Below are positions 1 to 64,000 of a DNA stretch of 64,000 nucleotides, piece after piece (the stretch's first letter is position 1; every line of letters begins with the position of its first letter). Under the pieces are notes generated by a model. The model did not search any database and had not been told where the DNA came from. It worked only from the letters and a program-made list of their open reading frames with translations. Made by a program: the position numbers and the translations under genes. The stretch spans positions 1-64,000 of the forward strand of contig JABURP010000031.1 in the NCBI GenBank assembly GCA_014762645.1, written 5' to 3'. This stretch comes from Crocinitomicaceae bacterium. GTDB taxonomy: Bacteria; Bacteroidota; Bacteroidia; Flavobacteriales_D; Crocinitomicaceae.

Positions 1-1
1 G

Positions 2-220
2 AAAGGTTCAAACATCTATTGATTTTCAGATGGCTACATGGATCAGTTTGGTGGGGAGAACAACGAGAAGTTTAATGTCCCAAGATGGAAGGAAATGCTG
101 AAAGAAATTCATGGCAAGCCTATGGACAAGCAAAAGCAAATTGTGGAAGAGCGCATGAAAAAATGGATGGCCAACACAGACCAAATTGATGACATCCTTG
201 TGATCGGAGTTCAGGTCTAA
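2..220 (+). pseudogene. SpoIIE/PP2C-type phosphatase, C-terminal end, interrupted by in-frame TGA
   Basis: This is the C-terminal tail of a SpoIIE-like serine/threonine phosphatase, cut by the window start. After the window edge the frame reads KGSNIY, then TGA at 20-22, then FSDGYMDQFGG and a tail ending DDILVIGVQV. Family members have IYLFSDGYxDQFGG here, so the TGA sits exactly where leucine (TTA or TTG) is expected. Everything downstream is intact, so the change looks like a single-base nonsense mutation or a sequencing error. The gene converges on the SiaC-like gene and overlaps its stop by four bases, which suggests it is the SiaA-type phosphatase of that module. The family call is firm; the status as a broken gene is not, because the 5' part is outside the window. 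Confidence 0.65.
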
Positions 221-594
221 CCTTCTTGTAAAACAACGGGGATATCCAGGAATTTTTGAAACTCTACACCCTTTTGTAACATCAGCTCATCCCCTTTTTT
301 GTAGCACCAGGTGATTTTAGCTTCTTTTCCTGTTTCAAGGATGTCCTCTACAGCATACAACAATTTAAACACTTGCTTTACCGAACCTGAATTAAAATAC
401 TCAAGATCTACAACCAGATTGGTTACCGGGTTCGGGTTCTCCCCATAACTCTCCATCCAACTAATCAAAGGGGCATAAAACTCCATAGCATTTTCAGGAT
501 AAGATCTACCCGAGATCTTAAATACGTTTGCAGTCCTGTCGAACTGAACATCTGGTGTTTCTTCTGTTCCTTCCTGGATCAGACTGTCGGACAT
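217..594 (-). CDS. SiaC-family (DUF1987) regulatory phosphoprotein
   Basis: A 125-residue protein of the DUF1987/SiaC family. In Pseudomonas, SiaC is phosphorylated by the kinase SiaB and dephosphorylated by the PP2C phosphatase SiaA, and its unmodified form activates a diguanylate cyclase. The motif LEYFNSGS at residues 64-71 matches the region holding the phosphorylated threonine in SiaC. Here the equivalent position appears to be Ser69, followed by Ser71. It lies 19 bases downstream of the tandem SiaB-like gene on the same strand and converges with the phosphatase, so all three module parts are present. No diguanylate cyclase is visible in this window, so the output partner is unknown. Confidence 0.85.
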   Translation of the reverse strand: MSDSLIQEGTEETPDVQFDRTANVFKISGRSYPENAMEFYAPLISWMESYGENPNPVTNLVVDLEYFNSGSVKQVFKLLYAVEDILETGKEAKITWCYKKGDELMLQKGVEFQKFLDIPVVLQEG

Positions 595-613
595 AGGTAT
601 AGCTTATGTGTTT

Positions 614-1687
614 TTATAGTGTTGCCTTCAATGTGAAGAACGAATAATGCTCATTCACGTCGGTAAATTTATACATTATTTCGCCATCACTTTGCCTAAA
701 CATCTCAATAATTCCAATTCCTGCTCCATGATCTTCTCGCACCGTGTCATCCAGCAATTGTTCTTTATAGCGTTTGGCTAGTTCTTTCTTATCCAATCCC
801 TTAAGCGAATCAATATGTTCCTTCAATTTTGCGGCATTTTCTTTCTTCACAAAGTTGCCTGTTTCCATGATGTAAATTCCATTTTTAAACGAAATAGTAA
901 ACAGACCTTCTTTGTTGCCATCAATAACTTCGGCATGCCTATTCATGTTCTGCAGTAATTCAATCAGGATGTACAAACTCTTTTTCTTAAAAACCAAATC
1001 TTCTTTTTTCAATTGAAGGTTAGATTCAAAGAGTTGAAATAAGGGTAAAATTGATTCTTGTGAAAAGTCTCCCTTTCTCAACAATACAATATTTGAATTC
1101 ACCATTTCTTCGTACAATTCAATCGTATCATTTATTTCCAGATGATCCTTTTCTTTTCCTTCAGTATCCAACATAAGTTGAAAGAAAAAGTTTGCGAATT
1201 GTTCATTGATGGATTCGAATGCATATTTAGGTGGATTTTTTGTTTTCCTGGCCATCTCAATCAGGCCCAATCCCCCACCTCCTTTTTCACTTAACACGTT
1301 ATTTCCGAGGGCTTCAAGGTATATTTTTCTTAGTTCCTCTTCACTTAAGTTTTTTAGTGACTCCAGCGACTCGCTTAGTTTGGCGATATTACTTTTTTCT
1401 ATGGGATTTGATGAGGCCAGGTAATGTGTACCTCTTTGGCTACGCATCATAAACATCTTTGAAGTGAGATCAATATCGTGATCCTTTTCTTCATCTGAAT
1501 GCCGGATGATATTCTGAAAACACTCTGCAATAAGATAAGACATGCGTTTTTTCATGCTGCGGTCTTCTCCGGTACTCGTTTCTTGAATTCTCATGAGAAG
1601 GCCCGTGAGTTCATCATCAAACTCACCCATATATATCAGGCTAAAAGCGTCGTTTTTAAGTTTGGAGTAAAATTGGTAAGCCTGCAT
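614..1687 (-). CDS. Tandem SiaB-like (DUF6272) protein kinase
   Basis: A 357-residue protein made of two consecutive SiaB-like GHKL-type domains, where SiaB itself is a single domain of about 180 residues. Repeat one (about 1-178) has an N-box with E55 and N59 (AECFQNIIRH) and a glycine loop GGGGLGL at 136-142. Repeat two (about 185-357) has E243 and N247 (IELLQNMNRH) and GAGIGII at 321-327. Both halves therefore keep ATP-binding features. The expected role is phosphorylation of the SiaC-like protein encoded just downstream. One half could instead be regulatory. The start is the ATG at 1687. Family membership is well supported; the activity of each half is inferred. Confidence 0.8.
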   Translation of the reverse strand: MQAYQFYSKLKNDAFSLIYMGEFDDELTGLLMRIQETSTGEDRSMKKRMSYLIAECFQNIIRHSDEEKDHDIDLTSKMFMMRSQRGTHYLASSNPIEKSNIAKLSESLESLKNLSEEELRKIYLEALGNNVLSEKGGGGLGLIEMARKTKNPPKYAFESINEQFANFFFQLMLDTEGKEKDHLEINDTIELYEEMVNSNIVLLRKGDFSQESILPLFQLFESNLQLKKEDLVFKKKSLYILIELLQNMNRHAEVIDGNKEGLFTISFKNGIYIMETGNFVKKENAAKLKEHIDSLKGLDKKELAKRYKEQLLDDTVREDHGAGIGIIEMFRQSDGEIMYKFTDVNEHYSFFTLKATL

Positions 1688-1732
1688 TCATCAAGTTTGG
1701 TTACTTAATAATACAAATTATTTGTAAAAGAC

Positions 1733-3175
1733 TTACGGGTCTCCGACGTGATTTCCATGAGTGGGGCTCAATGCCCGTTTAATGTAAAAGAAAGTCTTAT
1801 CAATAGATTCATATTCACCATCCGGAGAAGGTGTAGGAGCAGGTGCCAAAGCAATAAATCCGGATTGATCAATTAAAAAATAGGCGGGAACAATAGAAAC
1901 CCTGTAATCTGATTTCAAATGGCTATCACTACCTACATATACAATATCCCAATCATACTCCGGGTTTTCCTTCATATACCGCTCATAATCTTCTTTGTTT
2001 TCATTGGTACAGACGGATAAGAAGGAAACATACTCACCATATTTTTTCTTCAGTTCAGCAATTATCCTCATGTCTGTTCTGGCCTGGTCATTCCAGGTTT
2101 CAAAGAAGTTAAAGTACACGAACTTTCCCTCATATTTTTTCCAGGATATAGTTTTAGATGTGTCTTTTTCACTGACGAGACTTATCGTCGGTGCAGGAAA
2201 ACCAGGTTCCAGGCTTGTCAAATATCTTTTTACATTTTTTGCTACCGTTCGGTTTCCTGGAAATGCAGCAAACTCAGTCAGTGAATCAAGAATTACAAGA
2301 ATATTTCGCTTCTGGTCGTTACGTTCGTAAAACTGTTTTCCTAATTTATCAATCATCACCATCTCTCTTATTTCAGGATTGGCCAGAAAGAGATCCTTTT
2401 TCAATGCCGCCATAAGCATGGTGGGGCTCGCCTGTGCTATTGCCTGGTTGACATCAATTTCAATGGCCGGAGCAAGATCATCAAAGTTCTGCGAATAGAA
2501 TCCTCTAAAAAACTTCATGTATTGATCATTCTCGTAATACAATGGAAAAGGTTGAATATAGTTTAGAAATGTCTCTAACCTTTTGGCACTCTTGGCATTA
2601 CCTCCGAAAGTTTGTTGCATTTGTGCAATATTATACCTGACAAACGTGATAAAGTACTCATCCTCCACATCTTTATAAGCTTCCTGGGCATATAGTTTGA
2701 AAGTATCCAAATACGTTAAAAATCGTCCGCCTGCAATTTGTTCTTCGTAATACGCCACAAACGTATCAAACCATTGATAATATTGAAGTACGCGATAATT
2801 AATATCTGTTGAATCCAGACCGAAAAACAAGATTTCTGAGCGTCGATTTTGAAAACTAGTGGGTTGATCTTCTGCTTCAGGAAAATAAATGTCATACGAG
2901 GTTTTGGGATCAAGATACAACGGCGCTTCGGTCTTGTTTATAACGATAATCCCCTTTACCGTTGTTCCAATGTTGAGATCAATATGGAACAAACTATCCT
3001 CCGGACTAACCATACCTTCTCCCAATTTTACGCGAGTCATGGTAATGTAATCCTGATAGGTGTACAGTTCAGCTTTCTTGCCTACAAATGCTGGTGCATA
3101 ACCGACAATTTCATGTTTTTGTGCAAAGCCTGAAAAGGCAATAAACACCAATAATATGGTAATTAGTTTTTGCAT
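1733..3175 (-). CDS. Secreted thioredoxin-fold (TlpA-like) protein lacking the CxxC site
   Basis: A 480-residue exported protein. Residues 1-19 are a signal peptide ending FAQ. The middle is a helical region typical of Bacteroidota TlpA-like proteins, and a thioredoxin/AhpC-like domain runs from about residue 325 to 465. The place where active homologues carry WCxxC reads ETWNDQA (359-365), so both redox cysteines are missing, although the cis-proline loop (IVPAYF, Pro430) is kept. It is probably a periplasmic or outer-membrane-associated protein with a binding or structural role, not a disulphide reductase. It sits one base from the coaD stop on the same strand, so it is likely co-transcribed downstream of coaD. 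Confidence 0.75.
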   Translation of the reverse strand: MQKLITILLVFIAFSGFAQKHEIVGYAPAFVGKKAELYTYQDYITMTRVKLGEGMVSPEDSLFHIDLNIGTTVKGIIVINKTEAPLYLDPKTSYDIYFPEAEDQPTSFQNRRSEILFFGLDSTDINYRVLQYYQWFDTFVAYYEEQIAGGRFLTYLDTFKLYAQEAYKDVEDEYFITFVRYNIAQMQQTFGGNAKSAKRLETFLNYIQPFPLYYENDQYMKFFRGFYSQNFDDLAPAIEIDVNQAIAQASPTMLMAALKKDLFLANPEIREMVMIDKLGKQFYERNDQKRNILVILDSLTEFAAFPGNRTVAKNVKRYLTSLEPGFPAPTISLVSEKDTSKTISWKKYEGKFVYFNFFETWNDQARTDMRIIAELKKKYGEYVSFLSVCTNENKEDYERYMKENPEYDWDIVYVGSDSHLKSDYRVSIVPAYFLIDQSGFIALAPAPTPSPDGEYESIDKTFFYIKRALSPTHGNHVGDP

Positions 3176-3176
3176 T

Positions 3177-3641
3177 TTAATTTATAATCAATAGCTCATC
3201 TTTTGTTACAAATGCAGATATGTCTCCATTGTTCTTTTTAATTTCTCTGACTATTGATGAATTAATTGGGGAAAGCGCAGCATCACACATCAAAAACAGT
3301 GTTTCAATTCCTGAAAGTTGCTGATTCATTTGTGCAATAGAACGCTCATAATCTGCATCTGTAGCATTCCTTATACCTCTAAGCAAATATTGGGCCTTTT
3401 TTTGCTTACAAAAATCTACAGTGAGTCCCTGAAAGGTTTCAACACTCACTTTGCTTTCATCTTTGAAAAGCTCCTCTATATGATTTTGGCGACTATCCTG
3501 TGTGAACATGTATTGCTTTTTACTGTTGACACCAATGGCAATAATCACTTCATCAAATAAGGGAACAAATCGGCGCACAATATCTTCATGGCCTTTAGTA
3601 AAAGGATCAAAGGATCCGGGAAAAACTCCAATTGACTTCAT
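3177..3641 (-). CDS. coaD: Phosphopantetheine adenylyltransferase
   Basis: CoaD catalyses the fourth step of coenzyme A synthesis, transferring AMP from ATP to 4'-phosphopantetheine in the cytoplasm. The 154-residue product has the nucleotidyltransferase signature GSFDPFTKGH (9-18, His18 in the HxGH-type loop), the RGIRN segment (88-92) and the NSSIVR variant of the ISSTxVR motif (127-132). Length is normal for the family (about 160). It lies between rsmD upstream and the thioredoxin-fold gene downstream, all on the minus strand. The rsmD-coaD neighbourhood is widespread in bacteria. Confidence 0.96.
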   Translation of the reverse strand: MKSIGVFPGSFDPFTKGHEDIVRRFVPLFDEVIIAIGVNSKKQYMFTQDSRQNHIEELFKDESKVSVETFQGLTVDFCKQKKAQYLLRGIRNATDADYERSIAQMNQQLSGIETLFLMCDAALSPINSSIVREIKKNNGDISAFVTKDELLIIN

Positions 3642-3707
3642 TAATTCAGGGTTTTAGGTAAAGGTACATGAAATTGAGCATTCAGTAGGAAAGAAGCCGC
3701 GTACTTA

Positions 3708-4238
3708 TCAACGAAAAAAGCTGAAATACACCCCTCCGTAACGCCTTTGATCATAGATATGCTCATGTGTTTCAAAGGTGTTTTCCTTCCCGTGTTCAAG
3801 AATTAATCTTCCGTTTTCCTTTAGTAAATTCCGCTCAAAAATTAAGGAGGGTAGTTGGTCCGTTTCCTTCATACCAAATGGTGGATCTGCAAAAATCAGA
3901 TCGTACTGTTGATCGTATTCCTTCAAAAATTTAAACACATCCTTCTTCAATATGGACCAATTTGCAACATCCCATTCTTTCTGCAAGTGGTTGAGATGTC
4001 TCACCGTAAGTGGATGTTTGTCAATACTCAAAACACTTTTGGCGCCTCTGGAAATAAACTCCAGGGAGATATTGCCTGTTCCTGCAAAGAGATCGAGAAT
4101 TTCCATATCTTCCCAGTCTACCTGATTGCTAAGAATATTGAAGAGTGATTCCTTAGCCATATCCGTAGTGGGACGTGAAGGAAACTTCTTTGGAGGTTGG
4201 ATTCTTTTACCTCTGTATTTACCACTAATTATACGCAA
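3708..4238 (-). CDS. rsmD: 16S rRNA (guanine(966)-N2)-methyltransferase
   Basis: RsmD methylates G966 of 16S rRNA using S-adenosylmethionine. The 176-residue protein shows the N-terminal ISGKYRGKRI segment, the SAM-binding loop DLFAGTG (49-55) and the catalytic DPPF motif (118-121) typical of N2-guanine methyltransferases. The start at 4238 overlaps the stop of the DUF3822 gene by ten bases, which implies translational coupling. The order DUF3822, rsmD, coaD is a familiar Bacteroidota arrangement. Confidence 0.95.
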   Translation of the reverse strand: MRIISGKYRGKRIQPPKKFPSRPTTDMAKESLFNILSNQVDWEDMEILDLFAGTGNISLEFISRGAKSVLSIDKHPLTVRHLNHLQKEWDVANWSILKKDVFKFLKEYDQQYDLIFADPPFGMKETDQLPSLIFERNLLKENGRLILEHGKENTFETHEHIYDQRRYGGVYFSFFR

Positions 4239-4999
4239 AGCAATTGTTTTGCAAGGATGAATTTATCGGATAGTTCTTCTTCATCAGATATCTGAACAGG
4301 CTGCTTAAAAAAGGTCTGAAATTCTTCTTTTAGATCCCATTCGTTGGTTACTCCGTAAAGCAATACATCCGCCGAATTCTGGTCAATTTCTTTTTGTTCC
4401 AAAACAAAGAGAATATGGTAGACCATATCCGCCAGGTTTGTAAAATCAAAGCGATTAAAATACTCCAGTTTGTTTTTGTTCGTAATCAGAAGGTAAAAGC
4501 TATCGCCTTCAAAATAAAGATGAATTTTTTGTCGCCAGGCGTCACGGTCAAAAACGCCTTTTAAAATGACCGTTACCGGATGAACCAGTTTTACACGTGG
4601 AAATTTGATAACAAAAAGTGATTTGATCCAGAGTGGCATTTCATAGATATTGACTATGCCCAACTCAGGAATTCGATTGTAATCGAGGTTATCGATAGGT
4701 TTAGAAAAGTTAAGGCGAAAAATGTCGTCTGCTTTGGAGTAATTAAATAGATCAACCGGAATAATTGTATTTCTTTTGCCACCACCGGTTGCCACAATGG
4801 CACCATAATCGTAAAAGAGTACTTCTTCTGTTAGCAATGGTTGAATAGTATCCCGATCAAAACTGTCAAATTCCAGCGTATTTTGATGTACGATTTTTTT
4901 TGAAGATTTGGACACTATAGCATACCTCAGCCTATCTTTTTGTAAATCCATGCACAAGGCATGTTGATAGGCGTCCTCTTTTCTAATGGACATGCCCAA
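4229..4999 (-). CDS. DUF3822 family protein
   Basis: A 256-residue cytoplasmic protein recognised as DUF3822, a Bacteroidota family of unknown biochemical function found beside rsmD and coaD. It has an actin/HSP70-like flavour in its alternating strand pattern (for example DYGAIVATGGG near residue 65, and the C-terminal LLYGVTNEWDLKE), but no catalytic motif can be named with confidence. It overlaps rsmD by ten bases and starts one base after the stop of the upstream membrane-protein gene, so the whole minus-strand run down to 1733 may be one operon. Confidence 0.8.
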   Translation of the reverse strand: MGMSIRKEDAYQHALCMDLQKDRLRYAIVSKSSKKIVHQNTLEFDSFDRDTIQPLLTEEVLFYDYGAIVATGGGKRNTIIPVDLFNYSKADDIFRLNFSKPIDNLDYNRIPELGIVNIYEMPLWIKSLFVIKFPRVKLVHPVTVILKGVFDRDAWRQKIHLYFEGDSFYLLITNKNKLEYFNRFDFTNLADMVYHILFVLEQKEIDQNSADVLLYGVTNEWDLKEEFQTFFKQPVQISDEEELSDKFILAKQLLCV

Positions 5000-5935
5000 T
5001 TATTTATCCCAGCTTTCTCTGAGGTGATTGTCATCCAGTGCTCCTACCGTATAATCCACGTAACCATCAATTGGATGTTGCATTGGATGCGTCATAAGGA
5101 TACGGAGTGTAGCCACGCGTAAATCACCTTTCATGACTGAACCGGTGTCAATTTCAGCTGGATTCTGTGAATATGGTACATAGCGCATAGAGTCTGGATG
5201 GAAAGGTATTTGTCCACCAAGCTTTTCACGAGCTGTTTGATAACGATCGGAGTTAAATATTGACTCCATCACAGAAACAAAAATGGTATCTCGTTGAAAA
5301 TCTTTTCCATCAATTTTTCCGCCATTTTTTCTGGCCAGGAATGTAGCTTCTTCTTCTGTCATCAACTTATCAATCGGACGGTCGTCACCATAAATCAAAT
5401 CTCTTTCTTCAGGAGTGATTCTTCTATCCGGTAATGAGCCATTTTTAATAAAGTCCATTACCTCTCCGTTCTTCACAAATTTGATCAGGTCGTCAAAACT
5501 ATCTGTGAAGGTTCCTTTAGATTCTTTATATGCTAACTGTGCCGCCTTAATGTCCATGATCCGGGTTTTAATCTCTGTTGCACGTTCGGCATACATGTTT
5601 TCAAATCGCACCTGCTCTCTCACCACAACATAATCATAGTAAATCACAACTGCTGATCCAATTGCCAAGAGTGTCATCACAACATATCCAACCATTGAAT
5701 TAATAACCCCGACGAGGTATAGAACCCAAATAACGCTTCCAATAATCAGAACCAAAGATCCAGCCAGGAAAAGTTTATTTTGCTCTACCTGTAAAACCTG
5801 ACCGTTATTCAACTCAATTTCCTGAGGAGTGACAGCGGCGAAAAGAGCAAAAACACCCAGAACTAAAAACAGTGCCGGGAAAATGTATCGTTTTATATAA
5901 TAAAATATGTCGTCTACTATGTCAAGTGCACTCAT
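5000..5935 (-). CDS. Conserved membrane protein with a pseudopilin-like segment
   Basis: A 311-residue protein with three predicted membrane segments near residues 17-35, 55-75 and 80-100. A soluble domain follows, beginning with a helical stretch (RTRIM/DIKAAQLAYKESKGTFTD style) that resembles the N-terminal helix and following region of type II pseudopilins, although no prepilin peptidase site is present. No enzyme motif was recognised. It is the first gene of the minus-strand run leading to DUF3822, rsmD and coaD, and is adjacent to DUF3822 with no gap. Function unknown; membrane location is the only firm inference. Confidence 0.7.
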   Translation of the reverse strand: MSALDIVDDIFYYIKRYIFPALFLVLGVFALFAAVTPQEIELNNGQVLQVEQNKLFLAGSLVLIIGSVIWVLYLVGVINSMVGYVVMTLLAIGSAVVIYYDYVVVREQVRFENMYAERATEIKTRIMDIKAAQLAYKESKGTFTDSFDDLIKFVKNGEVMDFIKNGSLPDRRITPEERDLIYGDDRPIDKLMTEEEATFLARKNGGKIDGKDFQRDTIFVSVMESIFNSDRYQTAREKLGGQIPFHPDSMRYVPYSQNPAEIDTGSVMKGDLRVATLRILMTHPMQHPIDGYVDYTVGALDDNHLRESWDK

Positions 5936-6058
5936 GCGTTAGGTTTAGTTAGCATTTAACTTACCGAACAAAACTACAATTTTTTTTCATGCTCGTTCTG
6001 TCAGTCAATATATTTTTTACATATTTAAATAAACGATTCAACCATTAACGGCAATCCA

Positions 6059-7492
6059 TTGAAAAATAAGCTCGACAGAACCACATTTACCGAAAAATTT
6101 ACTTCCAATTTACCTTTCACTCCAACCAACGACCAACATGTAGCCATAGATAAACTCTCCTCATTTATTACATCAGACAAACAATTTGAGATTTTTTTAC
6201 TCAGTGGATTTGCGGGAACCGGAAAAACCACGCTCATTTCGGGTTTTGTTAACGCACTTTCTGAATTCAAAATCAAATCTTACCTGATGGCTCCCACCGG
6301 AAGAGCAGCCAAAGTACTCTCCAACTATAGCGGAAAACGTGCTCATACGATTCACCGATCTATTTACTTTGTCAACAGCCAGGACGGCAGCACCCACTTT
6401 CGGCTTGGAGAAAATAAAAGGACAAATACCATCTTCATTGTTGATGAAGCTTCCATGGTATCAACTTTTTCAGGTATAACGGACAAGAACTCCTTTAGTA
6501 TGCGAGATCTTCTGGAGGATTTATTGGAATATGTGTACTCTGCAGACAATTGTAAGCTCATTTTTGTTGGGGATAAAGGACAATTACCACCGGTAGGGAT
6601 GGAAAAAAGCCCGGCTCTGGATGCTGAGTTCATGAGTAAAAACTACGCCTTTGATGTCATAACCACAGAATTAAAGGAAGTTGTCCGACAAGAGTCGGAA
6701 TCCGGTATTTTAGACATTTCCCTGCAGCTCAGAAATTTTGAGGATGTTGTTCCGCTCCTGAATCACAACCAAACAGATGCCGTGGTACTTAACGGATATG
6801 AATTACAAGATACGATAGAATCGGCTTACCATGAATACGGACAGGACAATGTGATGATTGTAACCCGTTCAAATAAAAGAGCCAATCAATTTAATCAACA
6901 AATAAGACTCCGGGTACTATGGCAGGAGGATGACATCAATGCAGGAGACGTAATGATGGTGGTCCACAACAACTATTTTTGGCTGGAACCCAAATCAGAG
7001 GCAGGGTTTATCGCTAATGGAGAATTGATCAAGATCAATAAAATTCTGAAGCGTGAAGAAGAATTTGGTTGGGAGTTTGTGCAGGTTTTGGTTCGATTTA
7101 TTGATTACCCGAACATGCCTGAGGTAGAAGTTAAACTAATGACAAAAGCACTTTATACGGAGAACGCCAATGTTCCCCGGGAAGAACTCAAAGAGTTGTT
7201 TTACCGGATTGCGACGGAAGAATATCCCACGGAACGCAACAAACGTATCCGCAATAAAAAAGTTATGGAGAATGCCTATTTTCAAGCTTTACAGGTGAAA
7301 TTTGGCTACGCAGTAACGGTACATAAATCACAAGGTGGCCAATGGCCCGTTGTTTTTGTGGATCAGGGTTATTTTACACCGGAGATGTGGAACGAAGAAT
7401 ATATGCGTTGGTTGTATACAGCCATTACGCGTGCCAGTGAAAAATTGTACCTGGTGAATTTCAATGAAGCTTTTGTGGGAGAAATGGATTAG
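6059..7492 (+). CDS. RecD/Dda-like ATP-dependent DNA helicase
   Basis: A 477-residue superfamily 1B helicase. Walker A is GFAGTGKT (50-57), Walker B with IVDEAS is at 127-132, a QLPPVG motif follows near 185, and the C-terminal UvrD/RecD-like motifs are HKSQGG (422-427) and TAITRAS (454-460). It is shorter than RecD2 and resembles the stand-alone Dda-like helicases common in Bacteroidota, which act in DNA repair or replication restart. The only usable start in frame is TTG at 6059, because an in-frame stop lies at 6026-6028. It diverges from the membrane-protein gene at 5935. Confidence 0.88.
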   Translation: MKNKLDRTTFTEKFTSNLPFTPTNDQHVAIDKLSSFITSDKQFEIFLLSGFAGTGKTTLISGFVNALSEFKIKSYLMAPTGRAAKVLSNYSGKRAHTIHRSIYFVNSQDGSTHFRLGENKRTNTIFIVDEASMVSTFSGITDKNSFSMRDLLEDLLEYVYSADNCKLIFVGDKGQLPPVGMEKSPALDAEFMSKNYAFDVITTELKEVVRQESESGILDISLQLRNFEDVVPLLNHNQTDAVVLNGYELQDTIESAYHEYGQDNVMIVTRSNKRANQFNQQIRLRVLWQEDDINAGDVMMVVHNNYFWLEPKSEAGFIANGELIKINKILKREEEFGWEFVQVLVRFIDYPNMPEVEVKLMTKALYTENANVPREELKELFYRIATEEYPTERNKRIRNKKVMENAYFQALQVKFGYAVTVHKSQGGQWPVVFVDQGYFTPEMWNEEYMRWLYTAITRASEKLYLVNFNEAFVGEMD

Positions 7493-7495
7493 TGA

Positions 7496-8041
7496 TTACA
7501 TCACCAAACCGTTGAGACAAAGCGAGCCGCTAAATGTTTGGGTGTCTGAAGGTGGCTGCCCGTTGACCCATGGGTAGGAATGAGCCGTGCCGCTAAAATT
7601 AGCTCTTATTGGCGTGTAAATTCCCTGACTTGAATCAAATTGACTCTCCACAACGTCAAAAGTAACTTCAGAAACATATAAACCGTTTGTATCCAGGTCT
7701 ATATCAAAGAAATCAAAATCCAGGTCGGTATTGTTGTATGAAGTTGATCCTTCAGTAATAATTCCCGGGACGGCCATTTCAATATAAACTGACTCGGCAT
7801 TTTGATCTTTACCAATGATCACCATAGCGCTTTCTTCATATCCGAACCAGTTATAAACAATGGTAAAATTGGTTTGCGAATCAAGTTGCAGCTCATGATC
7901 TTCACCGGCAACATTTATCTCAAACGAACCGCTGTTGTATGCACAATTAACGGGCTCAGGATCTTTGTCTTTATTTTTCTTGCAGGCCGTGACACCTGAC
8001 AGTAAAATGATCAGAAAAAGTATGTTTTGGGTCAATCGCAT
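7496..8041 (-). CDS. Lipoprotein A of the mosaic cluster
   Basis: A 181-residue lipoprotein. The signal peptide ends in the lipobox LSGVTAC (Cys20) followed by a lysine-rich KKNKDKD tether, so it is expected to be lipidated and probably surface exposed. The mature part is a beta-rich domain of unknown family. The first 22 residues are identical to those of the paralogue at 8858-9490, and the DNA identity extends into the untranslated leader, but the mature domains are unrelated. That points to shuffling of the export signal and promoter between neighbours. It converges with the helicase gene, with three bases between the stops. Confidence 0.75.
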   Translation of the reverse strand: MRLTQNILFLIILLSGVTACKKNKDKDPEPVNCAYNSGSFEINVAGEDHELQLDSQTNFTIVYNWFGYEESAMVIIGKDQNAESVYIEMAVPGIITEGSTSYNNTDLDFDFFDIDLDTNGLYVSEVTFDVVESQFDSSQGIYTPIRANFSGTAHSYPWVNGQPPSDTQTFSGSLCLNGLVM

Positions 8042-8098
8042 GTTTGACTAATATACGGAGATCATTGAAAATGAGCAATTCACCGTTAATGGTTGATC
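7979..8098. repeat. Direct repeat copy 1: lipoprotein signal peptide plus leader
   Basis: This stretch covers the signal-peptide codons and untranslated leader of lipoprotein A. It is nearly identical, with a handful of mismatches, to 9428-9547 covering the same part of lipoprotein C. The match fades within the intergenic region upstream and at the KK residues after the lipobox. It is a segmental duplication or conversion tract carrying promoter and export signal. Confidence 0.8.
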
Positions 8099-8143
8099 TC
8101 GTGAAGTAGGTCCCTTAATACTCCAACTAGTTTGAAAACAGGA

Positions 8144-8824
8144 TTAATACTGAAGTAAATAGGTTAAACTATCCCCGTCTCCTACAAAAAAAGTATCTGA
8201 ACCTTCTGTGTATCCATTGTCCCGGGTCACATTCCATTCTATTGTGTAGTTGCCAGCAGGGAGAACTTGGTAGCCTCCATTTCCTGTTAGGTCAACACAA
8301 CCGTCCAAAGTGAGCTCACCATCCCAATAGAAGCTATATATATAAATATATGTTGTGGCTGACGGGTTTTTCTTAAAATAATATCGAAACCGTAGCTCAT
8401 CATTCTCATTAAAACAATTAACATTTTGAAAGTTCATATTTAATGCTCCGCTCTCAACTAATTTTACATCATAGTAATGACTTTCTCCTTTTTGCAAATA
8501 GTCTATTTGCTGAAATTCAACCTGATGGTATTTTTCCGGGTTGGCCTGAACCACATATTCATAACTCACATTCGAACTTCGTTTGGCCTTCCAGCCATAA
8601 TAGAACGTACCGTTTTCATCCGTGAAGCTTTCATAAATAGCATCACCTTTGGTAGTGAACAAACCGTCTTTCGTCTCAACAATGGAAATGAAAATATCAT
8701 CCAATGGTTCTTCTGTATTGTAGTTCGTGGCCGTAACGTGTACTTCTGTCCACATCTTGCTCTCTTCTTTTTTGCAGGCTGCCAGGTTTATCAGCAATAC
8801 CAGTAATAATGTTAATTTGTTCAT
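8144..8824 (-). CDS. Lipoprotein B of the mosaic cluster
   Basis: A 226-residue lipoprotein with lipobox LINLAAC (Cys17) followed by KKEE. The N-terminal half (VHVTATNYNTEEPLDD, then a DENGTFYYGWKAKR segment) looks like a carboxypeptidase-regulatory or Cna-B-like beta sandwich. The C-terminal half contains NVNCFNENDELRFRYYF and AGNYTIEWNVTRDNGYTEGSDTF, closely matching the C-terminal half of the paralogue at 9597-10247. Thus it shares one module with a neighbour and not the other. Function unknown; surface ligand or matrix binding is only a guess from the fold pattern. Confidence 0.72.
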   Translation of the reverse strand: MNKLTLLLVLLINLAACKKEESKMWTEVHVTATNYNTEEPLDDIFISIVETKDGLFTTKGDAIYESFTDENGTFYYGWKAKRSSNVSYEYVVQANPEKYHQVEFQQIDYLQKGESHYYDVKLVESGALNMNFQNVNCFNENDELRFRYYFKKNPSATTYIYIYSFYWDGELTLDGCVDLTGNGGYQVLPAGNYTIEWNVTRDNGYTEGSDTFFVGDGDSLTYLLQY

Positions 8825-8857
8825 TACCCTAATGATTACATTGCTTTTATATGTGAT

Positions 8858-9490
8858 TTAGTAATCAATCTGAAAAATTGTACTGTCTCCATTTGCTATG
8901 GTAAAACTTTGACTAAAAAAATCTGTGACACTATTTTTAGTTACTTCCCAATCATATTTATAGTCACCGGCGGGAACAGGAAAAAAAGAACCTTCAAAAT
9001 AATCACATCCGTAATAGATATTTGTTCCATCTCCTTTATTACCAGTCAACCAAGTTCTGGTGTATTCGATTTTATCAGTAGAATCAAAACAATTAGTATT
9101 ATTTAAAATGAATTTTAAGTAACCACATGCTGCATATTTAAAATTCACCGCATTGTTTTCTCCGTATGTCAGTGGCTCCTGTATAGAAACCTCAGTGTAA
9201 CATATATTATCAGGTGTTTCAATGCCCAGATTGTATTTTCTGTTCTCCTTCATTTTTAACTCAAAAGATGCAGCGCCGTTTTCATCAAGAACGCCGCTTG
9301 CAACTGTATTACTCTTGACTTCAAAAAATGGTGTCCAGGTTTCAACCACTGAATATTGCATGCCGGCATAGGCAGTGCCACTTCCGGTGATATAATCCTC
9401 CGCCTGAATGACAACTGTTGTTTTTTTCTTGCAGGCCGTGACACCTGACAGTAAAATGATCAGAAAAAGTATGTTTTGGGTGAGTCGCAT
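8858..9490 (-). CDS. Lipoprotein C of the mosaic cluster
   Basis: A 210-residue lipoprotein. It has the same signal peptide as the gene at 7496-8041 (lipobox LSGVTAC). Its central domain (about residues 27-95) is nearly identical to that of the next gene, and a more divergent C-terminal domain carries the same NxNCF...AGDYKYDWEVT pattern as the other members. The DNA identity with the next gene is confined to one tract (9231-9361), while flanking codons differ at many silent sites. This is the pattern expected from gene conversion. No enzymatic motif seen. Confidence 0.72.
   Translation of the reverse strand: MRLTQNILFLIILLSGVTACKKKTTVVIQAEDYITGSGTAYAGMQYSVVETWTPFFEVKSNTVASGVLDENGAASFELKMKENRKYNLGIETPDNICYTEVSIQEPLTYGENNAVNFKYAACGYLKFILNNTNCFDSTDKIEYTRTWLTGNKGDGTNIYYGCDYFEGSFFPVPAGDYKYDWEVTKNSVTDFFSQSFTIANGDSTIFQIDY
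9231..9361. repeat. Gene-conversion tract, copy 1 (lipoprotein C)
   Basis: By eye this 131-base segment differs at one position from 9997-10127, while the adjoining 59 bases on the high-coordinate side differ at roughly a quarter of positions. The abrupt change in identity inside otherwise homologous coding sequence marks a probable recent conversion tract between lipoproteins C and D. Confidence 0.8.
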
Positions 9491-9547
9491 GTTGGACTAA
9501 TATACGGAGATTGCTGAAAATGAGCAATTAAACATCAATTATTGATC
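9428..9547. repeat. Direct repeat copy 2: lipoprotein signal peptide plus leader
   Basis: Second copy of the signal-peptide and leader segment described at 7979-8098, here in front of lipoprotein C. Identity is highest from the lipobox codons to about 55 bases upstream of the ATG and declines beyond that. Confidence 0.8.
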
Positions 9548-9596
9548 TCATAGCGTACCCCCAGCTGGGAAAATGAAAAATATTTTTATTTTTACT

Positions 9597-10247
9597 CTAA
9601 TACTCTATTAAATAAGTTGTACTATCATTCCCAAATACTGTAAATGTATCTGTACCAGTAGTAGTACCGCTCGTTCTTTCAACCATCCACTCGATAGTAT
9701 AGTTTCCTACTGGCCTATCATAATATACAGGAACAGTTGCATCTTGACACCCCGTTAAAGGTGAATACTCATTATTCCAATATCCTAAATAAGTATAGAT
9801 TTCAGTATCTGCCGTGTAGTAATACCAAAACTTAAACTCATCTTCAGGTCCCTCACAATTAACGTTTTTAAAATTTATATTGAATTGTCCACACTGTAAA
9901 AAATCAAAATTCACTAAATTGTTTTCCCCATGTGTAAGAGGTTCCTGTATGGTAACCTCAGAGTAACATATATTGTCAGGTGTTTCAATGCCTAAATTGT
10001 ATTTTCTGTTCTCCTTCATTTTTAACTCAAAAGATGCAGCGCCGTTTTCATCAAGAACGCCGCTTGCAACTGTATTACTCTTTACTTCAAAAAATGGTGT
10101 CCAGGTTTCAACCACTGAATATTGCATACCTGAATAAGCACTACCACTGCCTGTCATATAATCTTCAGCCTGAATAACTACAGTGGTCTTTTTCTTGCAA
10201 GCAGTGATGCTTACCATCAAAATTAGTATGAATGTTAATTTTTTCAT
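9597..10247 (-). CDS. Lipoprotein D of the mosaic cluster
   Basis: A 216-residue lipoprotein with its own signal peptide (MKKLTFILILMVSITAC, Cys17) and a KKKTT tether. The central domain duplicates that of the gene at 8858-9490. The C-terminal domain (NFKNVNCEGPEDEFKFWYYY, then VGNYTIEWMVERTSGTTTGTDTF) instead matches the gene at 8144-8824. It therefore combines modules from two neighbours. It is the most upstream of the four lipoproteins on the minus strand, and gaps of about 30-105 bases separate the members. Function unknown. Confidence 0.72.
   Translation of the reverse strand: MKKLTFILILMVSITACKKKTTVVIQAEDYMTGSGSAYSGMQYSVVETWTPFFEVKSNTVASGVLDENGAASFELKMKENRKYNLGIETPDNICYSEVTIQEPLTHGENNLVNFDFLQCGQFNINFKNVNCEGPEDEFKFWYYYTADTEIYTYLGYWNNEYSPLTGCQDATVPVYYDRPVGNYTIEWMVERTSGTTTGTDTFTVFGNDSTTYLIEY
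9997..10127. repeat. Gene-conversion tract, copy 2 (lipoprotein D)
   Basis: Partner of 9231-9361. It encodes the same part of the central domain in lipoprotein D, with a single difference seen (a T for a G in a Lys/Val-region codon pair near 10081). Confidence 0.8.
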
Positions 10248-10296
10248 TGGAGTTTACTCTCTTAACGGAACGGCATGTTTTCACTCTTAACCTTAT

Positions 10297-12336
10297 CTAT
10301 CTTTTTGCGATTTTTTGCGTTAATTGGACACCATTATTTGTGGTTAAAACACATTGATAAATCCCACTTACCAAATCTGTAACATCAACAACAAATTGGT
10401 TTAAACCTTTGTTCACCTGATCCTGATCAATTATGGTACGAACCTTTCTACCACTCATGTCGTACAGTTCCACTGTGATAGAGCAACTATTTACTGATGT
10501 ATAGTGTAGCGATAATACAGATGAAAGTGGATTGGGGTAAATTATTAATTCATTTTCATACTCGGTTTCTACAGGAATATTTGATACTTGTTCAGAATGA
10601 ACTTCGTTTATTTCGTCTTGCTTTGCTTCCGTATGGTGATTACTGACTTGAACGGATGATTTCCCGCCAGGGATATTACACAAAGCTGGATCAATATAAG
10701 CATGAATTTTAGAGCCATTTGTTAAATGTGTACCCGGTTTAAAGGTTACTGAAGTAGCAGCATAAAAGTCAGACTCTACATTGGGTTCAACTATAAAATC
10801 TTGCGTAGAAATGATGGGCTCTGCAAAAGACTCAGTAACTGAACCTTCTTCAGGCGCTATTACTAAATTACATTTGGAAAAAAAATCCTGATCGTAAACC
10901 ACATCACGGTTGTATAAAGTGAGGTTAGGGCATTCTTTTTCCCATTGGGCTAATACTACTTCAGCGTGACCCCAGTTTTCATAACCATCATATAACAAAG
11001 GGATTGTGGAATAATTTGAGTAGGTGATGGGGTCTAATATTTGAAGATAGTATTGCATTAATGCTGAATATACATCAGTACCTGGGTTTGCACCTTGATA
11101 ATCATCAAATTCGTTTAAAATAATCCAGCACAATGCGCGTTCAGGGGCATATGCTACACAACAATCGGAAAACGGTGAGTCAGTGCCATTAACTAAAAAA
11201 TAAATATATCCGTTATCATGGATTAGATTAGTAAGAGTATTTCTCAATCGGACTAAATCTGATTGTTGAAATGGAGTGTTATTTTGAAATAGATAAAAAT
11301 CCCTCACTAATAAAATATCCATAAACCCATGTCCCACGTCTTCAACAAACTCCTCATATTGACATATTGGGTCACTATCTTCATCTGGTAATCTCCATCC
11401 ATTTTGATACCACCAATAGGCATTGTTTTGAGAGTCATATCTAAAGACAGGCTCTAAATTTGTGGTACTTTGTATTCCATTTTGACACTCGTACTCGACA
11501 TCAGTTTTAAATAAATTAGCTACTATTAGCGATTTATCTAAAAAACTTTGTTCTCCAGAAGTCATTCCTATAAAGAAAAATGCTCTGCTAAAACCAACTT
11601 GTTTGTTTAATGTTGCAGCCTTTCCAGAACCTGGATGTTGGACCAGCCCTAAATTGTCATCCCAAAATCCATTCTGAATAAACCACCATAATGATTCCCC
11701 TACTCGGTCTTGTATAAAATCAGCGTAGTCTCCAAACGTATTGAAATCATTCATATGAGAATAGTTGCAGTATTTAGTTTGGGTTAAATAATTATCTGGA
11801 TTCAGCTCACCAAAAGAATACATACTGAGATTATAAAGCGAATTCTCCTCAATTTTAATTAAATAAACAAAGCGACTTAGCGCACCTAAAATCAGGCCAT
11901 CCCCTTGAAAAAAATTTTCATCTCCCATCCATTTGGGTTCATCAGTTACATTATAATTATTATACTGCTTTTGAATGTCGTGTCTATTCTCTATGACGCA
12001 CAATGATTGCAGAACAAACTTATACAAATAAGCTTTATCCCTAGTCGCTTTATACATAGAGAGGTAACCTTCAAGGACTTTAGACATTCCCTCACCAAAT
12101 ACACCCTCATCATTATCCGGTTCAACACTATCGTAATGGTAAGGAGCAATCGCCTTCCTATTCAAATCGTCATATTTCTCTTTCACATTATAAGCACTGT
12201 AGCTCTGACCGTAAATCGTAAATGGAAGAAATAAAAATATGGCTAATAATAATCGAAAATAATTTCGAATTATGTTATTCAGTAAAATGATGCTTCTAAC
12301 TTGTTTAATAGGAACTGTGTATATAATTAATTTCAT
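10297..12336 (-). CDS. Secreted protein with T9SS type A sorting domain, possible alpha/alpha-toroid enzyme
   Basis: A 679-residue exported protein. After an unusually long N-region the hydrophobic core ends FTIYGQ (about residue 44). Residues about 60-440 are rich in Trp, Tyr and helices (GDGLILGALSRFVYL, GHGFMDILLVRDFYL, YAPERALCWIILNEF), reminiscent of the alpha/alpha-toroid fold of six-hairpin glycosidases and polysaccharide lyases. No catalytic residue can be named. A segment FKPGTHLTNGSKIHAYIDP near 550 is common in Bacteroidota surface proteins. The end (IYPNPLSSVL...GIYQCVLTTNNGVQLTQKIAKR) is a type A sorting domain, so the protein should be exported by the type IX system. Confidence 0.75.
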   Translation of the reverse strand: MKLIIYTVPIKQVRSIILLNNIIRNYFRLLLAIFLFLPFTIYGQSYSAYNVKEKYDDLNRKAIAPYHYDSVEPDNDEGVFGEGMSKVLEGYLSMYKATRDKAYLYKFVLQSLCVIENRHDIQKQYNNYNVTDEPKWMGDENFFQGDGLILGALSRFVYLIKIEENSLYNLSMYSFGELNPDNYLTQTKYCNYSHMNDFNTFGDYADFIQDRVGESLWWFIQNGFWDDNLGLVQHPGSGKAATLNKQVGFSRAFFFIGMTSGEQSFLDKSLIVANLFKTDVEYECQNGIQSTTNLEPVFRYDSQNNAYWWYQNGWRLPDEDSDPICQYEEFVEDVGHGFMDILLVRDFYLFQNNTPFQQSDLVRLRNTLTNLIHDNGYIYFLVNGTDSPFSDCCVAYAPERALCWIILNEFDDYQGANPGTDVYSALMQYYLQILDPITYSNYSTIPLLYDGYENWGHAEVVLAQWEKECPNLTLYNRDVVYDQDFFSKCNLVIAPEEGSVTESFAEPIISTQDFIVEPNVESDFYAATSVTFKPGTHLTNGSKIHAYIDPALCNIPGGKSSVQVSNHHTEAKQDEINEVHSEQVSNIPVETEYENELIIYPNPLSSVLSLHYTSVNSCSITVELYDMSGRKVRTIIDQDQVNKGLNQFVVDVTDLVSGIYQCVLTTNNGVQLTQKIAKR

Positions 12337-12355
12337 TTTGTGAAAAGCCTAAATT

Positions 12356-12721
12356 TTAAGGTTCCTGATCCCAAATGACACGTATTTTTTTCTTGTCACA
12401 AATATCATATTCAAAACATGTATTGCAATCAGCGGTTGAAGTAGCGTCACACATGAAATTACCATTATAATCATAATAAAATGCACCACCGGAACCTGTA
12501 GTAAATTCATAAATTATATCGTTATTATTTAATTCATATTCGGTTATGAGTAGGCACGCCCCTGAAGATTCGCAATGACACACCCCCTTTCTACATTCCT
12601 TTTTTTCTGCTTTGATTCTTTCCTCAAGCCAATTTGGAATATCCGTTGGGTAATCTTTTTGACACCCCAAGAAGACGACTATCAAAACAATTGTAGTCAA
12701 TAATTTAATCGATTTTCCCAT
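12356..12721 (-). CDS. Small cysteine-rich lipoprotein
   Basis: A 121-residue lipoprotein with lipobox VVFLGC (Cys20). The mature part holds eight further cysteines, clustered as CRKGVCHCESSGAC (43-56) and CDATSTADCNTCFEYDIC (about 90-107). Such spacing suggests disulphide bonds or a metal site outside the cytoplasm. No family was recognised. It is one base from the stop of the lipoprotein gene upstream (12723) and precedes the T9SS cargo gene, so it belongs to the same surface-protein cluster. Confidence 0.7.
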   Translation of the reverse strand: MGKSIKLLTTIVLIVVFLGCQKDYPTDIPNWLEERIKAEKKECRKGVCHCESSGACLLITEYELNNNDIIYEFTTGSGGAFYYDYNGNFMCDATSTADCNTCFEYDICDKKKIRVIWDQEP

Positions 12722-12722
12722 A

Positions 12723-13268
12723 CTATTTCACCTTTTCCAGTTCATATATAATATCTACCATACTGTCAATTTCAGCCTGATCATAAGAGCACTGGCTCAA
12801 CTGAAATTTCAACTCTTTGTTTGTCAATCGGAGTATTTTGAAAAAATCTCCATTTAGCTTAAAATCAATAGTTGTCAAAATCATTTCTTTATCATGCATT
12901 TCTTCAGTATCATCACAATCTCCATTGACAAAAGGTTCACTTAAAAAAAATCTCCAGTAGCCATTCCCAGAAAAAAGAGAATCTTCATTATCATCAAGTT
13001 TGACCATCTGAAAATTGTCATAAATAGCCAAATAGTATTTTGTTACATCACCATTAGGATGAGGGTTGTTTTCTTCAGTAAACTCTATAAACTGCTCGTT
13101 AGATAACATGGGTTTCCCTTCAATATTAACCACTTTCCATTTTCCGGTAAAGCGGTTCATTTTTGTTCTAAGAGATATTGCAGGGCCTTCGTCATACTTT
13201 TTGCAAGATGACCATATTGCCAGGGTTATCCCACTTAAGAAAATTATTACTACAAGTTGTTTTGTCAT
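12723..13268 (-). CDS. Lipocalin-like lipoprotein
   Basis: A 181-residue lipoprotein with a lipobox ending SSC (Cys22) and a KKYDEGP tether. The start of the mature domain, RFTGKWKVVNIEG, has the GxW pattern typical of Bacteroidota lipocalin-like proteins. The later strands (YYLAIYDNFQMVKLDD, GNGYWRFF, FKILRLTNKELKF) fit a small beta barrel that reports misfit from a reference state. Ligand unknown. It is followed after one base by the cysteine-rich lipoprotein gene and lies 11 bases downstream of the secreted trimer-like gene, so the three are likely co-transcribed. Confidence 0.65.
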   Translation of the reverse strand: MTKQLVVIIFLSGITLAIWSSCKKYDEGPAISLRTKMNRFTGKWKVVNIEGKPMLSNEQFIEFTEENNPHPNGDVTKYYLAIYDNFQMVKLDDNEDSLFSGNGYWRFFLSEPFVNGDCDDTEEMHDKEMILTTIDFKLNGDFFKILRLTNKELKFQLSQCSYDQAEIDSMVDIIYELEKVK

Positions 13269-13279
13269 ACTTTTACCAG

Positions 13280-14544
13280 TTATTCTTTGAACATCTCTCG
13301 TATTTCATTCATTTGAATTTTTAATTCTTCCAATTCGCTTTTCAATTGTTCATTTTCAGTTTCCAGATCAGAGATTCTGTCATTTAATTGCAACGTATAC
13401 AAGGACTGCTCCTCTATTTTTTCCATTTGCATTTTTTGAATTTCTCCCAGGTTGAGTCCGTTTTCTTCAATTTCGTATGCAGAAGGTAAGCCTGGTAAAT
13501 GGCCATTCCTATTAATATACGAAGAAAGTTCATCCAATGTAAGTAACTGATAATCTTCATCAAACACATAATCCGGCCAGGCATCCAGGTCCACCTTTAT
13601 TTCACGTGTTCTTAACATGCCATTATTATCGAGCTGTAAGAGCTTTGAACCGTTACTACCAAAAACTATAATGGCCTGTCCGGTTCCATTATGCAATACC
13701 AATGAAGGGTCGGATCCCAGATTTTTACTGTAAATGGCTCCTTTATTACTCACCCTAAACCGCACATCACTTTGATTTTGCGTTGTGGCGTTCAAAACTC
13801 CTAATTGGATCAGATCACGTGAATTGGTGATGTCAAAGCCGTTGATCATACCATCTTCATTAGCCGGTATAGCACCAACTTTAAGTCTGTCCAAATGAGC
13901 CATTTCTCTTACGTCAAGAAAATACTGCGGGTCTGAAGTTCGAATGCCAACTTTTACATTTGCACAGGAGTAATTGACAAATATTTTGTTCAACCCATTG
14001 TTCCAGGCAGGTGAAGCTATATCCTGTATGTTACCCTGGCAATCTTTGGAGTACATCAAAGTAATAAGATCCGGGATGTCTACCTTGTATAATTCCCCAC
14101 TAGGTAATTTTGCTAATAATTCTATGTTAGGGTTGTTTATATTAGGAATATAATCCAAGCCGGACATTTTTACATTATCATCAAAAGTAGATTTACCACT
14201 GACGGTCAGTTTGTTGTCTACTTTTACATTATTACCTGCCTGAAGATTTGCACTTATTTCTACACCTCCGTCTACCAATAAGTCGTCGAACATGTAAACT
14301 TTGTTGAAAAAATAGGCTTCTCCCTCAACTCTAAAATCTCCTTCAGTCCGCATGTCTTTTTGAACCCGTAAGGAGTCTTTAACTAAAAGGTTGGAATCTA
14401 CCTTCATGTCACCATTCACATCAAGTCTCGCACTGGGGTTAGATGTATTAATTCCGACATTGCCATTAGTTGGAAAGGTGTTTTGAGCATACAGCCATGT
14501 TCCTGAAACGGAAAAGGCACAGAAAAAAGTATTAACTTCTTCAT
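13280..14544 (-). CDS. Secreted coiled-coil stalk-like protein, signal-peptide region frameshifted
   Basis: A beta-repeat and coiled-coil protein of the Bacteroidota type starting VGINTSNPSARLDVNGD. It shows repeated short beta units in the first 120 residues, a conserved segment WPDYVFDEDYQLLTLDEL, and a C-terminal coiled coil (last 50 residues). An uninterrupted frame opens with GTG at 14419, but conserved sequence continues upstream in frame to YAQNTFPTNG and the hydrophobic FCAFSVSGTWL. The only good start, ATG at 14544 (MKKLILF), is in another frame. Adding one base to the A6 tract at 14523-14528 joins the two parts into a normal signal peptide. The gene is therefore frameshifted, phase-variable, or misread there. 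Confidence 0.72.
14523..14528. repeat. A6 homopolymer at the frameshift point
   Basis: Six adenines on the plus strand (six T on the coding strand) lie in the signal-peptide codons of the secreted stalk-like protein. A tract of seven would restore one continuous frame from the ATG at 14544. Homopolymers are classic sites for slippage and for sequencing error. Confidence 0.6.
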
Positions 14545-14831
14545 AGTTCTAATTTTTGATACGTTTTGGGCTCGGAAGGATTTGTAATTTATTAAAATTT
14601 AGCCAATTAACCCCGTTAAATCACCTCCAAAAGTGAAAATACCGTATTTCCCGCAATGAAAAAACATAGGTATTTCAATAATCGAAAATCTCTGATTTGA
14701 GTATTGATTAGCAGGGGTAATTTACACCATAATAAGACTAGTTACCTACACTGTTTTGTTCAAGGCAATTTTGTTGATGCAAAGGTGAAATTATTGATTT
14801 ACCGGTAAATTGAAACATCAGATAAAAAAAC
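14545..14831. other. AT-rich intergenic region, 287 bases
   Basis: This is the longest gene-free gap in the window. It lies between the proline dehydrogenase stop and the secreted-protein start, both minus strand, and so should hold the promoter of the surface-protein genes. A perfect 14-base palindrome ATTTACCGGTAAAT lies at 14797-14810. No convincing TAnnTTTG promoter, rho-independent terminator or small gene was recognised. Confidence 0.5.
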
Positions 14832-16037
14832 CTACACCGGATGATACTCTTCGCTTCCTTTACGGCGGTTTCTTTCACGGATGATAAGTGCGAGTTCCCT
14901 TCCTACCTGCCCGGCAACAGATGTATTTTCCTGAGCGCGGCGCATTAAGTACGGCATCACCTTCCTCACCGGGCCATAAGGAACATATTTTGCAACATTG
15001 TAACCCGCATTTGCCAGGTTGAAGGAAATATGATCACTCATACCCAGTAATTGCGCAAAATAAATTCTTTTATCGTCCCTGGCAATGCCATTCTCCTCCA
15101 TCAAATCGGTGAGGTATACTGTGCTGTACTCATTGTGAGTTCCCGCACAAAACCAAACTCTGTCCACATTTTTGGTCATGAATCTCAAGGCGGCATTAAA
15201 GTCAAGGTCAGTTGTCGCTTTATCTTTTTGAATGGGATTTGGATAGTTCCGTTCAATGGCACGCTCCATCTCCTTTTCCATATATGCACCTCTGACCAGT
15301 TTTATGCCTAATATAAAGTCTTTTTCCTGGGCTTTTTTAAAGCTTTTTTTCAAAAAATCTAACCGATCAGTTCGGTACATCTGAATGGTATTATACACAA
15401 TGGCTTTCTCCTTGTTGTACTTCTCCATCATGTCATCCGTAAATCGGTCAATGGCATCCTGAAACCAACTGTCTTCAGCGTCTATAAATACCGGAACATC
15501 TCTTTCGTATCCTTCCTTGCAAATAGCGTCTACACGATTCAGCACCAACTGCCACTCTTCTTTCTCCTCCTCTGTCAGGTTTTCTTCTCCGGCATTAGCT
15601 TTTTCAAGAAGTTTGGTTCGGCAAATACCGGTTGGTTTAAATACAGCAAATGGAATATTTTCGTTTCCCTGGGCTTTTTGAATCGTTGCAATAATTTGAT
15701 CCCGCGTGTGATCTAGCTCCTCTTTTTCCTCCATTCCTTCTACCGAGTAATCCAGAATGGTTCCAATATTAAATTGAGCCAGTTCTGCTATCTTGGTATC
15801 ACAATCATCAATGGTTTCTCCTCCACAAAATTGTCGAAAAATGGTTTTTTTGACCATCCCTTTAATAGGTAGTCTTAGAGCAAATGCCACCTTCTGAAGG
15901 ACATTTCCGAATTTTACGAGCCCCGGTTTGGATATCATCTTGAATAACCGGTGTGCCCAAAGCAATTCTTTGTCCGACTTGCCTGCAAATGCAATCTCAG
16001 TATCGTCAAACGAAAGCATGGTTGCAAAGATGATCAT
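14832..16037 (-). CDS. Proline dehydrogenase
   Basis: A 401-residue FAD-dependent proline dehydrogenase that oxidises proline to pyrroline-5-carboxylate at the membrane. The barrel shows the family signatures: FIDAEDSWFQ, NTIQMYRTDRLDFL, the substrate/FAD segment KLVRGAYMEKE, and the C-terminal VPYGPVRKVMPYLMRRAQEN containing the arginine pair that binds the proline carboxylate. It is the stand-alone type and lacks the aldehyde dehydrogenase domain of PutA. The ATG at 16037 is used, with an alternative ATG at residue 7. It is divergent from aroB, with 87 bases between the starts. Confidence 0.93.
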   Translation of the reverse strand: MIIFATMLSFDDTEIAFAGKSDKELLWAHRLFKMISKPGLVKFGNVLQKVAFALRLPIKGMVKKTIFRQFCGGETIDDCDTKIAELAQFNIGTILDYSVEGMEEKEELDHTRDQIIATIQKAQGNENIPFAVFKPTGICRTKLLEKANAGEENLTEEEKEEWQLVLNRVDAICKEGYERDVPVFIDAEDSWFQDAIDRFTDDMMEKYNKEKAIVYNTIQMYRTDRLDFLKKSFKKAQEKDFILGIKLVRGAYMEKEMERAIERNYPNPIQKDKATTDLDFNAALRFMTKNVDRVWFCAGTHNEYSTVYLTDLMEENGIARDDKRIYFAQLLGMSDHISFNLANAGYNVAKYVPYGPVRKVMPYLMRRAQENTSVAGQVGRELALIIRERNRRKGSEEYHPV

Positions 16038-16124
16038 TTTTTAAATTCAATCGACACTAATTTTCAAGAGAATTATTCGTCTTCTAAAATTGAATTTTAG
16101 GGAAACTAATTACCTTTACATCCT

Positions 16125-17189
16125 GTGTTTGAGAACCTCACATATAACCAATCCACCATACACTTTGGAATCTTAGGAAAATCTCAGTTTGAAGAAATTC
16201 TAACAGAAGACTTTGCAGACGCAAAAAAAGTGATCATTACAGATGAAAATGTGTACCATTTGTGGATACAGGATCTCACCACGAATTATCCTGAATTGGC
16301 TAACGCAGAAATCATTCAGATTCCTGCAGGTGAAGAGTACAAATCTATTGATGTTTGTACGCAAATTTGGAGCGCACTATCAGAGTATCAAATCGGCAGA
16401 AATGACCTGATTATTAACTTTGGCGGTGGTGTTATCACAGATATTGGCGGGTTTGTTGCTTCTTGCTTTAAGAGAGGGTTAAAATTCATAAATATCCCTA
16501 CTACCTTACTTTCAATGGTTGATGCATCTGTAGGTGGCAAGACAGGAGTGGATTTGGGGCCTTATAAGAATCAAATTGGTGTTTTCTCAGATGCCGAACA
16601 TGTTTTTATAGATGACCGATACCTGGAAACGTTACCCAATGACGAGCTAAAATCAGGTTATGCAGAAATGCTTAAACATGGACTTATTGCAGATAAAAGT
16701 TACTGGAACGACCTCCGGGAATTTGATCCTGTTAATACTGAGAACTACCTTGAATTCATTTACCGCTCAGTTCTAATTAAGAAACGGATTGTAGAAAAAG
16801 ACAGCAAAGAATCAGGGCTGAGAAAAGTGCTAAATTTTGGACATACAATTGGTCATGGGCTGGAAGGCTTTTGCCTGAAAAATGATATGCCCGTTTTACA
16901 TGGTTACGCCGTAGCGTCCGGCATGTTGGCAGAAGCATATATATCCTGTGAAAAAGCGTTGATCTCCAAACAGGAATATGATGATATTCGAAGTACCTTA
17001 TCCCAATCCTTTTCACCTGTTCATATTGCTGATAACGATTTTAAAGAGGTGATTAAACTCATGCACAACGACAAGAAGAACAAAGGCGGCGTGATCCAAT
17101 TTTCCCTGATCAATGGAATTGGTAAATGCCTCTATGACCAGGAAGCCAACGACAAACTGGTGTTGAACGCACTGGAATCAATCATTTAA
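16125..17189 (+). CDS. aroB: 3-dehydroquinate synthase
   Basis: AroB closes the ring of DAHP to 3-dehydroquinate in the shikimate pathway, using NAD and a metal ion. The 354-residue protein has GGGVITDIGGFVAS (NAD loop), the PTTLLSMVDASVGGKTGVD signature, the metal ligands in AEMLKHGL, NFGHTIGHGLE and LHGYAVASGM, and a C-terminal KNKGGVIQFSL segment. The start is GTG at 16125 (GTG TTT GAG); no ATG lies in frame upstream. The 3' end overlaps the convergent histidine kinase gene by 12 bases. Confidence 0.96.
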   Translation: MFENLTYNQSTIHFGILGKSQFEEILTEDFADAKKVIITDENVYHLWIQDLTTNYPELANAEIIQIPAGEEYKSIDVCTQIWSALSEYQIGRNDLIINFGGGVITDIGGFVASCFKRGLKFINIPTTLLSMVDASVGGKTGVDLGPYKNQIGVFSDAEHVFIDDRYLETLPNDELKSGYAEMLKHGLIADKSYWNDLREFDPVNTENYLEFIYRSVLIKKRIVEKDSKESGLRKVLNFGHTIGHGLEGFCLKNDMPVLHGYAVASGMLAEAYISCEKALISKQEYDDIRSTLSQSFSPVHIADNDFKEVIKLMHNDKKNKGGVIQFSLINGIGKCLYDQEANDKLVLNALESII

Positions 17190-18398
17190 CTGGGTCATCT
17201 CAAACTGATACCAGGTACCGGTATCTAATTCCGATCTTGAAAAGCTGCCGTTTAATTGCTCTATAAGCGAATGAATCAACTCCATACCAAACGTCACTTC
17301 TTCAGCAGGCGGTTTCCACTTGCCGGTGTCCATATAGGTCATTCTGTACTTACCTTCTCCATACCTTACGAGTTCAACATTTATCCTTCCTCTGCGGCTA
17401 TCAGTGAAGGCGTGTTTAAGGGAATTTGAAATGAGTTCATTACACAGCAATGCAATTGGAACAAAGTATTTATTGGAAAGGTCAATTGGGTCGGATTTTA
17501 CTTCAATATCCACATCCGTGGTAAGTGCATAAGAATCTATCAGGTCATGCCCCAGCGAGTGGAGATAGTCATTAAAATCTAAACGCGCCAGGTCCTCAGA
17601 TTGGTAGATTTTTTCATGTATTAAGGACATAGCGGCAATGCGCCTCGTGGCCTCATCAAACTTGGTTAAGGTTCGCTCATCAGTTTCTTCAGATGCCTGT
17701 AGCCTAAGTAAACTGGTAATTACCTGCAGATTATTCTTGACTCGGTGATGAATTTCCCGCAACATGACGGTCTTCTCTTCGTTCCGCTTGTTGACGACTT
17801 CGTTGATCTCTTCCAGTTGTTGATTCGCTTCCACATATTGACTTGCCGCATATTTATTCAACTCAAGAAACTTGCTGAATATAAACGCGGTGATCGTTAG
17901 CCCATAAACGCTGATCAGCACTGTTTTTGTGATTTCAACAGCACTGATCTGTTCAAAGAATAGTTTATCCGTATTCAGTACAAATACAAGGTAAATGGTT
18001 ATGGCAACCAAATTACCGATAGACACCACAATTCCGGCTGTGCGTCCCAGAGTAAAGAAAGCGTAGACAATAACCGTGAACATAAAAATGAGATCAGAAA
18101 GATGCATCAGGGTTGGGATGAAGAGAAGGGAACCGGCCGTTGACAGCACACCTACACTTACCCAAATCACAGCAATCGTTTTATACTTTCTCGTTCGATA
18201 TAAGACCACCTGATAGGTTAATGCCAAAAGCGTTGAAAACAGAATTCCGAAAAACTCATCCAGCGCTAAAAAGAACATGAAGGGTAAGATCACCAGATTG
18301 GTAAAAAAAATGAACACATTGATTTTCCATGTCAAATTAAATTTCGACTGATCAAAATAATTGTCATAGCTCGTTGGTGGAACTTTTATCAGGTTCAT
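17178..18398 (-). CDS. Membrane sensor histidine kinase (HisKA_2 type)
   Basis: A 406-residue kinase with about six membrane segments in residues 25-180, a short coiled coil (185-210), the phosphoacceptor box REIHHRVKNNLQ (214-225, typical of HisKA_2 kinases), and an ATPase domain with the N-box ALLCNELISNSLKHAF and a shortened G-box near the end (FGMELIHSLIEQLNGS). There is no separate sensory domain, so sensing is presumably within the membrane. The start ATG shares one base with the stop of the upstream outer-membrane gene, so it is the last gene of a three-gene operon. No response regulator is adjacent. Confidence 0.85.
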   Translation of the reverse strand: MNLIKVPPTSYDNYFDQSKFNLTWKINVFIFFTNLVILPFMFFLALDEFFGILFSTLLALTYQVVLYRTRKYKTIAVIWVSVGVLSTAGSLLFIPTLMHLSDLIFMFTVIVYAFFTLGRTAGIVVSIGNLVAITIYLVFVLNTDKLFFEQISAVEITKTVLISVYGLTITAFIFSKFLELNKYAASQYVEANQQLEEINEVVNKRNEEKTVMLREIHHRVKNNLQVITSLLRLQASEETDERTLTKFDEATRRIAAMSLIHEKIYQSEDLARLDFNDYLHSLGHDLIDSYALTTDVDIEVKSDPIDLSNKYFVPIALLCNELISNSLKHAFTDSRRGRINVELVRYGEGKYRMTYMDTGKWKPPAEEVTFGMELIHSLIEQLNGSFSRSELDTGTWYQFEMTQLND

Positions 18399-20473
18399 TA
18401 CAGGCGAATTTTAATCTGCAATTTAACATCCATTTTACGATTTCCCGGTATTTCTTCCAATCCTGAAGAGATGGAGTCAACATTTTGATAGGACCACAGG
18501 CCCCATCTTGCCCATAGATCTATTTTATCCCCAATTTCGTATTTGGCCATTAGATAGGTTCGCATTCCGCGGTTATAATAGGAAGGAATGCTGAAAACAT
18601 ATAACAGATCATTTTCATAGGCATACAACCTGGCATCATACGTTTCGGCATCAAATACAGCAAAACGGGAATACAACTTCAACGGAACCTTCTTGAACTT
18701 ATATACCAGATCCTGAAACAATAAAAACCCCGTGCTGCGGTCATCACCAAACATAAAATTGGTCCATTCAATACGTGACTTCAGGGATAGAGATGAGTTT
18801 ATTCTTTGGTCGTAGTTCAACCGGATATTGGTTTTGTTCAGTTTGACCTGGCCTTTTATTCCGGTAATATCATCTTTGGTATTGCGTTCGGTAACTTTAT
18901 TTCGGAAACGAAGATATGCACTGGCTTTACGGTTTATTTTAAAATCAAACTGGGCAAAGATTTCCCTTCCTTCGGAGAGATCATCCGTCAACCATTTAAA
19001 GTGCGTATGTTGAAATTGATCGTAATACAATTTAGCGGAAATTCGTTTAGACAAACGGGCCTGAATCCCAAAATAAAGTCCTTGTTCGCCTGAATTATCA
19101 GAGGACTCCCCAAAACCATTGGAATATAACGATTGAAAGCCTTTGTCATAATTCCGGTAAATAACCAGAAGATCCAGTTTCGGATCTGCATGCCAGGAAA
19201 TACCATTAACGGTACCCCATTTAAAGTTGTCAGAAAAAGAAGCCTCTCCGAAAAAGGAAAGCTTCCTGAAATAATAGCGATAATTCACACCTGAGGTCAA
19301 TAACTGCTGATTATTGAATTTGTACTGGTTATAGGGCTTTAAATTGGCATTGAGCGGTTGATCATATCTACTAAAAACACTGGCCACACCCAAGCGGAAA
19401 TTTTTTGTTCGATAGGCAAATTCTCCACCTGTAATAAACTCGCCAATCGCATCCTTATCAGCCATTTCATTTAATGTTCTGTGATATCCTGAAATCTGAA
19501 AGGAGCTAAAGCTGTTGTTAAAAACATCCGTAGAATCAACTTCATTAATATTGGCATCAATCTTTTTGTAAGACGCAAAAGCCGTAAAATCAAGCTTCTT
19601 TCCAAGGTCCAAACTGAAACCCGCTCCCCGCAAAAACTGTGTCTCATTTACAGAAGTATAAGGCCGTAATCCATAAGCATATCGCCTTCCGCTAAAGATA
19701 TTAGCCGATTTCCCCATTCCAAAACCTGACCACATAGTTAGTCCCTGACCAAAATTCACCTGGAAATCGCCCACAGCCAGACTTTTGAACTTCCAAAGGT
19801 CCCTAAAAAACAGGTGTGCAGAATAGTAGTCAAAGCCCTGCTTGTTGGTTCCGCGGAAAAACTCTTCACCGGCATCTTTTTCAGCAGTAAGCCCCCAACT
19901 TAAACGATCACGGTAGGTTTTTCTATATCTTAGATAATATTTATCCGGAGATCCCAAATACTGTTTGTTCACGTTCACCAGCGAATCATTTTTGGGATCG
20001 GTATAACCCGCTTTGGGTGATAATATCCGTTCATACCGTAGAAAAACTTCATTTTTCCCATATTTAAATGCATTTTTCCAGTTGAATTTTTCTTCTTCCG
20101 CCTCCCCTACCCGTACAAATGGCAGCAAAACCTCAATGGTCGCTTTATCCAGTGCTTCTATAGCATTGAGTTCATAGATACTGAGCATACTGCCATACTT
20201 CTCCATGTAATTCAGAATAGACATAATCTGAACGTCTGAAAGCAATCTCAGGCGTTTGAGTTCTTCAAAATTGGTATTATTTAGGTTGATGGGGTTATCA
20301 AAAAAGAAATAGAGATCGTCAAAATAGGTGGTCAGATCAATATCCGAATCTTCAAGGTTATCGCCAATAAACTCAATACTTTGCTCAATAATCTGCTGCT
20401 TTTCTTCTTCTGTAACCTGCGCTATCAAGAAGGCAGATTTACATAAAGCGATAATGAGCAATAGTCTTTTCAT
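18398..20473 (-). CDS. Helix-hairpin-helix outer-membrane beta-barrel protein
   Basis: A 691-residue protein with a signal peptide ending LIAQ (about residue 19), then a ComEA-like helix-hairpin-helix region (INLNNTNFEELKRLRLLSDVQIMSIL, and a second copy SIYELNAIEALDKATIEVLLPFV, residues about 60-125). A long series of amphipathic beta strands ending in RL follows, consistent with an outer-membrane barrel. This HHH-barrel family is widespread in Bacteroidota but its function is unknown. A direct DNA role is not implied by the HHH motif in an exported protein. It overlaps both neighbours by one base, indicating an operon. Confidence 0.75.
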   Translation of the reverse strand: MKRLLLIIALCKSAFLIAQVTEEEKQQIIEQSIEFIGDNLEDSDIDLTTYFDDLYFFFDNPINLNNTNFEELKRLRLLSDVQIMSILNYMEKYGSMLSIYELNAIEALDKATIEVLLPFVRVGEAEEEKFNWKNAFKYGKNEVFLRYERILSPKAGYTDPKNDSLVNVNKQYLGSPDKYYLRYRKTYRDRLSWGLTAEKDAGEEFFRGTNKQGFDYYSAHLFFRDLWKFKSLAVGDFQVNFGQGLTMWSGFGMGKSANIFSGRRYAYGLRPYTSVNETQFLRGAGFSLDLGKKLDFTAFASYKKIDANINEVDSTDVFNNSFSSFQISGYHRTLNEMADKDAIGEFITGGEFAYRTKNFRLGVASVFSRYDQPLNANLKPYNQYKFNNQQLLTSGVNYRYYFRKLSFFGEASFSDNFKWGTVNGISWHADPKLDLLVIYRNYDKGFQSLYSNGFGESSDNSGEQGLYFGIQARLSKRISAKLYYDQFQHTHFKWLTDDLSEGREIFAQFDFKINRKASAYLRFRNKVTERNTKDDITGIKGQVKLNKTNIRLNYDQRINSSLSLKSRIEWTNFMFGDDRSTGFLLFQDLVYKFKKVPLKLYSRFAVFDAETYDARLYAYENDLLYVFSIPSYYNRGMRTYLMAKYEIGDKIDLWARWGLWSYQNVDSISSGLEEIPGNRKMDVKLQIKIRL

Positions 20474-21282
20474 CAGAACTTGAACAATAGAGCACCCGAA
20501 GGACTTAATCCCAATTGCGTATGCCAGGTACTGGCAATATCGAGTTGAATCATTTTAAACTTCAGGCCAAAACCAAAGGTGGCTTGAAATGGGTGCGTAG
20601 TTAAACCGAAACGAACCGCGAAGACTTCATGTGCCTGAATTTCGATTCCCGAGCGAACATTCACCGGATGTATCAAATCTTTTTCAACGTCAACGGCCCA
20701 GAAAGCCTTTTCACTAAATGCGTAAAGTGCACCTAAACTAAAAATCGTGGGGAGTTGCTCATCCTGAAAATCGGCCAACCTTGCCCGATTGATATTCATT
20801 ACCCGCATACCAAAGTTTAACTGCTCGTTCAACTGATAAAACAAACCTAATCCAGCCGAAAAATTGTTTTTTGAACCATAGATATCTCCCAATTGCAGAC
20901 GGTGATAATTCAATGATATACCAGCAGAGAAATTATCAAAAAACTGCATGCCGTAGCTCATGCCTATCAACATATCCCGATAAAGGCTAAATCCTGTTTG
21001 TTGAAAGTGAAGCCCAATGTTTCCTGCATTTTCAGTGTGATAGCCAAAGGCCAGAGATTGTGACAATGTTTCAATCAACAAAAAACGATTTTCAACCGAT
21101 AATCCGACTTGCGTTTCTTCCATGGAACCAAATGCCCCCGGATTATTGTAAGCTGAAAAAACATCATTGAGGCCGAGTGTTGCTCCTCCCAATGCCTGCG
21201 AACGAGCACCAATCTGTGGATACACCTGTGCATGAGAAAAATACACCGACAGCACAATGAGGATAAAAAGAAATTTTTTCAC
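20473..21282 (-). CDS. PorV/PorQ-like outer-membrane beta-barrel protein
   Basis: An outer-membrane protein of about 269 residues in the FadL-like PorV/PorQ family. After a signal peptide ending SHAQ comes the family opening GARSQALGGATLGLND...AYNNPGA. Strands of a barrel follow, with a C-terminal phenylalanine (GALLFKF) typical of outer-membrane proteins. The frame extends to a TTG at 21291, but GTG at 21282 followed by AAA AAA gives the normal Met-Lys-Lys opening, so that start is chosen. It heads the operon with the HHH barrel and the kinase. Family placement is good; a role in type IX secretion is possible, not shown. Confidence 0.7.
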   Translation of the reverse strand: MKKFLFILIVLSVYFSHAQVYPQIGARSQALGGATLGLNDVFSAYNNPGAFGSMEETQVGLSVENRFLLIETLSQSLAFGYHTENAGNIGLHFQQTGFSLYRDMLIGMSYGMQFFDNFSAGISLNYHRLQLGDIYGSKNNFSAGLGLFYQLNEQLNFGMRVMNINRARLADFQDEQLPTIFSLGALYAFSEKAFWAVDVEKDLIHPVNVRSGIEIQAHEVFAVRFGLTTHPFQATFGFGLKFKMIQLDIASTWHTQLGLSPSGALLFKF

Positions 21283-21314
21283 AGGTTCCAAGGTAATAAA
21301 TTCTAAGAATAGGG

Positions 21315-24300
21315 ATGGGCAATCAGGATTTTAGTAATTTCAGGATCAGGAATAATAAGCGTATCGGATCTGCCTTAAAAATATATAATGCATCTGCAGG
21401 AAGTGGTAAAACATACACCCTGGTACAGGAGTATTTGCGTATTATTTTAAGGGATAAGGACAGTAAAAAATTTCGACGGATTCTGGCCATGACCTTTACC
21501 AATAAGGCCGCTAATGAAATGAAGGATCGAATCCTTCAGAAACTCATAGAACTTTCAAAAGAAGATAAATCCGCAAGTGAACGTGAAAGCGTGGTAAAAT
21601 ATTCGGGAGAACTTAACCTACCACCTGAAAAGGTAGAGGAACGCGCTAAAAAGTGCCTGAATGCCATTTTACACAATTACGGCATGTTCTCCGTAATGAC
21701 CATAGACAAGTTCACTCACCGTGTCATTCGAACCTTTGCAAAAGAGTTGCGGTTATCCCTTGATTTTGAAGTTGAACTTGATCTGGAAACACTTCGACAC
21801 AATATTGCAGATTTGCTGTTTGATCAAATAGGACGAGATCCGGATGTTACCCGCTTAATGGTTAGTTACGCGGACAGCAACCTTCAGGAAGATAAATCGT
21901 GGAATTTCAAAAATTCACTGATTGAATTCTCTAAAGAATTATTTAAGGAGGATGCCTTGAAAGCCATTCAAATTCTTTCTGAATATGACACTGAGCAATT
22001 TATTCAGGCAAAGAAGGAAATACGTGCCAATCTGAAAAAATTTGAGACGCAGCTGCAAACCAATGCACAGGAAGCACTTGATATCATCCATGCTAAAAAT
22101 TTAGGACAAGATGATTTTCAAAGGAAATCCCAGGGTATATATGCGTACCTCAAAAGGGTTGTGTCATTATCCAACATAGACAGACCTTCAAAAACCGTAA
22201 TTTCCCTTATAGAAGAGAACAAATGGGGACACAAGGACAGCCCCAATGCAGCAACTGCAGATGAAATTGGTCCTCTGGTGGGACAATATGTCACGCAGAT
22301 CATTGACCTATTTGATACATCTTATGGGGATTATCAGCTAAATAAAGAACTGCTCAAGGTGATTAATAACCTTTCCCTGATGAATCATCTTCTAAAAATC
22401 ATTGAAGAGGTTAAACAACAGGAGAATACCTTATTGATCTCAGATTTTTATAAAAAAATTGCGGATGTCATTGTGAAGGAGCCGGTTCCATTCATCTATG
22501 AACGTTTAGGTGTGCGTTACGAACATTTTTTACTGGACGAATTTCAGGACACATCTCACCTGCAATGGGTTAACCTTGTGCCTTTGCTCCACAATTCATT
22601 AGCGGTAAGCAATACAAACCTTATTGTTGGAGACGGTAAACAAGCTATTTATCGCTGGAGAAATGGAGAGGTGGATCAATTCGTACAGCTTCCGGGCATT
22701 TACAATCCGGAAAACATTCAATCACTGCAAGAAGCTCAAATCACCTTTAAAAACGAAGGACACCGCGTTGAAAGAAAGTCAAATTACCGTTCAGCACCGG
22801 AAATTGTTGAGTTCAATAATGGTTTATTCAAGCATTTGAGCAATTCCATGAGTGAATATGTTCAGGAAATTTATACCACCGGAGAACAAGATCCCGTGAA
22901 AAAACATAAGGGTTATCTCGAATTTAAAGTACTGGAAGAGAAAGACGACCAACTTCAATTTCAATATGTACTTGGCGTAATAAAAAGAGCGCTGGACAAA
23001 GGCTATCAACTACAAGACATTTGTGTCCTAACAAAACGAAATGCGGACGGAGCAAATATGGCGCGCTACCTGACAACAGCCGGACTAAAAGTGGTTTCAC
23101 AAGACAGTTTATTTGTGAGTAAGGATCTGCAGGTAAAGTTTATTTTTAATCTTCTGGCTTCATTGACTTTTCCAAAAAGTAAGAACTATGCCAAGAAATG
23201 TATCGAACATTTTGATCGGATTTTTGATCAGCCGCCACACCTTTTTCATCTACTGGACGAAGAAATTGACATTGTATCCTGGATGAAAAACCAGGGGTTT
23301 ACACTTCAACCACACGCTCATTTTCATAGTTTTTATGAGTTTATTGAGCACTTGATCCAGGCATACGGCTTTGACGCCGGGCAAAATATTTACCTGCAGT
23401 TTTTTCTGGAGCAGGTGCACGAATTTGAAAAACGACATAGCAGCAATGTGCATAAGTTTATTGAATGGTTCAATGAAAAAGGATATAAAGAATCGGTTCA
23501 AAGTCCGGAAGGTGCGGATGCGATTAAGATAATGACCATCCACAAAGCCAAAGGCTTACAATTTCCTATTGTTATCTGTCCCTTCTTTGACTGGAATCCG
23601 ACAAAAAATAATTCCGAAAAATGGATTACCGATTCACCAGGAGTACTTCCTGCATTTCCATTGAAAGTAACCAACAACACTCGTGAAACCATTCATAGAG
23701 ATACGATTGAAGAAGAAGATATCAAACACAGTCTGGATCAACTTAATATTGTTTATGTTTCATTTACTCGTCCGGAAACAGCTCTATTTGTATGTGGAAG
23801 TATAAAGAAGCAAAATCCACTTATAAAAGTGTGGTTGCTGCCATATCTGGAATTGGATCCGGAGATAATACAGCAGGACAACATTTGGTTCAAAGGTGAA
23901 TTTACACTGCATAAAACGAGCGATAAAACAGATACAGAACCGCTTCAAATTAGCTTTTGCAAGCAGATAATGGATAAACCTACACTTAGTACCAGTGGGG
24001 GTGAACAATGGGATATCCATGATCTGGATAAAAAACGCGAGTACGGAACCTATCTACACTTACTTCTCTCTAAAGTTGAAAAGGTATCAGAGGTTAATAC
24101 TGCATTGAATGAACTTATTTTAAAAGGACTTATTCCGGAAGAAGATCGGGAGAAGTTAGAAGCTGATGTAAAAAAACTTTTTGAAGAAACTCATTTTCAA
24201 TCCTATTTTTCAGGTGAACAGGTGATGAATGAGATCGTGATAATAGATGAACTAGGCAAAAAACACATTCCTGATAAGTTGATCATTTCCAACGACCATG

Positions 24301-24458
24301 TTCTTGTGGTAGATTTTAAAACCGGTGAAGGACATTCCAGCACGCACAAAACACAAGTAAAGGAGTATATTTCTCTTTTAAAAAATCTAGGGTATAAAAA
24401 TGTTTCCGGGGAACTTTATTACACCGAAAACAAAGAAATTATAGCGGTTCAATCTTAA
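21315..24458 (+). CDS. UvrD-family helicase-nuclease (AddA/RecB-like)
   Basis: A 1047-residue superfamily 1A helicase. It has Walker A ASAGSGKT (26-33), motif Ia with MTFTNKAANEMK, Walker B LLDEFQDTS (about 406-414), GDGKQAIYRWR (motif III), the MTIHKAKGLQFPIV motif and VSFTRPE motif near the 3' third, and a C-terminal PD-(D/E)XK nuclease remnant with VVDFKTGEG near residue 1000. This is the AddA/RecB type used in end resection and recombinational repair. The usual AddB-type partner is not in the window. Only about 32 bases separate its ATG from the divergent barrel gene. Confidence 0.9.
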   Translation: MGNQDFSNFRIRNNKRIGSALKIYNASAGSGKTYTLVQEYLRIILRDKDSKKFRRILAMTFTNKAANEMKDRILQKLIELSKEDKSASERESVVKYSGELNLPPEKVEERAKKCLNAILHNYGMFSVMTIDKFTHRVIRTFAKELRLSLDFEVELDLETLRHNIADLLFDQIGRDPDVTRLMVSYADSNLQEDKSWNFKNSLIEFSKELFKEDALKAIQILSEYDTEQFIQAKKEIRANLKKFETQLQTNAQEALDIIHAKNLGQDDFQRKSQGIYAYLKRVVSLSNIDRPSKTVISLIEENKWGHKDSPNAATADEIGPLVGQYVTQIIDLFDTSYGDYQLNKELLKVINNLSLMNHLLKIIEEVKQQENTLLISDFYKKIADVIVKEPVPFIYERLGVRYEHFLLDEFQDTSHLQWVNLVPLLHNSLAVSNTNLIVGDGKQAIYRWRNGEVDQFVQLPGIYNPENIQSLQEAQITFKNEGHRVERKSNYRSAPEIVEFNNGLFKHLSNSMSEYVQEIYTTGEQDPVKKHKGYLEFKVLEEKDDQLQFQYVLGVIKRALDKGYQLQDICVLTKRNADGANMARYLTTAGLKVVSQDSLFVSKDLQVKFIFNLLASLTFPKSKNYAKKCIEHFDRIFDQPPHLFHLLDEEIDIVSWMKNQGFTLQPHAHFHSFYEFIEHLIQAYGFDAGQNIYLQFFLEQVHEFEKRHSSNVHKFIEWFNEKGYKESVQSPEGADAIKIMTIHKAKGLQFPIVICPFFDWNPTKNNSEKWITDSPGVLPAFPLKVTNNTRETIHRDTIEEEDIKHSLDQLNIVYVSFTRPETALFVCGSIKKQNPLIKVWLLPYLELDPEIIQQDNIWFKGEFTLHKTSDKTDTEPLQISFCKQIMDKPTLSTSGGEQWDIHDLDKKREYGTYLHLLLSKVEKVSEVNTALNELILKGLIPEEDREKLEADVKKLFEETHFQSYFSGEQVMNEIVIIDELGKKHIPDKLIISNDHVLVVDFKTGEGHSSTHKTQVKEYISLLKNLGYKNVSGELYYTENKEIIAVQS

Positions 24459-24897
24459 TATACACCGGCAATGTACCGTACCCGTTTGTGCTATTACTTT
24501 CAAATTCAAAAAGCTTTTTCTTGTCTGTCAAGACGGTATAGGTGCCAGCAAGGTTATTACATTGAACGTAAGCCTTTTCTGAGCTATCGGGTGACAGTGC
24601 GGGGTCAACTATGAAGGTAAACGTGCCATCATATTGATCAAATTTCCATTTGAAATCTACTTGTGAACCATCTGCATGGGTCCACATTCCGGTTGCATAT
24701 TGATTGTCTAGAGGTTCTGTAGGGAGGTTCCACTTAGGCAAAACACTGATGCTATTGGTACCAATTTCTAACTCAGTAACCATCCAACGGCCTTGTTTTA
24801 CTAGCTTGTTAGTTCTCATTTCAGTTTTTGTACAAGCAGTAATAAAGCCAAAGAACAGGGTCGCGAGTAAAAATCGGTAAATTTTTCGCGTCTTCAT
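24439..24897 (-). CDS. Lipocalin-like lipoprotein
   Basis: A 152-residue lipoprotein: signal peptide with lipobox FITAC (Cys22), then a beta-rich domain (GRWMVTELEIG, FKWKFDQYDGTFTFIVD, AGTYTVLTDKKKLFEFES). The opening GRWMV and closing strands resemble the lipocalin-like proteins common in this phylum. Ligand and role unknown. It is convergent with the helicase-nuclease gene and overlaps its 3' end by 20 bases, so the tails of both transcripts are complementary. Confidence 0.7.
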   Translation of the reverse strand: MKTRKIYRFLLATLFFGFITACTKTEMRTNKLVKQGRWMVTELEIGTNSISVLPKWNLPTEPLDNQYATGMWTHADGSQVDFKWKFDQYDGTFTFIVDPALSPDSSEKAYVQCNNLAGTYTVLTDKKKLFEFESNSTNGYGTLPVYIKIEPL

Positions 24898-25004
24898 GTT
24901 TGTAAGTTTATACGACTGATTTACTTCTCAATCGTTTAGTCGGTCAAGAGAAGTTACGAAAAAATTATGCGAACACAAAATTGATTTTCAATTATTTATG
25001 GGGT

Positions 25005-25913
25005 TCAAAGTATAAATTCATCCCCATCTTCTACGCAAACACAGTTGTCAAACACGGTTTTTGCTTCATTCAGGACCTCATCAGTGCTTTTAAACCTGGC
25101 CGAAAAATGTCCTAATAACAACTTTCCTACACCTGCCTCTTTGGCTACTTGCGCAGCTTCTTTAGCTGTTGAATGTTTCGTTTTAACCGCCCGGTCTTTC
25201 TGCTTTTCAGTAAAAGTGGCTTCATGATATAAAAGATCTACCCCTTTGACATACTTTGCCATTTCTTTGAAATACTTAGTATCGGAGCTATAGGCATACG
25301 AAAGCAAAGGTTTATCTGGTAAAGTTATGTCCTCATTACGCAGGTATTCCGCTTCACGGACTACATCTTCACCTTTTTTTGCCGTTTGTATTTCTTCAAT
25401 GGTAAGCTTGTGTTCGGCAATTTTTGCAGGATCGATATTTTTTTCTTTTCGTTTCTCCTGAAAGTGGAACCCCCATGTAGGAATTCTGTGTTTAACCGGA
25501 AAAGAAGAAACCTGAATAACATTATCCTGAAATATGACCATTTTCCCATTTGGGTTGAGATGGTTGAACTCAAGGTCAAAACTCAAATTTATTCCTGCCA
25601 ACTCAAATTGCACCTTCAATAACTCTTCTAACTCCGGAGGGCAAAATAGGTTTACCTTCTTCGTCCTTCCCAGTAAACTCATGGAAGATAACAGGCCCAC
25701 CAAACCTAAATAATGATCGCCGTGCAGGTGGGATATAAAGATCATTTGAATGCGTTGGAACTTTACCTTGAATCGACGCAACTGTAGCTGCGTTCCTTCC
25801 CCGCAATCCACTAACATGTGGCGCTCATTAAAATTGATATACTGAGAAGTTACTCCTCTGGAAACGATTGGAACCGCAGAGCCCGATCCGATTATTGTTA
25901 ATTTAAATGGCAC
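25005..25913 (-). CDS. rnz: Ribonuclease Z
   Basis: RNase Z is a zinc-dependent endonuclease that removes 3' trailers from tRNA precursors lacking an encoded CCA. The 302-residue protein has the metallo-beta-lactamase core with HLHGDH (62-67), the preceding VDCGEGTQLQLRR, the family-specific region PVKHRIPTWGFHF, the aspartate in YAYSSDTKYF, and the last ligand in LLLGHFSARF. Length is typical of the short bacterial form. It starts at the ATG at 25913 and appears to be a single-gene unit. Confidence 0.95.
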   Translation of the reverse strand: MPFKLTIIGSGSAVPIVSRGVTSQYINFNERHMLVDCGEGTQLQLRRFKVKFQRIQMIFISHLHGDHYLGLVGLLSSMSLLGRTKKVNLFCPPELEELLKVQFELAGINLSFDLEFNHLNPNGKMVIFQDNVIQVSSFPVKHRIPTWGFHFQEKRKEKNIDPAKIAEHKLTIEEIQTAKKGEDVVREAEYLRNEDITLPDKPLLSYAYSSDTKYFKEMAKYVKGVDLLYHEATFTEKQKDRAVKTKHSTAKEAAQVAKEAGVGKLLLGHFSARFKSTDEVLNEAKTVFDNCVCVEDGDEFIL

Positions 25914-25950
25914 CTTTCAAAGTTAGAATAATACCGTTGATTACCATGAA

Positions 25951-25980
25951 TTAACTCGCTAAGACGCAGAGACGCCGAAA
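25951..25980. repeat. GACGC-containing dispersed-repeat-like sequence
   Basis: A G+C-richer patch between rnz and ffh reads AACTCGCTAAGACGCAGAGA and continues with CGCCGAAA, containing GACGC twice at an eight-base interval. Very similar GACGCAGAGACGC strings occur as dispersed repeats in many environmental bacteria. No second copy was seen in this window, so this rests on recollection of the motif. Confidence 0.4.
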
Positions 25981-26021
25981 TATTTAGAGTGAAATGCTCA
26001 AAAAGTACGTTTGGCTAGGAT

Positions 26022-27368
26022 TTAAGCGCCTGGAAATCCTTTCATTCCCTTCATTTGACTCATCATTTTGGCCATGTTCTTTTTGTTGGACATCATGTGC
26101 ATCACTTTCTTGGTTTCGTTGAATTGTTTGATCAATTTATTCACATCCTGAATAGATGTTCCTGAACCAGAGGCAATTCGTTTTTTTCTGGATCCATTTA
26201 GGATAGAAGGATCTGATTTTTCCTTCGGTGTCATGGACTGAATTATGGCCTCAATTCCTTTAAAGGCATCATCATCAATATCAACATTTTTAAGCGCTTT
26301 ACCCATTCCCGGGATCATTCCCATGAGGTCCTTAACGTTCCCCATTTTCTTGATTTGTTGCAGCTGCCCGTAGAAATCGTCAAAGTCAAACTTATTTTGG
26401 GCGATCTTCTTTTGAAGTTTCTTCGCCTCCTTCTCATCAAATTGTTCCTGAGCCTTCTCAACGAGTGATACAACATCCCCCATCCCGAGAATACGGTCAG
26501 CCATACGACTTGGATAGAACACATCCAATGCATCCATCTTCTCTCCCGTACCCACAAATTTGATCGGTTTATCGACGACTGCTTTAATGGACAAAGCAGC
26601 ACCACCGCGCGTATCACCATCTAATTTCGTTAAAACGACACCGTCAAAATTGATGCGCTCATTAAATGTTTTAGCCGTATTCACAGCATCCTGACCGGTC
26701 ATGGCATCCACAACAAACAATGTTTCAGTTGGATTGATCCCGTTTTTTACGTTTTCAATCTCATCCATCATTTGCTCGTCAATCGCCAAACGACCCGCAG
26801 TATCGACAATAACTACGTTAAACCCGTTGGACTTAGCGTGTGTAACCGCATCTCGGGCAATCTTTACCGGATCTTTCTCCTCCTTGTTAGAAAAAACTTC
26901 AACGCCAAGTTGTTCCCCCAATACATGCAACTGATCTATCGCAGCTGGACGGTAAACATCACAAGCTACCAGTAAAGGATTTTTACCTTTTTTATTCTTC
27001 AAATAATTGGCAAGTTTTCCGGACATGGTTGTTTTACCAGAACCCTGCAAACCAGACATTAGAATAATTCCCGGATTTCCCTGAAAATTAATATCCTCCT
27101 GCTCACCCCCCATCAACTCTACCAGTTCTTCATGACAAATTTTTGTCAGTAATTGACCGGGAGAAATTGTGGTTAACACATTTCTACCAATTGCTTTATC
27201 CTTAACCTTTTGAGTAAACTCTTTTGCAGTCTTGAAATTAACATCTGCATCCAGCAAGGCACGTCTAACTTCTTTTAACGTTTCTGCAACATTAATTTCT
27301 GTTATCTGCCCATGTCCTTTCAGGACTTTAAAGGCTCTGTCAAACTTCTCGGTTAAATTTTCAAACAT
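26022..27368 (-). CDS. ffh: Signal recognition particle protein Ffh
   Basis: Ffh binds 4.5S RNA and nascent signal sequences and docks ribosomes to FtsY for membrane targeting. The 448-residue product has the N domain, the GTPase G domain with GLQGSGKTT (106-114), DTAGR, and TKLDGDTRGGAAL, and a methionine-rich M domain with GMGDVVSLVEKAQ and a C-terminal MMSNKKNMAKMMSQMKGMKG. Length is normal. It diverges from the HEAT-like gene, with 114 bases between starts. Confidence 0.97.
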   Translation of the reverse strand: MFENLTEKFDRAFKVLKGHGQITEINVAETLKEVRRALLDADVNFKTAKEFTQKVKDKAIGRNVLTTISPGQLLTKICHEELVELMGGEQEDINFQGNPGIILMSGLQGSGKTTMSGKLANYLKNKKGKNPLLVACDVYRPAAIDQLHVLGEQLGVEVFSNKEEKDPVKIARDAVTHAKSNGFNVVIVDTAGRLAIDEQMMDEIENVKNGINPTETLFVVDAMTGQDAVNTAKTFNERINFDGVVLTKLDGDTRGGAALSIKAVVDKPIKFVGTGEKMDALDVFYPSRMADRILGMGDVVSLVEKAQEQFDEKEAKKLQKKIAQNKFDFDDFYGQLQQIKKMGNVKDLMGMIPGMGKALKNVDIDDDAFKGIEAIIQSMTPKEKSDPSILNGSRKKRIASGSGTSIQDVNKLIKQFNETKKVMHMMSNKKNMAKMMSQMKGMKGFPGA

Positions 27369-27482
27369 CTTCTTAACTTTAAATCAGGACTTGCAAAGAT
27401 AGGGATTTTACAAGTTTTATGGAGATAGATTGGATGCTTTCCTGCTGCGAATAAAAAGAAATTTAATTTTAGTAATACCTGG

Positions 27483-28010
27483 ATGGATTTAAGAACACAC
27501 CTTTTAGACAGAAACTTAAAGTGGAACTGGGAGGAAATAGCAATGTATTGCCTAAAAAACCCCAAAGTAACTGAACAAATTGTTCACTATTGTTTGGATG
27601 AAGAGGTACATGTGCAGCAAAACGCCGGTGCGGTACTGGGCAAACTTATTGACCATGACAAGCACATTCTTGACCCTCATTTGGAGCAAATTGTCCTTAA
27701 CCTGGAAAAAAATCCTCATGATGCAGTGACGAGAGCCACTTTACGTGTTTTTCAATGGGCGAAAATTCCTGAAGCAGTAGAAGGTGAATTATTTGAATTT
27801 ATTATCAATGCCTTGAAATCTTCTGAAGAACCTATTGCCATAAAAGCTTTTGGCATGACAGTAGCAAGAAGGATCTGTGAAAAATATCCGGAACTGGCTC
27901 AAGAACTTATTCCGCATATAGAGTTATTAGTTGAGCAAAAAGCTTCGGCTGGATTAGTGAACCGAGGTAAGAAAGAATTAAAAAAACTTTACGCCTTATC
28001 CAACTGCTGA
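27483..28010 (+). CDS. HEAT-repeat-like protein
   Basis: A 175-residue, mostly helical cytoplasmic protein with helix pairs resembling HEAT or alkylation-repeat units (VTEQIVHYCLDEEVHVQQNA; AVTRATLRVFQWAKIPE; IAIKAFGMTVARRICEKYPE; LINRGKKELKKLY-like end). No catalytic motif was seen, so it is probably a protein-protein adaptor. The start is the ATG at 27483. It is convergent with the next gene and overlaps it by 15 bases. Confidence 0.7.
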   Translation: MDLRTHLLDRNLKWNWEEIAMYCLKNPKVTEQIVHYCLDEEVHVQQNAGAVLGKLIDHDKHILDPHLEQIVLNLEKNPHDAVTRATLRVFQWAKIPEAVEGELFEFIINALKSSEEPIAIKAFGMTVARRICEKYPELAQELIPHIELLVEQKASAGLVNRGKKELKKLYALSNC

Positions 28011-28421
28011 CAACTCTTCTTTTCGAACCTTTTCTTGTTTATAAATGATTGCCTTCGCCTCATTGAGGTTTTTAGCCAGAATGATGTTATCAGAGATATA
28101 ATGTGTCCTCAGGTACAACATCAACTCCAGGCGAGCAAAAAAAGATGAAACACAAAGGACGGTCACGAAATTTTTATCGAATGGATCCATATTCGTCAAT
28201 ACTTTTCGCAAGGCTTCATCACTAAAAGTGGAAAGTTTTTTGTTGAAATCAATTATACTGGCGTGGCGATTACTGCCTACCAGCTCGAGTTTTTTCTTGT
28301 AAGCGTCTAGGACCATTTTTTCATCTATCCGATCATTATTGTCAAAAGATATATGAACGATAGTATGATTAAGTGGGCTTACCGTTCCACCATCAAAATT
28401 ATAAACCTGGTTAAGCATCAT
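27996..28421 (-). CDS. STAS/SpoIIAA-like conserved hypothetical protein
   Basis: A 141-residue soluble protein with an alternating strand-helix order (HTIVHISFD, RHASIIDFNKKLSTFS, FVTVLCVSSFFARLELMLYL, NIILAKNLNEAKAII) like the small STAS/SpoIIAA-type proteins common in Bacteroidota. No phosphorylation site can be assigned. The ATG at 28421 is followed immediately by a second ATG, and either could be used. It is convergent with the HEAT-like gene. Function unknown. Confidence 0.6.
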   Translation of the reverse strand: MMLNQVYNFDGGTVSPLNHTIVHISFDNNDRIDEKMVLDAYKKKLELVGSNRHASIIDFNKKLSTFSDEALRKVLTNMDPFDKNFVTVLCVSSFFARLELMLYLRTHYISDNIILAKNLNEAKAIIYKQEKVRKEELSAVG

Positions 28422-28511
28422 GCGGTAAATATAAAATGCTTATTCCCTGATATTTAATTTATTCCACGAACGAACGAAAAAACTCGTTAAATCGTTTTAA
28501 ATAGGTAACAA

Positions 28512-28542
28512 CAAAAAACCCTCCTAATTTCTCAGAAGGGTT
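28512..28542 (-). terminator. Rho-independent terminator of lysA
   Basis: On the minus strand a nine-pair stem (AACCCTTCT with AGGAGGGTT, one G-T pair) closes an eight-base loop and runs into a T6 stretch (28513-28518 as A on the plus strand). It sits 25 bases past the lysA stop and is the clearest terminator in the window. Confidence 0.85.
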
Positions 28543-28567
28543 CTTGCATCAAAGAAATAAAACCTAA

Positions 28568-29716
28568 TTAACACTCTTGTGGTACAAGATTTTTTGAGCT
28601 ATGCATATAGCTTGGAACTTTATCACGGCCGTTGTAATTCAACGACATAGATTCGGCATAAGCACCACAGCTTTGAATCGCTATAATATCTCCTCTTTTT
28701 AATTCTGGCAGTAAAATGTCTTTTCCAAAACAATCACTGGATTCACAGATTGGCCCAACTATGTCATAATAGAGCATCTCTTCAGAAGTAACGGCATCTA
28801 ATAACTCCATTTTATGATATGCATTGTACAAAGCGGGTCTTAAAAGCTCAGTCATTCCAGCATCCAGTACTGCAAAATTCTTCTCTTCTGACTTTTTGAT
28901 GTACAAGACTTTTGTGTGTAAACTTCCACATTGACCAACAATGGATCTGCCCAACTCAAAATGTACCGGAACTCCAGCCGGGAGATCCAAACATGTTTTA
29001 AATACCTCAAAATAACTCCCAAATTCAGGAATTGGGTTTTCATTTGGCTCGTAATAATCTATGCCTAAACCACCACCAACATTTAAGTATTGAAACGGCC
29101 CTATATGCTCTTCAAACATAGGAACCAACTCATTTATGCGGTCACAGAGCTCCACAAACACTGACATGTCGTGAATTTGTGAACCAATATGGAAGTGCAT
29201 TCCAACAATCTGTACATTATTAAGGATAGGATACAGGTGAATCAGCTCTTCAAATTCAAGGCTGGTTAAACCAAATTTATTCTCCTTTAGCCCGGTAGAG
29301 ATTTTTTCATGGGTTAATGGGTTAACATTTGGATTAAGACGTAGGGCAATTTTTGCAAAGGTATTACGCTCTTTTGCCAGCTCATCTATTACCACAATTT
29401 CCTGCAAGCTCTCACAGTGAATCATTCCTACCTCATTTTCAAGGGCATAAATGATTTCCTCATCTGTTTTACCCACACCGGCAAAAACAATTTCCTCTGG
29501 AGCAAATCCTGCGTCTAATGCCCACTTAATCTCACCACCTGATACGCAATCTGCTCCTAAACCTTGCCTTGAAATGGTTGAAAGGATTTCCCCATTATTG
29601 TTGGCCTTGACAGCATAATGCACCTTGAAATCAGTCCCCTTAATCTTCGATTTCAGGCAATTAAGTGTATCATGCAATAGGTCCAGGTCATAAAAATAAT
29701 AGGGCGTTTGTTTCAT
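28568..29716 (-). CDS. lysA: Diaminopimelate decarboxylase
   Basis: LysA performs the last step of lysine synthesis, decarboxylating meso-diaminopimelate with PLP. The protein (382 residues from the ATG at 29716) has the PLP lysine in HYAVKANNNG (Lys37), HFHIGSQI, the GGGLGIDY loop, the substrate-binding ELGRSIVGQCG, and CESSDCFGKD near the end with the active-site cysteine. The frame extends to a TTG at 29737, but that TTG lies inside the predicted -7 promoter element, so the ATG at 29716 is preferred. It is divergent from the ACT-domain gene and followed by a strong terminator. Confidence 0.95.
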   Translation of the reverse strand: MKQTPYYFYDLDLLHDTLNCLKSKIKGTDFKVHYAVKANNNGEILSTISRQGLGADCVSGGEIKWALDAGFAPEEIVFAGVGKTDEEIIYALENEVGMIHCESLQEIVVIDELAKERNTFAKIALRLNPNVNPLTHEKISTGLKENKFGLTSLEFEELIHLYPILNNVQIVGMHFHIGSQIHDMSVFVELCDRINELVPMFEEHIGPFQYLNVGGGLGIDYYEPNENPIPEFGSYFEVFKTCLDLPAGVPVHFELGRSIVGQCGSLHTKVLYIKKSEEKNFAVLDAGMTELLRPALYNAYHKMELLDAVTSEEMLYYDIVGPICESSDCFGKDILLPELKRGDIIAIQSCGAYAESMSLNYNGRDKVPSYMHSSKNLVPQEC

Positions 29717-29734
29717 TTTTTCCGTTTTTTTCTG

Positions 29735-29742
29735 CAAATTTA
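29735..29742 (-). promoter_or_regulatory. -7 promoter element of lysA
   Basis: The minus strand reads TAAATTTG here, a perfect match to the Bacteroidota TAnnTTTG element, placing transcription start about seven bases downstream and a short leader before the ATG at 29716. Confidence 0.6.
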
Positions 29743-29773
29743 TCTCATAAATTGATTGTTCTGTTAGAATGAT

Positions 29774-29781
29774 TATATTTG
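29774..29781 (+). promoter_or_regulatory. -7 promoter element of the ACT-domain gene
   Basis: TATATTTG matches TAnnTTTG exactly, with a TTG about 18 bases upstream as a possible -33 element. It lies 34 bases before the ATG at 29816 and only about 30 bases from the lysA promoter on the other strand, so the divergent promoters are close enough to be co-regulated. Confidence 0.6.
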
Positions 29782-29815
29782 TAATTCATTTTTAACAAAC
29801 CGTTATTTTATTAAC

Positions 29816-30496
29816 ATGGATAGACTCAGTAAGGTCATTGAAAGACTCATCAATCAGTCTCCTTTTATACAGGAAGCAATCGCAGAAGGGCTCATCAACA
29901 TTAGTTCACTCGCACGGAAGTTGAACCCTGAAATTCAGAAAGTTACTGGAAAGGAAGTGTCTGATTCAGCCATCATTATGGCCATTAAACGGATGCCTCC
30001 GGGACCGAATCAAAAGATTGAAATGAAGATTAAAAACTTCATGGGACAACTTGGAGACCTTGTGGTGCGATCAAACCTGGTTAAAGTAACCTTCAATAAT
30101 TATGTAGGTATTTCACAGGATCAAGCTAAGTTTCTATCCAATATCAAAGACATATCGGATAACTTTTACACAGTTTCCCGAGGTATTTCTGAAACTACAA
30201 TTATCACCAACGCTCAGTTTGAAGACAAACTAAAGAGCATGTTCAAGAGTGAAGCCATTATTTCTTCTATGGACAACCTCTCTTCTATCACCATGAAACT
30301 CCCTGAGGTCAATACTGAGATTTCTGGAGTTTACTATTACCTACTGAAAAAAATTGCATGGGAGGGAATCAACCTTGCGGAGGTAATTTCAACAACGAAC
30401 GAGTTTACAATCGTGGTTGATACGACTAAAGTAAGCCATGCCTTCAGTGTATTAATGGATTTGAAAACAGAGACATTAGCTACGGCTGATTTATAA
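29816..30496 (+). CDS. HTH-like plus ACT-domain protein, divergent from lysA
   Basis: A 226-residue protein. Residues about 20-60 (GLINISSLARKLNPEIQKVTG, then VSDSAIIMAIKRM) look like a helix-turn-helix. The C-terminal part (EISGVYYYLLKKIAWEGINLAEVISTTNEFTIVVD) is a classic ACT-domain pattern like those of aspartate kinases, used to bind amino acids. No kinase domain is present. With the divergent lysA it may be an amino-acid-sensing regulator of lysine synthesis, but that is an inference from position and domains. Confidence 0.65.
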   Translation: MDRLSKVIERLINQSPFIQEAIAEGLINISSLARKLNPEIQKVTGKEVSDSAIIMAIKRMPPGPNQKIEMKIKNFMGQLGDLVVRSNLVKVTFNNYVGISQDQAKFLSNIKDISDNFYTVSRGISETTIITNAQFEDKLKSMFKSEAIISSMDNLSSITMKLPEVNTEISGVYYYLLKKIAWEGINLAEVISTTNEFTIVVDTTKVSHAFSVLMDLKTETLATADL

Positions 30497-30519
30497 TTCA
30501 TCCACTCCCCCATCTTACT

Positions 30520-30544
30520 ACTTTAACACTCCTGACGTTAAAGT
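30520..30544 (+). terminator. Hairpin downstream of the ACT-domain gene
   Basis: An eight-pair perfect stem (ACTTTAAC with GTTAAAGT) with a nine-base loop lies 24 bases after the stop. An alternative overlapping stem pairs TTAACAC with GTGTTAA. There is no T-run, so the terminator call is weak. Confidence 0.4.
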
Positions 30545-30629
30545 GTGTTAATATCTATGCTTAAATGCAACTAATTACCTGTAATTGCTGTATAAAGCTA
30601 AAGAGGTAATCATTATCTTTGGCATCTTC

Positions 30630-31586
30630 ATGAACCCTGAAAAAGACATACAGCTAAGCATTGTTGTTCCTTTGTACAACGAAGAAGAATCTTTGCCGGA
30701 ACTTCACGATTGGATTGTTAAAGTCATGACAGCAAACAACTTCAGCTACGAGATCATTTTTGTCAATGACGGAAGTACGGATAACTCTTGGTCAGTCATT
30801 GAAGGGTTGAAGATCAAAGATCCCAATGTAAGAGGCATCAAGTTTCAACGCAATTATGGGAAATCTGCTGCACTGCACGTAGGGTTCCAGATAACAAAAG
30901 GCAGTGTTGTAATTACCATGGATGCTGACTTGCAGGATAGCCCAGAGGAGATTCCTGAATTATATCAAATGATTGTGGAAGAAGGATATGATCTCGTTTC
31001 AGGCTGGAAGAAAAAACGCTATGACCCCTTGAGCAAAACTATTCCAACGAAGATATACAATGGTGTTAACCGCATGATGTCCGGCATTAAATTGCATGAC
31101 ATGAATTGTGGACTCAAAGCTTATCGGAAAGAAGTGGTGAAATCCATTGAGATTTTTGGTGAAATGCACCGGTATATTCCGGTAATATCCAAAGCTGCTG
31201 GGTTTACAAAAATAGGGGAAAAAGTAGTACAGCATCAGGAACGAAAATACGGTAAAACCAAATTTGGAATGAACCGTTTTGTCAATGGATTCCTGGACAT
31301 GTTTACCATTACATTTATCACCCGATTCGGCAAAAAACCCATGCATTTCTTTGGGTTAATGGGAACCTTGTTTTTTATAATCGGATTTTTATTTGCAGTA
31401 TGGCTAGGCATAGATAAACTGTTTATCGATACATCCGGTCGACTCATTGCTCAACGACCCGAATTCTTTTTATCATTGACCTCAATGATCATTGGAGCGC
31501 AATTATTTCTTGCCGGATTCATTGCCGAGTTAATCGGTAGAAATTCTTCCATTCGTAACCAATACCTGATTGAAAAAGAGATCTAA
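30630..31586 (+). CDS. Membrane-anchored family 2 glycosyltransferase (DPM/GtrB-like)
   Basis: A 318-residue GT2 enzyme, expected to transfer a sugar from a nucleotide sugar to a polyprenyl phosphate. It has SIVVPLYNEEESL, the FVNDGSTDNSW nucleotide-binding site, MDADLQDSPEEIPEL with the DxD-type metal site, and the QHQERKYGKTKFG segment typical of the DPM/GtrB group, then two C-terminal membrane helices. The frame runs back to a TTG at 30585, but the family start motif follows the ATG at 30630, which is chosen. The next glycosyltransferase begins directly at its stop. Confidence 0.88.
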   Translation: MNPEKDIQLSIVVPLYNEEESLPELHDWIVKVMTANNFSYEIIFVNDGSTDNSWSVIEGLKIKDPNVRGIKFQRNYGKSAALHVGFQITKGSVVITMDADLQDSPEEIPELYQMIVEEGYDLVSGWKKKRYDPLSKTIPTKIYNGVNRMMSGIKLHDMNCGLKAYRKEVVKSIEIFGEMHRYIPVISKAAGFTKIGEKVVQHQERKYGKTKFGMNRFVNGFLDMFTITFITRFGKKPMHFFGLMGTLFFIIGFLFAVWLGIDKLFIDTSGRLIAQRPEFFLSLTSMIIGAQLFLAGFIAELIGRNSSIRNQYLIEKEI

Positions 31587-32738
31587 TTGACAACTACGCC
31601 AAAAAAAATCATTCTTGTGGGTACTGCTCATCCTTTCAGAGGTGGCCTGGCTTCTTATAATGAACGCTTAATTCGACAGTTTCAGGAAGAGGGCCATGAC
31701 GCAGAGATTTATACCTTCACCGTGCAATACCCAAACTTCCTTTTTCCTGGAAAAACGCAATTTTCAGAAGAACCTGCACCGAAGGATTTGAAAATATCCC
31801 GCAAAGTAAATTCTATTAAACCTTCCAACTGGATAAAGGTTGGAAAGGAAATCCGTGATTTGAAGCCTGATATTTTAATCTTTAAATATTGGTTGCCGTT
31901 TATGGGACCATGTTTTGGAAAAATTGCTCGGATTGTAAAGAAAAACGGGCATACAAAAGTCATCACCGTGCTTGATAATGTCATACCTCATGAAAGTCGT
32001 GCGGGAGATAAACAATTCACCAAGTACTTCTTAAAACCAATCGACGCTTTTGTTTCCATGTCGAAAAGTGTGGAACATGATCTCTCCACCTTTGACACTG
32101 AAAAACCCAGAGATTTCAACCCGCACCCCTTATTCGATAATTTTGGTCCTATAATCGAAAAAGAAAAAGCAAAACAGCTATTGGCGTTGGATCCTAAGTA
32201 TAATTACATTCTATTTTTTGGTATTATCCGGGATTATAAAGGATTGGATCTCTTACTGAATGCTTTCAGTTCAATGGATCGATCTGCACTAAATCTAAAA
32301 TTACTTGTTGCAGGCGAATATTACGCAAACGAAGAGAAGTATAAAAATCAGATCAAAGTGTTGGGGATTGAAGATGATGTAATTGTGGTGAACAAGTTTA
32401 TCAAAGATTCGGAAGTAGGACAGTATTTCTGTGCTTCGGATATTATTGCTCAACCTTATAAATCTGCTACTCAATCAGGTGTAACGCAAATTGCTTATCA
32501 CTTTGAAATTCCAATTTTAGTGACCAATGTAGGTGGATTACCGGAAATGGTACCACATGAAAAAGTGGGTTATGTGACCTCTCAATCTCCAGATGATATA
32601 GCTACAGCGCTTACCCGTTTCTACAAGGACTCAAAAGAGGATGCTTTTAAAGAAAATATCAGGATTGAAAAGTTAAAATACACATGGGACAAGCTGACTT
32701 CAAAGATTTTGAAACTAGCTGAAAATATAAAACGATAA
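31587..32738 (+). CDS. Family 4-like glycosyltransferase
   Basis: A 383-residue GT-B glycosyltransferase. The N-terminal Rossmann half has VGTAHPFRGGLASYNERL, the donor half FGIIRDYKGLDLLLNAF, and the C-terminal block reads YKSATQSGVTQIAYHFEIPILVTNVGGLPEMV, with the ExxGxxx-like acceptor/donor region altered. The start is TTG at 31587, directly after the upstream stop, with no ATG nearby. It is co-transcribed with the DPM-like enzyme and probably acts in surface glycan or glycolipid assembly. Sugar specificity cannot be read. Confidence 0.85.
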   Translation: MTTTPKKIILVGTAHPFRGGLASYNERLIRQFQEEGHDAEIYTFTVQYPNFLFPGKTQFSEEPAPKDLKISRKVNSIKPSNWIKVGKEIRDLKPDILIFKYWLPFMGPCFGKIARIVKKNGHTKVITVLDNVIPHESRAGDKQFTKYFLKPIDAFVSMSKSVEHDLSTFDTEKPRDFNPHPLFDNFGPIIEKEKAKQLLALDPKYNYILFFGIIRDYKGLDLLLNAFSSMDRSALNLKLLVAGEYYANEEKYKNQIKVLGIEDDVIVVNKFIKDSEVGQYFCASDIIAQPYKSATQSGVTQIAYHFEIPILVTNVGGLPEMVPHEKVGYVTSQSPDDIATALTRFYKDSKEDAFKENIRIEKLKYTWDKLTSKILKLAENIKR

Positions 32739-32769
32739 GCCCTTACGCACGGTGTATAAAGGCTTATCG
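32733..32769. terminator. Bidirectional terminator between convergent genes
   Basis: A nine-pair perfect inverted repeat CGATAAGCC / GGCTTATCG spans the last codons of the glycosyltransferase and the gap to the convergent T9SS cargo gene. On the minus strand it is followed by TTTTATATTTTC, a fair T-rich tail. Confidence 0.6.
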
Positions 32770-32782
32770 AGATATAAAATTC

Positions 32783-34264
32783 TTAGTGTTTGATCAATTT
32801 TTGTTGTAGCGTAGCCGTTTCTGTTTCAACCAACACAGTGTATATTCCAGGACTAAAATCAGATACGTCAAAGTACACATCTTCATCCGGATTCGGGTTG
32901 AGGGTCATATACAACCTTCCCGAATTATCGTAAACAGATACCGTGGTGTTCTCTGTTACAGCTTTCAGTTCAATAAACACATCCCCATTGGTAGGATTTG
33001 GATATAATTTAAAATCGGCTTCCTCTGCAGTTTCATTTTCAATATTCAGATATTGATTGGTTCCACAGGTTGATCCATCCACCTTGCTATAGTACACGAG
33101 ATCACTCGTATACTCAACTGCTCCTGCATCAGAAGTTCCTTTTGGTTCCAGCCAACCTGTTCCGCTTATAACACGGTATACGAGGTTTGCTCCAAATGTA
33201 TTCTGATATAGACAAGGATTAACTCCGTCAGTAGTAAATGCTTCTTTTCGAATCACCTCTTCTACATCTCCACAACTGTTAATTAATAACGCGGACCATC
33301 CATTTACTCCGTCAAACTCCTCCGGTAAATAGGGAGTATTCCGTTTTTGTAGGTTTTTGTAAGTAACTGATTTAAGCTCACCTTCTGTGATAGTTGTTTC
33401 ACTTGGTCCATTAACCGGATAGTGAACTTCCTGTACATCTTCCTTAATGAAGTACGTTATAGAATCGCCCATCCAATCAAAACGATTTACAATGGTCCGT
33501 TCTTTATACACCTCCACCAAGCCGTTCTCTGGTGTTTCCTGAGAAGAAAAGAATTTATATTCATTTCCAATCTCAAAATCATAAATCTGACCGGTAGTTG
33601 GTTTATTGAATCCATCATTATCGATTCCGACAAGTTCAAAATTACCGGTATAGTTCAGGGGATAACTATTATCTCCGGTTATGGATGATGCGCCTTTGTA
33701 AGGTTCAGGAAAGGAATAGAAGGCATAAGTCTCAATAAATCCATGATTTTTGGATAAAATGAGGCGATCATCTGAGAACTGAAGGGGAACATTACTAATC
33801 AACTCAATGATCTTAATGTCATCCATTTCTTCAAAGATCATGAGCTGAAGCTCATTGGTTACGACACCTTTGATCCAGTCTCCGGATGGATAGGTGTAGA
33901 CAAGAAATGTATCGTTAAGAGCCGCTTGTGTTTGGATGGTAATTGGCTCATTATTCTTGTTGTAGAAAATGTTTCGTCCATCTGTCTTAATGACAGTTTT
34001 TTGCCCTGTCCAGGGTGCGCCCAGGTAATATTTACATGTGGCGGTAGCAGGTAGATTCTCATCCTCCCTAACGGTTTGATACGAATAAAACACGGAGTCT
34101 CCCCCTTGTAATTCGACCATATCCGTTCGTGAAGCGAGCACGTATTCGAAATCCTGATTTGAAAAATAGTGGATTTCATTCGATTGTACAGTTTGATAGT
34201 TCTGACCATAGCTCTGTTGTATAGTAAAAACTAAAACGATTAAGTAGGTAATTGATGCTTTCAT
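32783..34264 (-). CDS. Secreted protein with T9SS type A sorting domain
   Basis: A 493-residue exported protein counted from the ATG at 34264, which gives a proper signal peptide (MKASITYLIVLVF...SYGQ). The longer frame to 34324 adds residues without export character. The body is beta-rich with no recognised catalytic motif. The C-terminal 80 residues (LYPNPTNGDVFIEL, SVYDNSGRLYMTL, FSPGIYTVLVETETATLQQKLIKH) are a type A sorting domain. It sits between glycosyltransferase and heptose genes, but on the opposite strand to both. Confidence 0.8.
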   Translation of the reverse strand: MKASITYLIVLVFTIQQSYGQNYQTVQSNEIHYFSNQDFEYVLASRTDMVELQGGDSVFYSYQTVREDENLPATATCKYYLGAPWTGQKTVIKTDGRNIFYNKNNEPITIQTQAALNDTFLVYTYPSGDWIKGVVTNELQLMIFEEMDDIKIIELISNVPLQFSDDRLILSKNHGFIETYAFYSFPEPYKGASSITGDNSYPLNYTGNFELVGIDNDGFNKPTTGQIYDFEIGNEYKFFSSQETPENGLVEVYKERTIVNRFDWMGDSITYFIKEDVQEVHYPVNGPSETTITEGELKSVTYKNLQKRNTPYLPEEFDGVNGWSALLINSCGDVEEVIRKEAFTTDGVNPCLYQNTFGANLVYRVISGTGWLEPKGTSDAGAVEYTSDLVYYSKVDGSTCGTNQYLNIENETAEEADFKLYPNPTNGDVFIELKAVTENTTVSVYDNSGRLYMTLNPNPDEDVYFDVSDFSPGIYTVLVETETATLQQKLIKH

Positions 34265-34393
34265 AGGTCGACAGTAATAGTAAAGAACTTTATATAAGGT
34301 AAGCAATTTAAGCAGGCAAAGCAAGTAGAATCTTACTAGTTTTCGACCTAAATCGAATTACTATAGACGAAACATTCTTGCTAAATTAGCCGC

Positions 34394-35419
34394 ATGATCA
34401 TTCGAAGTAAAGCTCCTTTTCGGCTTGGATTGGCTGGAGGCGGCACAGATGTAAGCCCCTATTCTGACTTATACGGCGGTGCTATCCTCAACGCTACGGT
34501 AAGTTTATTTGCCCGAACTTCAATTGTTCCGACTAATAACGGAAAAATCGTGTTTTATAATGCGGACAGAGATAAACGCTACGAATTTGATGCCGTTGAG
34601 GAACTTCCGCTAAATGGAGAAGTCGATCTGCAAATTGGAATTTACAACCGAATAGTCAAGGAATTTACCAAGAAACCGCTTTCTTTTGAAATGACAACTT
34701 CTATGGATGTTCCCACAGGTTCAGGTCTAGGCACTTCATCCACCCTGGTCGTTTCTATTTTAGGTGCTTTCGTTGAATGGCTGCAGCTTCCATTAGGTGA
34801 ATATGACATTGCGCATCTTGCATATAACATTGAACGCGTAGACCTCAATATGGCCGGCGGAAAACAAGATCAGTATGCAGCTACCTTCGGTGGGGTTAAT
34901 TTCATGGAGTTTCTGGCAGATAATAAGGTAATCGTCAATCCATTAAGAACTAAAAAAAGTTTTTTAAATGAATTGAACTTCGATCTTATTCTGTACTACA
35001 CCAAAACCTCACGGGAATCAGCTCATATAATTGAAAAGCAGATTGACAATGTAAAAAAATCAACCAGTAAACCAATAGAAGCCATGCATGAGCTTAAATC
35101 ACAAGCTTTTGCTATGAAAGAAGCCTTTTTGAAGTCAGATGTGCATACCATTGGAAAAATCCTACATCAAAGCTGGTTGAATAAAAAGGAAATGGCACAA
35201 GGAATTAGCAACGAAAACATTGATGAAATCTACTCATCTGCCATAGAAGCAGGAGCAGAAGGAGGAAAGATCTCAGGTGCCGGAGGAGGAGGATTTATGA
35301 TTTTTTATGCCGAAGGAATAAATCGGTACAAAGTGATTGAGGTTTTGAAAAAATTTGGTGGAGATATTGTGAATTACCAATTCACGCATAAAGGACTTGA
35401 CTCGTGGACCATACAATAG
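34394..35419 (+). CDS. GHMP kinase, heptose-7-phosphate kinase-like
   Basis: A 341-residue GHMP-superfamily kinase resembling D-glycero-D-manno-heptose 7-phosphate kinase (HddA type). It has the N-terminal SKAPFRLGLAGGGTDVSPYS, the phosphate loop PTGSGLGTSS (107-116), NMAGGKQDQYAATFGGVN and the C-terminal SGAGGGGFMIFY. It overlaps the next gene by 16 bases. Together they could convert heptose 7-phosphate towards GDP-heptose for surface glycan; the isomerase GmhA is not in the window. The exact sugar is inferred. Confidence 0.82.
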   Translation: MIIRSKAPFRLGLAGGGTDVSPYSDLYGGAILNATVSLFARTSIVPTNNGKIVFYNADRDKRYEFDAVEELPLNGEVDLQIGIYNRIVKEFTKKPLSFEMTTSMDVPTGSGLGTSSTLVVSILGAFVEWLQLPLGEYDIAHLAYNIERVDLNMAGGKQDQYAATFGGVNFMEFLADNKVIVNPLRTKKSFLNELNFDLILYYTKTSRESAHIIEKQIDNVKKSTSKPIEAMHELKSQAFAMKEAFLKSDVHTIGKILHQSWLNKKEMAQGISNENIDEIYSSAIEAGAEGGKISGAGGGGFMIFYAEGINRYKVIEVLKKFGGDIVNYQFTHKGLDSWTIQ

Positions 35420-36675
35420 ATGAAGCAATTATATTAGCTGGTGGATTAGGGACACGATTGCGTGACTCTATTGGCGAAATGCCAAAACCTTTGGCACCTA
35501 TTAATGATACTCCCTTTCTGCATTACCTGTTTGAGTACTTAAGGGAACAAGGCATAACAACAGTTGTGTTGTCCGTAGGTTATAAATGGGAGATGATACA
35601 TGACGTATTCGGAGAAGAATACCTTGGAATTTCATTGAAGTATGCTGTTGAGGAAGAAAGATTAGGAACCGGCGGTGGCATACAATTGGCCCTACAGCAG
35701 ATTGAAAAGGAGCTTTGTTTTGTACTCAACGGAGACACTTATTTTGATATCGATTTAAGCAAACTGCAGAATTTTCACGTAAAAAGCAAAGCATTGTGCT
35801 CATTGGCGGCTAAAGGATTACAGCATTTTGACCGCTACGGCACCCTTGAGTTATCTACAGACGGAACTGTCATGGCTTTTAACGAAAAAAAGCCAACCGA
35901 GAAGGGCATTATAAACGGTGGGATCTACTGCATCAGTAAGTCAATTCAGGAATTATTTCCAAAAAAAGATGCATTTTCATTTGAAACTGAATTTTTGGAA
36001 CCCAATGCAGGTACCGGGAATGTGAAGGCAATGGTATTTGATGATTATTTTATGGATATCGGAATTCCCAAAGATTATCAGCAATTTGAAAGAGATTTTG
36101 AGGACAAACATGAGAAAACACCATTATGTGAATTACCCGTAGATGCCTCCTGGACCTTATTTTTAGATCGCGACGGAGTAATTAATGAGCGTATTGTTGA
36201 CGATTATGTCAAACAAATTAATGAACTGAGGATTTTAGATGGTGTTCCGGAAGCTGTTGCAGATTTTTGCAGGCTTTTCGGTCGTGTTGTTGTAGTAACG
36301 AATCAGCAGGGTATAGGGAAAGGAATGATGGACGAAGAGGATTTGGAAATTATTCACGGATACATGAACAATGTTTTTAAGGATCACGGAGGTAGTATCG
36401 ATAAATTTTACTTTGCTCCTCAATTGGTATCTGAAAATTCAAACTTCCGAAAACCCGGCACTGGAATGGCATTACAAGCAAAGAAAGACTTCCCTGAAAT
36501 TGATTTTTCCAAATCCATTATGATCGGAGATTCAGAGTCAGATATTGAATTTGGTATGAAATTGGGAATGAAAACCATAATGTTAACAAATGTGCGTAAC
36601 ATTTCAACCCAGGCCGATTATATTTTTAATAATTTGCAAACCGTCGCAAGAGAACTAAAAACCAACAACAAATGA
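35404..36675 (+). CDS. Fused sugar-phosphate nucleotidyltransferase and GmhB-like HAD phosphatase
   Basis: A 423-residue two-domain enzyme. Residues 1-235 are a nucleotidyltransferase with LAGGLGTRLR (11-20) and LNGDTYFDID, like heptose-1-phosphate guanylyltransferase HddC. Residues about 250-410 are a HAD phosphatase with FLDRDGVIN (Asp255, Asp257), VVTNQQGIGKG and MIGDSESDI, like heptose 1,7-bisphosphate phosphatase GmhB. The start is GTG at 35404 inside the kinase gene. Kinase, phosphatase and nucleotidyltransferase thus sit on two overlapping genes, covering successive steps to an activated heptose. Substrate assignment follows the families and the neighbour. Confidence 0.85.
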   Translation: MDHTIDEAIILAGGLGTRLRDSIGEMPKPLAPINDTPFLHYLFEYLREQGITTVVLSVGYKWEMIHDVFGEEYLGISLKYAVEEERLGTGGGIQLALQQIEKELCFVLNGDTYFDIDLSKLQNFHVKSKALCSLAAKGLQHFDRYGTLELSTDGTVMAFNEKKPTEKGIINGGIYCISKSIQELFPKKDAFSFETEFLEPNAGTGNVKAMVFDDYFMDIGIPKDYQQFERDFEDKHEKTPLCELPVDASWTLFLDRDGVINERIVDDYVKQINELRILDGVPEAVADFCRLFGRVVVVTNQQGIGKGMMDEEDLEIIHGYMNNVFKDHGGSIDKFYFAPQLVSENSNFRKPGTGMALQAKKDFPEIDFSKSIMIGDSESDIEFGMKLGMKTIMLTNVRNISTQADYIFNNLQTVARELKTNNK

Positions 36676-37421
36676 ACCGATTTTTGATCCTACTTATATG
36701 TATTTTTTCGCTCTCAGCATTCGCCCAGGAGCAGGATTACAATAAAACAGATAGTCAGGGAAGAAAACAAGGGAAATGGCGTCAGGCTTATGAAGACGCT
36801 CAAATGTACCGTTATGTAGGTCAATTTAAGGATGACGTACCATATGGAAAATTTGTCTACTACTATAAAAGCGGTGCTGTTCAGGCAGTTGTAAACTTTA
36901 GTGAAAAAGGCCGTGTCACCCGGAGCAAGATTTATCATGAATCCGGATACATGATGGCGCAAGGAAAATACATCAACCAGAAGAAAGATAGCATCTGGGT
37001 GTACTATGATGATCGGGGCTACTTATCCTATCAGGAAACTTATGAAAACGGCGAGCTAAATGGTCAGAAAGTTTATTATTACGCCCCTATAGAGGGTAAA
37101 TACCGCGTCTCACGATATGAGTATTACCGAAATGGCGTACTACACGGAGAGTTTGTAGAGTACCATGAAAACACCAACATCAAGACTAAAGGGCAATATC
37201 GTGACGGTAATCTGCACGGAACTGTTACTCATTACTATCAAAACGGCAAGGTGAAGAAGGTAATTAAGTACAAGTATGCAGTTAAACATGGACCATCTGC
37301 CTTTTACAATAGCAAAGGCGAACAGATTGGGATAAAATGGTACTGGGAAGGCGTATTAGCCGAAACACCACAAGCTGAAAAAATCTTTCAAGACCGCTGG
37401 GAAAAATCCAAGGATAAATAA
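36672..37421 (+). CDS. Secreted MORN/YwqK-like repeat protein
   Basis: A 249-residue protein with signal peptide ending AFAQ (residue 19), then about eight MORN/YwqK-type repeats of roughly 22 residues (for example YYKSGAVQAVVNFSEKG, YYRNGVLHGEFVEYHENTN, YYQNGKVKKVIKYKYAVKHG). Such proteins are often labelled YwqK-family antitoxin, but with a signal peptide and no toxin beside it that role is unlikely here. It starts within the stop of the fused heptose enzyme (ATGA, four-base overlap). Confidence 0.78.
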   Translation: MNRFLILLICIFSLSAFAQEQDYNKTDSQGRKQGKWRQAYEDAQMYRYVGQFKDDVPYGKFVYYYKSGAVQAVVNFSEKGRVTRSKIYHESGYMMAQGKYINQKKDSIWVYYDDRGYLSYQETYENGELNGQKVYYYAPIEGKYRVSRYEYYRNGVLHGEFVEYHENTNIKTKGQYRDGNLHGTVTHYYQNGKVKKVIKYKYAVKHGPSAFYNSKGEQIGIKWYWEGVLAETPQAEKIFQDRWEKSKDK

Positions 37422-37461
37422 GTGACTACAGCATTATTTTAGCAAAAGGAATTTCCGTATC

Positions 37462-37475
37462 TTCATTTAAATGAA
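37462..37475. promoter_or_regulatory. Perfect 14-base palindrome before the response regulator
   Basis: TTCATTTAAATGAA lies 10 bases upstream of the ATG at 37486. It is a possible operator in the leader or promoter of the two-component operon; AT-rich palindromes also occur by chance. Confidence 0.35.
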
Positions 37476-37485
37476 TTGACAAAGA

Positions 37486-38163
37486 ATGAAAATTCTTATG
37501 GTAGAGGATGATCGTGAACTGCTGCGTTCTATCCTACTTTATTTTAACGAATTTGGCTATATCTGCGAAACGGCAAAGAGTTTTTCTGATGCCGAAGACA
37601 AAATCAGTGAACACGAATATGACTGCATTATTTTGGACTTAGGATTGCCTGACCGAAACGGTTTGGATCTCTTACCCGTTATCAGCAGAAAAAACAATGA
37701 TACCGGTGTAATTATCCTATCTGCCAATTCAAACCTTGATGACAAAGTCAAAGGACTAGATATGGGTGCAGATGATTATCTCACTAAACCTTTCCACCTC
37801 TCTGAGTTAAATTCCCGCATAAAGTCGATAATCCGAAGAAAAAAACAACAAGGCACAAATATTCTTGAGTATAATGAGATTAGTATTAACACTGATTCTA
37901 AAGAGGTGCGTGTGAATGATCAATTCATCCGACTTACAAAGAGAGAGTACGACCTTCTGCTCTACCTTTATTACAACAGAAACCGGGTAGTTACCAAAAC
38001 ATCTATTTCTGAACATTTATGGGGCGATTTTATGGACGCAGCTGATTCTGCGGACTCTGTATACAGCCACATTAAAAACCTCAAACGAAAGTTGGGCAAA
38101 AACGGTCCGGGTGACTATATTAAATCCTTGTACGGCGTAGGTTACATCTTTAAAGACGATTAA
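37486..38163 (+). CDS. OmpR/PhoB-family response regulator
   Basis: A 225-residue response regulator. The receiver domain has acidic residues Asp8 and Asp9, the phosphoacceptor Asp51 (LDLGLPD) and Lys101 (TKPF). The C-terminal winged helix (about 128-223) has LTKREYDLLLYLYYN and VYSHIKNLKRKLG. PhoB/OmpR regulators bind direct repeats spaced about 11 bases, and four such repeats lie just after this operon's kinase gene (38845-38883). The kinase gene follows with one base between. Confidence 0.93.
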   Translation: MKILMVEDDRELLRSILLYFNEFGYICETAKSFSDAEDKISEHEYDCIILDLGLPDRNGLDLLPVISRKNNDTGVIILSANSNLDDKVKGLDMGADDYLTKPFHLSELNSRIKSIIRRKKQQGTNILEYNEISINTDSKEVRVNDQFIRLTKREYDLLLYLYYNRNRVVTKTSISEHLWGDFMDAADSADSVYSHIKNLKRKLGKNGPGDYIKSLYGVGYIFKDD

Positions 38164-38164
38164 C

Positions 38165-38812
38165 ATGAGTGATATTGAAAACAAGCGTGCTACAGAGTAC
38201 GCACAGAACCTATCGCATGAATTACTGACGCCACTTGCTGTTATTCGGTCAAAGGCTGAATTGTTATTGCAGTCAAAGGATCTCTCAAAAGAGGACATGA
38301 AAAACATAGACGTGATCCTCAAAACTGTAGAGCGTATGTCCAGGCTAAATAAAGCACTGATTCTTTTGTCTAAAATAGATAGTGAGGTTTACCAGGATAT
38401 CGAAGAATTGGATGTCAATGAGATCGTTTCAGATTCGCTTGAAAAATTTGAAGATCAAATTCGCTTTCGTTCACTACAAATTCGCTATCAAAAGAAAGAT
38501 CCAAGCGCATTAAAATCCAACCGCAATCTCTTTGAGATTCTGATCACCAATCTTATTAAAAATGCGGTATTTCATAACATTGACAGCGGCAAAATACTGA
38601 TCACTTCAGACAACAAGTCCTTTCAGATTGAGAACACAACCAACCAAACGGCCTCTGAAGATTTATATACCCGTTTTGTCTCACAGGGAAACGATAAAGA
38701 TTCCATTGGATTGGGTTTATCTATTGCTAAAAAAATATGCGATTTTCTGGGGTATAAAATCCATCATGAACTTGCAGATAACAGGTTTGTCATGACCGTA
38801 CACTTCAATTAA
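38165..38812 (+). CDS. Soluble minimal histidine kinase
   Basis: A 215-residue kinase with only the catalytic parts: H-box NLSHELLTPLAV (His18), N-box LITNLIKNAVFHN, and a G-box DSIGLGLSIAKKI. There is no membrane segment or sensory domain; the H-box begins at residue 15. It may sense cytoplasmic signals, rely on another protein, or act mainly as a phosphatase of the adjacent regulator. The ATG follows the regulator stop after one base, so the two are certainly co-transcribed. Confidence 0.88.
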   Translation: MSDIENKRATEYAQNLSHELLTPLAVIRSKAELLLQSKDLSKEDMKNIDVILKTVERMSRLNKALILLSKIDSEVYQDIEELDVNEIVSDSLEKFEDQIRFRSLQIRYQKKDPSALKSNRNLFEILITNLIKNAVFHNIDSGKILITSDNKSFQIENTTNQTASEDLYTRFVSQGNDKDSIGLGLSIAKKICDFLGYKIHHELADNRFVMTVHFN

Positions 38813-38844
38813 CTAACTTTTTGAAATACAGCGTTTTTCTCGTT

Positions 38845-38883
38845 CAGAATTCCTACAGAATCCTTACAGAATTCATACAGAAT
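38845..38883 (+). promoter_or_regulatory. Four 11-bp direct repeats, OmpR/PhoB-type operator
   Basis: CAGAAT occurs at 38845, 38856, 38867 and 38878, exactly 11 bases apart, with TA usually preceding it (consensus TACAGAATnCn). Eleven-base spacing places all sites on one helix face, as in PhoB-type boxes. The array ends eight bases before TAATTTAG (38891-38898), a near match to the -7 element of the next gene, so it covers the -33 region as an activator site would. The OmpR-type regulator encoded immediately upstream is the obvious candidate to bind it. Confidence 0.8.
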
Positions 38884-38926
38884 GCTGCGTTAATTTAGAG
38901 GCGTTAAAAACGAATAATGTAACGCC

Positions 38927-39247
38927 ATGAGAGCCGCATTAAAAATGGACAAAATTCCGTTGACAGACACGAAACCGGTGGTTATCACAAAAGATTTGAT
39001 CCATCATTTACACTTTCCGAAGGAAGAAGTACTGAATTCAAGCTTTGATAAAAATGTAAGAAATAAAGATTTGGAACAGGCTATTGTTTTGGGCAATGTA
39101 TATCACTCAAAAGTGGCCATCCTTTTTGAGGACATTGAAGGACAAAAAAAGGTCGAAACCACTATTTGGGGCGTGACCGATAAAGCTGTTATTCTGAAAG
39201 GGGATATTATGATTCCCATTCACCGAATTATACGCATCATTTACTAA
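38927..39247 (+). CDS. Conserved hypothetical protein under the 11-bp repeat promoter
   Basis: A 106-residue soluble protein, not recognised. The C-terminal half (VEVETTIWGVTDKAVILKGDIMIPIHRIIRIIY-like pattern, about 75-106) is a short beta barrel resembling small RNA- or ligand-binding folds, but that is only a shape impression. It is the first gene after the four operator repeats and is followed after five bases by another small gene, so it heads a probable operon controlled by the two-component system. An alternative ATG is at residue 7. Confidence 0.6.
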   Translation: MRAALKMDKIPLTDTKPVVITKDLIHHLHFPKEEVLNSSFDKNVRNKDLEQAIVLGNVYHSKVAILFEDIEGQKKVETTIWGVTDKAVILKGDIMIPIHRIIRIIY

Positions 39248-39252
39248 ACATC

Positions 39253-39570
39253 ATGAAAGCACAAAAAAACATCCATATTTACGAAAGTGCTGACATCCAC
39301 ATTCAAAAGAAAGTTGCCTTAAAATATATGGATGATCCTCAGGGTGCAATAATGCGCATTCCTAACGAGGACGAAACTATACTCAGAGACGCTATTGAAA
39401 TATGGCACAACGGTGAATATCACTTGGTCATTGTCAATGAAGATAACCTGAGAAAAATACACTGGGATGCTTATCTGCAAAGTTCAGATGACGGCATCTT
39501 CTTATCCTATTTTGATGATGAAAATCCTGAAAACTTCACAGATGACGGGTTTGATTTTCACTATCTATAA
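39253..39570 (+). CDS. Small acidic hypothetical protein
   Basis: A 105-residue acidic protein of unknown family (C-terminal DDGIFLSYFDDENPENFTDDGFDFHYL pattern, split here for length: DDENPENF and DDGFDFHYL). No signal peptide or membrane segment. It lies five bases after the previous gene and 23 before the next, in the group downstream of the operator array. Coding status rests on the full-length open frame, good spacing and absence of competing frames. Confidence 0.6.
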   Translation: MKAQKNIHIYESADIHIQKKVALKYMDDPQGAIMRIPNEDETILRDAIEIWHNGEYHLVIVNEDNLRKIHWDAYLQSSDDGIFLSYFDDENPENFTDDGFDFHYL

Positions 39571-39593
39571 CTTTTACTAAATAAAAACGAAAA

Positions 39594-39902
39594 ATGAAAA
39601 AAGTCAGTTTAATTGCATTCATCTTCTTACTGTGTTCTTTCTCACTACAGGCACAGGAAAAGAAAAAAATCACCGCCATGTTTGAAGGTTATGACGGTGT
39701 TTCTTACAGTTTCTCTTACGGTGATGAGGAGTACATATTTTTTGATGAGTGCGCAGATAATGTGCTAAAAGAATTTGACCTGAGCTCAGATGAATTTATG
39801 TATGAAGATTTTGTTGTGACCTACGTGGTGAGCAAAAATGAAGATGAAGATGAAACATATAAAATTGTTGATCTGCTTCATGTTAAAACAGATGAAGAAT
39901 AA
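39594..39902 (+). CDS. Small secreted acidic protein
   Basis: A 102-residue protein with a clear signal peptide (MKKVSLIAFIFLL...SLQAQ, cut after residue 21) and a short acidic mature domain (EEYIFFDECADNVLKEFDL; SKNEDEDETYKIVDLL). One cysteine only. No family recognised. It belongs to the run of small genes between the two-component system and the SET gene, so it may be part of an envelope response. Confidence 0.62.
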   Translation: MKKVSLIAFIFLLCSFSLQAQEKKKITAMFEGYDGVSYSFSYGDEEYIFFDECADNVLKEFDLSSDEFMYEDFVVTYVVSKNEDEDETYKIVDLLHVKTDEE

Positions 39903-39923
39903 AGTTGTTGAAAACTATAGAAA

Positions 39924-40514
39924 ATGATACATCCGGATACCAAACTGGAGTTTATTAGTGAAACAAAAGGATACGGCGTGGTAGCTACACGTCGTATTCC
40001 TAAAGGCACTATTACCTGGGTTCAAGATAATCTTGACACTGTCATTAGCGAAGAAAAAGTACGCCAACTCGGAAGTTCCTATTTTGATATTATAGATACC
40101 TATACGTTTAGGGACAGTGCTGGCAACCACGTTCTATGCTGGGATCACGGGAAATATGTCAACCACAGTTTTAATGCAAATTGCCTTACAACTGCTTATA
40201 ATTTTGAGATTGCCATAAGAGATATTGAAGTAGGTGAAGAACTGACAGATGATTATGGATATCTCAATATCACCAGTCCTTTCCACGCCGAAGATGAAGC
40301 GGTGGATAGAAAGGTAGTTTACCCAGATGATCTAAAAACTTATTACCCGATATGGGATGAAAAGCTTGAAAATGCATTTCAATGGGTGAACAAAGTGCCG
40401 CAAGCACTGCAGCACATGTTGAACAAGGATCAAAATGAAGAAATAGAGGCCGTTTTAAATGGACATAAAAAACTGGAATCTATTCTGAACTGTTATTATG
40501 AATCGGACAAATAG
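39924..40514 (+). CDS. SET-domain protein lysine methyltransferase-like
   Basis: A 196-residue protein with a SET domain in its first 115 residues: the start GYGVVATRRIPKGT, the knot-forming motif VNHSFNANC (about 74-82), and the GEELTDDYGYLN motif (about 100-111). SET enzymes transfer a methyl group from S-adenosylmethionine to protein lysines. The bacterial target is unknown. The post-SET cysteine cluster is absent. The gene overlaps the start of a small membrane protein by 17 bases. Confidence 0.85.
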   Translation: MIHPDTKLEFISETKGYGVVATRRIPKGTITWVQDNLDTVISEEKVRQLGSSYFDIIDTYTFRDSAGNHVLCWDHGKYVNHSFNANCLTTAYNFEIAIRDIEVGEELTDDYGYLNITSPFHAEDEAVDRKVVYPDDLKTYYPIWDEKLENAFQWVNKVPQALQHMLNKDQNEEIEAVLNGHKKLESILNCYYESDK

Positions 40515-40620
40515 ACAGCAACCCATTAAGAAAAAGCCGGATATTATGTTTTACCGGTTTTGTATTGCAGTCATACTGGGATTGGCAATGTTTATTATCC
40601 TTTTACTTCACAGCCTATGA
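40498..40620 (+). CDS. 40-residue single-pass membrane protein
   Basis: A short open frame starting at the ATG at 40498 encodes 40 residues: a basic N-terminus (NRTNRQQPIKKKPD) followed by one hydrophobic helix (about 18-38, CIAVILGLAMFIILLLHSL). It overlaps the SET gene by 17 bases in another frame, and its TGA overlaps the ATG of the next gene as ATGA, the usual sign of translational coupling. The positive-inside layout predicts an N-in membrane protein. It is too short for common ORF cut-offs. Function unknown. Confidence 0.6.
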   Translation: MNRTNRQQPIKKKPDIMFYRFCIAVILGLAMFIILLLHSL

Positions 40621-41237
40621 AAAACCTAAATAATATCATACTCATTGGACCCATGGCCACTGGTAAGAGTTCAATAGGTAAAGAGGTATCCGTATTAACC
40701 GGGTGGAAGAATTATCCTGTGGACAAGTTGAAGTGGTACTACCGCTATAAAAATGGATTTGACGGGGTCAAGAGTTCTACTATTTTACAGTCAAAAGGGT
40801 TTGATGCACTTGTGTCATATTCCCAAAAATATTTTGGGATACAAGAATTGAGGGATCTCATTAACAATTTCAGTGGAATTATTGAATTAGGTGCCTCTGA
40901 CACACACCGAAACGACCTTAATTATATCCGGGACATCAACAAACTCCTGGAACCTTACCCAAACATTTTTCTAATTCTTCCTTATGAAGATGAAGACCTA
41001 TCCATTGAAATATTGACAAAGAGGTTACGATCACGTTATCACCTGGACCCGTTAAAAAGTGGTGTGTTAATGTCGTACATAAACAAGAACCTGGAATTTA
41101 TTCGTTCACCGCAAAACCTACTTTTGGCCAAGCATATAATTTATACGAATGACCGTCCGTTTCACCAGATTGCTCAGGAGATTGTTTACCGCTCAGAATT
41201 AAAGTCCAAAGACACGGACTACAAGAATGTTATTTGA
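40617..41237 (+). CDS. Shikimate-kinase-like P-loop kinase
   Basis: A 206-residue P-loop protein with Walker A GPMATGKS (11-18) at the N-terminus and a fold order like shikimate or adenylate-type kinases (IGKEVSVLTGWKNYPVDKLKW; GIIELGASDTH; LILPYEDEDLSIEIL). The frame extends to 40560, but the ATG at 40617 overlaps the small membrane gene stop (ATGA) and leads straight into the P-loop, so it is chosen. The substrate is not evident. It is convergent with the universal stress gene, one base apart. Confidence 0.75.
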   Translation: MKNLNNIILIGPMATGKSSIGKEVSVLTGWKNYPVDKLKWYYRYKNGFDGVKSSTILQSKGFDALVSYSQKYFGIQELRDLINNFSGIIELGASDTHRNDLNYIRDINKLLEPYPNIFLILPYEDEDLSIEILTKRLRSRYHLDPLKSGVLMSYINKNLEFIRSPQNLLLAKHIIYTNDRPFHQIAQEIVYRSELKSKDTDYKNVI

Positions 41238-41238
41238 A

Positions 41239-42051
41239 TCATTCAGAATGCAGTACCAGTAGAGGCGTGTGTGTTGTCATAGACAAATCCCTTGAGACGC
41301 TTCGGTGAAAAATACTTTCCCAAAACCCAAGATCCTTCTTGACAATCACCATACAATCCACACCAGATTTATCTGCATATTCATTAAGTCCTTCTGAGGT
41401 ATCATCCCCAATGAGCTCAATTACTTCCACATTTAGATGTTCCAGGCTGGCAGGAATAGTAACCTTTGTTGGTGTTGAAGTTTCATTTTCCGCCAGGATA
41501 TTGATCAAACTCAGTCGTTGGTCGCTGGTGAGTTCTATCATGTTTTCTAACCATTTCAAATGATCCGGGTCGATCGTAAAATTATCATCAATACCACAAG
41601 CGATCCCATGGCTCATGTCATATTTTCTATTTGGCGGAATAACTAGCACCGGGCAATCAACTTGTTTTACAACATCTGCTGCATTACTTCCTAAAAGGAT
41701 TTTTCTAATCCCTGAAGCACCGTGTGTTCCCATAACTACCATGTCTTCTTTTGCAGAAACAAAATCTGTTAAAACAGGCATAAAACTGCCATGTACGCAA
41801 GCGCTTTTTAGTTCAATTTTGTTATCCGGAACTTGTTGATTGATTGTTTTTTTCAACGTTTCCATTTCTGCTTCTGCATCTTTTCTGAGTTCCGGTTCAA
41901 GTGAAATTAGATTAGCTGCTCCTGCGTGTGGTTCTTCAAAGGCGTTAATTAACAATATATCCACATTGAGGTCATTTGCCAGTTTAACTCCGTAAATAAC
42001 GGCGCTCTCTGAAGCATCTGAAAAATCTGTTGGTAATACTATTCGTCTCAT
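41239..42051 (-). CDS. Two-domain universal stress protein
   Basis: A 270-residue tandem Usp protein. Domain one (1-140) is complete, with the ATP-binding pattern G-x2-G-x9-G-S (GTHGASGIRKILLGS) and the VLVIP end strand. Domain two (about 150-270) keeps the fold (GIACGIDDNF; VDCMVIVKKD; HTPLLVLHS) but lacks the glycine loop, so it probably does not bind ATP. Usp proteins help survival under energy or oxygen limitation. It converges with the kinase gene. Confidence 0.88.
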   Translation of the reverse strand: MRRIVLPTDFSDASESAVIYGVKLANDLNVDILLINAFEEPHAGAANLISLEPELRKDAEAEMETLKKTINQQVPDNKIELKSACVHGSFMPVLTDFVSAKEDMVVMGTHGASGIRKILLGSNAADVVKQVDCPVLVIPPNRKYDMSHGIACGIDDNFTIDPDHLKWLENMIELTSDQRLSLINILAENETSTPTKVTIPASLEHLNVEVIELIGDDTSEGLNEYADKSGVDCMVIVKKDLGFWESIFHRSVSRDLSMTTHTPLLVLHSE

Positions 42052-42179
42052 AAGTCGGTAAGTGTTTTATCGGTTTGTTGGTTCAATGAAAATATAATTT
42101 CATCTCCACTGTACTTAAAAATACAAATAATTAAGCCAAAAAACCAGTATAGAACGATAGGTTTAGGAATAAAGTAAAA

Positions 42180-42209
42180 GCCAGACCGTGGAATCCGATC
42201 TGGCCTTTT
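42180..42209 (-). terminator. Terminator after the 82-residue protein gene
   Basis: GCCAGA and TCTGGC form a six-pair stem with a 13-base loop. On the minus strand it is followed by TTTTA, and A-rich sequence precedes it, so it may work in both directions. It lies 35 bases downstream of the stop at 42244. Confidence 0.65.
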
Positions 42210-42243
42210 AAGGAAAGTAAACCGATTATGTCTGTAATGTTTA

Positions 42244-42492
42244 TTATACCTTCCCACTTACAAATTCCCAATTGTTTCTGTCAATCAGAGAATTCAAAAT
42301 ATTTAGCCAGTACCCTTTGTCTTTTTTGTTGACAGGAGGATGAAACATCAAATCACCATTTTCATCCCAAAATATTGAACTGTCATCAACATACTCCAAT
42401 ACCAGCATTCGGTTAATGGAGTCTTTTATACGTTCGTATTCCAAAATTGAAAAGGATCTTTTTGGAATCAAACTCAATAACATATAATCCAT
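42244..42492 (-). CDS. Small hypothetical protein downstream of an interlocking hairpin
   Basis: An 82-residue soluble protein (LSLIPKRSFSILEYERIKDSI; SSIFWDENGDLMFHPP) of unknown family. It is bounded by a terminator downstream and by a paired-hairpin leader upstream that separates it from the 80-residue gene. The ATG at 42492 is followed by an in-frame ATG at residue 4. The flanking signals support a real gene. Confidence 0.58.
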   Translation of the reverse strand: MDYMLLSLIPKRSFSILEYERIKDSINRMLVLEYVDDSSIFWDENGDLMFHPPVNKKDKGYWLNILNSLIDRNNWEFVSGKV

Positions 42493-42508
42493 AACACTTA
42501 ATTTTTTA

Positions 42509-42549
42509 GGTCCGGAATAGAAAAGAGCACTGCATTCCGGACCTGCTCT
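42509..42549 (-). promoter_or_regulatory. Two mutually exclusive hairpins, attenuator-like
   Basis: On the minus strand an 11-pair perfect stem (AGGTCCGGAAT with ATTCCGGACCT, 15-base loop) interlocks with a second stem (AAGAGCA with TGCTCTT, then TT) whose 3' arm lies in the loop of the first. Both cannot form as simple hairpins at once. The second resembles a weak terminator, starting in the stop codon of the upstream gene, and the first lies 17 bases before the next ATG. An attenuator or a processing site is possible. Confidence 0.5.
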
Positions 42550-42791
42550 TAAAACTCCTCGTATATATCAAGGTTTTCAAGGTTAACATTAATTTCGTTG
42601 TTGTGCTGTAACTGCATTACCACAAGGTAATTTTGTTCATCATGGTTAAAAATATAACCCTTCATGTGCATGCCTTTGAAAGGAAAGGAGATCAACTCAG
42701 GAGTTGAAAACCGCAACCACCTGCTAAATGCCTGTTTCAATTCTTTTGAAAGATTGGCATAAGAAATGACCGTATTCTTCATTGTTAACAT
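42549..42791 (-). CDS. Small hypothetical protein
   Basis: An 80-residue soluble protein, unrecognised (SYANLSKELKQAFSRWLRF; PFKGMHMKGYIFNHDEQNYLVVMQLQH). The beta-rich second half includes a charged EEF end. The alternative ATG at 42782 (MKNTVIS) may be the true start. It diverges from the Lrp-type regulator, sharing a 112-base AT-rich region with possible Lrp sites, and is followed by the paired-hairpin element and another small gene. Confidence 0.58.
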   Translation of the reverse strand: MLTMKNTVISYANLSKELKQAFSRWLRFSTPELISFPFKGMHMKGYIFNHDEQNYLVVMQLQHNNEINVNLENLDIYEEF

Positions 42792-42850
42792 AGTTTTCTA
42801 TCTAAATTTACTGATAAGTGAATAAAATGTAAAGTATTTTATCTTCTTTA

Positions 42851-42870
42851 TGGTATTATTTGGTATTATT
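42851..42870. repeat. Tandem 10-base repeat
   Basis: TGGTATTATT occurs twice head to tail (42851-42860, 42861-42870), directly next to the inverted repeat upstream of the Lrp-type gene. A 10-base unit is one helical turn, which suits a regulator-binding region. Confidence 0.7.
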
Positions 42871-42897
42871 CACTATTATTGATAAAAATATTAGTGA
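42870..42897. promoter_or_regulatory. Candidate Lrp-type operator before the regulator gene
   Basis: TCACTA (42870-42875) and TAGTGA (42892-42897) form an inverted repeat with an AT-rich 16-base spacer, ending six bases before the ATG. The same AGTGA half-site recurs upstream of the polyamine operon (47457-47525), so autoregulation plus control of that operon is plausible. Confidence 0.5.
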
Positions 42898-42903
42898 TTA
42901 CTT

Positions 42904-43383
42904 ATGAAAATAGATGAGACTGACCTTCGAATCCTTGATTTTCTCCAGAAAAACGCCAATCTAACCGCTAAGGAACTTTCAGCAAAACTTTCGCTATCCA
43001 GCACGCCTATTTATGAGCGAATTAAAAAGCTTGAGAAATCCGGAGTAATTAGAAAATATGTTGCTTTACTTGACCCAGAGAAGCTCAACAAACAACTTAT
43101 GGTATTCATTAATATTACCATAAAAGAACATCATCATACGAAACGTGAGCAATTTTTAAAATCACTTTTGTCGTTAGAAGAGGTTTCAGAACTTTATCAC
43201 ACCTCCGGAACGCATGATTTTATGGCCAAAGTAAGGTTTGAGAATATAAAAGATTATCGGGACTTTCTTGTGAACAAGATCGCCCCGATAGAAAATATTG
43301 CTGATATCGACTCTCAAATAGTTTTGGATGAAATTAAGTACACTACTGAGGTCAAGTTATCGAATTACATGCCCAATAAATAG
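42904..43383 (+). CDS. Lrp/AsnC-family transcriptional regulator
   Basis: A 159-residue regulator with the AsnC-type helix-turn-helix (DLRILDFLQKNANLTAKELS, then STPIYERIKKLEKSGVIRKY) and a C-terminal RAM ligand-binding domain (VFINITIKEHH; YHTSGTHDFMAKVRF). Lrp proteins usually sense amino acids. It faces the four-gene polyamine operon tail to tail (19-base overlap), and AGTGA half-sites occur in both its own promoter and that operon's promoter, suggesting it controls arginine and polyamine use. Confidence 0.92.
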   Translation: MKIDETDLRILDFLQKNANLTAKELSAKLSLSSTPIYERIKKLEKSGVIRKYVALLDPEKLNKQLMVFINITIKEHHHTKREQFLKSLLSLEEVSELYHTSGTHDFMAKVRFENIKDYRDFLVNKIAPIENIADIDSQIVLDEIKYTTEVKLSNYMPNK

Positions 43384-44336
43384 GCAAAGATTAATGGAGC
43401 AACTATGGTCGCATCAGATTCAATAATGAACTTAGGCGTATCAATATCTAATTTTCCCCAGGTGATTTTTTCGTTAGGAACTGCTCCCGAATACGAGCCG
43501 TAACTTGTTGTCGAATCCGATATTTGACAGAAATACGACCAAAATGGTATTTCTTCCATCTCCATATCCTGATATAACATAGGCACAACACAAATAGGAA
43601 AATCTCCTGCTATCCCCCCACCTATTTGGAAAAACCCAATTCCATTAGCGGAATTATTCACGTAGTAATCTGCCAGGTACGTCATATATTCAATTCCGGA
43701 TTTCATGGTAGAAGCTTTGAGTTCACCTTTCATCACATAGGAGGCAAAAATATTGCCCATAGTACTGTCTTCCCAGCCCGGAACAACAATTGGTAAGTTT
43801 TTTTCTGCTGCGGCGTACATCCAGCTATCCTTAATATCTATTTCGTAATACTGTTCCAAGACACCACTCAATAACATTTTATACATAAACTCATGCGGAA
43901 AATAACGCTCCCCTTTGTCTTCTGCATCTTTCCAAATTTCATAAACATGTGATTGCAACCTTCTGAAAGCCTCTTCTTCCGGGATGCATGTATCTGTCAC
44001 ACGATTCAATCCTTTTTCCAGCAGGTCCCATTCTTCTTTCGGAGTTAAATCTCTGTAGTTCGGAATGCGCTTATAGCTTTTGTGCGCAACAAGGTTCATG
44101 ATATCCTCCTCCAGGTTTGCTCCAGTACAGGAAATAATGTGCACCTTGTCCTGTCTAATCATTTCCGCAAATATTTTCCCTAACTCGGCAGTACTCATAG
44201 CACCTGCCAATGTTACCATCATTTTGGCTCCGTTTTGTAACTGTGTTTCATAAGCCTTTGCTGCATCCACAACTGTAGCTGCATTAAAATGCAAATAGTA
44301 CTTTTCTATAAAAGATGAAACTGCTCCTTTATTCAT
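43365..44336 (-). CDS. Deoxyhypusine-synthase-like protein, probable homospermidine/spermidine synthase
   Basis: A 323-residue member of the deoxyhypusine synthase family, which transfers an aminobutyl group from spermidine or between polyamines using NAD. It has the NAD-binding LAGAMSTAELG, the IISCTGANLEED segment, and the active-site lysine in ITWGKLD (Lys295), with SDATIVAPLIFA at the end. Bacteria lack eIF5A, and bacterial homologues are thought to make homospermidine-type polyamines. Position at the end of an arginine decarboxylase-agmatinase operon supports that role. Overlaps DUF155 by four bases. Confidence 0.88.
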   Translation of the reverse strand: MNKGAVSSFIEKYYLHFNAATVVDAAKAYETQLQNGAKMMVTLAGAMSTAELGKIFAEMIRQDKVHIISCTGANLEEDIMNLVAHKSYKRIPNYRDLTPKEEWDLLEKGLNRVTDTCIPEEEAFRRLQSHVYEIWKDAEDKGERYFPHEFMYKMLLSGVLEQYYEIDIKDSWMYAAAEKNLPIVVPGWEDSTMGNIFASYVMKGELKASTMKSGIEYMTYLADYYVNNSANGIGFFQIGGGIAGDFPICVVPMLYQDMEMEEIPFWSYFCQISDSTTSYGSYSGAVPNEKITWGKLDIDTPKFIIESDATIVAPLIFAYLLGM

Positions 44337-45118
44337 ATTTTTTCAATTATAATTTGTATTACCTCAAGTAGGATCAGCAAAATAATGATCCACTCCAGTA
44401 AACTGCTGTGTTTATGTTGCTGGATACTCAGAAAAGTATCCAGGTTTTCTTTTACGGTTGTTAAATTAAGCTGTATTCCTTCGTGTCTCCTTGAAAACTC
44501 AAGATCTGCGTGCATTTGTGTATCAAGCTCTGTCAATTCTTTATCGTCCCAAATAACATCCGGCGAATCAAAAATATAGAGGTTTTCGGCCATCCGGTTT
44601 TTAAGTACCAGGGTTTGACCTATCAAACGTTTCACCTTCAATGGTGACGCAGATAGTTTTCCTTTTGCCTTTAGGTAGTTGGAGAGTTGCCGTGTAGTTT
44701 CCAGTAAAGATTCCACGCGCGACTGAAAATCATCAAGAGCTACTGTTTGCGCCATATTCAACGCGATTACATGCGCTACGTCAATTGATATATTGGAAAC
44801 GTAAACTTTACCAAAATCTGCTCTTGGCAAAACACCTTCCTGCACGATAATACTGAAGTCGTCACTGGGAAGACTATTTATTTCACTTGAATCATTAATA
44901 AAATGTAACAAAAGATCCTGGCGAAGGCTTTCTTCTACATTTATAAAAACAATACTTCCATAGTTCTTTAAATAGATCCACGAATGCTCAGCCACTTCAA
45001 ACAAAGCAAATTCCTGATCGGTTTTTGAAACGATATAATCCAGATCCTTCTTTGCTTCGTGAATGGAAATGTTCTCTCCCAGATGGTACGCTATAGAATT
45101 TAACTCAAGCATTTTCAA
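44333..45118 (-). CDS. DUF155 (RMD1/RMND1-like) protein with C-terminal membrane anchor
   Basis: A 261-residue protein of the DUF155/RMD1 family, known from mitochondrial and yeast relatives but without a defined reaction. The N-terminal two thirds is soluble, then a helical region (RQLSNYLKAKGKL; NLTTVKENLDTFLSIQQHKHS) leads to one C-terminal membrane helix (LEWIIILLILLEVIQIIIEKI split: LEWIIILLILLEVIQII). It lies inside the polyamine operon, overlapping agmatinase by 14 bases and the deoxyhypusine-synthase-like gene by four, which ties it to that pathway by position only. Confidence 0.82.
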   Translation of the reverse strand: MKMLELNSIAYHLGENISIHEAKKDLDYIVSKTDQEFALFEVAEHSWIYLKNYGSIVFINVEESLRQDLLLHFINDSSEINSLPSDDFSIIVQEGVLPRADFGKVYVSNISIDVAHVIALNMAQTVALDDFQSRVESLLETTRQLSNYLKAKGKLSASPLKVKRLIGQTLVLKNRMAENLYIFDSPDVIWDDKELTELDTQMHADLEFSRRHEGIQLNLTTVKENLDTFLSIQQHKHSSLLEWIIILLILLEVIQIIIEKI

Positions 45119-45956
45119 ATTTGTAAGACAACAACTTATAATAAAGTTTTGCCGCCAGAAAATCAGATGATTTGTCTACTGCATTAGGGCATAACTCTAC
45201 AATATCAAACCCCACTACTTTTTTCTCTCTAAATACCCTTCTCAAATAGTTTATCACCTGATAATAGGTAAGTCCTCCGGGTTCTGGCGTACCGGTTGAA
45301 GGACACTCAGATGGATCAAATACATCCAGGTCTATCGTAATATACACCTTATCTGTCATTTGATCTATTGACCGTTCCATCCAATCTGAGTGATTGTGAA
45401 TCTTATGGGCAAAGTATGTCTTATTCAGATTCATGTGTTCCAGTTCAGATTCGTCCATTGAACGAATTCCAACCTGAATCAGATTTGTCTTTTTGCTCGC
45501 CTCATGAACCGCACAGGCATGGTTACATTTAGACTCTTCATATTCTGGCCGTAAATCGGCATGAGCGTCTAATTGTAATACTGTGAGGTCATTGTAGGTT
45601 TCATAATGCGCACGTATGGCGCCAATAGAAACAGAATGTTCACCGCCGAACATGGTAACAAATTTCTTCGCTGCAATTTGTTCTTTCACCTTTTGGTAAA
45701 CGGCTTCTGTCATTGCTTCCGGTGATTCATTTTCTTTCACAGGGTCCTGCAGACTCACGCCCACCTTATAAGAAAGTTGATTTGTCTCTATATCATAGAG
45801 CTCCATATTTTCAGAAGCATCTAGAAATGCATCAGGGCCTTTATCAGCTCCTTTCTGCCAGGTACTTGTTCCGTCATAAGGAACCGGGATCAATACAACA
45901 CTCGCATTGTTATAATCCGCATATTTATCGGGGATACCCGCGTAATTACGTTTCAT
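45105..45956 (-). CDS. speB: Agmatinase
   Basis: Agmatinase hydrolyses agmatine to putrescine and urea with a two-manganese site. The 283-residue ureohydrolase has metal-binding motifs FGGEHSVS, QLDAHADLRPEY, the His of CNHACAVHEA, and IDLDVFDPSECPSTGTPEPGG. It follows the decarboxylase gene with one base between, providing the second step of the arginine to putrescine route. An arginase or other ureohydrolase is a less likely alternative given the neighbour. Confidence 0.92.
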   Translation of the reverse strand: MKRNYAGIPDKYADYNNASVVLIPVPYDGTSTWQKGADKGPDAFLDASENMELYDIETNQLSYKVGVSLQDPVKENESPEAMTEAVYQKVKEQIAAKKFVTMFGGEHSVSIGAIRAHYETYNDLTVLQLDAHADLRPEYEESKCNHACAVHEASKKTNLIQVGIRSMDESELEHMNLNKTYFAHKIHNHSDWMERSIDQMTDKVYITIDLDVFDPSECPSTGTPEPGGLTYYQVINYLRRVFREKKVVGFDIVELCPNAVDKSSDFLAAKLYYKLLSYKFENA

Positions 45957-45957
45957 T

Positions 45958-47337
45958 TTAATATCCTAATAGTGATAACATTTGTTCTGGTAGTTGTTCC
46001 TGAGAAAACACAGTAACGTTGTGATCCTCATCAATAATCAGGTGTTTTGGTTGTGGAATAAGACAATGGTGAATACCACCATATCCGCCTATACTATCCT
46101 GATAAGCACCTGTGTTGAAAAAACCAATATACAATGGCTTTTCTGCATCATACTCAGGTAAATAGATTGCATTTACATGCTGCTCGGAATTGTAATAGTC
46201 GTCACTATCACATGTTAATCCACCCAAAAGCACACGTTCATATTTGTCGTTCCAACGGTTGATCGGTAACATGACAAAACGCTTATTGATTGCCCATGAA
46301 TCAGGTAATGTTGTGATAAACGAAGAATCGATCATGTTCCATTTTTCACGGTCATTCTGTTTTTTTTGTGACAATACCTGGTAAATAACCCCTCCTGATT
46401 CTCCCACAGTGAATGAGCCAAATTCAGTAAAGATGTTAGGGACATCCACATCACTCTCATCACAAGCCATTTTTATCTGGTTGATGATTTCATCCACCAT
46501 ATATTCGTAATCAAATTCAAAAGCCAGGGAGTTTTTAATTGGGAACCCCCCACCAATATCCAGATGCTCCAGTGTACGACATACTTTTTTAAGTTCACAG
46601 TAAACCTTCAAACATTTCGTTAATTCGTTCCAGTAATAAGCTGAATCGGTGATTCCGGTATTGATAAAAAAGTGAAGCATTTTCAGCTCACAGTTCGGAT
46701 TATCTTTTATTTGCTCCTTGTAAAATTTTACGATTGACTTATATCCAATTCCTAATCTACTGGTGTAGAAAGGAAACTTAGGGTCCTCTTCTGAAGCAAT
46801 ACGAATACCTACTTTTATTTTCTTCTTGGTTTTAGCCTGAATTTTAGATAACTCTGAAACACTGTCAATAATAACGATAACATTCTCAAATCCCTGATCG
46901 AGCAGAGAAACGATATTATTGATGTATCTGTCATCCTTATACCCGTTACAAAGGACATAATGTTTTTTATCCATCTTGCCTTTTTCAAAGAGCTTTTGTA
47001 TGATACTGATGTCATAGGAAGAAGAAGTCTCCAGATGAACATTGTTTTTTAACGCTTCCTCAATTACGTAAGCAAAATGTGATGATTTTGTGCAGTAGCA
47101 GTAATGATAATCACCTTTGTAATTATGATGCTGAATGGCCTTATCAAACCAGGTTTTTGCCCGTTCAATATTTGAACCAATTTGCGGTAAATAAGTAAAC
47201 TTGAACGGCGTTCCGTATTCTTTGATCAACTGCATCAAGTCGAGATCATGAAAGAGCAGATGATCGTCCTTCAATTTGAATTCTTCCTGAGGAAATTCAA
47301 ATGTTTGGTATACCAAATCTTTGTAACGTGTTTGCAT
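45958..47337 (-). CDS. speA: Arginine decarboxylase (PLP fold III)
   Basis: A 459-residue fold-III PLP decarboxylase of the short Bacteroidota arginine decarboxylase type. It has the PLP lysine in YCYCTKSSHFAYV (about residue 85), the HFFINTG and LDIGGGFP motifs, a FTEFGSFTVGESGG phosphate-binding segment and the active-site cysteine in LGGLTCDSDDYY. It makes agmatine from arginine. Its agmatinase partner follows immediately. The promoter region upstream holds several AGTGA half-sites. Confidence 0.88.
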   Translation of the reverse strand: MQTRYKDLVYQTFEFPQEEFKLKDDHLLFHDLDLMQLIKEYGTPFKFTYLPQIGSNIERAKTWFDKAIQHHNYKGDYHYCYCTKSSHFAYVIEEALKNNVHLETSSSYDISIIQKLFEKGKMDKKHYVLCNGYKDDRYINNIVSLLDQGFENVIVIIDSVSELSKIQAKTKKKIKVGIRIASEEDPKFPFYTSRLGIGYKSIVKFYKEQIKDNPNCELKMLHFFINTGITDSAYYWNELTKCLKVYCELKKVCRTLEHLDIGGGFPIKNSLAFEFDYEYMVDEIINQIKMACDESDVDVPNIFTEFGSFTVGESGGVIYQVLSQKKQNDREKWNMIDSSFITTLPDSWAINKRFVMLPINRWNDKYERVLLGGLTCDSDDYYNSEQHVNAIYLPEYDAEKPLYIGFFNTGAYQDSIGGYGGIHHCLIPQPKHLIIDEDHNVTVFSQEQLPEQMLSLLGY

Positions 47338-47456
47338 TGTTTCTAAATGGTGTTGTCAAATTTTGCAGCAAATGTATGGCAATAGAAAATGAAAAGTTAA
47401 TTTTCAATGAAAATCGGCTTATTTAAGTAAAGATTATACATTTCTGCTTTATTATA

Positions 47457-47525
47457 AGTGAATTTCACTAATATCAATTGATATTTTGATATAATACAGT
47501 GAAATTTTCGTTAAAAAATAGTGAA
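47457..47525. promoter_or_regulatory. Cluster of palindromes and AGTGAA half-sites before the polyamine operon
   Basis: The 191-base gap before speA contains AGTGAATTTCACT, a 13-base palindrome (47457-47469), ATATCAATTGATAT, a perfect 14-base palindrome (47471-47484), and further AGTGAA copies at 47498 and 47520. The TTCACTA-TAT pattern also occurs before the Lrp-type gene. Multiple phased half-sites are typical for Lrp-family regulators, so this is a candidate operator region for that protein. Confidence 0.55.
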
Positions 47526-47528
47526 TGA

Positions 47529-48605
47529 TTAGTGCACGACCTTTTTTTCGATATAATCGGAGTTCAAAAGCCTTAGTGCGCCCATGTATTTGAGGTCAAA
47601 TGTGACAAAATCTCCAACATGATATTCACTTTGCGCGTCACCGAGATCCATGACGAGCATATCCGAACTGCCGCCAATCAATTCCAAACGGTTATCTTTT
47701 GGTAGCAGAAAATCTGTATTGGACACATCCAGCACACCGATATCCAGTAAGGCCCGGTAGGATGATTCTCCATAATCTTCTTCTGTGAACTGTGCTTGCT
47801 CGCCAGATGGGTTTTGCCCGAGATAACCGACCGGCACCTTCGGTTTTTCAGTAATTTCTATGATTTGAGAATAGAGTGTAAAAACACTTCCACCCATTCC
47901 GTCAATTGTCTTCTCTGTCCAAAGGTCATTGCCAAAAAATAAGGTTTCACCTATTCTGAAATGGTTAACACCAATCGGAACCTGTTTTTTAAATAACAAT
48001 GGGAGTACAACAGAAGTTCCTCCTGTGAGCCAGGGAATTGAACGCCCAAATTTTGTTTCTATCAATTGTTCATACAGACAAAGTTGAATCAACTTATCCT
48101 CAGATGGGTATACACCACTCACACAATTGAGGTTGGTTCCTAGTCCTGTAACTTTGATGTTTGGCAATTTAAATACCGATTCATAAAAATCAATCAGTTC
48201 ATCTCCCATCACCCCTTCACGTAAATCCCCAAGTTCGATCATGATTATGATCTTATGCATTTTACCCTGACGCCCGGCTTCTTCAGATATCCATTTAATG
48301 GTCTCAAATTCTGTATTGAAACTTGCGTCCGCATAGCGCACAACATCCTCAATATGATCTTTAGCCGGTGGTTTGATGTAAACGGTATCAATTTCTGGCG
48401 CCAGGTCTTTGATAATTTGGAGATTACTAATTCGAGCATCACAGATTTCCGTAATACCCAAGTCCAAAATTTCTTTGATATAGATTTCAGTTCCACAAAG
48501 GATTTTGGATACAATCGCCCATTCTCTGCCTTCTTGCTTAAAGAGGTTATCAAGATAATCGTAGTTCTGTTTCAACTTTGTTCTATCAAGTTCTATATAG
48601 GCCAT
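47529..48605 (-). CDS. Alanine/ornithine racemase-family PLP enzyme
   Basis: A 358-residue fold-III PLP enzyme of the alanine/ornithine racemase (Orr-like) family. It has the PLP lysine in AIVSKILCG (Lys34), the IELGDLREGV segment, GTNLNCVSGV, and the phosphate-binding GGTSVVLPL and NHFRIGETLFFG motifs. Members racemise ornithine or related amino acids. It is the last gene of a five-gene operon that also encodes a standard alanine racemase one base upstream. The substrate is not evident from sequence. Confidence 0.88.
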   Translation of the reverse strand: MAYIELDRTKLKQNYDYLDNLFKQEGREWAIVSKILCGTEIYIKEILDLGITEICDARISNLQIIKDLAPEIDTVYIKPPAKDHIEDVVRYADASFNTEFETIKWISEEAGRQGKMHKIIIMIELGDLREGVMGDELIDFYESVFKLPNIKVTGLGTNLNCVSGVYPSEDKLIQLCLYEQLIETKFGRSIPWLTGGTSVVLPLLFKKQVPIGVNHFRIGETLFFGNDLWTEKTIDGMGGSVFTLYSQIIEITEKPKVPVGYLGQNPSGEQAQFTEEDYGESSYRALLDIGVLDVSNTDFLLPKDNRLELIGGSSDMLVMDLGDAQSEYHVGDFVTFDLKYMGALRLLNSDYIEKKVVH

Positions 48606-48606
48606 T

Positions 48607-49758
48607 TTAGTTCGTTATTATTCGGGGGATATCATTGGGTAATCTCGTGAGTAATTCATAATTGAGCTGAGAACTAAAATCACTGAAGGAAGCTACTGAA
48701 ACTGATTGATCTTCTTGATCTCCAATCATAACAACTTCATCTCCTTCCTGTATCTCATCCACATTAGAAATATCCACCACGAAAAGGTTCATATTAACAA
48801 TACTAATCACATCTAATCGGTGCCCTGCAATCAATACTTTTCCCTGATTACTTAAAGATCGGGCAAATCCATCTGCATAACCAACCGGTACGGTTGCAAT
48901 TCGCATGTCTTGTTCTGCCAGTAATGATGATCCATACCCAATGTACTCTCCCATTTTTACATACTTGGTTGACATTACTTTACTTTTCCAGGACAAAACT
49001 GGTTTTAACGGGTCTTCTATGATGTTTTCCCTGACCACATAGGCCATCTTCACTTCCTTGCTGGGCCAAAGTCCGTACTGCATAATACCTATCCTCACCA
49101 TATCCTTAATGGTAGCGGGATAATTCATCATGGCAGCAGAACATGCTAAATGACTCTTTCCGAAACCAATATCCTCCTCCTTAAATGATCGGAGGTATTG
49201 ATTAAAACGGGTCATTTGCTGTTTAATTCGGTAATAGTTGGCAATGTTTTCTGCACCTGCAAGATGACTACAAACGCCCTTAATTTCCAATTGTTGGTGA
49301 TTTTGTTCAATGAATTGGAAGACTTTTTTGAGTTCCTTGGTGTCAAATCCCGTTCGGTTTAAACCCGTTTCTACTTCAATATGAATCTTTACTTTTTTGT
49401 TCAGTTTAGAAGCCGCCAGGGTAGCATTGGATAAACGTAGCAGATCAAACATATAGATTTCCACGTCATTTTCAATGGCCCATTCCAGTTGGTCATCATC
49501 AATATAACCCATGATAACCACACGGTCCAATTCAAGACCTATATCCACTATTTTCTTGGCTTCATAAGCTGAAAAAACGGCAAAACTTTTTACGCCACAA
49601 GCGGCCACAGCCGGAACAAAATTTTCGATACCATGACCATAAGCATTGCCTTTGACAACCGAAACGAGTTCACATTTATCTCCCAGCATGGATTGAATAA
49701 AGTTGAGGTTATTCTTCAGTGCAGGAATATTGATCTCGATATACGAATTATCAATCAT
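48607..49758 (-). CDS. alr: Alanine racemase
   Basis: A 383-residue alanine racemase with the PLP lysine in SVVKGNAYGHG (Lys36), HIEVETGLNRTGFD, RIGIMQYGLWPS, and the catalytic tyrosine loop near IGYGSSLLAEQ and VGYADGF. It could supply D-alanine for peptidoglycan, but its place in an operon with a second racemase, an M20 hydrolase and an acetyltransferase suggests a catabolic or specialised role. It overlaps the M20 gene by eight bases. Whether another alr exists elsewhere cannot be told. Confidence 0.9.
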   Translation of the reverse strand: MIDNSYIEINIPALKNNLNFIQSMLGDKCELVSVVKGNAYGHGIENFVPAVAACGVKSFAVFSAYEAKKIVDIGLELDRVVIMGYIDDDQLEWAIENDVEIYMFDLLRLSNATLAASKLNKKVKIHIEVETGLNRTGFDTKELKKVFQFIEQNHQQLEIKGVCSHLAGAENIANYYRIKQQMTRFNQYLRSFKEEDIGFGKSHLACSAAMMNYPATIKDMVRIGIMQYGLWPSKEVKMAYVVRENIIEDPLKPVLSWKSKVMSTKYVKMGEYIGYGSSLLAEQDMRIATVPVGYADGFARSLSNQGKVLIAGHRLDVISIVNMNLFVVDISNVDEIQEGDEVVMIGDQEDQSVSVASFSDFSSQLNYELLTRLPNDIPRIITN

Positions 49759-50890
49759 GTATAATTTCAGTTAGGATAGTGTAAAAAAGCTCGCTTCCAG
49801 TTTCAATAAGGTTATCCGGAAAATCATAATCAGGGTTGTGTAAAGCTGGTGTATCCACACCTGCACCAAGGCCAAACATTACTCCTTTTGCGCTTTGGGT
49901 AAATAAGCCGTAATCTTCTCCCCAACTGAAGGGTTCATTTTTTGCAATTAGATCATAATTCAGCTTCTCTGCTGCCGAACGGACAGCATCCGTAGCTGAA
50001 AGATCATTGACTATGGATTGAAATTCATCAAACCATTCGAATTCACAATTAATTCCGGCTTTTTCACACTTTGCTTCAACATGTGCTTCAAACCATCCTT
50101 TAAAATACTCCAATCTTTCCTGGCTCCATGCACGAAACGTAAGTCCTAGCATACCTTCACCTGCAGATGTACCATAGGAGTGTTTTCCCACTTGAACTTC
50201 AACAGCCGCAACCACAACCATATCTTCAGAAGTCCGGTCAAAATTTGCCTGATCACGCACTTCTGGTAGTAATTCAGCAATAGTATATGCGGGATTTATT
50301 CCGTTTTCCGGTTCGGCTGCATGTGAAGTTTTTCCATGCAAATAGGTTTTGACAGATATTACCGCAGGAGTAAATTCATCATATTTCACGACAACACTTG
50401 ACTCTGGAAATCCCGGAACATTGTGTAATGCAAAATAATAATCCGGTTGATTAGCTTTCAGGAATTTAGAATGTTCTAGCATTGCTTTGGCTCCAACGCC
50501 ATTTTCCTCGGCAGGTTGGAAGATTAGTGTGACCCTACAGTTTTCCGGAAACTGCTGTTTTAACCGATCTGCAAGGCGTAAAACAATTGCCATGTGTCCG
50601 TCATGACCACACTTATGACCAACACCGTCATTTACTGACCGGTATTCAAAATCATTAACTTCCTGAATAGGTAAAGCGTCCAATTCACACCTAAACGCAA
50701 CATGACATTTTGCTTCGCCATTTTCCTGCGAATAAATAAGGCCATTTTCCTGGACTACTTCGAGTTCAGCATCAGGCCAAATCTCTTTCATTCGCTCCCG
50801 GATATAGTTAGATGTAGACACTTCATTTTCGGATACCTCTGGATGTTGATGGAGGTATCTGCGCATCTCAATAAAATCATCAGTATTCAT
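49751..50890 (-). CDS. M20-family amidohydrolase (N-acyl-amino acid hydrolase-like)
   Basis: A 379-residue metallopeptidase-fold hydrolase of the M20D/aminoacylase-like group. Metal-binding residues are in HKCGHDGH (about 92-99), FQPAEENG (about 129-136) and the C-terminal LHNPDYDFPD, with the lid histidine in GKTSHAAEPENG. Such enzymes cleave N-acyl or N-carbamoyl amino acids and some peptides. In this operon it could release a free amino acid that the racemases interconvert, possibly one acylated by the GNAT. Two bases separate it from the GNAT gene. Confidence 0.88.
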   Translation of the reverse strand: MNTDDFIEMRRYLHQHPEVSENEVSTSNYIRERMKEIWPDAELEVVQENGLIYSQENGEAKCHVAFRCELDALPIQEVNDFEYRSVNDGVGHKCGHDGHMAIVLRLADRLKQQFPENCRVTLIFQPAEENGVGAKAMLEHSKFLKANQPDYYFALHNVPGFPESSVVVKYDEFTPAVISVKTYLHGKTSHAAEPENGINPAYTIAELLPEVRDQANFDRTSEDMVVVAAVEVQVGKHSYGTSAGEGMLGLTFRAWSQERLEYFKGWFEAHVEAKCEKAGINCEFEWFDEFQSIVNDLSATDAVRSAAEKLNYDLIAKNEPFSWGEDYGLFTQSAKGVMFGLGAGVDTPALHNPDYDFPDNLIETGSELFYTILTEIIHD

Positions 50891-50892
50891 AG

Positions 50893-51333
50893 CTATCTTT
50901 TCAATCTCATTTCAAGATAAGGATTTGTGAATCCCAATTTTTCGTAAAGAAACCTTGCCGGGTTTTCCTTTTCTACATGAAGTGCAATATCTCCTTTACA
51001 CATCTTGATAGCGTGTTCCATGATACGCTTGCCAAGACCCTGACCGCGTTTTTGTCGGTGAACAGCTATATACACGAGAATATTTTCCGGAATGTATCCG
51101 CTCATGCCTGTTTCATTGATCACTACACAAGCGACAATGTTGTCATCTTCATGACCCACCATGACAAATCCACTACCCGAAGAATTTTCATTTAACGCAT
51201 AGTCAAGTGCGTTAAGGATATCCTGCTTGGCATCACCAAACTCATCCAGATGTTTGTAAAGAAAATCTGCTATTCTATCATTCGTAAAAATGGGATGTAA
51301 ACCCGATAACTGATTGATAAATGTAAACTGCAT
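50893..51333 (-). CDS. GNAT-family N-acetyltransferase
   Basis: A 146-residue GNAT. The acetyl-CoA site is VYIAVHRQKRGQGLGKRIMEHA (positions about 88-109; Q/RxxGxG/A loop RGQGLG), followed by ALHVEKENPARFLYEKLGF. It lacks features of ribosomal-protein acetylases, so a small molecule such as an amino acid is a reasonable target. It lies between the nuclease-like gene (six bases) and the M20 hydrolase (two bases). Substrate unknown. Confidence 0.85.
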   Translation of the reverse strand: MQFTFINQLSGLHPIFTNDRIADFLYKHLDEFGDAKQDILNALDYALNENSSGSGFVMVGHEDDNIVACVVINETGMSGYIPENILVYIAVHRQKRGQGLGKRIMEHAIKMCKGDIALHVEKENPARFLYEKLGFTNPYLEMRLKR

Positions 51334-51339
51334 AAATAT

Positions 51340-51696
51340 TTAAACGGTAATAAGCTCTGCTGATAATTGTTTCTGTTCAATAATCTCCTCACATTTTTTT
51401 CTATCTTTTTCAGGAACCACAACGTACAACCTGCCGCCGTGTTTTCTTGCTTCTAATCCAAATAAAATCCATTTCGCAATCAAATCCTTAATGTTGGATT
51501 TTACCACTTTGTTTTCTACAGAAAACAAGTCTCTCCTGTCTTCGTATAATGCAACAAGATCCGGTGTAAAAGTTTTGCGGTTTCCATTAAACCCCAGCGA
51601 GCGCGGCTTCTGCTTTCCATAGCCACCTACCCGCAGTTCTTTTACGCCCTTTTTCTCCTCTTTCTTTATTAAATTCTTAATTATATCTGATTTCAT
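51340..51696 (-). CDS. PD-(D/E)XK-like hypothetical protein
   Basis: A 118-residue basic protein counted from the ATG at 51696; a TTG nine bases further out is less likely. It contains a candidate restriction-endonuclease-like core: TPDLVALY with Asp46, then LFSVENKVV with Glu61 and Lys63, followed by a helix and a strand GRLYVVVPEKD. That matches PD-x(14)-ExK. No known family was recognised. It heads the racemase-M20-GNAT operon, with a palindrome at its transcription start. A nuclease role is unproven; a DNA-binding relative of the fold acting as regulator is possible. Confidence 0.55.
   Translation of the reverse strand: MKSDIIKNLIKKEEKKGVKELRVGGYGKQKPRSLGFNGNRKTFTPDLVALYEDRRDLFSVENKVVKSNIKDLIAKWILFGLEARKHGGRLYVVVPEKDRKKCEEIIEQKQLSAELITV
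51509..51528. promoter_or_regulatory. Inverted repeat inside the PD-(D/E)XK-like gene
   Basis: TTGTTTTCT-AC-AGAAAACAA has nine-base arms and a two-base spacer. Its reverse complement shares the core TTTCTGTAGAAA with the palindrome over the gene's own transcription start about 200 bases away. It could be a second operator for looping, or chance, since it also encodes the LFSVEN part of the proposed motif. Confidence 0.4.
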
Positions 51697-51709
51697 TATT
51701 TTCAATTTA

Positions 51710-51723
51710 GTTTCTGTAGAAAC
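51710..51723. promoter_or_regulatory. Perfect-arm palindrome over the transcription start
   Basis: GTTTCT-GT-AGAAAC has six-base arms. It abuts the -7 element TATATTTG and covers the expected start of transcription, the typical place for a repressor site. It is 14 bases upstream of the ATG at 51696. Confidence 0.6.
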
Positions 51724-51730
51724 AAATATA
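51723..51730 (-). promoter_or_regulatory. -7 promoter element of the racemase operon
   Basis: The minus strand reads TATATTTG, a perfect TAnnTTTG, 27 bases before the ATG at 51696. Further upstream, GGTCA-AC-TGACC (51739-51750 region) is another small inverted repeat. Confidence 0.6.
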
Positions 51731-51790
51731 CAAAAATAAGGTCAACTGACCCTTAGAAACGGCTAGAAATATGGGTTTTTTAACGAATTT

Positions 51791-52282
51791 TTAGATTGGA
51801 TCAGATGGGTCCTGAACCATAATTACAGGAGAAGCATCCAAGCTTTCTGTTCCCATAAATTCGATTAATAAAGATATGGCTCCCTGTATATCATTGAGCT
51901 TTGAAGCAGGAAGCTGTTGGAGCTTATGAGTTAACTTATCATGCATCAAGGGTGGAATTTGATCTATAATCTTCAATCCTAAGCCTGTTAACAGAATACT
52001 GGACACGCGTTTGTCTTCTTTCACGGGTACACGTGCCAAATACCCCTTCTTCTCAAGGCGACCGACAATGCCTGATATCGTTGAGGCATTAAGGTTCATA
52101 TACGCCTTTAATTCTTTACTCGTTGACTTATACTCCGGTTGGTTCTTTAAATAATTCAGGCAAAGTAGCTGAGGGATACTGATCCCATGTTCTTTCTGAA
52201 TTTGCTTACTCTCTAAATTTATGGCGCGGATGATCTTTCTTAGCCCAACTAAAATCTCTGTATACTCAATTTGTTTCTGCAC
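51791..52282 (-). CDS. MarR-family transcriptional regulator
   Basis: A 163-residue winged-helix regulator of the MarR family: GISIPQLLCLNYL, the recognition region TSKELKAYMNLNASTISGIVGRLEKKGYL, and the wing PVKEDKRVSSILLTGLG. MarR proteins repress genes until a small ligand binds. It lies 94 bases upstream of the racemase operon on the same strand and has its own promoter flanked by an inverted repeat. The start is GTG at 52282. Control of the downstream operon is the natural inference. Confidence 0.9.
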   Translation of the reverse strand: MQKQIEYTEILVGLRKIIRAINLESKQIQKEHGISIPQLLCLNYLKNQPEYKSTSKELKAYMNLNASTISGIVGRLEKKGYLARVPVKEDKRVSSILLTGLGLKIIDQIPPLMHDKLTHKLQQLPASKLNDIQGAISLLIEFMGTESLDASPVIMVQDPSDPI

Positions 52283-52296
52283 GAACTAATTTCTGA

Positions 52297-52332
52297 TTTA
52301 TGTGCAAATTTACTTCGCCATTCGCACATAAA
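52297..52332. promoter_or_regulatory. Inverted repeat flanking the MarR-gene promoter
   Basis: TTTATGTGC (52297-52305) and GCACATAAA (52324-52332) are perfect nine-base arms around an 18-base spacer that holds the -7 element. It also spans the rsmG stop codon. An autoregulatory operator is the likeliest reading; an rsmG 3' hairpin without T-run is the alternative. Confidence 0.45.
52305..52312 (-). promoter_or_regulatory. -7 promoter element of the MarR gene
   Basis: TAAATTTG on the minus strand fits TAnnTTTG exactly and lies 22 bases before the GTG start at 52282, giving a short leader. Confidence 0.5.
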
Positions 52333-52945
52333 CCACTTTTTTCGTCTCAAAAAAAGCTTCCTCAAAATAATCGGACAATTCCGTTTGCTCAATGTAGTAT
52401 GGCAAGCCTTTTAATTCTTCTGTTAAATTTCCCCCTTTCAGATAAAAGATTCCATTTGGATAACCGTTCTTTCCTTTTTGCTTGAACTTATCCTTCACCC
52501 AGGGAATGAATTTAGACATTTGGGTAACGGCACGACTTACGACAAAATCAAATTCTTGCTGTAGTTCTTCCGCTCTTTTCTGGCCAGCGTGAACATTATC
52601 AAGCCCAAGTGCCTCCTTTACACCGTTCACCACCTTTATTTTCTTTCCAATGGAATCCACCAAAAAGAAATTTGACTCGGGAAATAAAATGGCCAAAGGT
52701 ATCCCAGGAAATCCTCCACCGGTACCAACATCTAATACATCTGTTCCTGGTTGAAAATTGATCAACTTTGCAATACCTAATGAGTGTAGAACATGACGTT
52801 CATAGAAGAACTCAAAATCCTTTCGACTTACCACATTTATTTGATCGTTCCACTCTTTATAAATAGCGTAGAGTTGCTCAAATTTATTTTTTTGATCAGC
52901 TGTAAGGTTTGGAAAGTATTTATAAATGATATCTACTGAAACCAT
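52310..52945 (-). CDS. rsmG: 16S rRNA (guanine(527)-N7)-methyltransferase
   Basis: RsmG (GidB) methylates G527 of 16S rRNA. The 211-residue protein has WNDQINVVSRKDFEFFYERHVLHSL, the SAM loop DVGTGGGFPGIPLAI and the VVSRAVTQMSKFI segment typical of the family. Length is standard. It is followed by the MarR gene and preceded by the sigma factor gene with a 35-base gap. Confidence 0.96.
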   Translation of the reverse strand: MVSVDIIYKYFPNLTADQKNKFEQLYAIYKEWNDQINVVSRKDFEFFYERHVLHSLGIAKLINFQPGTDVLDVGTGGGFPGIPLAILFPESNFFLVDSIGKKIKVVNGVKEALGLDNVHAGQKRAEELQQEFDFVVSRAVTQMSKFIPWVKDKFKQKGKNGYPNGIFYLKGGNLTEELKGLPYYIEQTELSDYFEEAFFETKKVVYVRMAK

Positions 52946-52980
52946 TGAACAAAGATAACACTCAAAAAGAAGGAGGTACG

Positions 52981-53586
52981 TTAAATCGCATCTTTTGTGT
53001 GCTTCATCATATCCGCTAAAAATGCCCTTGCTCTGAAGAGTTGAGCTTTAACAGTTCCAAGTGGCAACTGCATGTCATCCGCAATTTCTTCGTAAGAAAG
53101 CTCCTGAAAATATCTCTTTTCAATCAGGTCACGATAGCGTGGCTTTAACTTCTTTACAATTTCCCGCATCAGTTCCACTTTTTGGGTGTGAATGGTTTCT
53201 TCTGCCGGATTTTTTTCACCACTTTTTACATCAATACTAACCGAATCGCCATCATCATTGGTGAAAGCAGAATCCATTGACGTTAATTTGATACGTTTTT
53301 TACGGATATGGTCAATGGCATTATTAGAAGCAATCTTAAACAACCAGGTAGAAAAGGCAAACGAAGGAGAATATTGTTTCAGACGATTAAATGCTTTTCC
53401 GAAAGCCTCAATTGTCAGATCCTCGGCATCATCTTCAGATCGAACCATTTTAAGCATCATGAAGTAAATGGATTCGCGGTACATTTCCATCAATTCAGCA
53501 TACGCTAATTGATCGCCGTCAAGTGCTTTCTCTACAAGTACCAGGTCTCTTTTCCCTTTTTCTGATAAGTTTTGTCCTTTCACCAT
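52981..53586 (-). CDS. ECF-type RNA polymerase sigma factor
   Basis: A 201-residue group 4 sigma factor with region 2 (AYAELMEMYRESIYFMMLKM; EDLTIEAFGKAFNRL; FSTWLFKIASNNAIDHIRKKR) and region 4 (LKPRYRDLIEKRYFQELSYEE, then LPLGTVKAQLFRARAFL). A longer linker (about 100-135) separates them. No anti-sigma factor lies next to it, as in several constitutive Bacteroidota ECF factors. The start ATG overlaps the end of the upstream glycosyltransferase gene by seven bases. Confidence 0.92.
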   Translation of the reverse strand: MVKGQNLSEKGKRDLVLVEKALDGDQLAYAELMEMYRESIYFMMLKMVRSEDDAEDLTIEAFGKAFNRLKQYSPSFAFSTWLFKIASNNAIDHIRKKRIKLTSMDSAFTNDDGDSVSIDVKSGEKNPAEETIHTQKVELMREIVKKLKPRYRDLIEKRYFQELSYEEIADDMQLPLGTVKAQLFRARAFLADMMKHTKDAI

Positions 53587-54707
53587 TTATCTGGTCGTCT
53601 GTCTGTTGAATAGTAAATAAATGGAACAATGATAAAATGTACAATCTCAAACAAGGGGAATGCCCATACCAGATCTTTTTGTCCGAGTTTCTTAAATAAC
53701 AACCCACTAATGAGCCAATAAAGAACTACTCTAAGTGCTAGCAGAGACAGTACAAATAACCACCATTCATAACTAAAAAGTAAAATAAAGAAACATACGA
53801 ACATCAAAATCATGCTCCCAGGGAATATTCCTAAAAAGACTTTGTTAATAAACCGGTAACCGGATGCCGTTGTGAAATGCCTTTGTTTTTGTTGCACCCA
53901 GTCTTTCCAGTCGGTTTTGGGGTGTGAATAAACCCAGCTCTTTTTGTCAATTGAAAACGCCACGTTTTTTCGGCGAGCGGCATCTTGCATAAACAAATCA
54001 TCATCTCCGGACTGAAATTGATAGTGATTTTTAAACCCTTCTGCCTCAAACCAAACTTTTCGTGAATAACTCAAATTACGACCTACTGCCATATACGGCA
54101 TATTATTCTTTGCAAAACTCAAATACGTGGCTGCAATGGTGGTGGTATCAAAACGGATAAACTTATTGAGTAGCCCCTTTTTCCTCTCATAGGGTCCATA
54201 ACCCAAAACAATCTCTATGTCATCCGTATAATTTTGCATCATTAACCTGATCCATTGATCTGAAGAAGGAAAACAATCTGCATCTGTTAAGAGAACGTGG
54301 TTATACTTTGCTCCTTTTATACCGACCGTTAGCGGGAGTTTTTTTCCAAATTTTCGGTGCTTGTTCCGCTCCATTTCAATACACCGTAGGTGCGGATACT
54401 CCTTTTGATACGCCCTGATTATGTGTCTGGAATCATCTACGGTTTGATCAATTACAATAATCACTTCAAATTCCGGATAATCCTGTTTCAACACTTTTGG
54501 TAGATTCCTAAAAAGATTATCCTCTTCATTACGTGCGCAAATAATGACACTTACCGGTCGGCTTACCGGAGTTTTCTTAGGTTCTTTATGAATCAATAAT
54601 CTTAAGTGAAACTTTAGTACATAAACCAGTTGAACCAAAACCGCAAAGCAGAATGCCAGAAAGATGATTCCCAAAGGATCAAAACCTATTTGCGGAAAGA
54701 AGTTCAT
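53580..54707 (-). CDS. Membrane family 2 glycosyltransferase
   Basis: A 375-residue glycosyltransferase with one N-terminal membrane helix (about 10-30), a GT2 catalytic domain (SVIICARNEEDNLFRNLP; VIIVIDQTVDD; LLTDADCFPSSDQW with the metal-binding Asp pair; QSGDDDLFMQDAA), a QKQRHFTTASGYRF loop with the QxxRW-like Q-R pair, and three C-terminal helices. This is the processive-type layout used for membrane polysaccharide or glycolipid synthesis. It is divergent from tgt, whose start lies 70 bases away. Confidence 0.88.
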   Translation of the reverse strand: MNFFPQIGFDPLGIIFLAFCFAVLVQLVYVLKFHLRLLIHKEPKKTPVSRPVSVIICARNEEDNLFRNLPKVLKQDYPEFEVIIVIDQTVDDSRHIIRAYQKEYPHLRCIEMERNKHRKFGKKLPLTVGIKGAKYNHVLLTDADCFPSSDQWIRLMMQNYTDDIEIVLGYGPYERKKGLLNKFIRFDTTTIAATYLSFAKNNMPYMAVGRNLSYSRKVWFEAEGFKNHYQFQSGDDDLFMQDAARRKNVAFSIDKKSWVYSHPKTDWKDWVQQKQRHFTTASGYRFINKVFLGIFPGSMILMFVCFFILLFSYEWWLFVLSLLALRVVLYWLISGLLFKKLGQKDLVWAFPLFEIVHFIIVPFIYYSTDRRPDKW

Positions 54708-54746
54708 TTCGACTATGCCTCAAATTTCCGAACTATTTATAAGCAG

Positions 54747-54754
54747 TATATTTG
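54747..54754 (+). promoter_or_regulatory. -7 promoter element of tgt
   Basis: TATATTTG is a perfect TAnnTTTG element 23 bases before the ATG at 54778. It supports that ATG over the earlier in-frame ATG at 54664, which lies upstream of the promoter. Confidence 0.6.
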
Positions 54755-54777
54755 TGCCTCTGATTTTTATCAACAAA

Positions 54778-55908
54778 ATGAATTTTATTCTCGAACAACA
54801 GGATACCCAGACAAAAGCACGAAGTGGCAGAATTCAAACGGATCACGGAGAAATTAAGACCCCGATATTTATGCCTGTTGGAACGGCAGGAACGGTAAAA
54901 GCTGTTCACCAAAGAGAACTTGTAGATGATATTAAGGCTCAAATCATTTTAGGAAATACCTATCACCTTTATTTACGTCCGGGCCTTGAAATTATTGAAG
55001 CGGCAGGCGGACTACACAAGTTTAACGGGTGGAAAAAACCCATTTTAACCGATAGTGGAGGTTACCAGGTGTATTCGCTTTCAGGAACCCGAAAAATAGA
55101 AGAAGACGGTGTCAATTTCCAATCACACATTGATGGCAGCTCACATTTTTTCTCACCGGAAAGAGCCATAGATATACAACGGGTCATTGGAGCTGATATT
55201 ATTATGGCATTTGATGAATGCACACCGTACCCCTGCGAGTACAACTATGCTAAAAACTCTATGGAGATGACGCACCGTTGGCTAAAAAGGTGCATCAACC
55301 GTATGAATGAAACCAATGATCTTTACGGTTATTCACAAACTTTATTCCCTATTGTTCAGGGAAGTACTTACAAAGATTTGCGGATTAAGAGTGCTGAAAC
55401 CATTGCAGAAGCTGGCGCAGAAGGCAATGCAATTGGTGGATTGTCAGTTGGTGAACCGGATGAAGATTTGTACGCCATGACCGAATTGGTCTGTGATATT
55501 TTACCGGCAGATAAACCCAGGTATTTAATGGGTGTCGGTACACCTGAAAATATTTTAGAATGTATTGCACTGGGTGTTGATATGTTTGACTGCGTAATGC
55601 CAACGCGCAACGCAAGGCATGGTATGCTATTTACTAAAAATGGTATCATCAACATAAAAAATGCCAAGTGGAAGGACGATTTTTCACCGCTTGATGAAGA
55701 AGGAACTTCGTATGTAGACAGTTTTTATTCAAAAGCTTACGTCCGACATTTGTTTCATGCAAAAGAAACACTTGCCATGCAAATTGCAAGTATTCATAAT
55801 CTGGCTTTTTACTTGTGGCTGGTAAATGAAGCACGCAATCAAATAGAAAATGGTACGTTTAGGAATTGGAAAGATGAAATGACGCCAAAAATAAGCCGCA
55901 AGTTATAA
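54778..55908 (+). CDS. tgt: tRNA-guanine(34) transglycosylase
   Basis: Tgt exchanges guanine for preQ1 at the wobble position of queuosine tRNAs. The 376-residue protein has IFMPVGTAGTVKA, the LTDSGGYQVYSL active-site region with the catalytic aspartate, DECTPYP, the second catalytic Asp in GVDMFDCVMPTRNARHG, and the IHNLAFYLWLV end. One oddity: the usual C-terminal zinc site is not obvious (VRHLFHAKETLAMQIASIHN holds the remaining His). The start at 54778 is set by the family N-terminus and the promoter. Confidence 0.95.
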   Translation: MNFILEQQDTQTKARSGRIQTDHGEIKTPIFMPVGTAGTVKAVHQRELVDDIKAQIILGNTYHLYLRPGLEIIEAAGGLHKFNGWKKPILTDSGGYQVYSLSGTRKIEEDGVNFQSHIDGSSHFFSPERAIDIQRVIGADIIMAFDECTPYPCEYNYAKNSMEMTHRWLKRCINRMNETNDLYGYSQTLFPIVQGSTYKDLRIKSAETIAEAGAEGNAIGGLSVGEPDEDLYAMTELVCDILPADKPRYLMGVGTPENILECIALGVDMFDCVMPTRNARHGMLFTKNGIINIKNAKWKDDFSPLDEEGTSYVDSFYSKAYVRHLFHAKETLAMQIASIHNLAFYLWLVNEARNQIENGTFRNWKDEMTPKISRKL

Positions 55909-55911
55909 ATT

Positions 55912-56994
55912 GTGATACTCACCAAGCTGGATAAATATATCATTAAGAAGTTCCTGGGAACCTTTGTGTTCATCATGGTCCTGTTGATGTCTATCAGCAT
56001 GATATTCGATCTTTCAGAGAAACTCAATGACTTTTTACTGGAAGGAGCTCCCTGGAGTGAAATATTCTTCACTTATTATTCCAACTTCTTTATTTTTTAT
56101 GGATTCCAATTCATTTATTTGATCAACTTCATATCGGTTATTTGGTTCACCTCAAAATTGGCTGGAAACTCGGAGATAATACCAATTCTAAGTGCCGGAG
56201 TCAGTTTTCAACGTTTCTTAAGACCTTACTTTATATCTTCTGCCATATTGGTAGTCGTGACCATTCTAATGACCAATTATGTATTACCGGAATCAAATAA
56301 AAAAAGACTGGCATTTGAGACCATGTATTACCGGAATTATGAAAGTCGTCTTAACGAGAGAGCGGTTGTAGCAGAAGGAGAAGTACTTTACTTTAGACAG
56401 TACGAACCTAAGTCAAATGAAGTAAGAAACTTTTACCTCCAGAAGTGGAATGACACCTGGGATTCACTGGAGTACGAAATGGAATCAATTGTTGCCAAAG
56501 GCGATAGCTTATCTAATTTTTGGCACTTTGACCGATATACGATTAGAAGAATTGGTCCATTTCATGACAACCTTCAATTTGGTAAAAATTGCGACACTAC
56601 TTTAAATTTCAGTATGGGAGATTTGGTCTTCAAAACCAATGTTATTGAGTCAATGAATAATCGCGAACTCAATGAATTTATTGAAAAAGAAAAAGCAAAA
56701 GGATCTGATAAAGTACCTCGTTATCTCATTGAGAAATACAAAAGACTGGCATCTCCATTTGCTATTTTCATCCTTACACTAATCGGTGTGTCGGTATCGA
56801 GTAAAAAAGTAAGGGGTGGTTTAGGGCTAAACATTGCTATAGGCCTGGTTTTTGCCATGCTTTATATTTTTAGTATGCAAATCACTACCGTAGCAGCCAT
56901 AAAAGTTGGATTTACACCTTTCCTTGCTGTTTGGCTTCCGAATATTATTTTTGGGATTATCGCGGTGATAATGTACCGGATAGCACCAAAATAA
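55912..56994 (+). CDS. LptF/LptG-family permease
   Basis: A 360-residue membrane protein of the LPS-export ABC permease family. It has the opening LDKYIIKKFLGTFVFI, about six membrane helices (three N-terminal, three C-terminal), a central periplasmic domain (about 105-255), and the cytoplasmic helix RYLIEKYKRLASPFAIF. With LptB it would extract lipopolysaccharide from the inner membrane. The start is GTG at 55912, three bases after the tgt stop, so it is co-transcribed with tgt. Confidence 0.9.
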   Translation: MILTKLDKYIIKKFLGTFVFIMVLLMSISMIFDLSEKLNDFLLEGAPWSEIFFTYYSNFFIFYGFQFIYLINFISVIWFTSKLAGNSEIIPILSAGVSFQRFLRPYFISSAILVVVTILMTNYVLPESNKKRLAFETMYYRNYESRLNERAVVAEGEVLYFRQYEPKSNEVRNFYLQKWNDTWDSLEYEMESIVAKGDSLSNFWHFDRYTIRRIGPFHDNLQFGKNCDTTLNFSMGDLVFKTNVIESMNNRELNEFIEKEKAKGSDKVPRYLIEKYKRLASPFAIFILTLIGVSVSSKKVRGGLGLNIAIGLVFAMLYIFSMQITTVAAIKVGFTPFLAVWLPNIIFGIIAVIMYRIAPK

Positions 56995-57000
56995 AATTAA

Positions 57001-57429
57001 ATGGGTCAAACACTTAAAAAAGACACTCCTCTACATGTAATCAACAACATGTCAAAAAATACCATGTTGGAAACGCTGGATATTGAAGTCACAGAAGTTG
57101 GAGATGATTATCTGATAGGCACTATGCCTGTTGATCACCGTACAAAACAACCAGCTGGCTTACTTCATGGAGGCGCATCCTGCACCTTAATTGAATCACT
57201 TGGATCAATTGGTTCAACTTTGGTAGTTGATTTTAAAACCCATAATATTGTGGGAATTGAGATCAATGCCAACCACGTGAGATCTGCAACGGAAGGAGTA
57301 ATTACCGGAGTTGCAAAACTTGTCCACGGAGGTCGAAAGATTCATATTTGGCAGGTAGATATTCATAACAACGAAAATAAACTTATTTGCACCGGCAGGT
57401 TAACTGTTATGGTGATACCAAAAAAATAA
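57001..57429 (+). CDS. PaaI/MenI-like hotdog-fold thioesterase
   Basis: A 142-residue hotdog thioesterase with the PaaI/YdiI pattern: MPVDHRTKQPAGLLHGGASCTLIESLGSIGS, where the catalytic acidic residue is the Glu of LIESLGS, and the GIEINANHVRSATEG motif. In the menaquinone pathway such an enzyme hydrolyses DHNA-CoA. The menF-like gene immediately downstream supports that function. The hotdog stop codon is in frame with the menF sequence. Confidence 0.86.
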   Translation: MGQTLKKDTPLHVINNMSKNTMLETLDIEVTEVGDDYLIGTMPVDHRTKQPAGLLHGGASCTLIESLGSIGSTLVVDFKTHNIVGIEINANHVRSATEGVITGVAKLVHGGRKIHIWQVDIHNNENKLICTGRLTVMVIPKK

Positions 57430-57495
57430 ATCATCTATACTTTCTTTGCATATCGACTACCACACCAAGCAGACATCAGGTTTGTCAAGGGTAAG

Positions 57496-58398
57496 TTGGT
57501 AAAAAGAAGTTCCCTGACAGATCTTCTTGGGAGAGGTATTGTATTTTGTGACTTTTATTCCGAAACCATCTATCAATTAGAAGAACTTGAAGAATGTGGT
57601 GAAGCAGAATGGCAAATTCACTGTCACAATGATCACATCCAACCAACGTCGCATGAAGAATACACATCCGGATTTGAAAAACTTATGACAGCGTTACGAT
57701 CCGGAAGATTTGAAAAAATCGTATACACGCGAACAAAAAAAGAGACACTCAAACGAAGTCTGGATGAAATCTTTAAAGATCTAAATAAAAACTACCTCAA
57801 CACCTTTAATTACTTTTTATCATCACCCGAATTAGGATGCTGGATGGGAGCAAGTCCTGAAAAGTTATGTGAAATTCAAGATGAAAAGATTTCTGCCGTT
57901 TCATTAGCCGGAACCAAGAACAAATCCGAGAAATGGACAGACAAAGAAATTGAAGAACAGCTGTATGTCACCAGATACATAGAGAGTGTATTCAAATCCC
58001 TGTATTGTACAAACATTTCAATTGATGGTCCACACAACCTTCAGGCAGGACCGGTTCAACATCTACACACTATATTATCCGGTACGCTTCCCTCTAGGGA
58101 AATGTGGCGAAAAGTTATTGAGGACCTTCACCCTACTCCTGCTACTTGTGGTATCCCTGCAAGAAAAAGCAAAGAACTTATACGGGATATAGAAGGTTAT
58201 AACCGGTCTTTATACACAGGGTTTATCGGCATATTTACAGATGAATTTAAGCAGTGTTATGTAAATTTGAGATGCATGCAAATTTTAAATCAAGACGTCA
58301 TTCTGTACGTAGGTGGAGGCATTACGGCAGCATCAGAAATAGAGAAAGAATGGCAGGAAACGGAGCGCAAGGCGAGAACCCTTACACAATTCCTTTAG
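57496..58398 (+). CDS. menF: Isochorismate synthase-like chorismate-binding protein
   Basis: A chorismate-utilising enzyme, probably isochorismate synthase for menaquinone synthesis, given the thioesterase upstream. Motifs: KIVYTRTKKE, GCWMGASPEKL, AVSLAGTKNK, HPTPATCGIPAR, YTGFIGIF and LYVGGGITAASEIEKEW, with the magnesium-site glutamates. The first usable start codon is TTG at 57496, but family-like residues (FFAYRLPHQADIRF) continue upstream in the same frame to the stop of the thioesterase at 57427. No ATG, GTG or TTG lies there; only ATC codons at 57430 and 57433. The true start is therefore uncertain. Confidence 0.85.
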   Translation: MVKRSSLTDLLGRGIVFCDFYSETIYQLEELEECGEAEWQIHCHNDHIQPTSHEEYTSGFEKLMTALRSGRFEKIVYTRTKKETLKRSLDEIFKDLNKNYLNTFNYFLSSPELGCWMGASPEKLCEIQDEKISAVSLAGTKNKSEKWTDKEIEEQLYVTRYIESVFKSLYCTNISIDGPHNLQAGPVQHLHTILSGTLPSREMWRKVIEDLHPTPATCGIPARKSKELIRDIEGYNRSLYTGFIGIFTDEFKQCYVNLRCMQILNQDVILYVGGGITAASEIEKEWQETERKARTLTQFL

Positions 58399-59270
58399 AT
58401 AAACTCAAAATCAACCCGACGATTTAAACTTTTCCCTTCGTTGGTTGCATTCGAAGTTGCAGGATCGCGTTCACCCCTGAACTCAATTACAATTCTATCC
58501 TCCCGAACACCCAATTTTATAAGATAGTTTTTAACCTGGTAAGCACGTCTTCTGGATAGGTCTATATTGTATTCATCCGTCCCATTTGAATCAGTGTGGC
58601 CAATAATTTTTATTCGTAAGTCAGAATGTGACTCCACAATTTTTGCCATTTGTTCAAGAAAGGGCCTAAACTCAGGTTTTAAACTATCCTTATCGTGATC
58701 AAACAAAACGGGCCTCATCTCAAAGTTCCGCATTTCAGCATCACGAACATAATAGGCAGGCCATCCACGCTTTAAGTCACCTGCGAAATTATCCACCCAA
58801 GAATGATATAGACTGTTTGTATCTGTCCTGCTCATTTCGTAACGAGAACGGTATAAAATTATCTTCCCCATTTGCCGTGGACAATCAGACGATCGCCAGG
58901 ATCCTTCCAAATAACCTGTCTTTGAGTTATAGGTCAGATCTCCAAAATTCTTGCACCAGATTAAAAAACTTGATTCCTCTTTTTTGCGAATACTCACTTC
59001 CTCAAACTCAAGCGTCGAGTCACTCGTTACCGTACCTTTCATTTTTTTGTAGGCGAAAAACTCTTCATACGGCTTTTCATACCTTGCAAACCCTGTGAAT
59101 TCACCGGTTTTGGTATTAATATCAAACTCCATCCAAAGCGCCATGCCCTGTTCCGGTTTTTGAGTACGGGTAGTAGATATACCTTGCCACACACCTTGCA
59201 AACTGTGGCGTTGGCAAAACACTGAAGAAGTGAAAATTAATGCTATTATGGCAAAAGAGAACTTCATCAA
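58395..59270 (-). CDS. OmpA-family outer-membrane protein
   Basis: A 291-residue exported protein: signal peptide ending VFCQ (about residue 20), an unassigned beta-rich N-terminal domain (HSLQGVWQGISTTR; GFARYEKPYEEFFAYKKMKG), and a C-terminal OmpA-like peptidoglycan-binding domain (about 195-291) with IIGHTDSNGTDEYNIDLSRRRA and NRRVDFEFI. The Asp and Arg residues that bind diaminopimelate are in the TDSNG and SRRRA parts. It likely links the outer membrane to the wall. Convergent with menF, four-base overlap. Confidence 0.87.
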   Translation of the reverse strand: MMKFSFAIIALIFTSSVFCQRHSLQGVWQGISTTRTQKPEQGMALWMEFDINTKTGEFTGFARYEKPYEEFFAYKKMKGTVTSDSTLEFEEVSIRKKEESSFLIWCKNFGDLTYNSKTGYLEGSWRSSDCPRQMGKIILYRSRYEMSRTDTNSLYHSWVDNFAGDLKRGWPAYYVRDAEMRNFEMRPVLFDHDKDSLKPEFRPFLEQMAKIVESHSDLRIKIIGHTDSNGTDEYNIDLSRRRAYQVKNYLIKLGVREDRIVIEFRGERDPATSNATNEGKSLNRRVDFEFI

Positions 59271-59325
59271 TTAAAGACAATCAAGGATTATACCTTTTTA
59301 TACGTGTCAGTAAGATTAAGTTACA

Positions 59326-60399
59326 TTAATCGGGACCATTATCACCCGGGTCACTTTTCGTATACTTTTGCTTCTGTTCGTTGAAATTATACGTGAAACC
59401 AAAAGCGTTGGATATTCCTGCTGCAGAGTAAAATGAAATACCATAATCAAAAGAGAACTTCTTTAAATTTAACCCAAAACCTGCTGAGAACCCTCCTAAA
59501 CCTCTTCTGTTATCTACACCAAGTCCATTCCTACGTGCAAAATTAAACCCAAGACGAACAAAAAACCGGTCGCTTTTAGGTACAATCTCTAATCCAAATG
59601 TGGTGTGATACCCTAGTTTTTGCATAAAACTAGCTTTAGGAACAGGAATGGTATCTCCGGTCAATTGATCGATAGTCGGCTCTAAAGTTGGATCGTTGTA
59701 TGTCAAGTCCCAATTGGTAAGATCTGTCCCCATTAAGCTCAACCGAAACGGAGCGTGATGAAACTTGTACGAAACACCTGCCAGTATTTCTATTGGAAGC
59801 GGTTCGTGATTTTTTGAGGTATACCCTTTTATCTGATAACCGATATTTCTTGCCAGTAGAGTTGCCGTTACATTGGCCTCCTCATGATAAAACATGGCGG
59901 CCATATCTCCTGAAACACCAAATGAGGTATAAGTTTCTAGATGTGAAAAGATCATATTGAAATTAGCACCTATGGAGAAATATTTGTTTAGCGTATAACC
60001 ATAACCAGCCCCCAATGAATAGTCTCCTGCCGTGAAGGTCCCTTGCTCAAGTCCGGTTTCATCCGTTCTGGTAAACCTGCCATAAGCTACATAGCGCAAA
60101 TGCCCAACGAAAGTCCCTGCTTTATTGAATGTTCGTCCATAAGCCAGTTGACCATAATTAATTCCCGACGGAAAGAAAAAATGATTCATGGCAAGCTGAT
60201 TGTGCATTTGATCCGTAATCATAGCCGGATTTGCTACAGAAAGGTCCAAATCATTGTCCTTTGCCGCTATAAAATCTCCTCCAAGTGCCATGGAACGGGC
60301 ATTGAAGTCCAAATCCATAAACTGAAACGTATGTAATCCGCCTTGCTGTCCAAATGCTGAACAGGAAATAAAGCTTAAAAAAACGACTAATTCTCGCAT
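59326..60399 (-). CDS. porQ: Type IX secretion system protein PorQ
   Basis: PorQ is an outer-membrane beta-barrel that works with PorU, PorV and PorZ at the cell surface to process T9SS cargo. The protein (about 357 residues) opens after the signal peptide (ends AFGQ) with GGLHTFQFMDLDFNARSMALGGDFIA, the PorQ/PorV family start, and has AMNHFFFPSGINYGQLAYG and many barrel strands. The frame extends to 60453, but the ATG at 60399 gives the normal signal peptide and is preferred. It fits with the two T9SS cargo proteins in this window. Confidence 0.85.
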   Translation of the reverse strand: MRELVVFLSFISCSAFGQQGGLHTFQFMDLDFNARSMALGGDFIAAKDNDLDLSVANPAMITDQMHNQLAMNHFFFPSGINYGQLAYGRTFNKAGTFVGHLRYVAYGRFTRTDETGLEQGTFTAGDYSLGAGYGYTLNKYFSIGANFNMIFSHLETYTSFGVSGDMAAMFYHEEANVTATLLARNIGYQIKGYTSKNHEPLPIEILAGVSYKFHHAPFRLSLMGTDLTNWDLTYNDPTLEPTIDQLTGDTIPVPKASFMQKLGYHTTFGLEIVPKSDRFFVRLGFNFARRNGLGVDNRRGLGGFSAGFGLNLKKFSFDYGISFYSAAGISNAFGFTYNFNEQKQKYTKSDPGDNGPD

Positions 60400-60433
60400 G
60401 GTTCTATCCAATAACGGATTTTTATCAGCATTA

Positions 60434-60970
60434 TTATTCATCCAGGAATTCATCCGGAATTAATTCATTACCCTTAACGCGCGGTCCCAGCTCGATTGCT
60501 TCCATATTCTTCAACTCCTTTCCGTGTACTTCAAATCTTAAGATCGTTTTTACTTTATGAAAACCTTTATAGCCACAGGCACCTGGATTAATCCACATAC
60601 TTTGAATCTTTTTATCAAACTGCACCAATAAAATATGACTGTGGCCACAAATAAAAACGTCCGGTGATTTACGAATAAACTCCGCGTATGCATCCTTACT
60701 ATACCGATAAGGTTTTCCGCCAATATGCGTGATCAAAATATCCATCTCTTCACACATAAAACGCTGTGTTTTTGGCCAGGCTGCCCTAACCTCATGACCA
60801 TCTATATTGCCATACACTCCACGAACCGGTTTGAACGACTCTAACTTTTGAATCACCTCCATACTCCCTACATCTCCGGCATGCCATATCTCATCTACAT
60901 CCTTAAAATATTCAAATATTTTAGGATCCAGGTAACCATGTGTGTCCGACATCAAACCAATCCTGCGCAT
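60434..60970 (-). CDS. YfcE-type metallophosphoesterase
   Basis: A 178-residue calcineurin-like phosphoesterase of the YfcE/MJ0936 group, acting on phosphodiesters with a two-metal site. Motifs: SDTHGYLD (8-15), WHAGDVGS, GNIDGHEVR, ITHIGGKPY and FICGHSHI. Physiological substrate unknown. It is the gene upstream of porQ on the same strand. The end of its frame overlaps the in-frame upstream extension of porQ, which further favours the later porQ start. Divergent from truA, with 28 bases between. Confidence 0.9.
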   Translation of the reverse strand: MRRIGLMSDTHGYLDPKIFEYFKDVDEIWHAGDVGSMEVIQKLESFKPVRGVYGNIDGHEVRAAWPKTQRFMCEEMDILITHIGGKPYRYSKDAYAEFIRKSPDVFICGHSHILLVQFDKKIQSMWINPGACGYKGFHKVKTILRFEVHGKELKNMEAIELGPRVKGNELIPDEFLDE

Positions 60971-60986
60971 GCTTGTGAAGAATGAT

Positions 60987-60994
60987 TAATTTTG
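60987..60994 (+). promoter_or_regulatory. -7 promoter element of truA
   Basis: TAATTTTG fits TAnnTTTG and ends only four bases before the ATG at 60999, so transcription should start at or next to the initiation codon, implying a leaderless message. Confidence 0.5.
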
Positions 60995-60998
60995 CCCT

Positions 60999-61760
60999 AT
61001 GGGTCGCGTTTTTATAAAACTTGCTTACAAAGGAACAAAATATTTTGGTTGGCAAATTCAACCTGAACAACTCACTGTTCAGGAATGCATTGAACGCGAG
61101 CTGACCAAGTTAAATTCAGGTAATCCTGTTTCAGTAACGGGCTGCGGGCGGACTGACACCGGAGTGCACGCGTCTGAATTTTATGCACACGCAGATCTTC
61201 CATTTGAAATGAGTCCCGATAATCTGGTTTTTAAATTGAACAATATGCTCCCATCAGATATTGCTATTCATCAGGTGTTCACTATGCCGGATGAGGCACA
61301 TGCCAGGTTTGATGCAACTGCCAGAACCTACCATTACTTTATCCACCATGAAAAAGACCCGTTTATTGAAGAAATTTCCTGGTACAGATCACATGAACTG
61401 AACATTGAGGAAATGAATAAGGCCTGTTTACAATTAATGGATCACAAGGATTTTGAGTGCTTCAGCAAAGTGAAAACAGATGTTACCAACTTTAATTGTG
61501 ATATCAGGAATGCACTCTGGATAAAGTCAGACAAAGGGTACATCTTTTCAATAACGGCCAATCGGTTCTTACGCAATATGGTCCGTGCTATAGTCGGAAC
61601 CATGCTTGAAATTGGTGAGGGTAAAATGTCACTGGAAGAATTCAGTGCAGTATTAAAATCAAAAGATCGGTCAGAAGCAGGTCAGTCGGTTCCGGCAAAA
61701 GGATTGTTTTTATCAAAAGTTGAATATCCGTACTTTACTAAAGATAATCTATCTGACTGA
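60999..61760 (+). CDS. truA: tRNA pseudouridine(38-40) synthase
   Basis: TruA converts uridines 38-40 in tRNA anticodon arms to pseudouridine. The 253-residue protein has GTKYFGWQIQPE (12-23), the catalytic aspartate in GCGRTDTGVHA (Asp53), and RFLRNMVRAIVGTMLEIGEG near residue 190. Length is standard. A TAnnTTTG element lies just before the ATG at 60999, which fixes the start. Confidence 0.96.
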   Translation: MGRVFIKLAYKGTKYFGWQIQPEQLTVQECIERELTKLNSGNPVSVTGCGRTDTGVHASEFYAHADLPFEMSPDNLVFKLNNMLPSDIAIHQVFTMPDEAHARFDATARTYHYFIHHEKDPFIEEISWYRSHELNIEEMNKACLQLMDHKDFECFSKVKTDVTNFNCDIRNALWIKSDKGYIFSITANRFLRNMVRAIVGTMLEIGEGKMSLEEFSAVLKSKDRSEAGQSVPAKGLFLSKVEYPYFTKDNLSD

Positions 61761-61815
61761 TTTAAGATTGACGGAATCCGTTCGTCTAATAAGAGTAAAG
61801 TTTAAGTGAAAGCAT

Positions 61816-61823
61816 TAATTTTG
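61816..61823 (+). promoter_or_regulatory. -7 promoter element of def
   Basis: TAATTTTG matches TAnnTTTG 18 bases before the ATG at 61842, giving def and the two following genes a short leader. Confidence 0.5.
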
Positions 61824-61841
61824 TCCTAACCAAAGCAAAAA

Positions 61842-62441
61842 ATGATTTTACCAATAGTAGCATACGGTTCACCCATTCTCAAAAAAGAAGCGGAAGAGAT
61901 TGATGAGGATTACGAAGGTTTGAATGAACTTATCGAGAGCATGTTCGAAACCATGTATGAAGCAAACGGTGTAGGATTAGCGGCTCCTCAGATAGATAAG
62001 TCAATTCGATTATTCATTGTAGATGCCTCTCCATTCGCAGAGCCGGAAGAAGGTGAAGAGCCCGACCCGCTGGCAGAAGGATTGGAGGGATTTAAAAAGG
62101 TATTCATCAACCCAATTATTGAAGAAGAAGAAGGCGAAGAATGGGCTTTTGCAGAAGGATGTCTGAGCATCCCGACTATCCGTGAAGAGATTATGCGTAA
62201 GCCTAAAATCAGGATTTCATATTATGACGAAAACTGGGAATTCCATGATGAAGAGTTTGAAGGGTATGCAGCTCGTATAATACAACACGAGTACGATCAT
62301 GTAGATGGTATTTTATTTACAGATCATTTGAGTCCATTAAAAAAGAGATTGCTTAAAAAGAAACTCACCAATATCTCAAAAGGTGATGTAGAAGTAAAAT
62401 ATAAAATGAAGTTTCCGAACACTAAAAAAAGAAAACGATAA
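61842..62441 (+). CDS. def: Peptide deformylase
   Basis: Def removes the formyl group from the N-terminal methionine of new proteins. The 199-residue metal hydrolase has all three motifs: GVGLAAPQ (43-50), EGCLS (105-109, metal ligand Cys107) and QHEYDH (148-153, ligands His149 and His153, catalytic Glu150). Between the first two lies an acidic stretch (EPEEGEEPDPLAEG, then IIEEEEGEEW) longer than in the E. coli enzyme. The stop shares a base with the next ATG. Confidence 0.96.
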   Translation: MILPIVAYGSPILKKEAEEIDEDYEGLNELIESMFETMYEANGVGLAAPQIDKSIRLFIVDASPFAEPEEGEEPDPLAEGLEGFKKVFINPIIEEEEGEEWAFAEGCLSIPTIREEIMRKPKIRISYYDENWEFHDEEFEGYAARIIQHEYDHVDGILFTDHLSPLKKRLLKKKLTNISKGDVEVKYKMKFPNTKKRKR

Positions 62442-63013
62442 TGAAAACCTTAAAATATTTATCATTAGCACTTACGTTATTATTGTTTTCCTGTGGTGGA
62501 GACGAAGAAGTGGTGTATGATGAGCAGGAAAAAGCAGCTGATGTTCCTACTGCGGATTATGATGAGATTTCTGCCGAGTTAGATAGTATGGAACTCGCTT
62601 TGGCTAAAAACCCAAAGGATCAGGAATTGATGAAAAAAACAATCACGCGCATGCAGGATTTTGTCCACTTTTTCCCGGAGGATCCAAAATCACCTAACTA
62701 CCTGTTTAAAGCCTCTGATTTTTCACTTCAGGTAAACGCGCCAGCTAAAAGCGTTAAGTTGTTAGACCGTATTATAGCCGAATATCCTGATTACAACCGA
62801 ATGATTGATGTGGAGTACAACAAAGCCAGTCATCTGGATTGGGAATTGAGAGATACTACGCGTGCTAAAGAAGCTTATCAAACTTTTATAGATAAATATC
62901 CTAATGATAATCGGGCTCAGGATGCCGCTATCCGTATTAAGTACATTCGGTACGGATGGGACGAATATACCAACATGATATTCGAAGGCAAAATTGAACC
63001 GGTAGTTCAATAA
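62441..63013 (+). CDS. TPR-like lipoprotein
   Basis: A 190-residue lipoprotein with lipobox LLLFSC (Cys18) followed by GGDEE. The mature part is helical with TPR-like units (SPNYLFKASDFSLQVNAPAK; AKEAYQTFIDKYPNDNRAQ), resembling YbgF/BamD-type scaffolds. Sorting to the outer membrane is probable. It is translationally coupled to def upstream and to the deacetylase-like gene downstream, each sharing a base. A scaffold for envelope assembly is possible, but no partner can be named. Confidence 0.75.
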   Translation: MKTLKYLSLALTLLLFSCGGDEEVVYDEQEKAADVPTADYDEISAELDSMELALAKNPKDQELMKKTITRMQDFVHFFPEDPKSPNYLFKASDFSLQVNAPAKSVKLLDRIIAEYPDYNRMIDVEYNKASHLDWELRDTTRAKEAYQTFIDKYPNDNRAQDAAIRIKYIRYGWDEYTNMIFEGKIEPVVQ

Positions 63014-63999
63014 TGCAAATATTCCTCACCTACGACTACGAGCTTTTTTTCGGTAATCCTACCGGAACCGTTGAAAAATGTATTATAGAACCTACAAATA
63101 AGCTTCGGGAAATCAGTGAGGAAACAGGTGTCAATTTTGTATTTTTTATTGATGTGGGATACATCAAAAAACTAGGCGAATACAAGGACCAGTTCCCTAA
63201 AGTTGAAAAGGAGTACAAGAAAGTTGTAAAGCAAATTAAGACCCTGGTTTTTGAGGGGCATGATTGTCAACTTCATATCCATCCTCACTGGGAAGATTGC
63301 ACCCATGACGGTGAAAAGTGGAATATGGTAACCGACCGCTATAAATTGGATGATTTTTCAGATGATGAAATAGATTCCATTGTTAAGGAGTACCACTCCA
63401 TCCTTGAAAATCTTACTGAAAAAAAAGTAACATCATACCGTGCGGGTGGATGGTGCTTGCAACCTTTCGACCGGGTAAAATCTTCTTTCGAAGATATTGG
63501 AATCAAACTGGATTCAACGGTTTTCCCAGGTGGAAAATTTACAGAAGGAAATTATTACTACAACTTCGTCAACACCCCGGATCAGGGAAGATGGCGCTTT
63601 TCAAATGATCTGACCATTGAAGATACTTCAGGACCTTTTTGGGAGTATCCAATAGCTAGTTTCTACTACAACCCCTTGTTTTTTTGGAAATTATTTGCCC
63701 TGGGAAGAATGTTTCCGGATGACCACAAACCCATTGGAGACGGATACCCTATGTCATCTCCGGGATTGCGAAAAAAAATGTTGACTACCGGTATTCGGTT
63801 AAGTGCTTCTGTAGATGGATATTTTATTACAAAACTGAACAAGGTCCTTCGAGTAAATCAGGATCTCGGATATGATGAAATGGTCGTACTGGGACATCCC
63901 AAAGCATGTACAAAATTTGCCTTAAAAAAGCTTCGGGAGTTCATCCTGAAAAATAAAAATAAGCATTCGTTTCTTACCTTTGCTGATCTCGATATCTAA
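63013..63999 (+). CDS. NodB-like polysaccharide deacetylase-family protein
   Basis: A complete 328-residue cytoplasmic protein (stop TAA at 63997-63999) of the carbohydrate esterase 4-like family. It has the opening LTYDYELFFGN with an Asp pair, VFFIDVGY, the metal-site motif HDCQLHIHPHWED, the SYRAGGWCLQPF motif and GHPKACTKF near the end. These are found in Bacteroidota relatives that act in surface glycan synthesis. No signal peptide. It shares one base with the lipoprotein stop. Confidence 0.82.
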   Translation: MQIFLTYDYELFFGNPTGTVEKCIIEPTNKLREISEETGVNFVFFIDVGYIKKLGEYKDQFPKVEKEYKKVVKQIKTLVFEGHDCQLHIHPHWEDCTHDGEKWNMVTDRYKLDDFSDDEIDSIVKEYHSILENLTEKKVTSYRAGGWCLQPFDRVKSSFEDIGIKLDSTVFPGGKFTEGNYYYNFVNTPDQGRWRFSNDLTIEDTSGPFWEYPIASFYYNPLFFWKLFALGRMFPDDHKPIGDGYPMSSPGLRKKMLTTGIRLSASVDGYFITKLNKVLRVNQDLGYDEMVVLGHPKACTKFALKKLREFILKNKNKHSFLTFADLDI

Positions 64000-64000
64000 T

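Follow-up and report, generated by a model that had tools for sequence, protein, structure and literature searches.

A run of four evenly phased repeats lies between a two-component gene pair and a series of small genes in a 64,000-nucleotide stretch of a Crocinitomicaceae genome (the window, meaning here the whole stretch analysed), and raises the question of which protein reads these repeats and to what effect. The original prediction took them for a doubled OmpR/PhoB box, bound by two dimers side by side, through which the regulator encoded at 37486 activates the uncharacterised genes at 38927-41237. The features from which the answer can be built are the following.

37486..38163, + strand: OmpR/PhoB-type response regulator (RR), receiver and winged helix (Pfam Response_reg 4.4e-27, Trans_reg_C 6.7e-18)
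38165..38812, + strand: histidine kinase, 215 residues, made up of HisKA and HATPase alone (Pfam)
38843..38850, + strand: half-site unit 1, TTCAGAAT (12.6 bits, outgroup-trained matrix)
38854..38861, + strand: half-site unit 2, TACAGAAT (10.5 bits, outgroup-trained matrix)
38865..38872, + strand: half-site unit 3, TACAGAAT (10.5 bits), spanning -33 of the predicted start
38876..38883, + strand: half-site unit 4, TACAGAAT (10.5 bits), the unit closest to the -7 element
38891..38898, + strand: -7 element TAATTTAG (consensus TAnnTTTG; predicted transcription start about 38903)

The CAGAAT hexamers start at 38845, 38856, 38867 and 38878 with a period of exactly 11 bases, as originally described, and the near-consensus -7 element reported beside them stands up equally well: TAATTTAG matches five of the six fixed positions of TAnnTTTG, which places it within the Bacteroidota sigmaA -7 type, and it lies 7 nt from unit 4 (38884-38890). 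In the excerpted text of PMC9723704 the Bacteroidota consensus TAnnTTTG sits at -12 to -5, so that a transcription start is predicted at about 38903, the array would extend from about -60 to -20 and -33 would fall within unit 3. The six nearest relatives carry TAnnTTYG at the same spacing from their arrays. The next in-register positions beside the window array score -27.7 and -13.5 with the outgroup-trained matrix, and among the nine four-unit arrays described below that of the window has the highest total and is also the most even.

Chance as the origin of the array is excluded. Across all hexamer words and periods of 7-15, the window holds one exact quadruple, whereas in 100 simulated 64-kb sequences (first-order Markov) 22 triples arose and no quadruple. 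The looser pattern CAGAAT-N5-CAGAAT with at most one mismatch has four matches in the window, of which three belong to the array; shuffled sequences have a mean of 0.67, and 3 of 100 shuffles reach four. The half-site matrix was trained solely on the 21 dyads that precede RR genes of the outgroup (21 of 43 rows at the chosen cut-off and position), and with it the window array has a four-unit score of 44.0, compared with 5.0 for the best place of the window in a non-overlapping register.

The protein encoded at 37486-38163 has a receiver followed by Trans_reg_C, both Pfam domains being above their cut-offs, and thus belongs to the OmpR/PhoB family; it gives full-length matches to PmrA-type and other chains of this family. 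Its best NCBIfam match is PmrA (2.6e-54), and its scores stay under the curated NCBIfam cut-offs for PmrA (184.1 of 330 bits), PhoB (NF053854, 142.2 of 270) and RprY (110.1 of 370). The nearest named matches come from Crocinitomix and Crocinitomicaceae genomes (Bacteroidota); the genome of the window itself is a draft of 4.23 Mb in 128 contigs. The neighbouring kinase has no hydrophobic or transmembrane segment at the cut-off used. It scores 226.5 bits against a PorY-family cut-off of 350 (NF052314) and covers profile positions 213-418 of 418 only, the N-terminal half of the profile being absent. A box through which the window RR could regulate its own gene was sought and not found: the best dyad within 120 bases upstream of its gene reaches 6.7 against a cut-off of 11.5 (simple scale), and inspection of this upstream sequence reveals no box.

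For the comparison with relatives, 21 (L013-L033) of 80 loci with RR relatives from named genomes were used, and a search of 399 genomes of the order contributed 39 of its 51 places outside the own genome, the other 12 being outgroup places 44-47% identical; L013, L015, L016 and L017 are copies of L158, L160, L159 and L161, respectively, and were dropped before the tree and all counts. In the maximum-likelihood tree of 57 RRs the window RR falls within a clade of 14 (support 100/99). Every one of these 14 loci has an in-register 11-base array beyond the kinase gene, with four units in nine and six in five, which is consistent with two and three dimers. Absence of the repeat from the same locus in relatives had been named beforehand as grounds for abandoning that prediction; all 13 other clade members have the array. 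An automatic rule found 12 of the 14 arrays. The remaining two are those of L156, which ends inside the kinase gene so that the array was taken from L157, another contig of the same genome, and of L014, where an opposite-strand gene lies between the kinase gene and the array. Among four same-genus genomes, G000 and G299 have both an array and a close RR, and G100 and G167 have neither at the thresholds used (triple-unit array).

The arrays of the clade are sharply bounded, with scores dropping on either side, and a shift of the register by 1-10 bases lowers their mean scores to between -10.6 and -25.3. There are 38 units past the first pair; set against local background, 37 of these lie above the 95th percentile and 25 above the 99th. 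Marginal units are the fourth of L170 (-1.6) and the third of L162 (-2.8). As the units closest to the -7 element are weak in several relatives (0.1 in L159 and the -1.6 of L170), contact by a proximal dimer is less sure there. By eye, the gap between array and -7-like element is 7 nt in seven loci and 8 nt in the other seven. The 7-nt gap, to a TAnnTTYG-like element, characterizes the subclade of the window (seven loci); the 8-nt gap is found in L167, L170 and the five six-unit loci, where the -7 element is without its first T. The next gene on the same strand after a clade array belongs to family A or C.

Outside the clade, 21 of the 43 outgroup rows show a dyad ahead of the RR gene at the cut-off used (L182, where nothing legible precedes this gene, is counted among the 43), compared with none of the 14 clade loci at the same cut-off. 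Behind the kinase gene a dyad is present in 13 of the 39 outgroup rows that could be read there. Eight of the nine scanned proteins encoded after this second dyad are PepSY_like, one of them just under the cut-off, and the ninth is TonB-receptor-like. Three outgroup rows score three units. The stretch YSH-x-KNL-K/R-K/R-K, which we take to be the recognition helix of the RR, is kept in 13 of 14 clade RRs (YAH in L170), and related forms occur in most outgroup rows. Since outgroup RRs combine a similar recognition-helix region with dyads before their own genes, the half-site can be tied to this RR family; together with the retention of the array throughout the clade, this argues that the regulator of 37486 is the ligand of the boxes, as had been proposed.

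Two observations on the outgroup stand apart. In L168, L169, L172, L173, L175, L176, L180, L183, L189, L191, L192 and L019, that is 12 of the 21 dyads, the first CAGA-type half-site lies exactly 36 bases before the RR start codon. This placement, with a -7 element at -12 to -5, predicts leaderless regulator mRNAs; leaderless mRNAs make up only 5.5% in F. psychrophilum according to the same excerpt (PMC9723704). In L018, a Cyclobacteriaceae locus outside the clade, a TonB-receptor-like gene is preceded, at positions 7951-8006, by some four units with a TAnnCTTG-like element, and multi-unit arrays may therefore have more than one origin.

The kinases also differ in length. Those of the window, L157, L159, L160 and L161 have 215-221 residues and no hydrophobic segments, those of L158, L014 and L163-L165 have 316-332 residues and those of L167 and L170 have 418-422 (L162 and L166 are excluded from this classification of N-termini), and most outgroup kinases have about 410-440. 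From these lengths across clade and outgroup it appears, by parsimony, that the array grew before the sensor was lost; grouping of L167 with L170 is weakly supported here (87/30).

Taken as a whole, the comparison strongly suggests that the neighbouring RR binds the array and turns the genes on. We consider it very probable that the array is the operator of an activator-dependent promoter, to which the window RR would bind as two dimers and thereby switch on 38927-41237. The sensorless kinase (38165-38812) presumably phosphorylates the RR (37486-38163), and because it has no sensor region the signal would be cytoplasmic or arrive through a partner protein. The phosphorylated RR would occupy the four direct-repeat half-sites, 11 bases apart, as two head-to-tail dimers, adjacent to each other on the same face of the helix. 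Of these, the proximal one would cover the -33 region, a position that fits direct contact with polymerase, and would abut RNA polymerase at TAATTTAG and recruit it, so that the presumed single-transcript operon would be switched on from about 38903. Adjacent dimers are expected to bind cooperatively and to give a steeper response than one dimer, by analogy with the effect of repeat number on PhoP and with the multi-repeat sites of ArcA. Some observations count against this explanation: a kinase without a sensor could be inactive or act only as a phosphatase, a related promoter elsewhere in the genome (C124:35086) has three units, and multi-unit arrays occur outside the clade (L018 and the three outgroup rows).

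The same geometry can be read with the opposite sign, the RR-bound array acting as a repressor or roadblock that keeps the operon off when the RR is phosphorylated, and with unit 4 ending 7 bases from the -7 element a bound dimer could indeed block polymerase. However, the array itself takes in the -33 region, and a spacing of 7-8 nt before the -7-like element, kept in 14 of 14 loci, is what an activator in contact with polymerase would be expected to show, while the missing first T of the -7 element in L167, L170 and the five six-unit loci is what dependence on an activator would lead one to expect; we consider repression improbable. It is still less probable that a different transcription factor of the genome binds the boxes. 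Five further OmpR-type RRs (E <= 1e-15) are encoded there, but all are at most 35% identical to the window RR, the same half-site precedes RR genes in the outgroup and the array tracks the RR clade from genome to genome.

Neutral tandem duplication by slippage would leave an array with no function, and the identity of units 2-4 of the window over 8 bases is what such an event could produce. The 3-base linkers between the units are unlike, though (TCC, CCT and TCA), and both place and register are kept in relatives whose RRs have diverged to 53-73% identity, with shifted registers scoring far lower. On the unlike linkers and the conserved register slippage was ruled out, and we give it practically no credence. 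Activation by the neighbouring RR remains the preferred reading, and the genes that would be its targets are listed below.

38927..39247, + strand: gene A, first of the presumed operon, a small conserved protein predicted to form an Sm-like barrel
39253..39570, + strand: gene B, small protein (E 0.077 against family D of the relatives)
39594..39902, + strand: gene C, small protein whose N-terminus resembles a signal peptide by eye
39924..40514, + strand: SET-domain protein (Pfam SET 1.1e-13)
40617..41237, + strand: P-loop protein, weakly shikimate-kinase-like (NCBIfam 2.7e-4, under cut-off), last of the presumed operon

Of these genes, at first described as uncharacterised, one encodes the SET-domain protein. 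In relatives, homologues of the downstream genes, including the P-loop gene, are again found behind the array, individual genes having been gained or lost; gene B would be related at best marginally to family D, the second gene in relatives. Two details of annotation may be added. Translation of gene A may really begin at a second in-frame ATG, at 38945, which follows AAAA. An open reading frame of 40 residues at 40498-40620, in which a single hydrophobic segment is visible by eye, shares bases with the last part of the SET gene and, through ATGA, with the start of the P-loop gene.

Gene A is widely conserved: of 299 genomes from the order, 150 have a member of its family, and the own genome has three copies. 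The AlphaFold model (pLDDT 89) has an N-terminal helix and five strands. All 50 among the Foldseek matches listed for this model are Hfq entries, with a best E of only 0.015, and the VIA Z values of 6.4-7.0 for Hfq rows lie below those of two designed barrels and in a range (Z < 8) that is common. Hfq and LSM families are absent from the Pfam matches of 26 members of the gene A family. No protein of the own genome reaches the Pfam cut-off for Hfq, and the excerpted text of PMC11697453 contains no statement on Hfq absence. The modelled resemblance to the Sm/Hfq barrel is thus a lead and not a claim, and can reflect a common type of small barrel. A few genes further on, the window encodes (43365-47337) what we assume to be arginine-decarboxylase-like, agmatinase-like and deoxyhypusine-synthase-like proteins; homologues of these three types closely follow the A genes in L162, L164, L165, L166 and L167.

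The genome search that had been suggested for the repeat turned up the full pattern at two further places. Two units with a -7 element are present three times in the own genome, and the reversed control not once. One instance is that of the window, another stands with two units before the gene for a 2OG-Fe(II) oxygenase (C124:33557), and the third, with three units, before a pair of small genes (C124:35086). The odd unit number at C124:35086 limits the rule of four or six units to the 14 clade arrays. The small-gene pair belongs to families D and E (5.2e-15 and 1.9e-20 with HMMs built without the own proteins), of which D directly follows gene A in eight clade relatives and E lies in or beside the operon in three. 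The box beside these families at a separate place is good evidence, at the level of sequence, for one regulon, to which at least two further promoters, on C124, probably belong. On that contig (L009 3433-4089 and 4927-5620) the oxygenase gene and the D-E pair flank a cold-shock-domain gene. Before the two other gene A copies, on C96 and C22, boxes were sought and not found, the best dyads scoring 8.7 and 7.1 on the matrix scale as against 20.9-23.1 in the window array.

Looser searches were less selective. With at most two mismatches, YCAGAWTTNNTWCAGAWT is found at 114 places of the own genome as against 24 for the reversed pattern, an imperfect control in which word frequencies differ; part of this surplus may consist of genuine sites, and the regulon may be larger. 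Nine loci with one mismatch (L199-L207) include six inside open reading frames of at least 259 codons on either strand, and only C124:35099 among the nine has a -7 element at the expected distance. The strict dyad gives 25 matches in 14 genomes as against 5 for its reverse, 14 of the 25 being in arrays or at C124. None of the other 11 has the full pattern; at least seven are inside same-strand open reading frames, two of these being presumably SecA-like genes. Two units with a -7 element give four matches in the 14 genomes, three of them in the own genome, as against two reversed. So few matches in relatives are explained by facing units or -7 elements that are weaker there, and the relatives' arrays were located through gene context.

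These results can be joined into a wider evolutionary reading, which we regard as rather unlikely in its entirety and put forward as speculation. It would be a ladder from two half-sites, as in most of the outgroup, to four near the base of the clade and six in one subclade. The dyad of the RR's own gene and the adjacent PepSY_like gene are not seen in the clade, and the kinase sensor would later have shrunk or been lost. An all-or-none response, once owed to positive autoregulation, might then have come to depend on cooperativity at the target promoter, with a cytoplasmic signal and a set of small target proteins headed by a hitherto unrecognised Sm-like, possibly RNA-binding, protein in a genome without Hfq over the Pfam cut-off.

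Whatever becomes of that reading, the binding code predicted here (T-T/A-C-A-G-A-A/T-T every 11 bases, placed 7-8 nt before the -7 element) is sharply defined and has phylogenetic support, and it assigns a site and likely target genes to a clade of Bacteroidota RRs. In the open-licence papers searched, and among the matches listed, no published description of the half-site code, the clade or the operon was found. In nature, relatives have two, four or six units, a series in which dimer number could be linked to the steepness of a two-component response, and both the sensorless kinase and gene A, with its wide conservation, lend themselves to direct tests.

PmrA/BasR and PhoB boxes are likewise placed over the -35/-33 region, usually with one dyad per promoter. 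PmrA, the best NCBIfam match of the RR (under cut-off), has solved near-full-length entries; the promoters of PmrA/BasR and PhoB differ from the present one in being of the sigma70 and not of the Bacteroidota -7 type. A further likeness is to the outgroup Bacteroidota RR-kinase pairs, which share the half-site, a similar recognition-helix region and the spacing to the -7 element, and differ in having mostly two units, a long kinase and a PepSY_like target gene. Among better known regulators, PhoP of M. tuberculosis is of the OmpR/PhoB family and binds as a head-to-tail dimer to 7-bp direct repeats with a 4-bp spacer, the same 11-base period, and three and four repeats in a row were bound tighter than two (excerpt of PMC4832192); half-site sequence, phylum and promoter type are different, and the two are likened by geometry only. 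E. coli ArcA, also of this family, recognizes direct repeats mainly at 11-base centre spacing, with 92 sites of three to five repeats as against 66 of two, and some OmpR and PhoB promoters carry several repeats, as far as an excerpt of PMC3798270 goes. In ArcA, however, site position and repeat number vary within one genome, whereas the orthologous promoters of the window's clade hold four or six units at 7-8 nt from the -7 element. Doubled or multiplied sites of the OmpR/PhoB type are thus already known, and it is the growth to six units and the sensorless kinase that are the interesting parts of this system.
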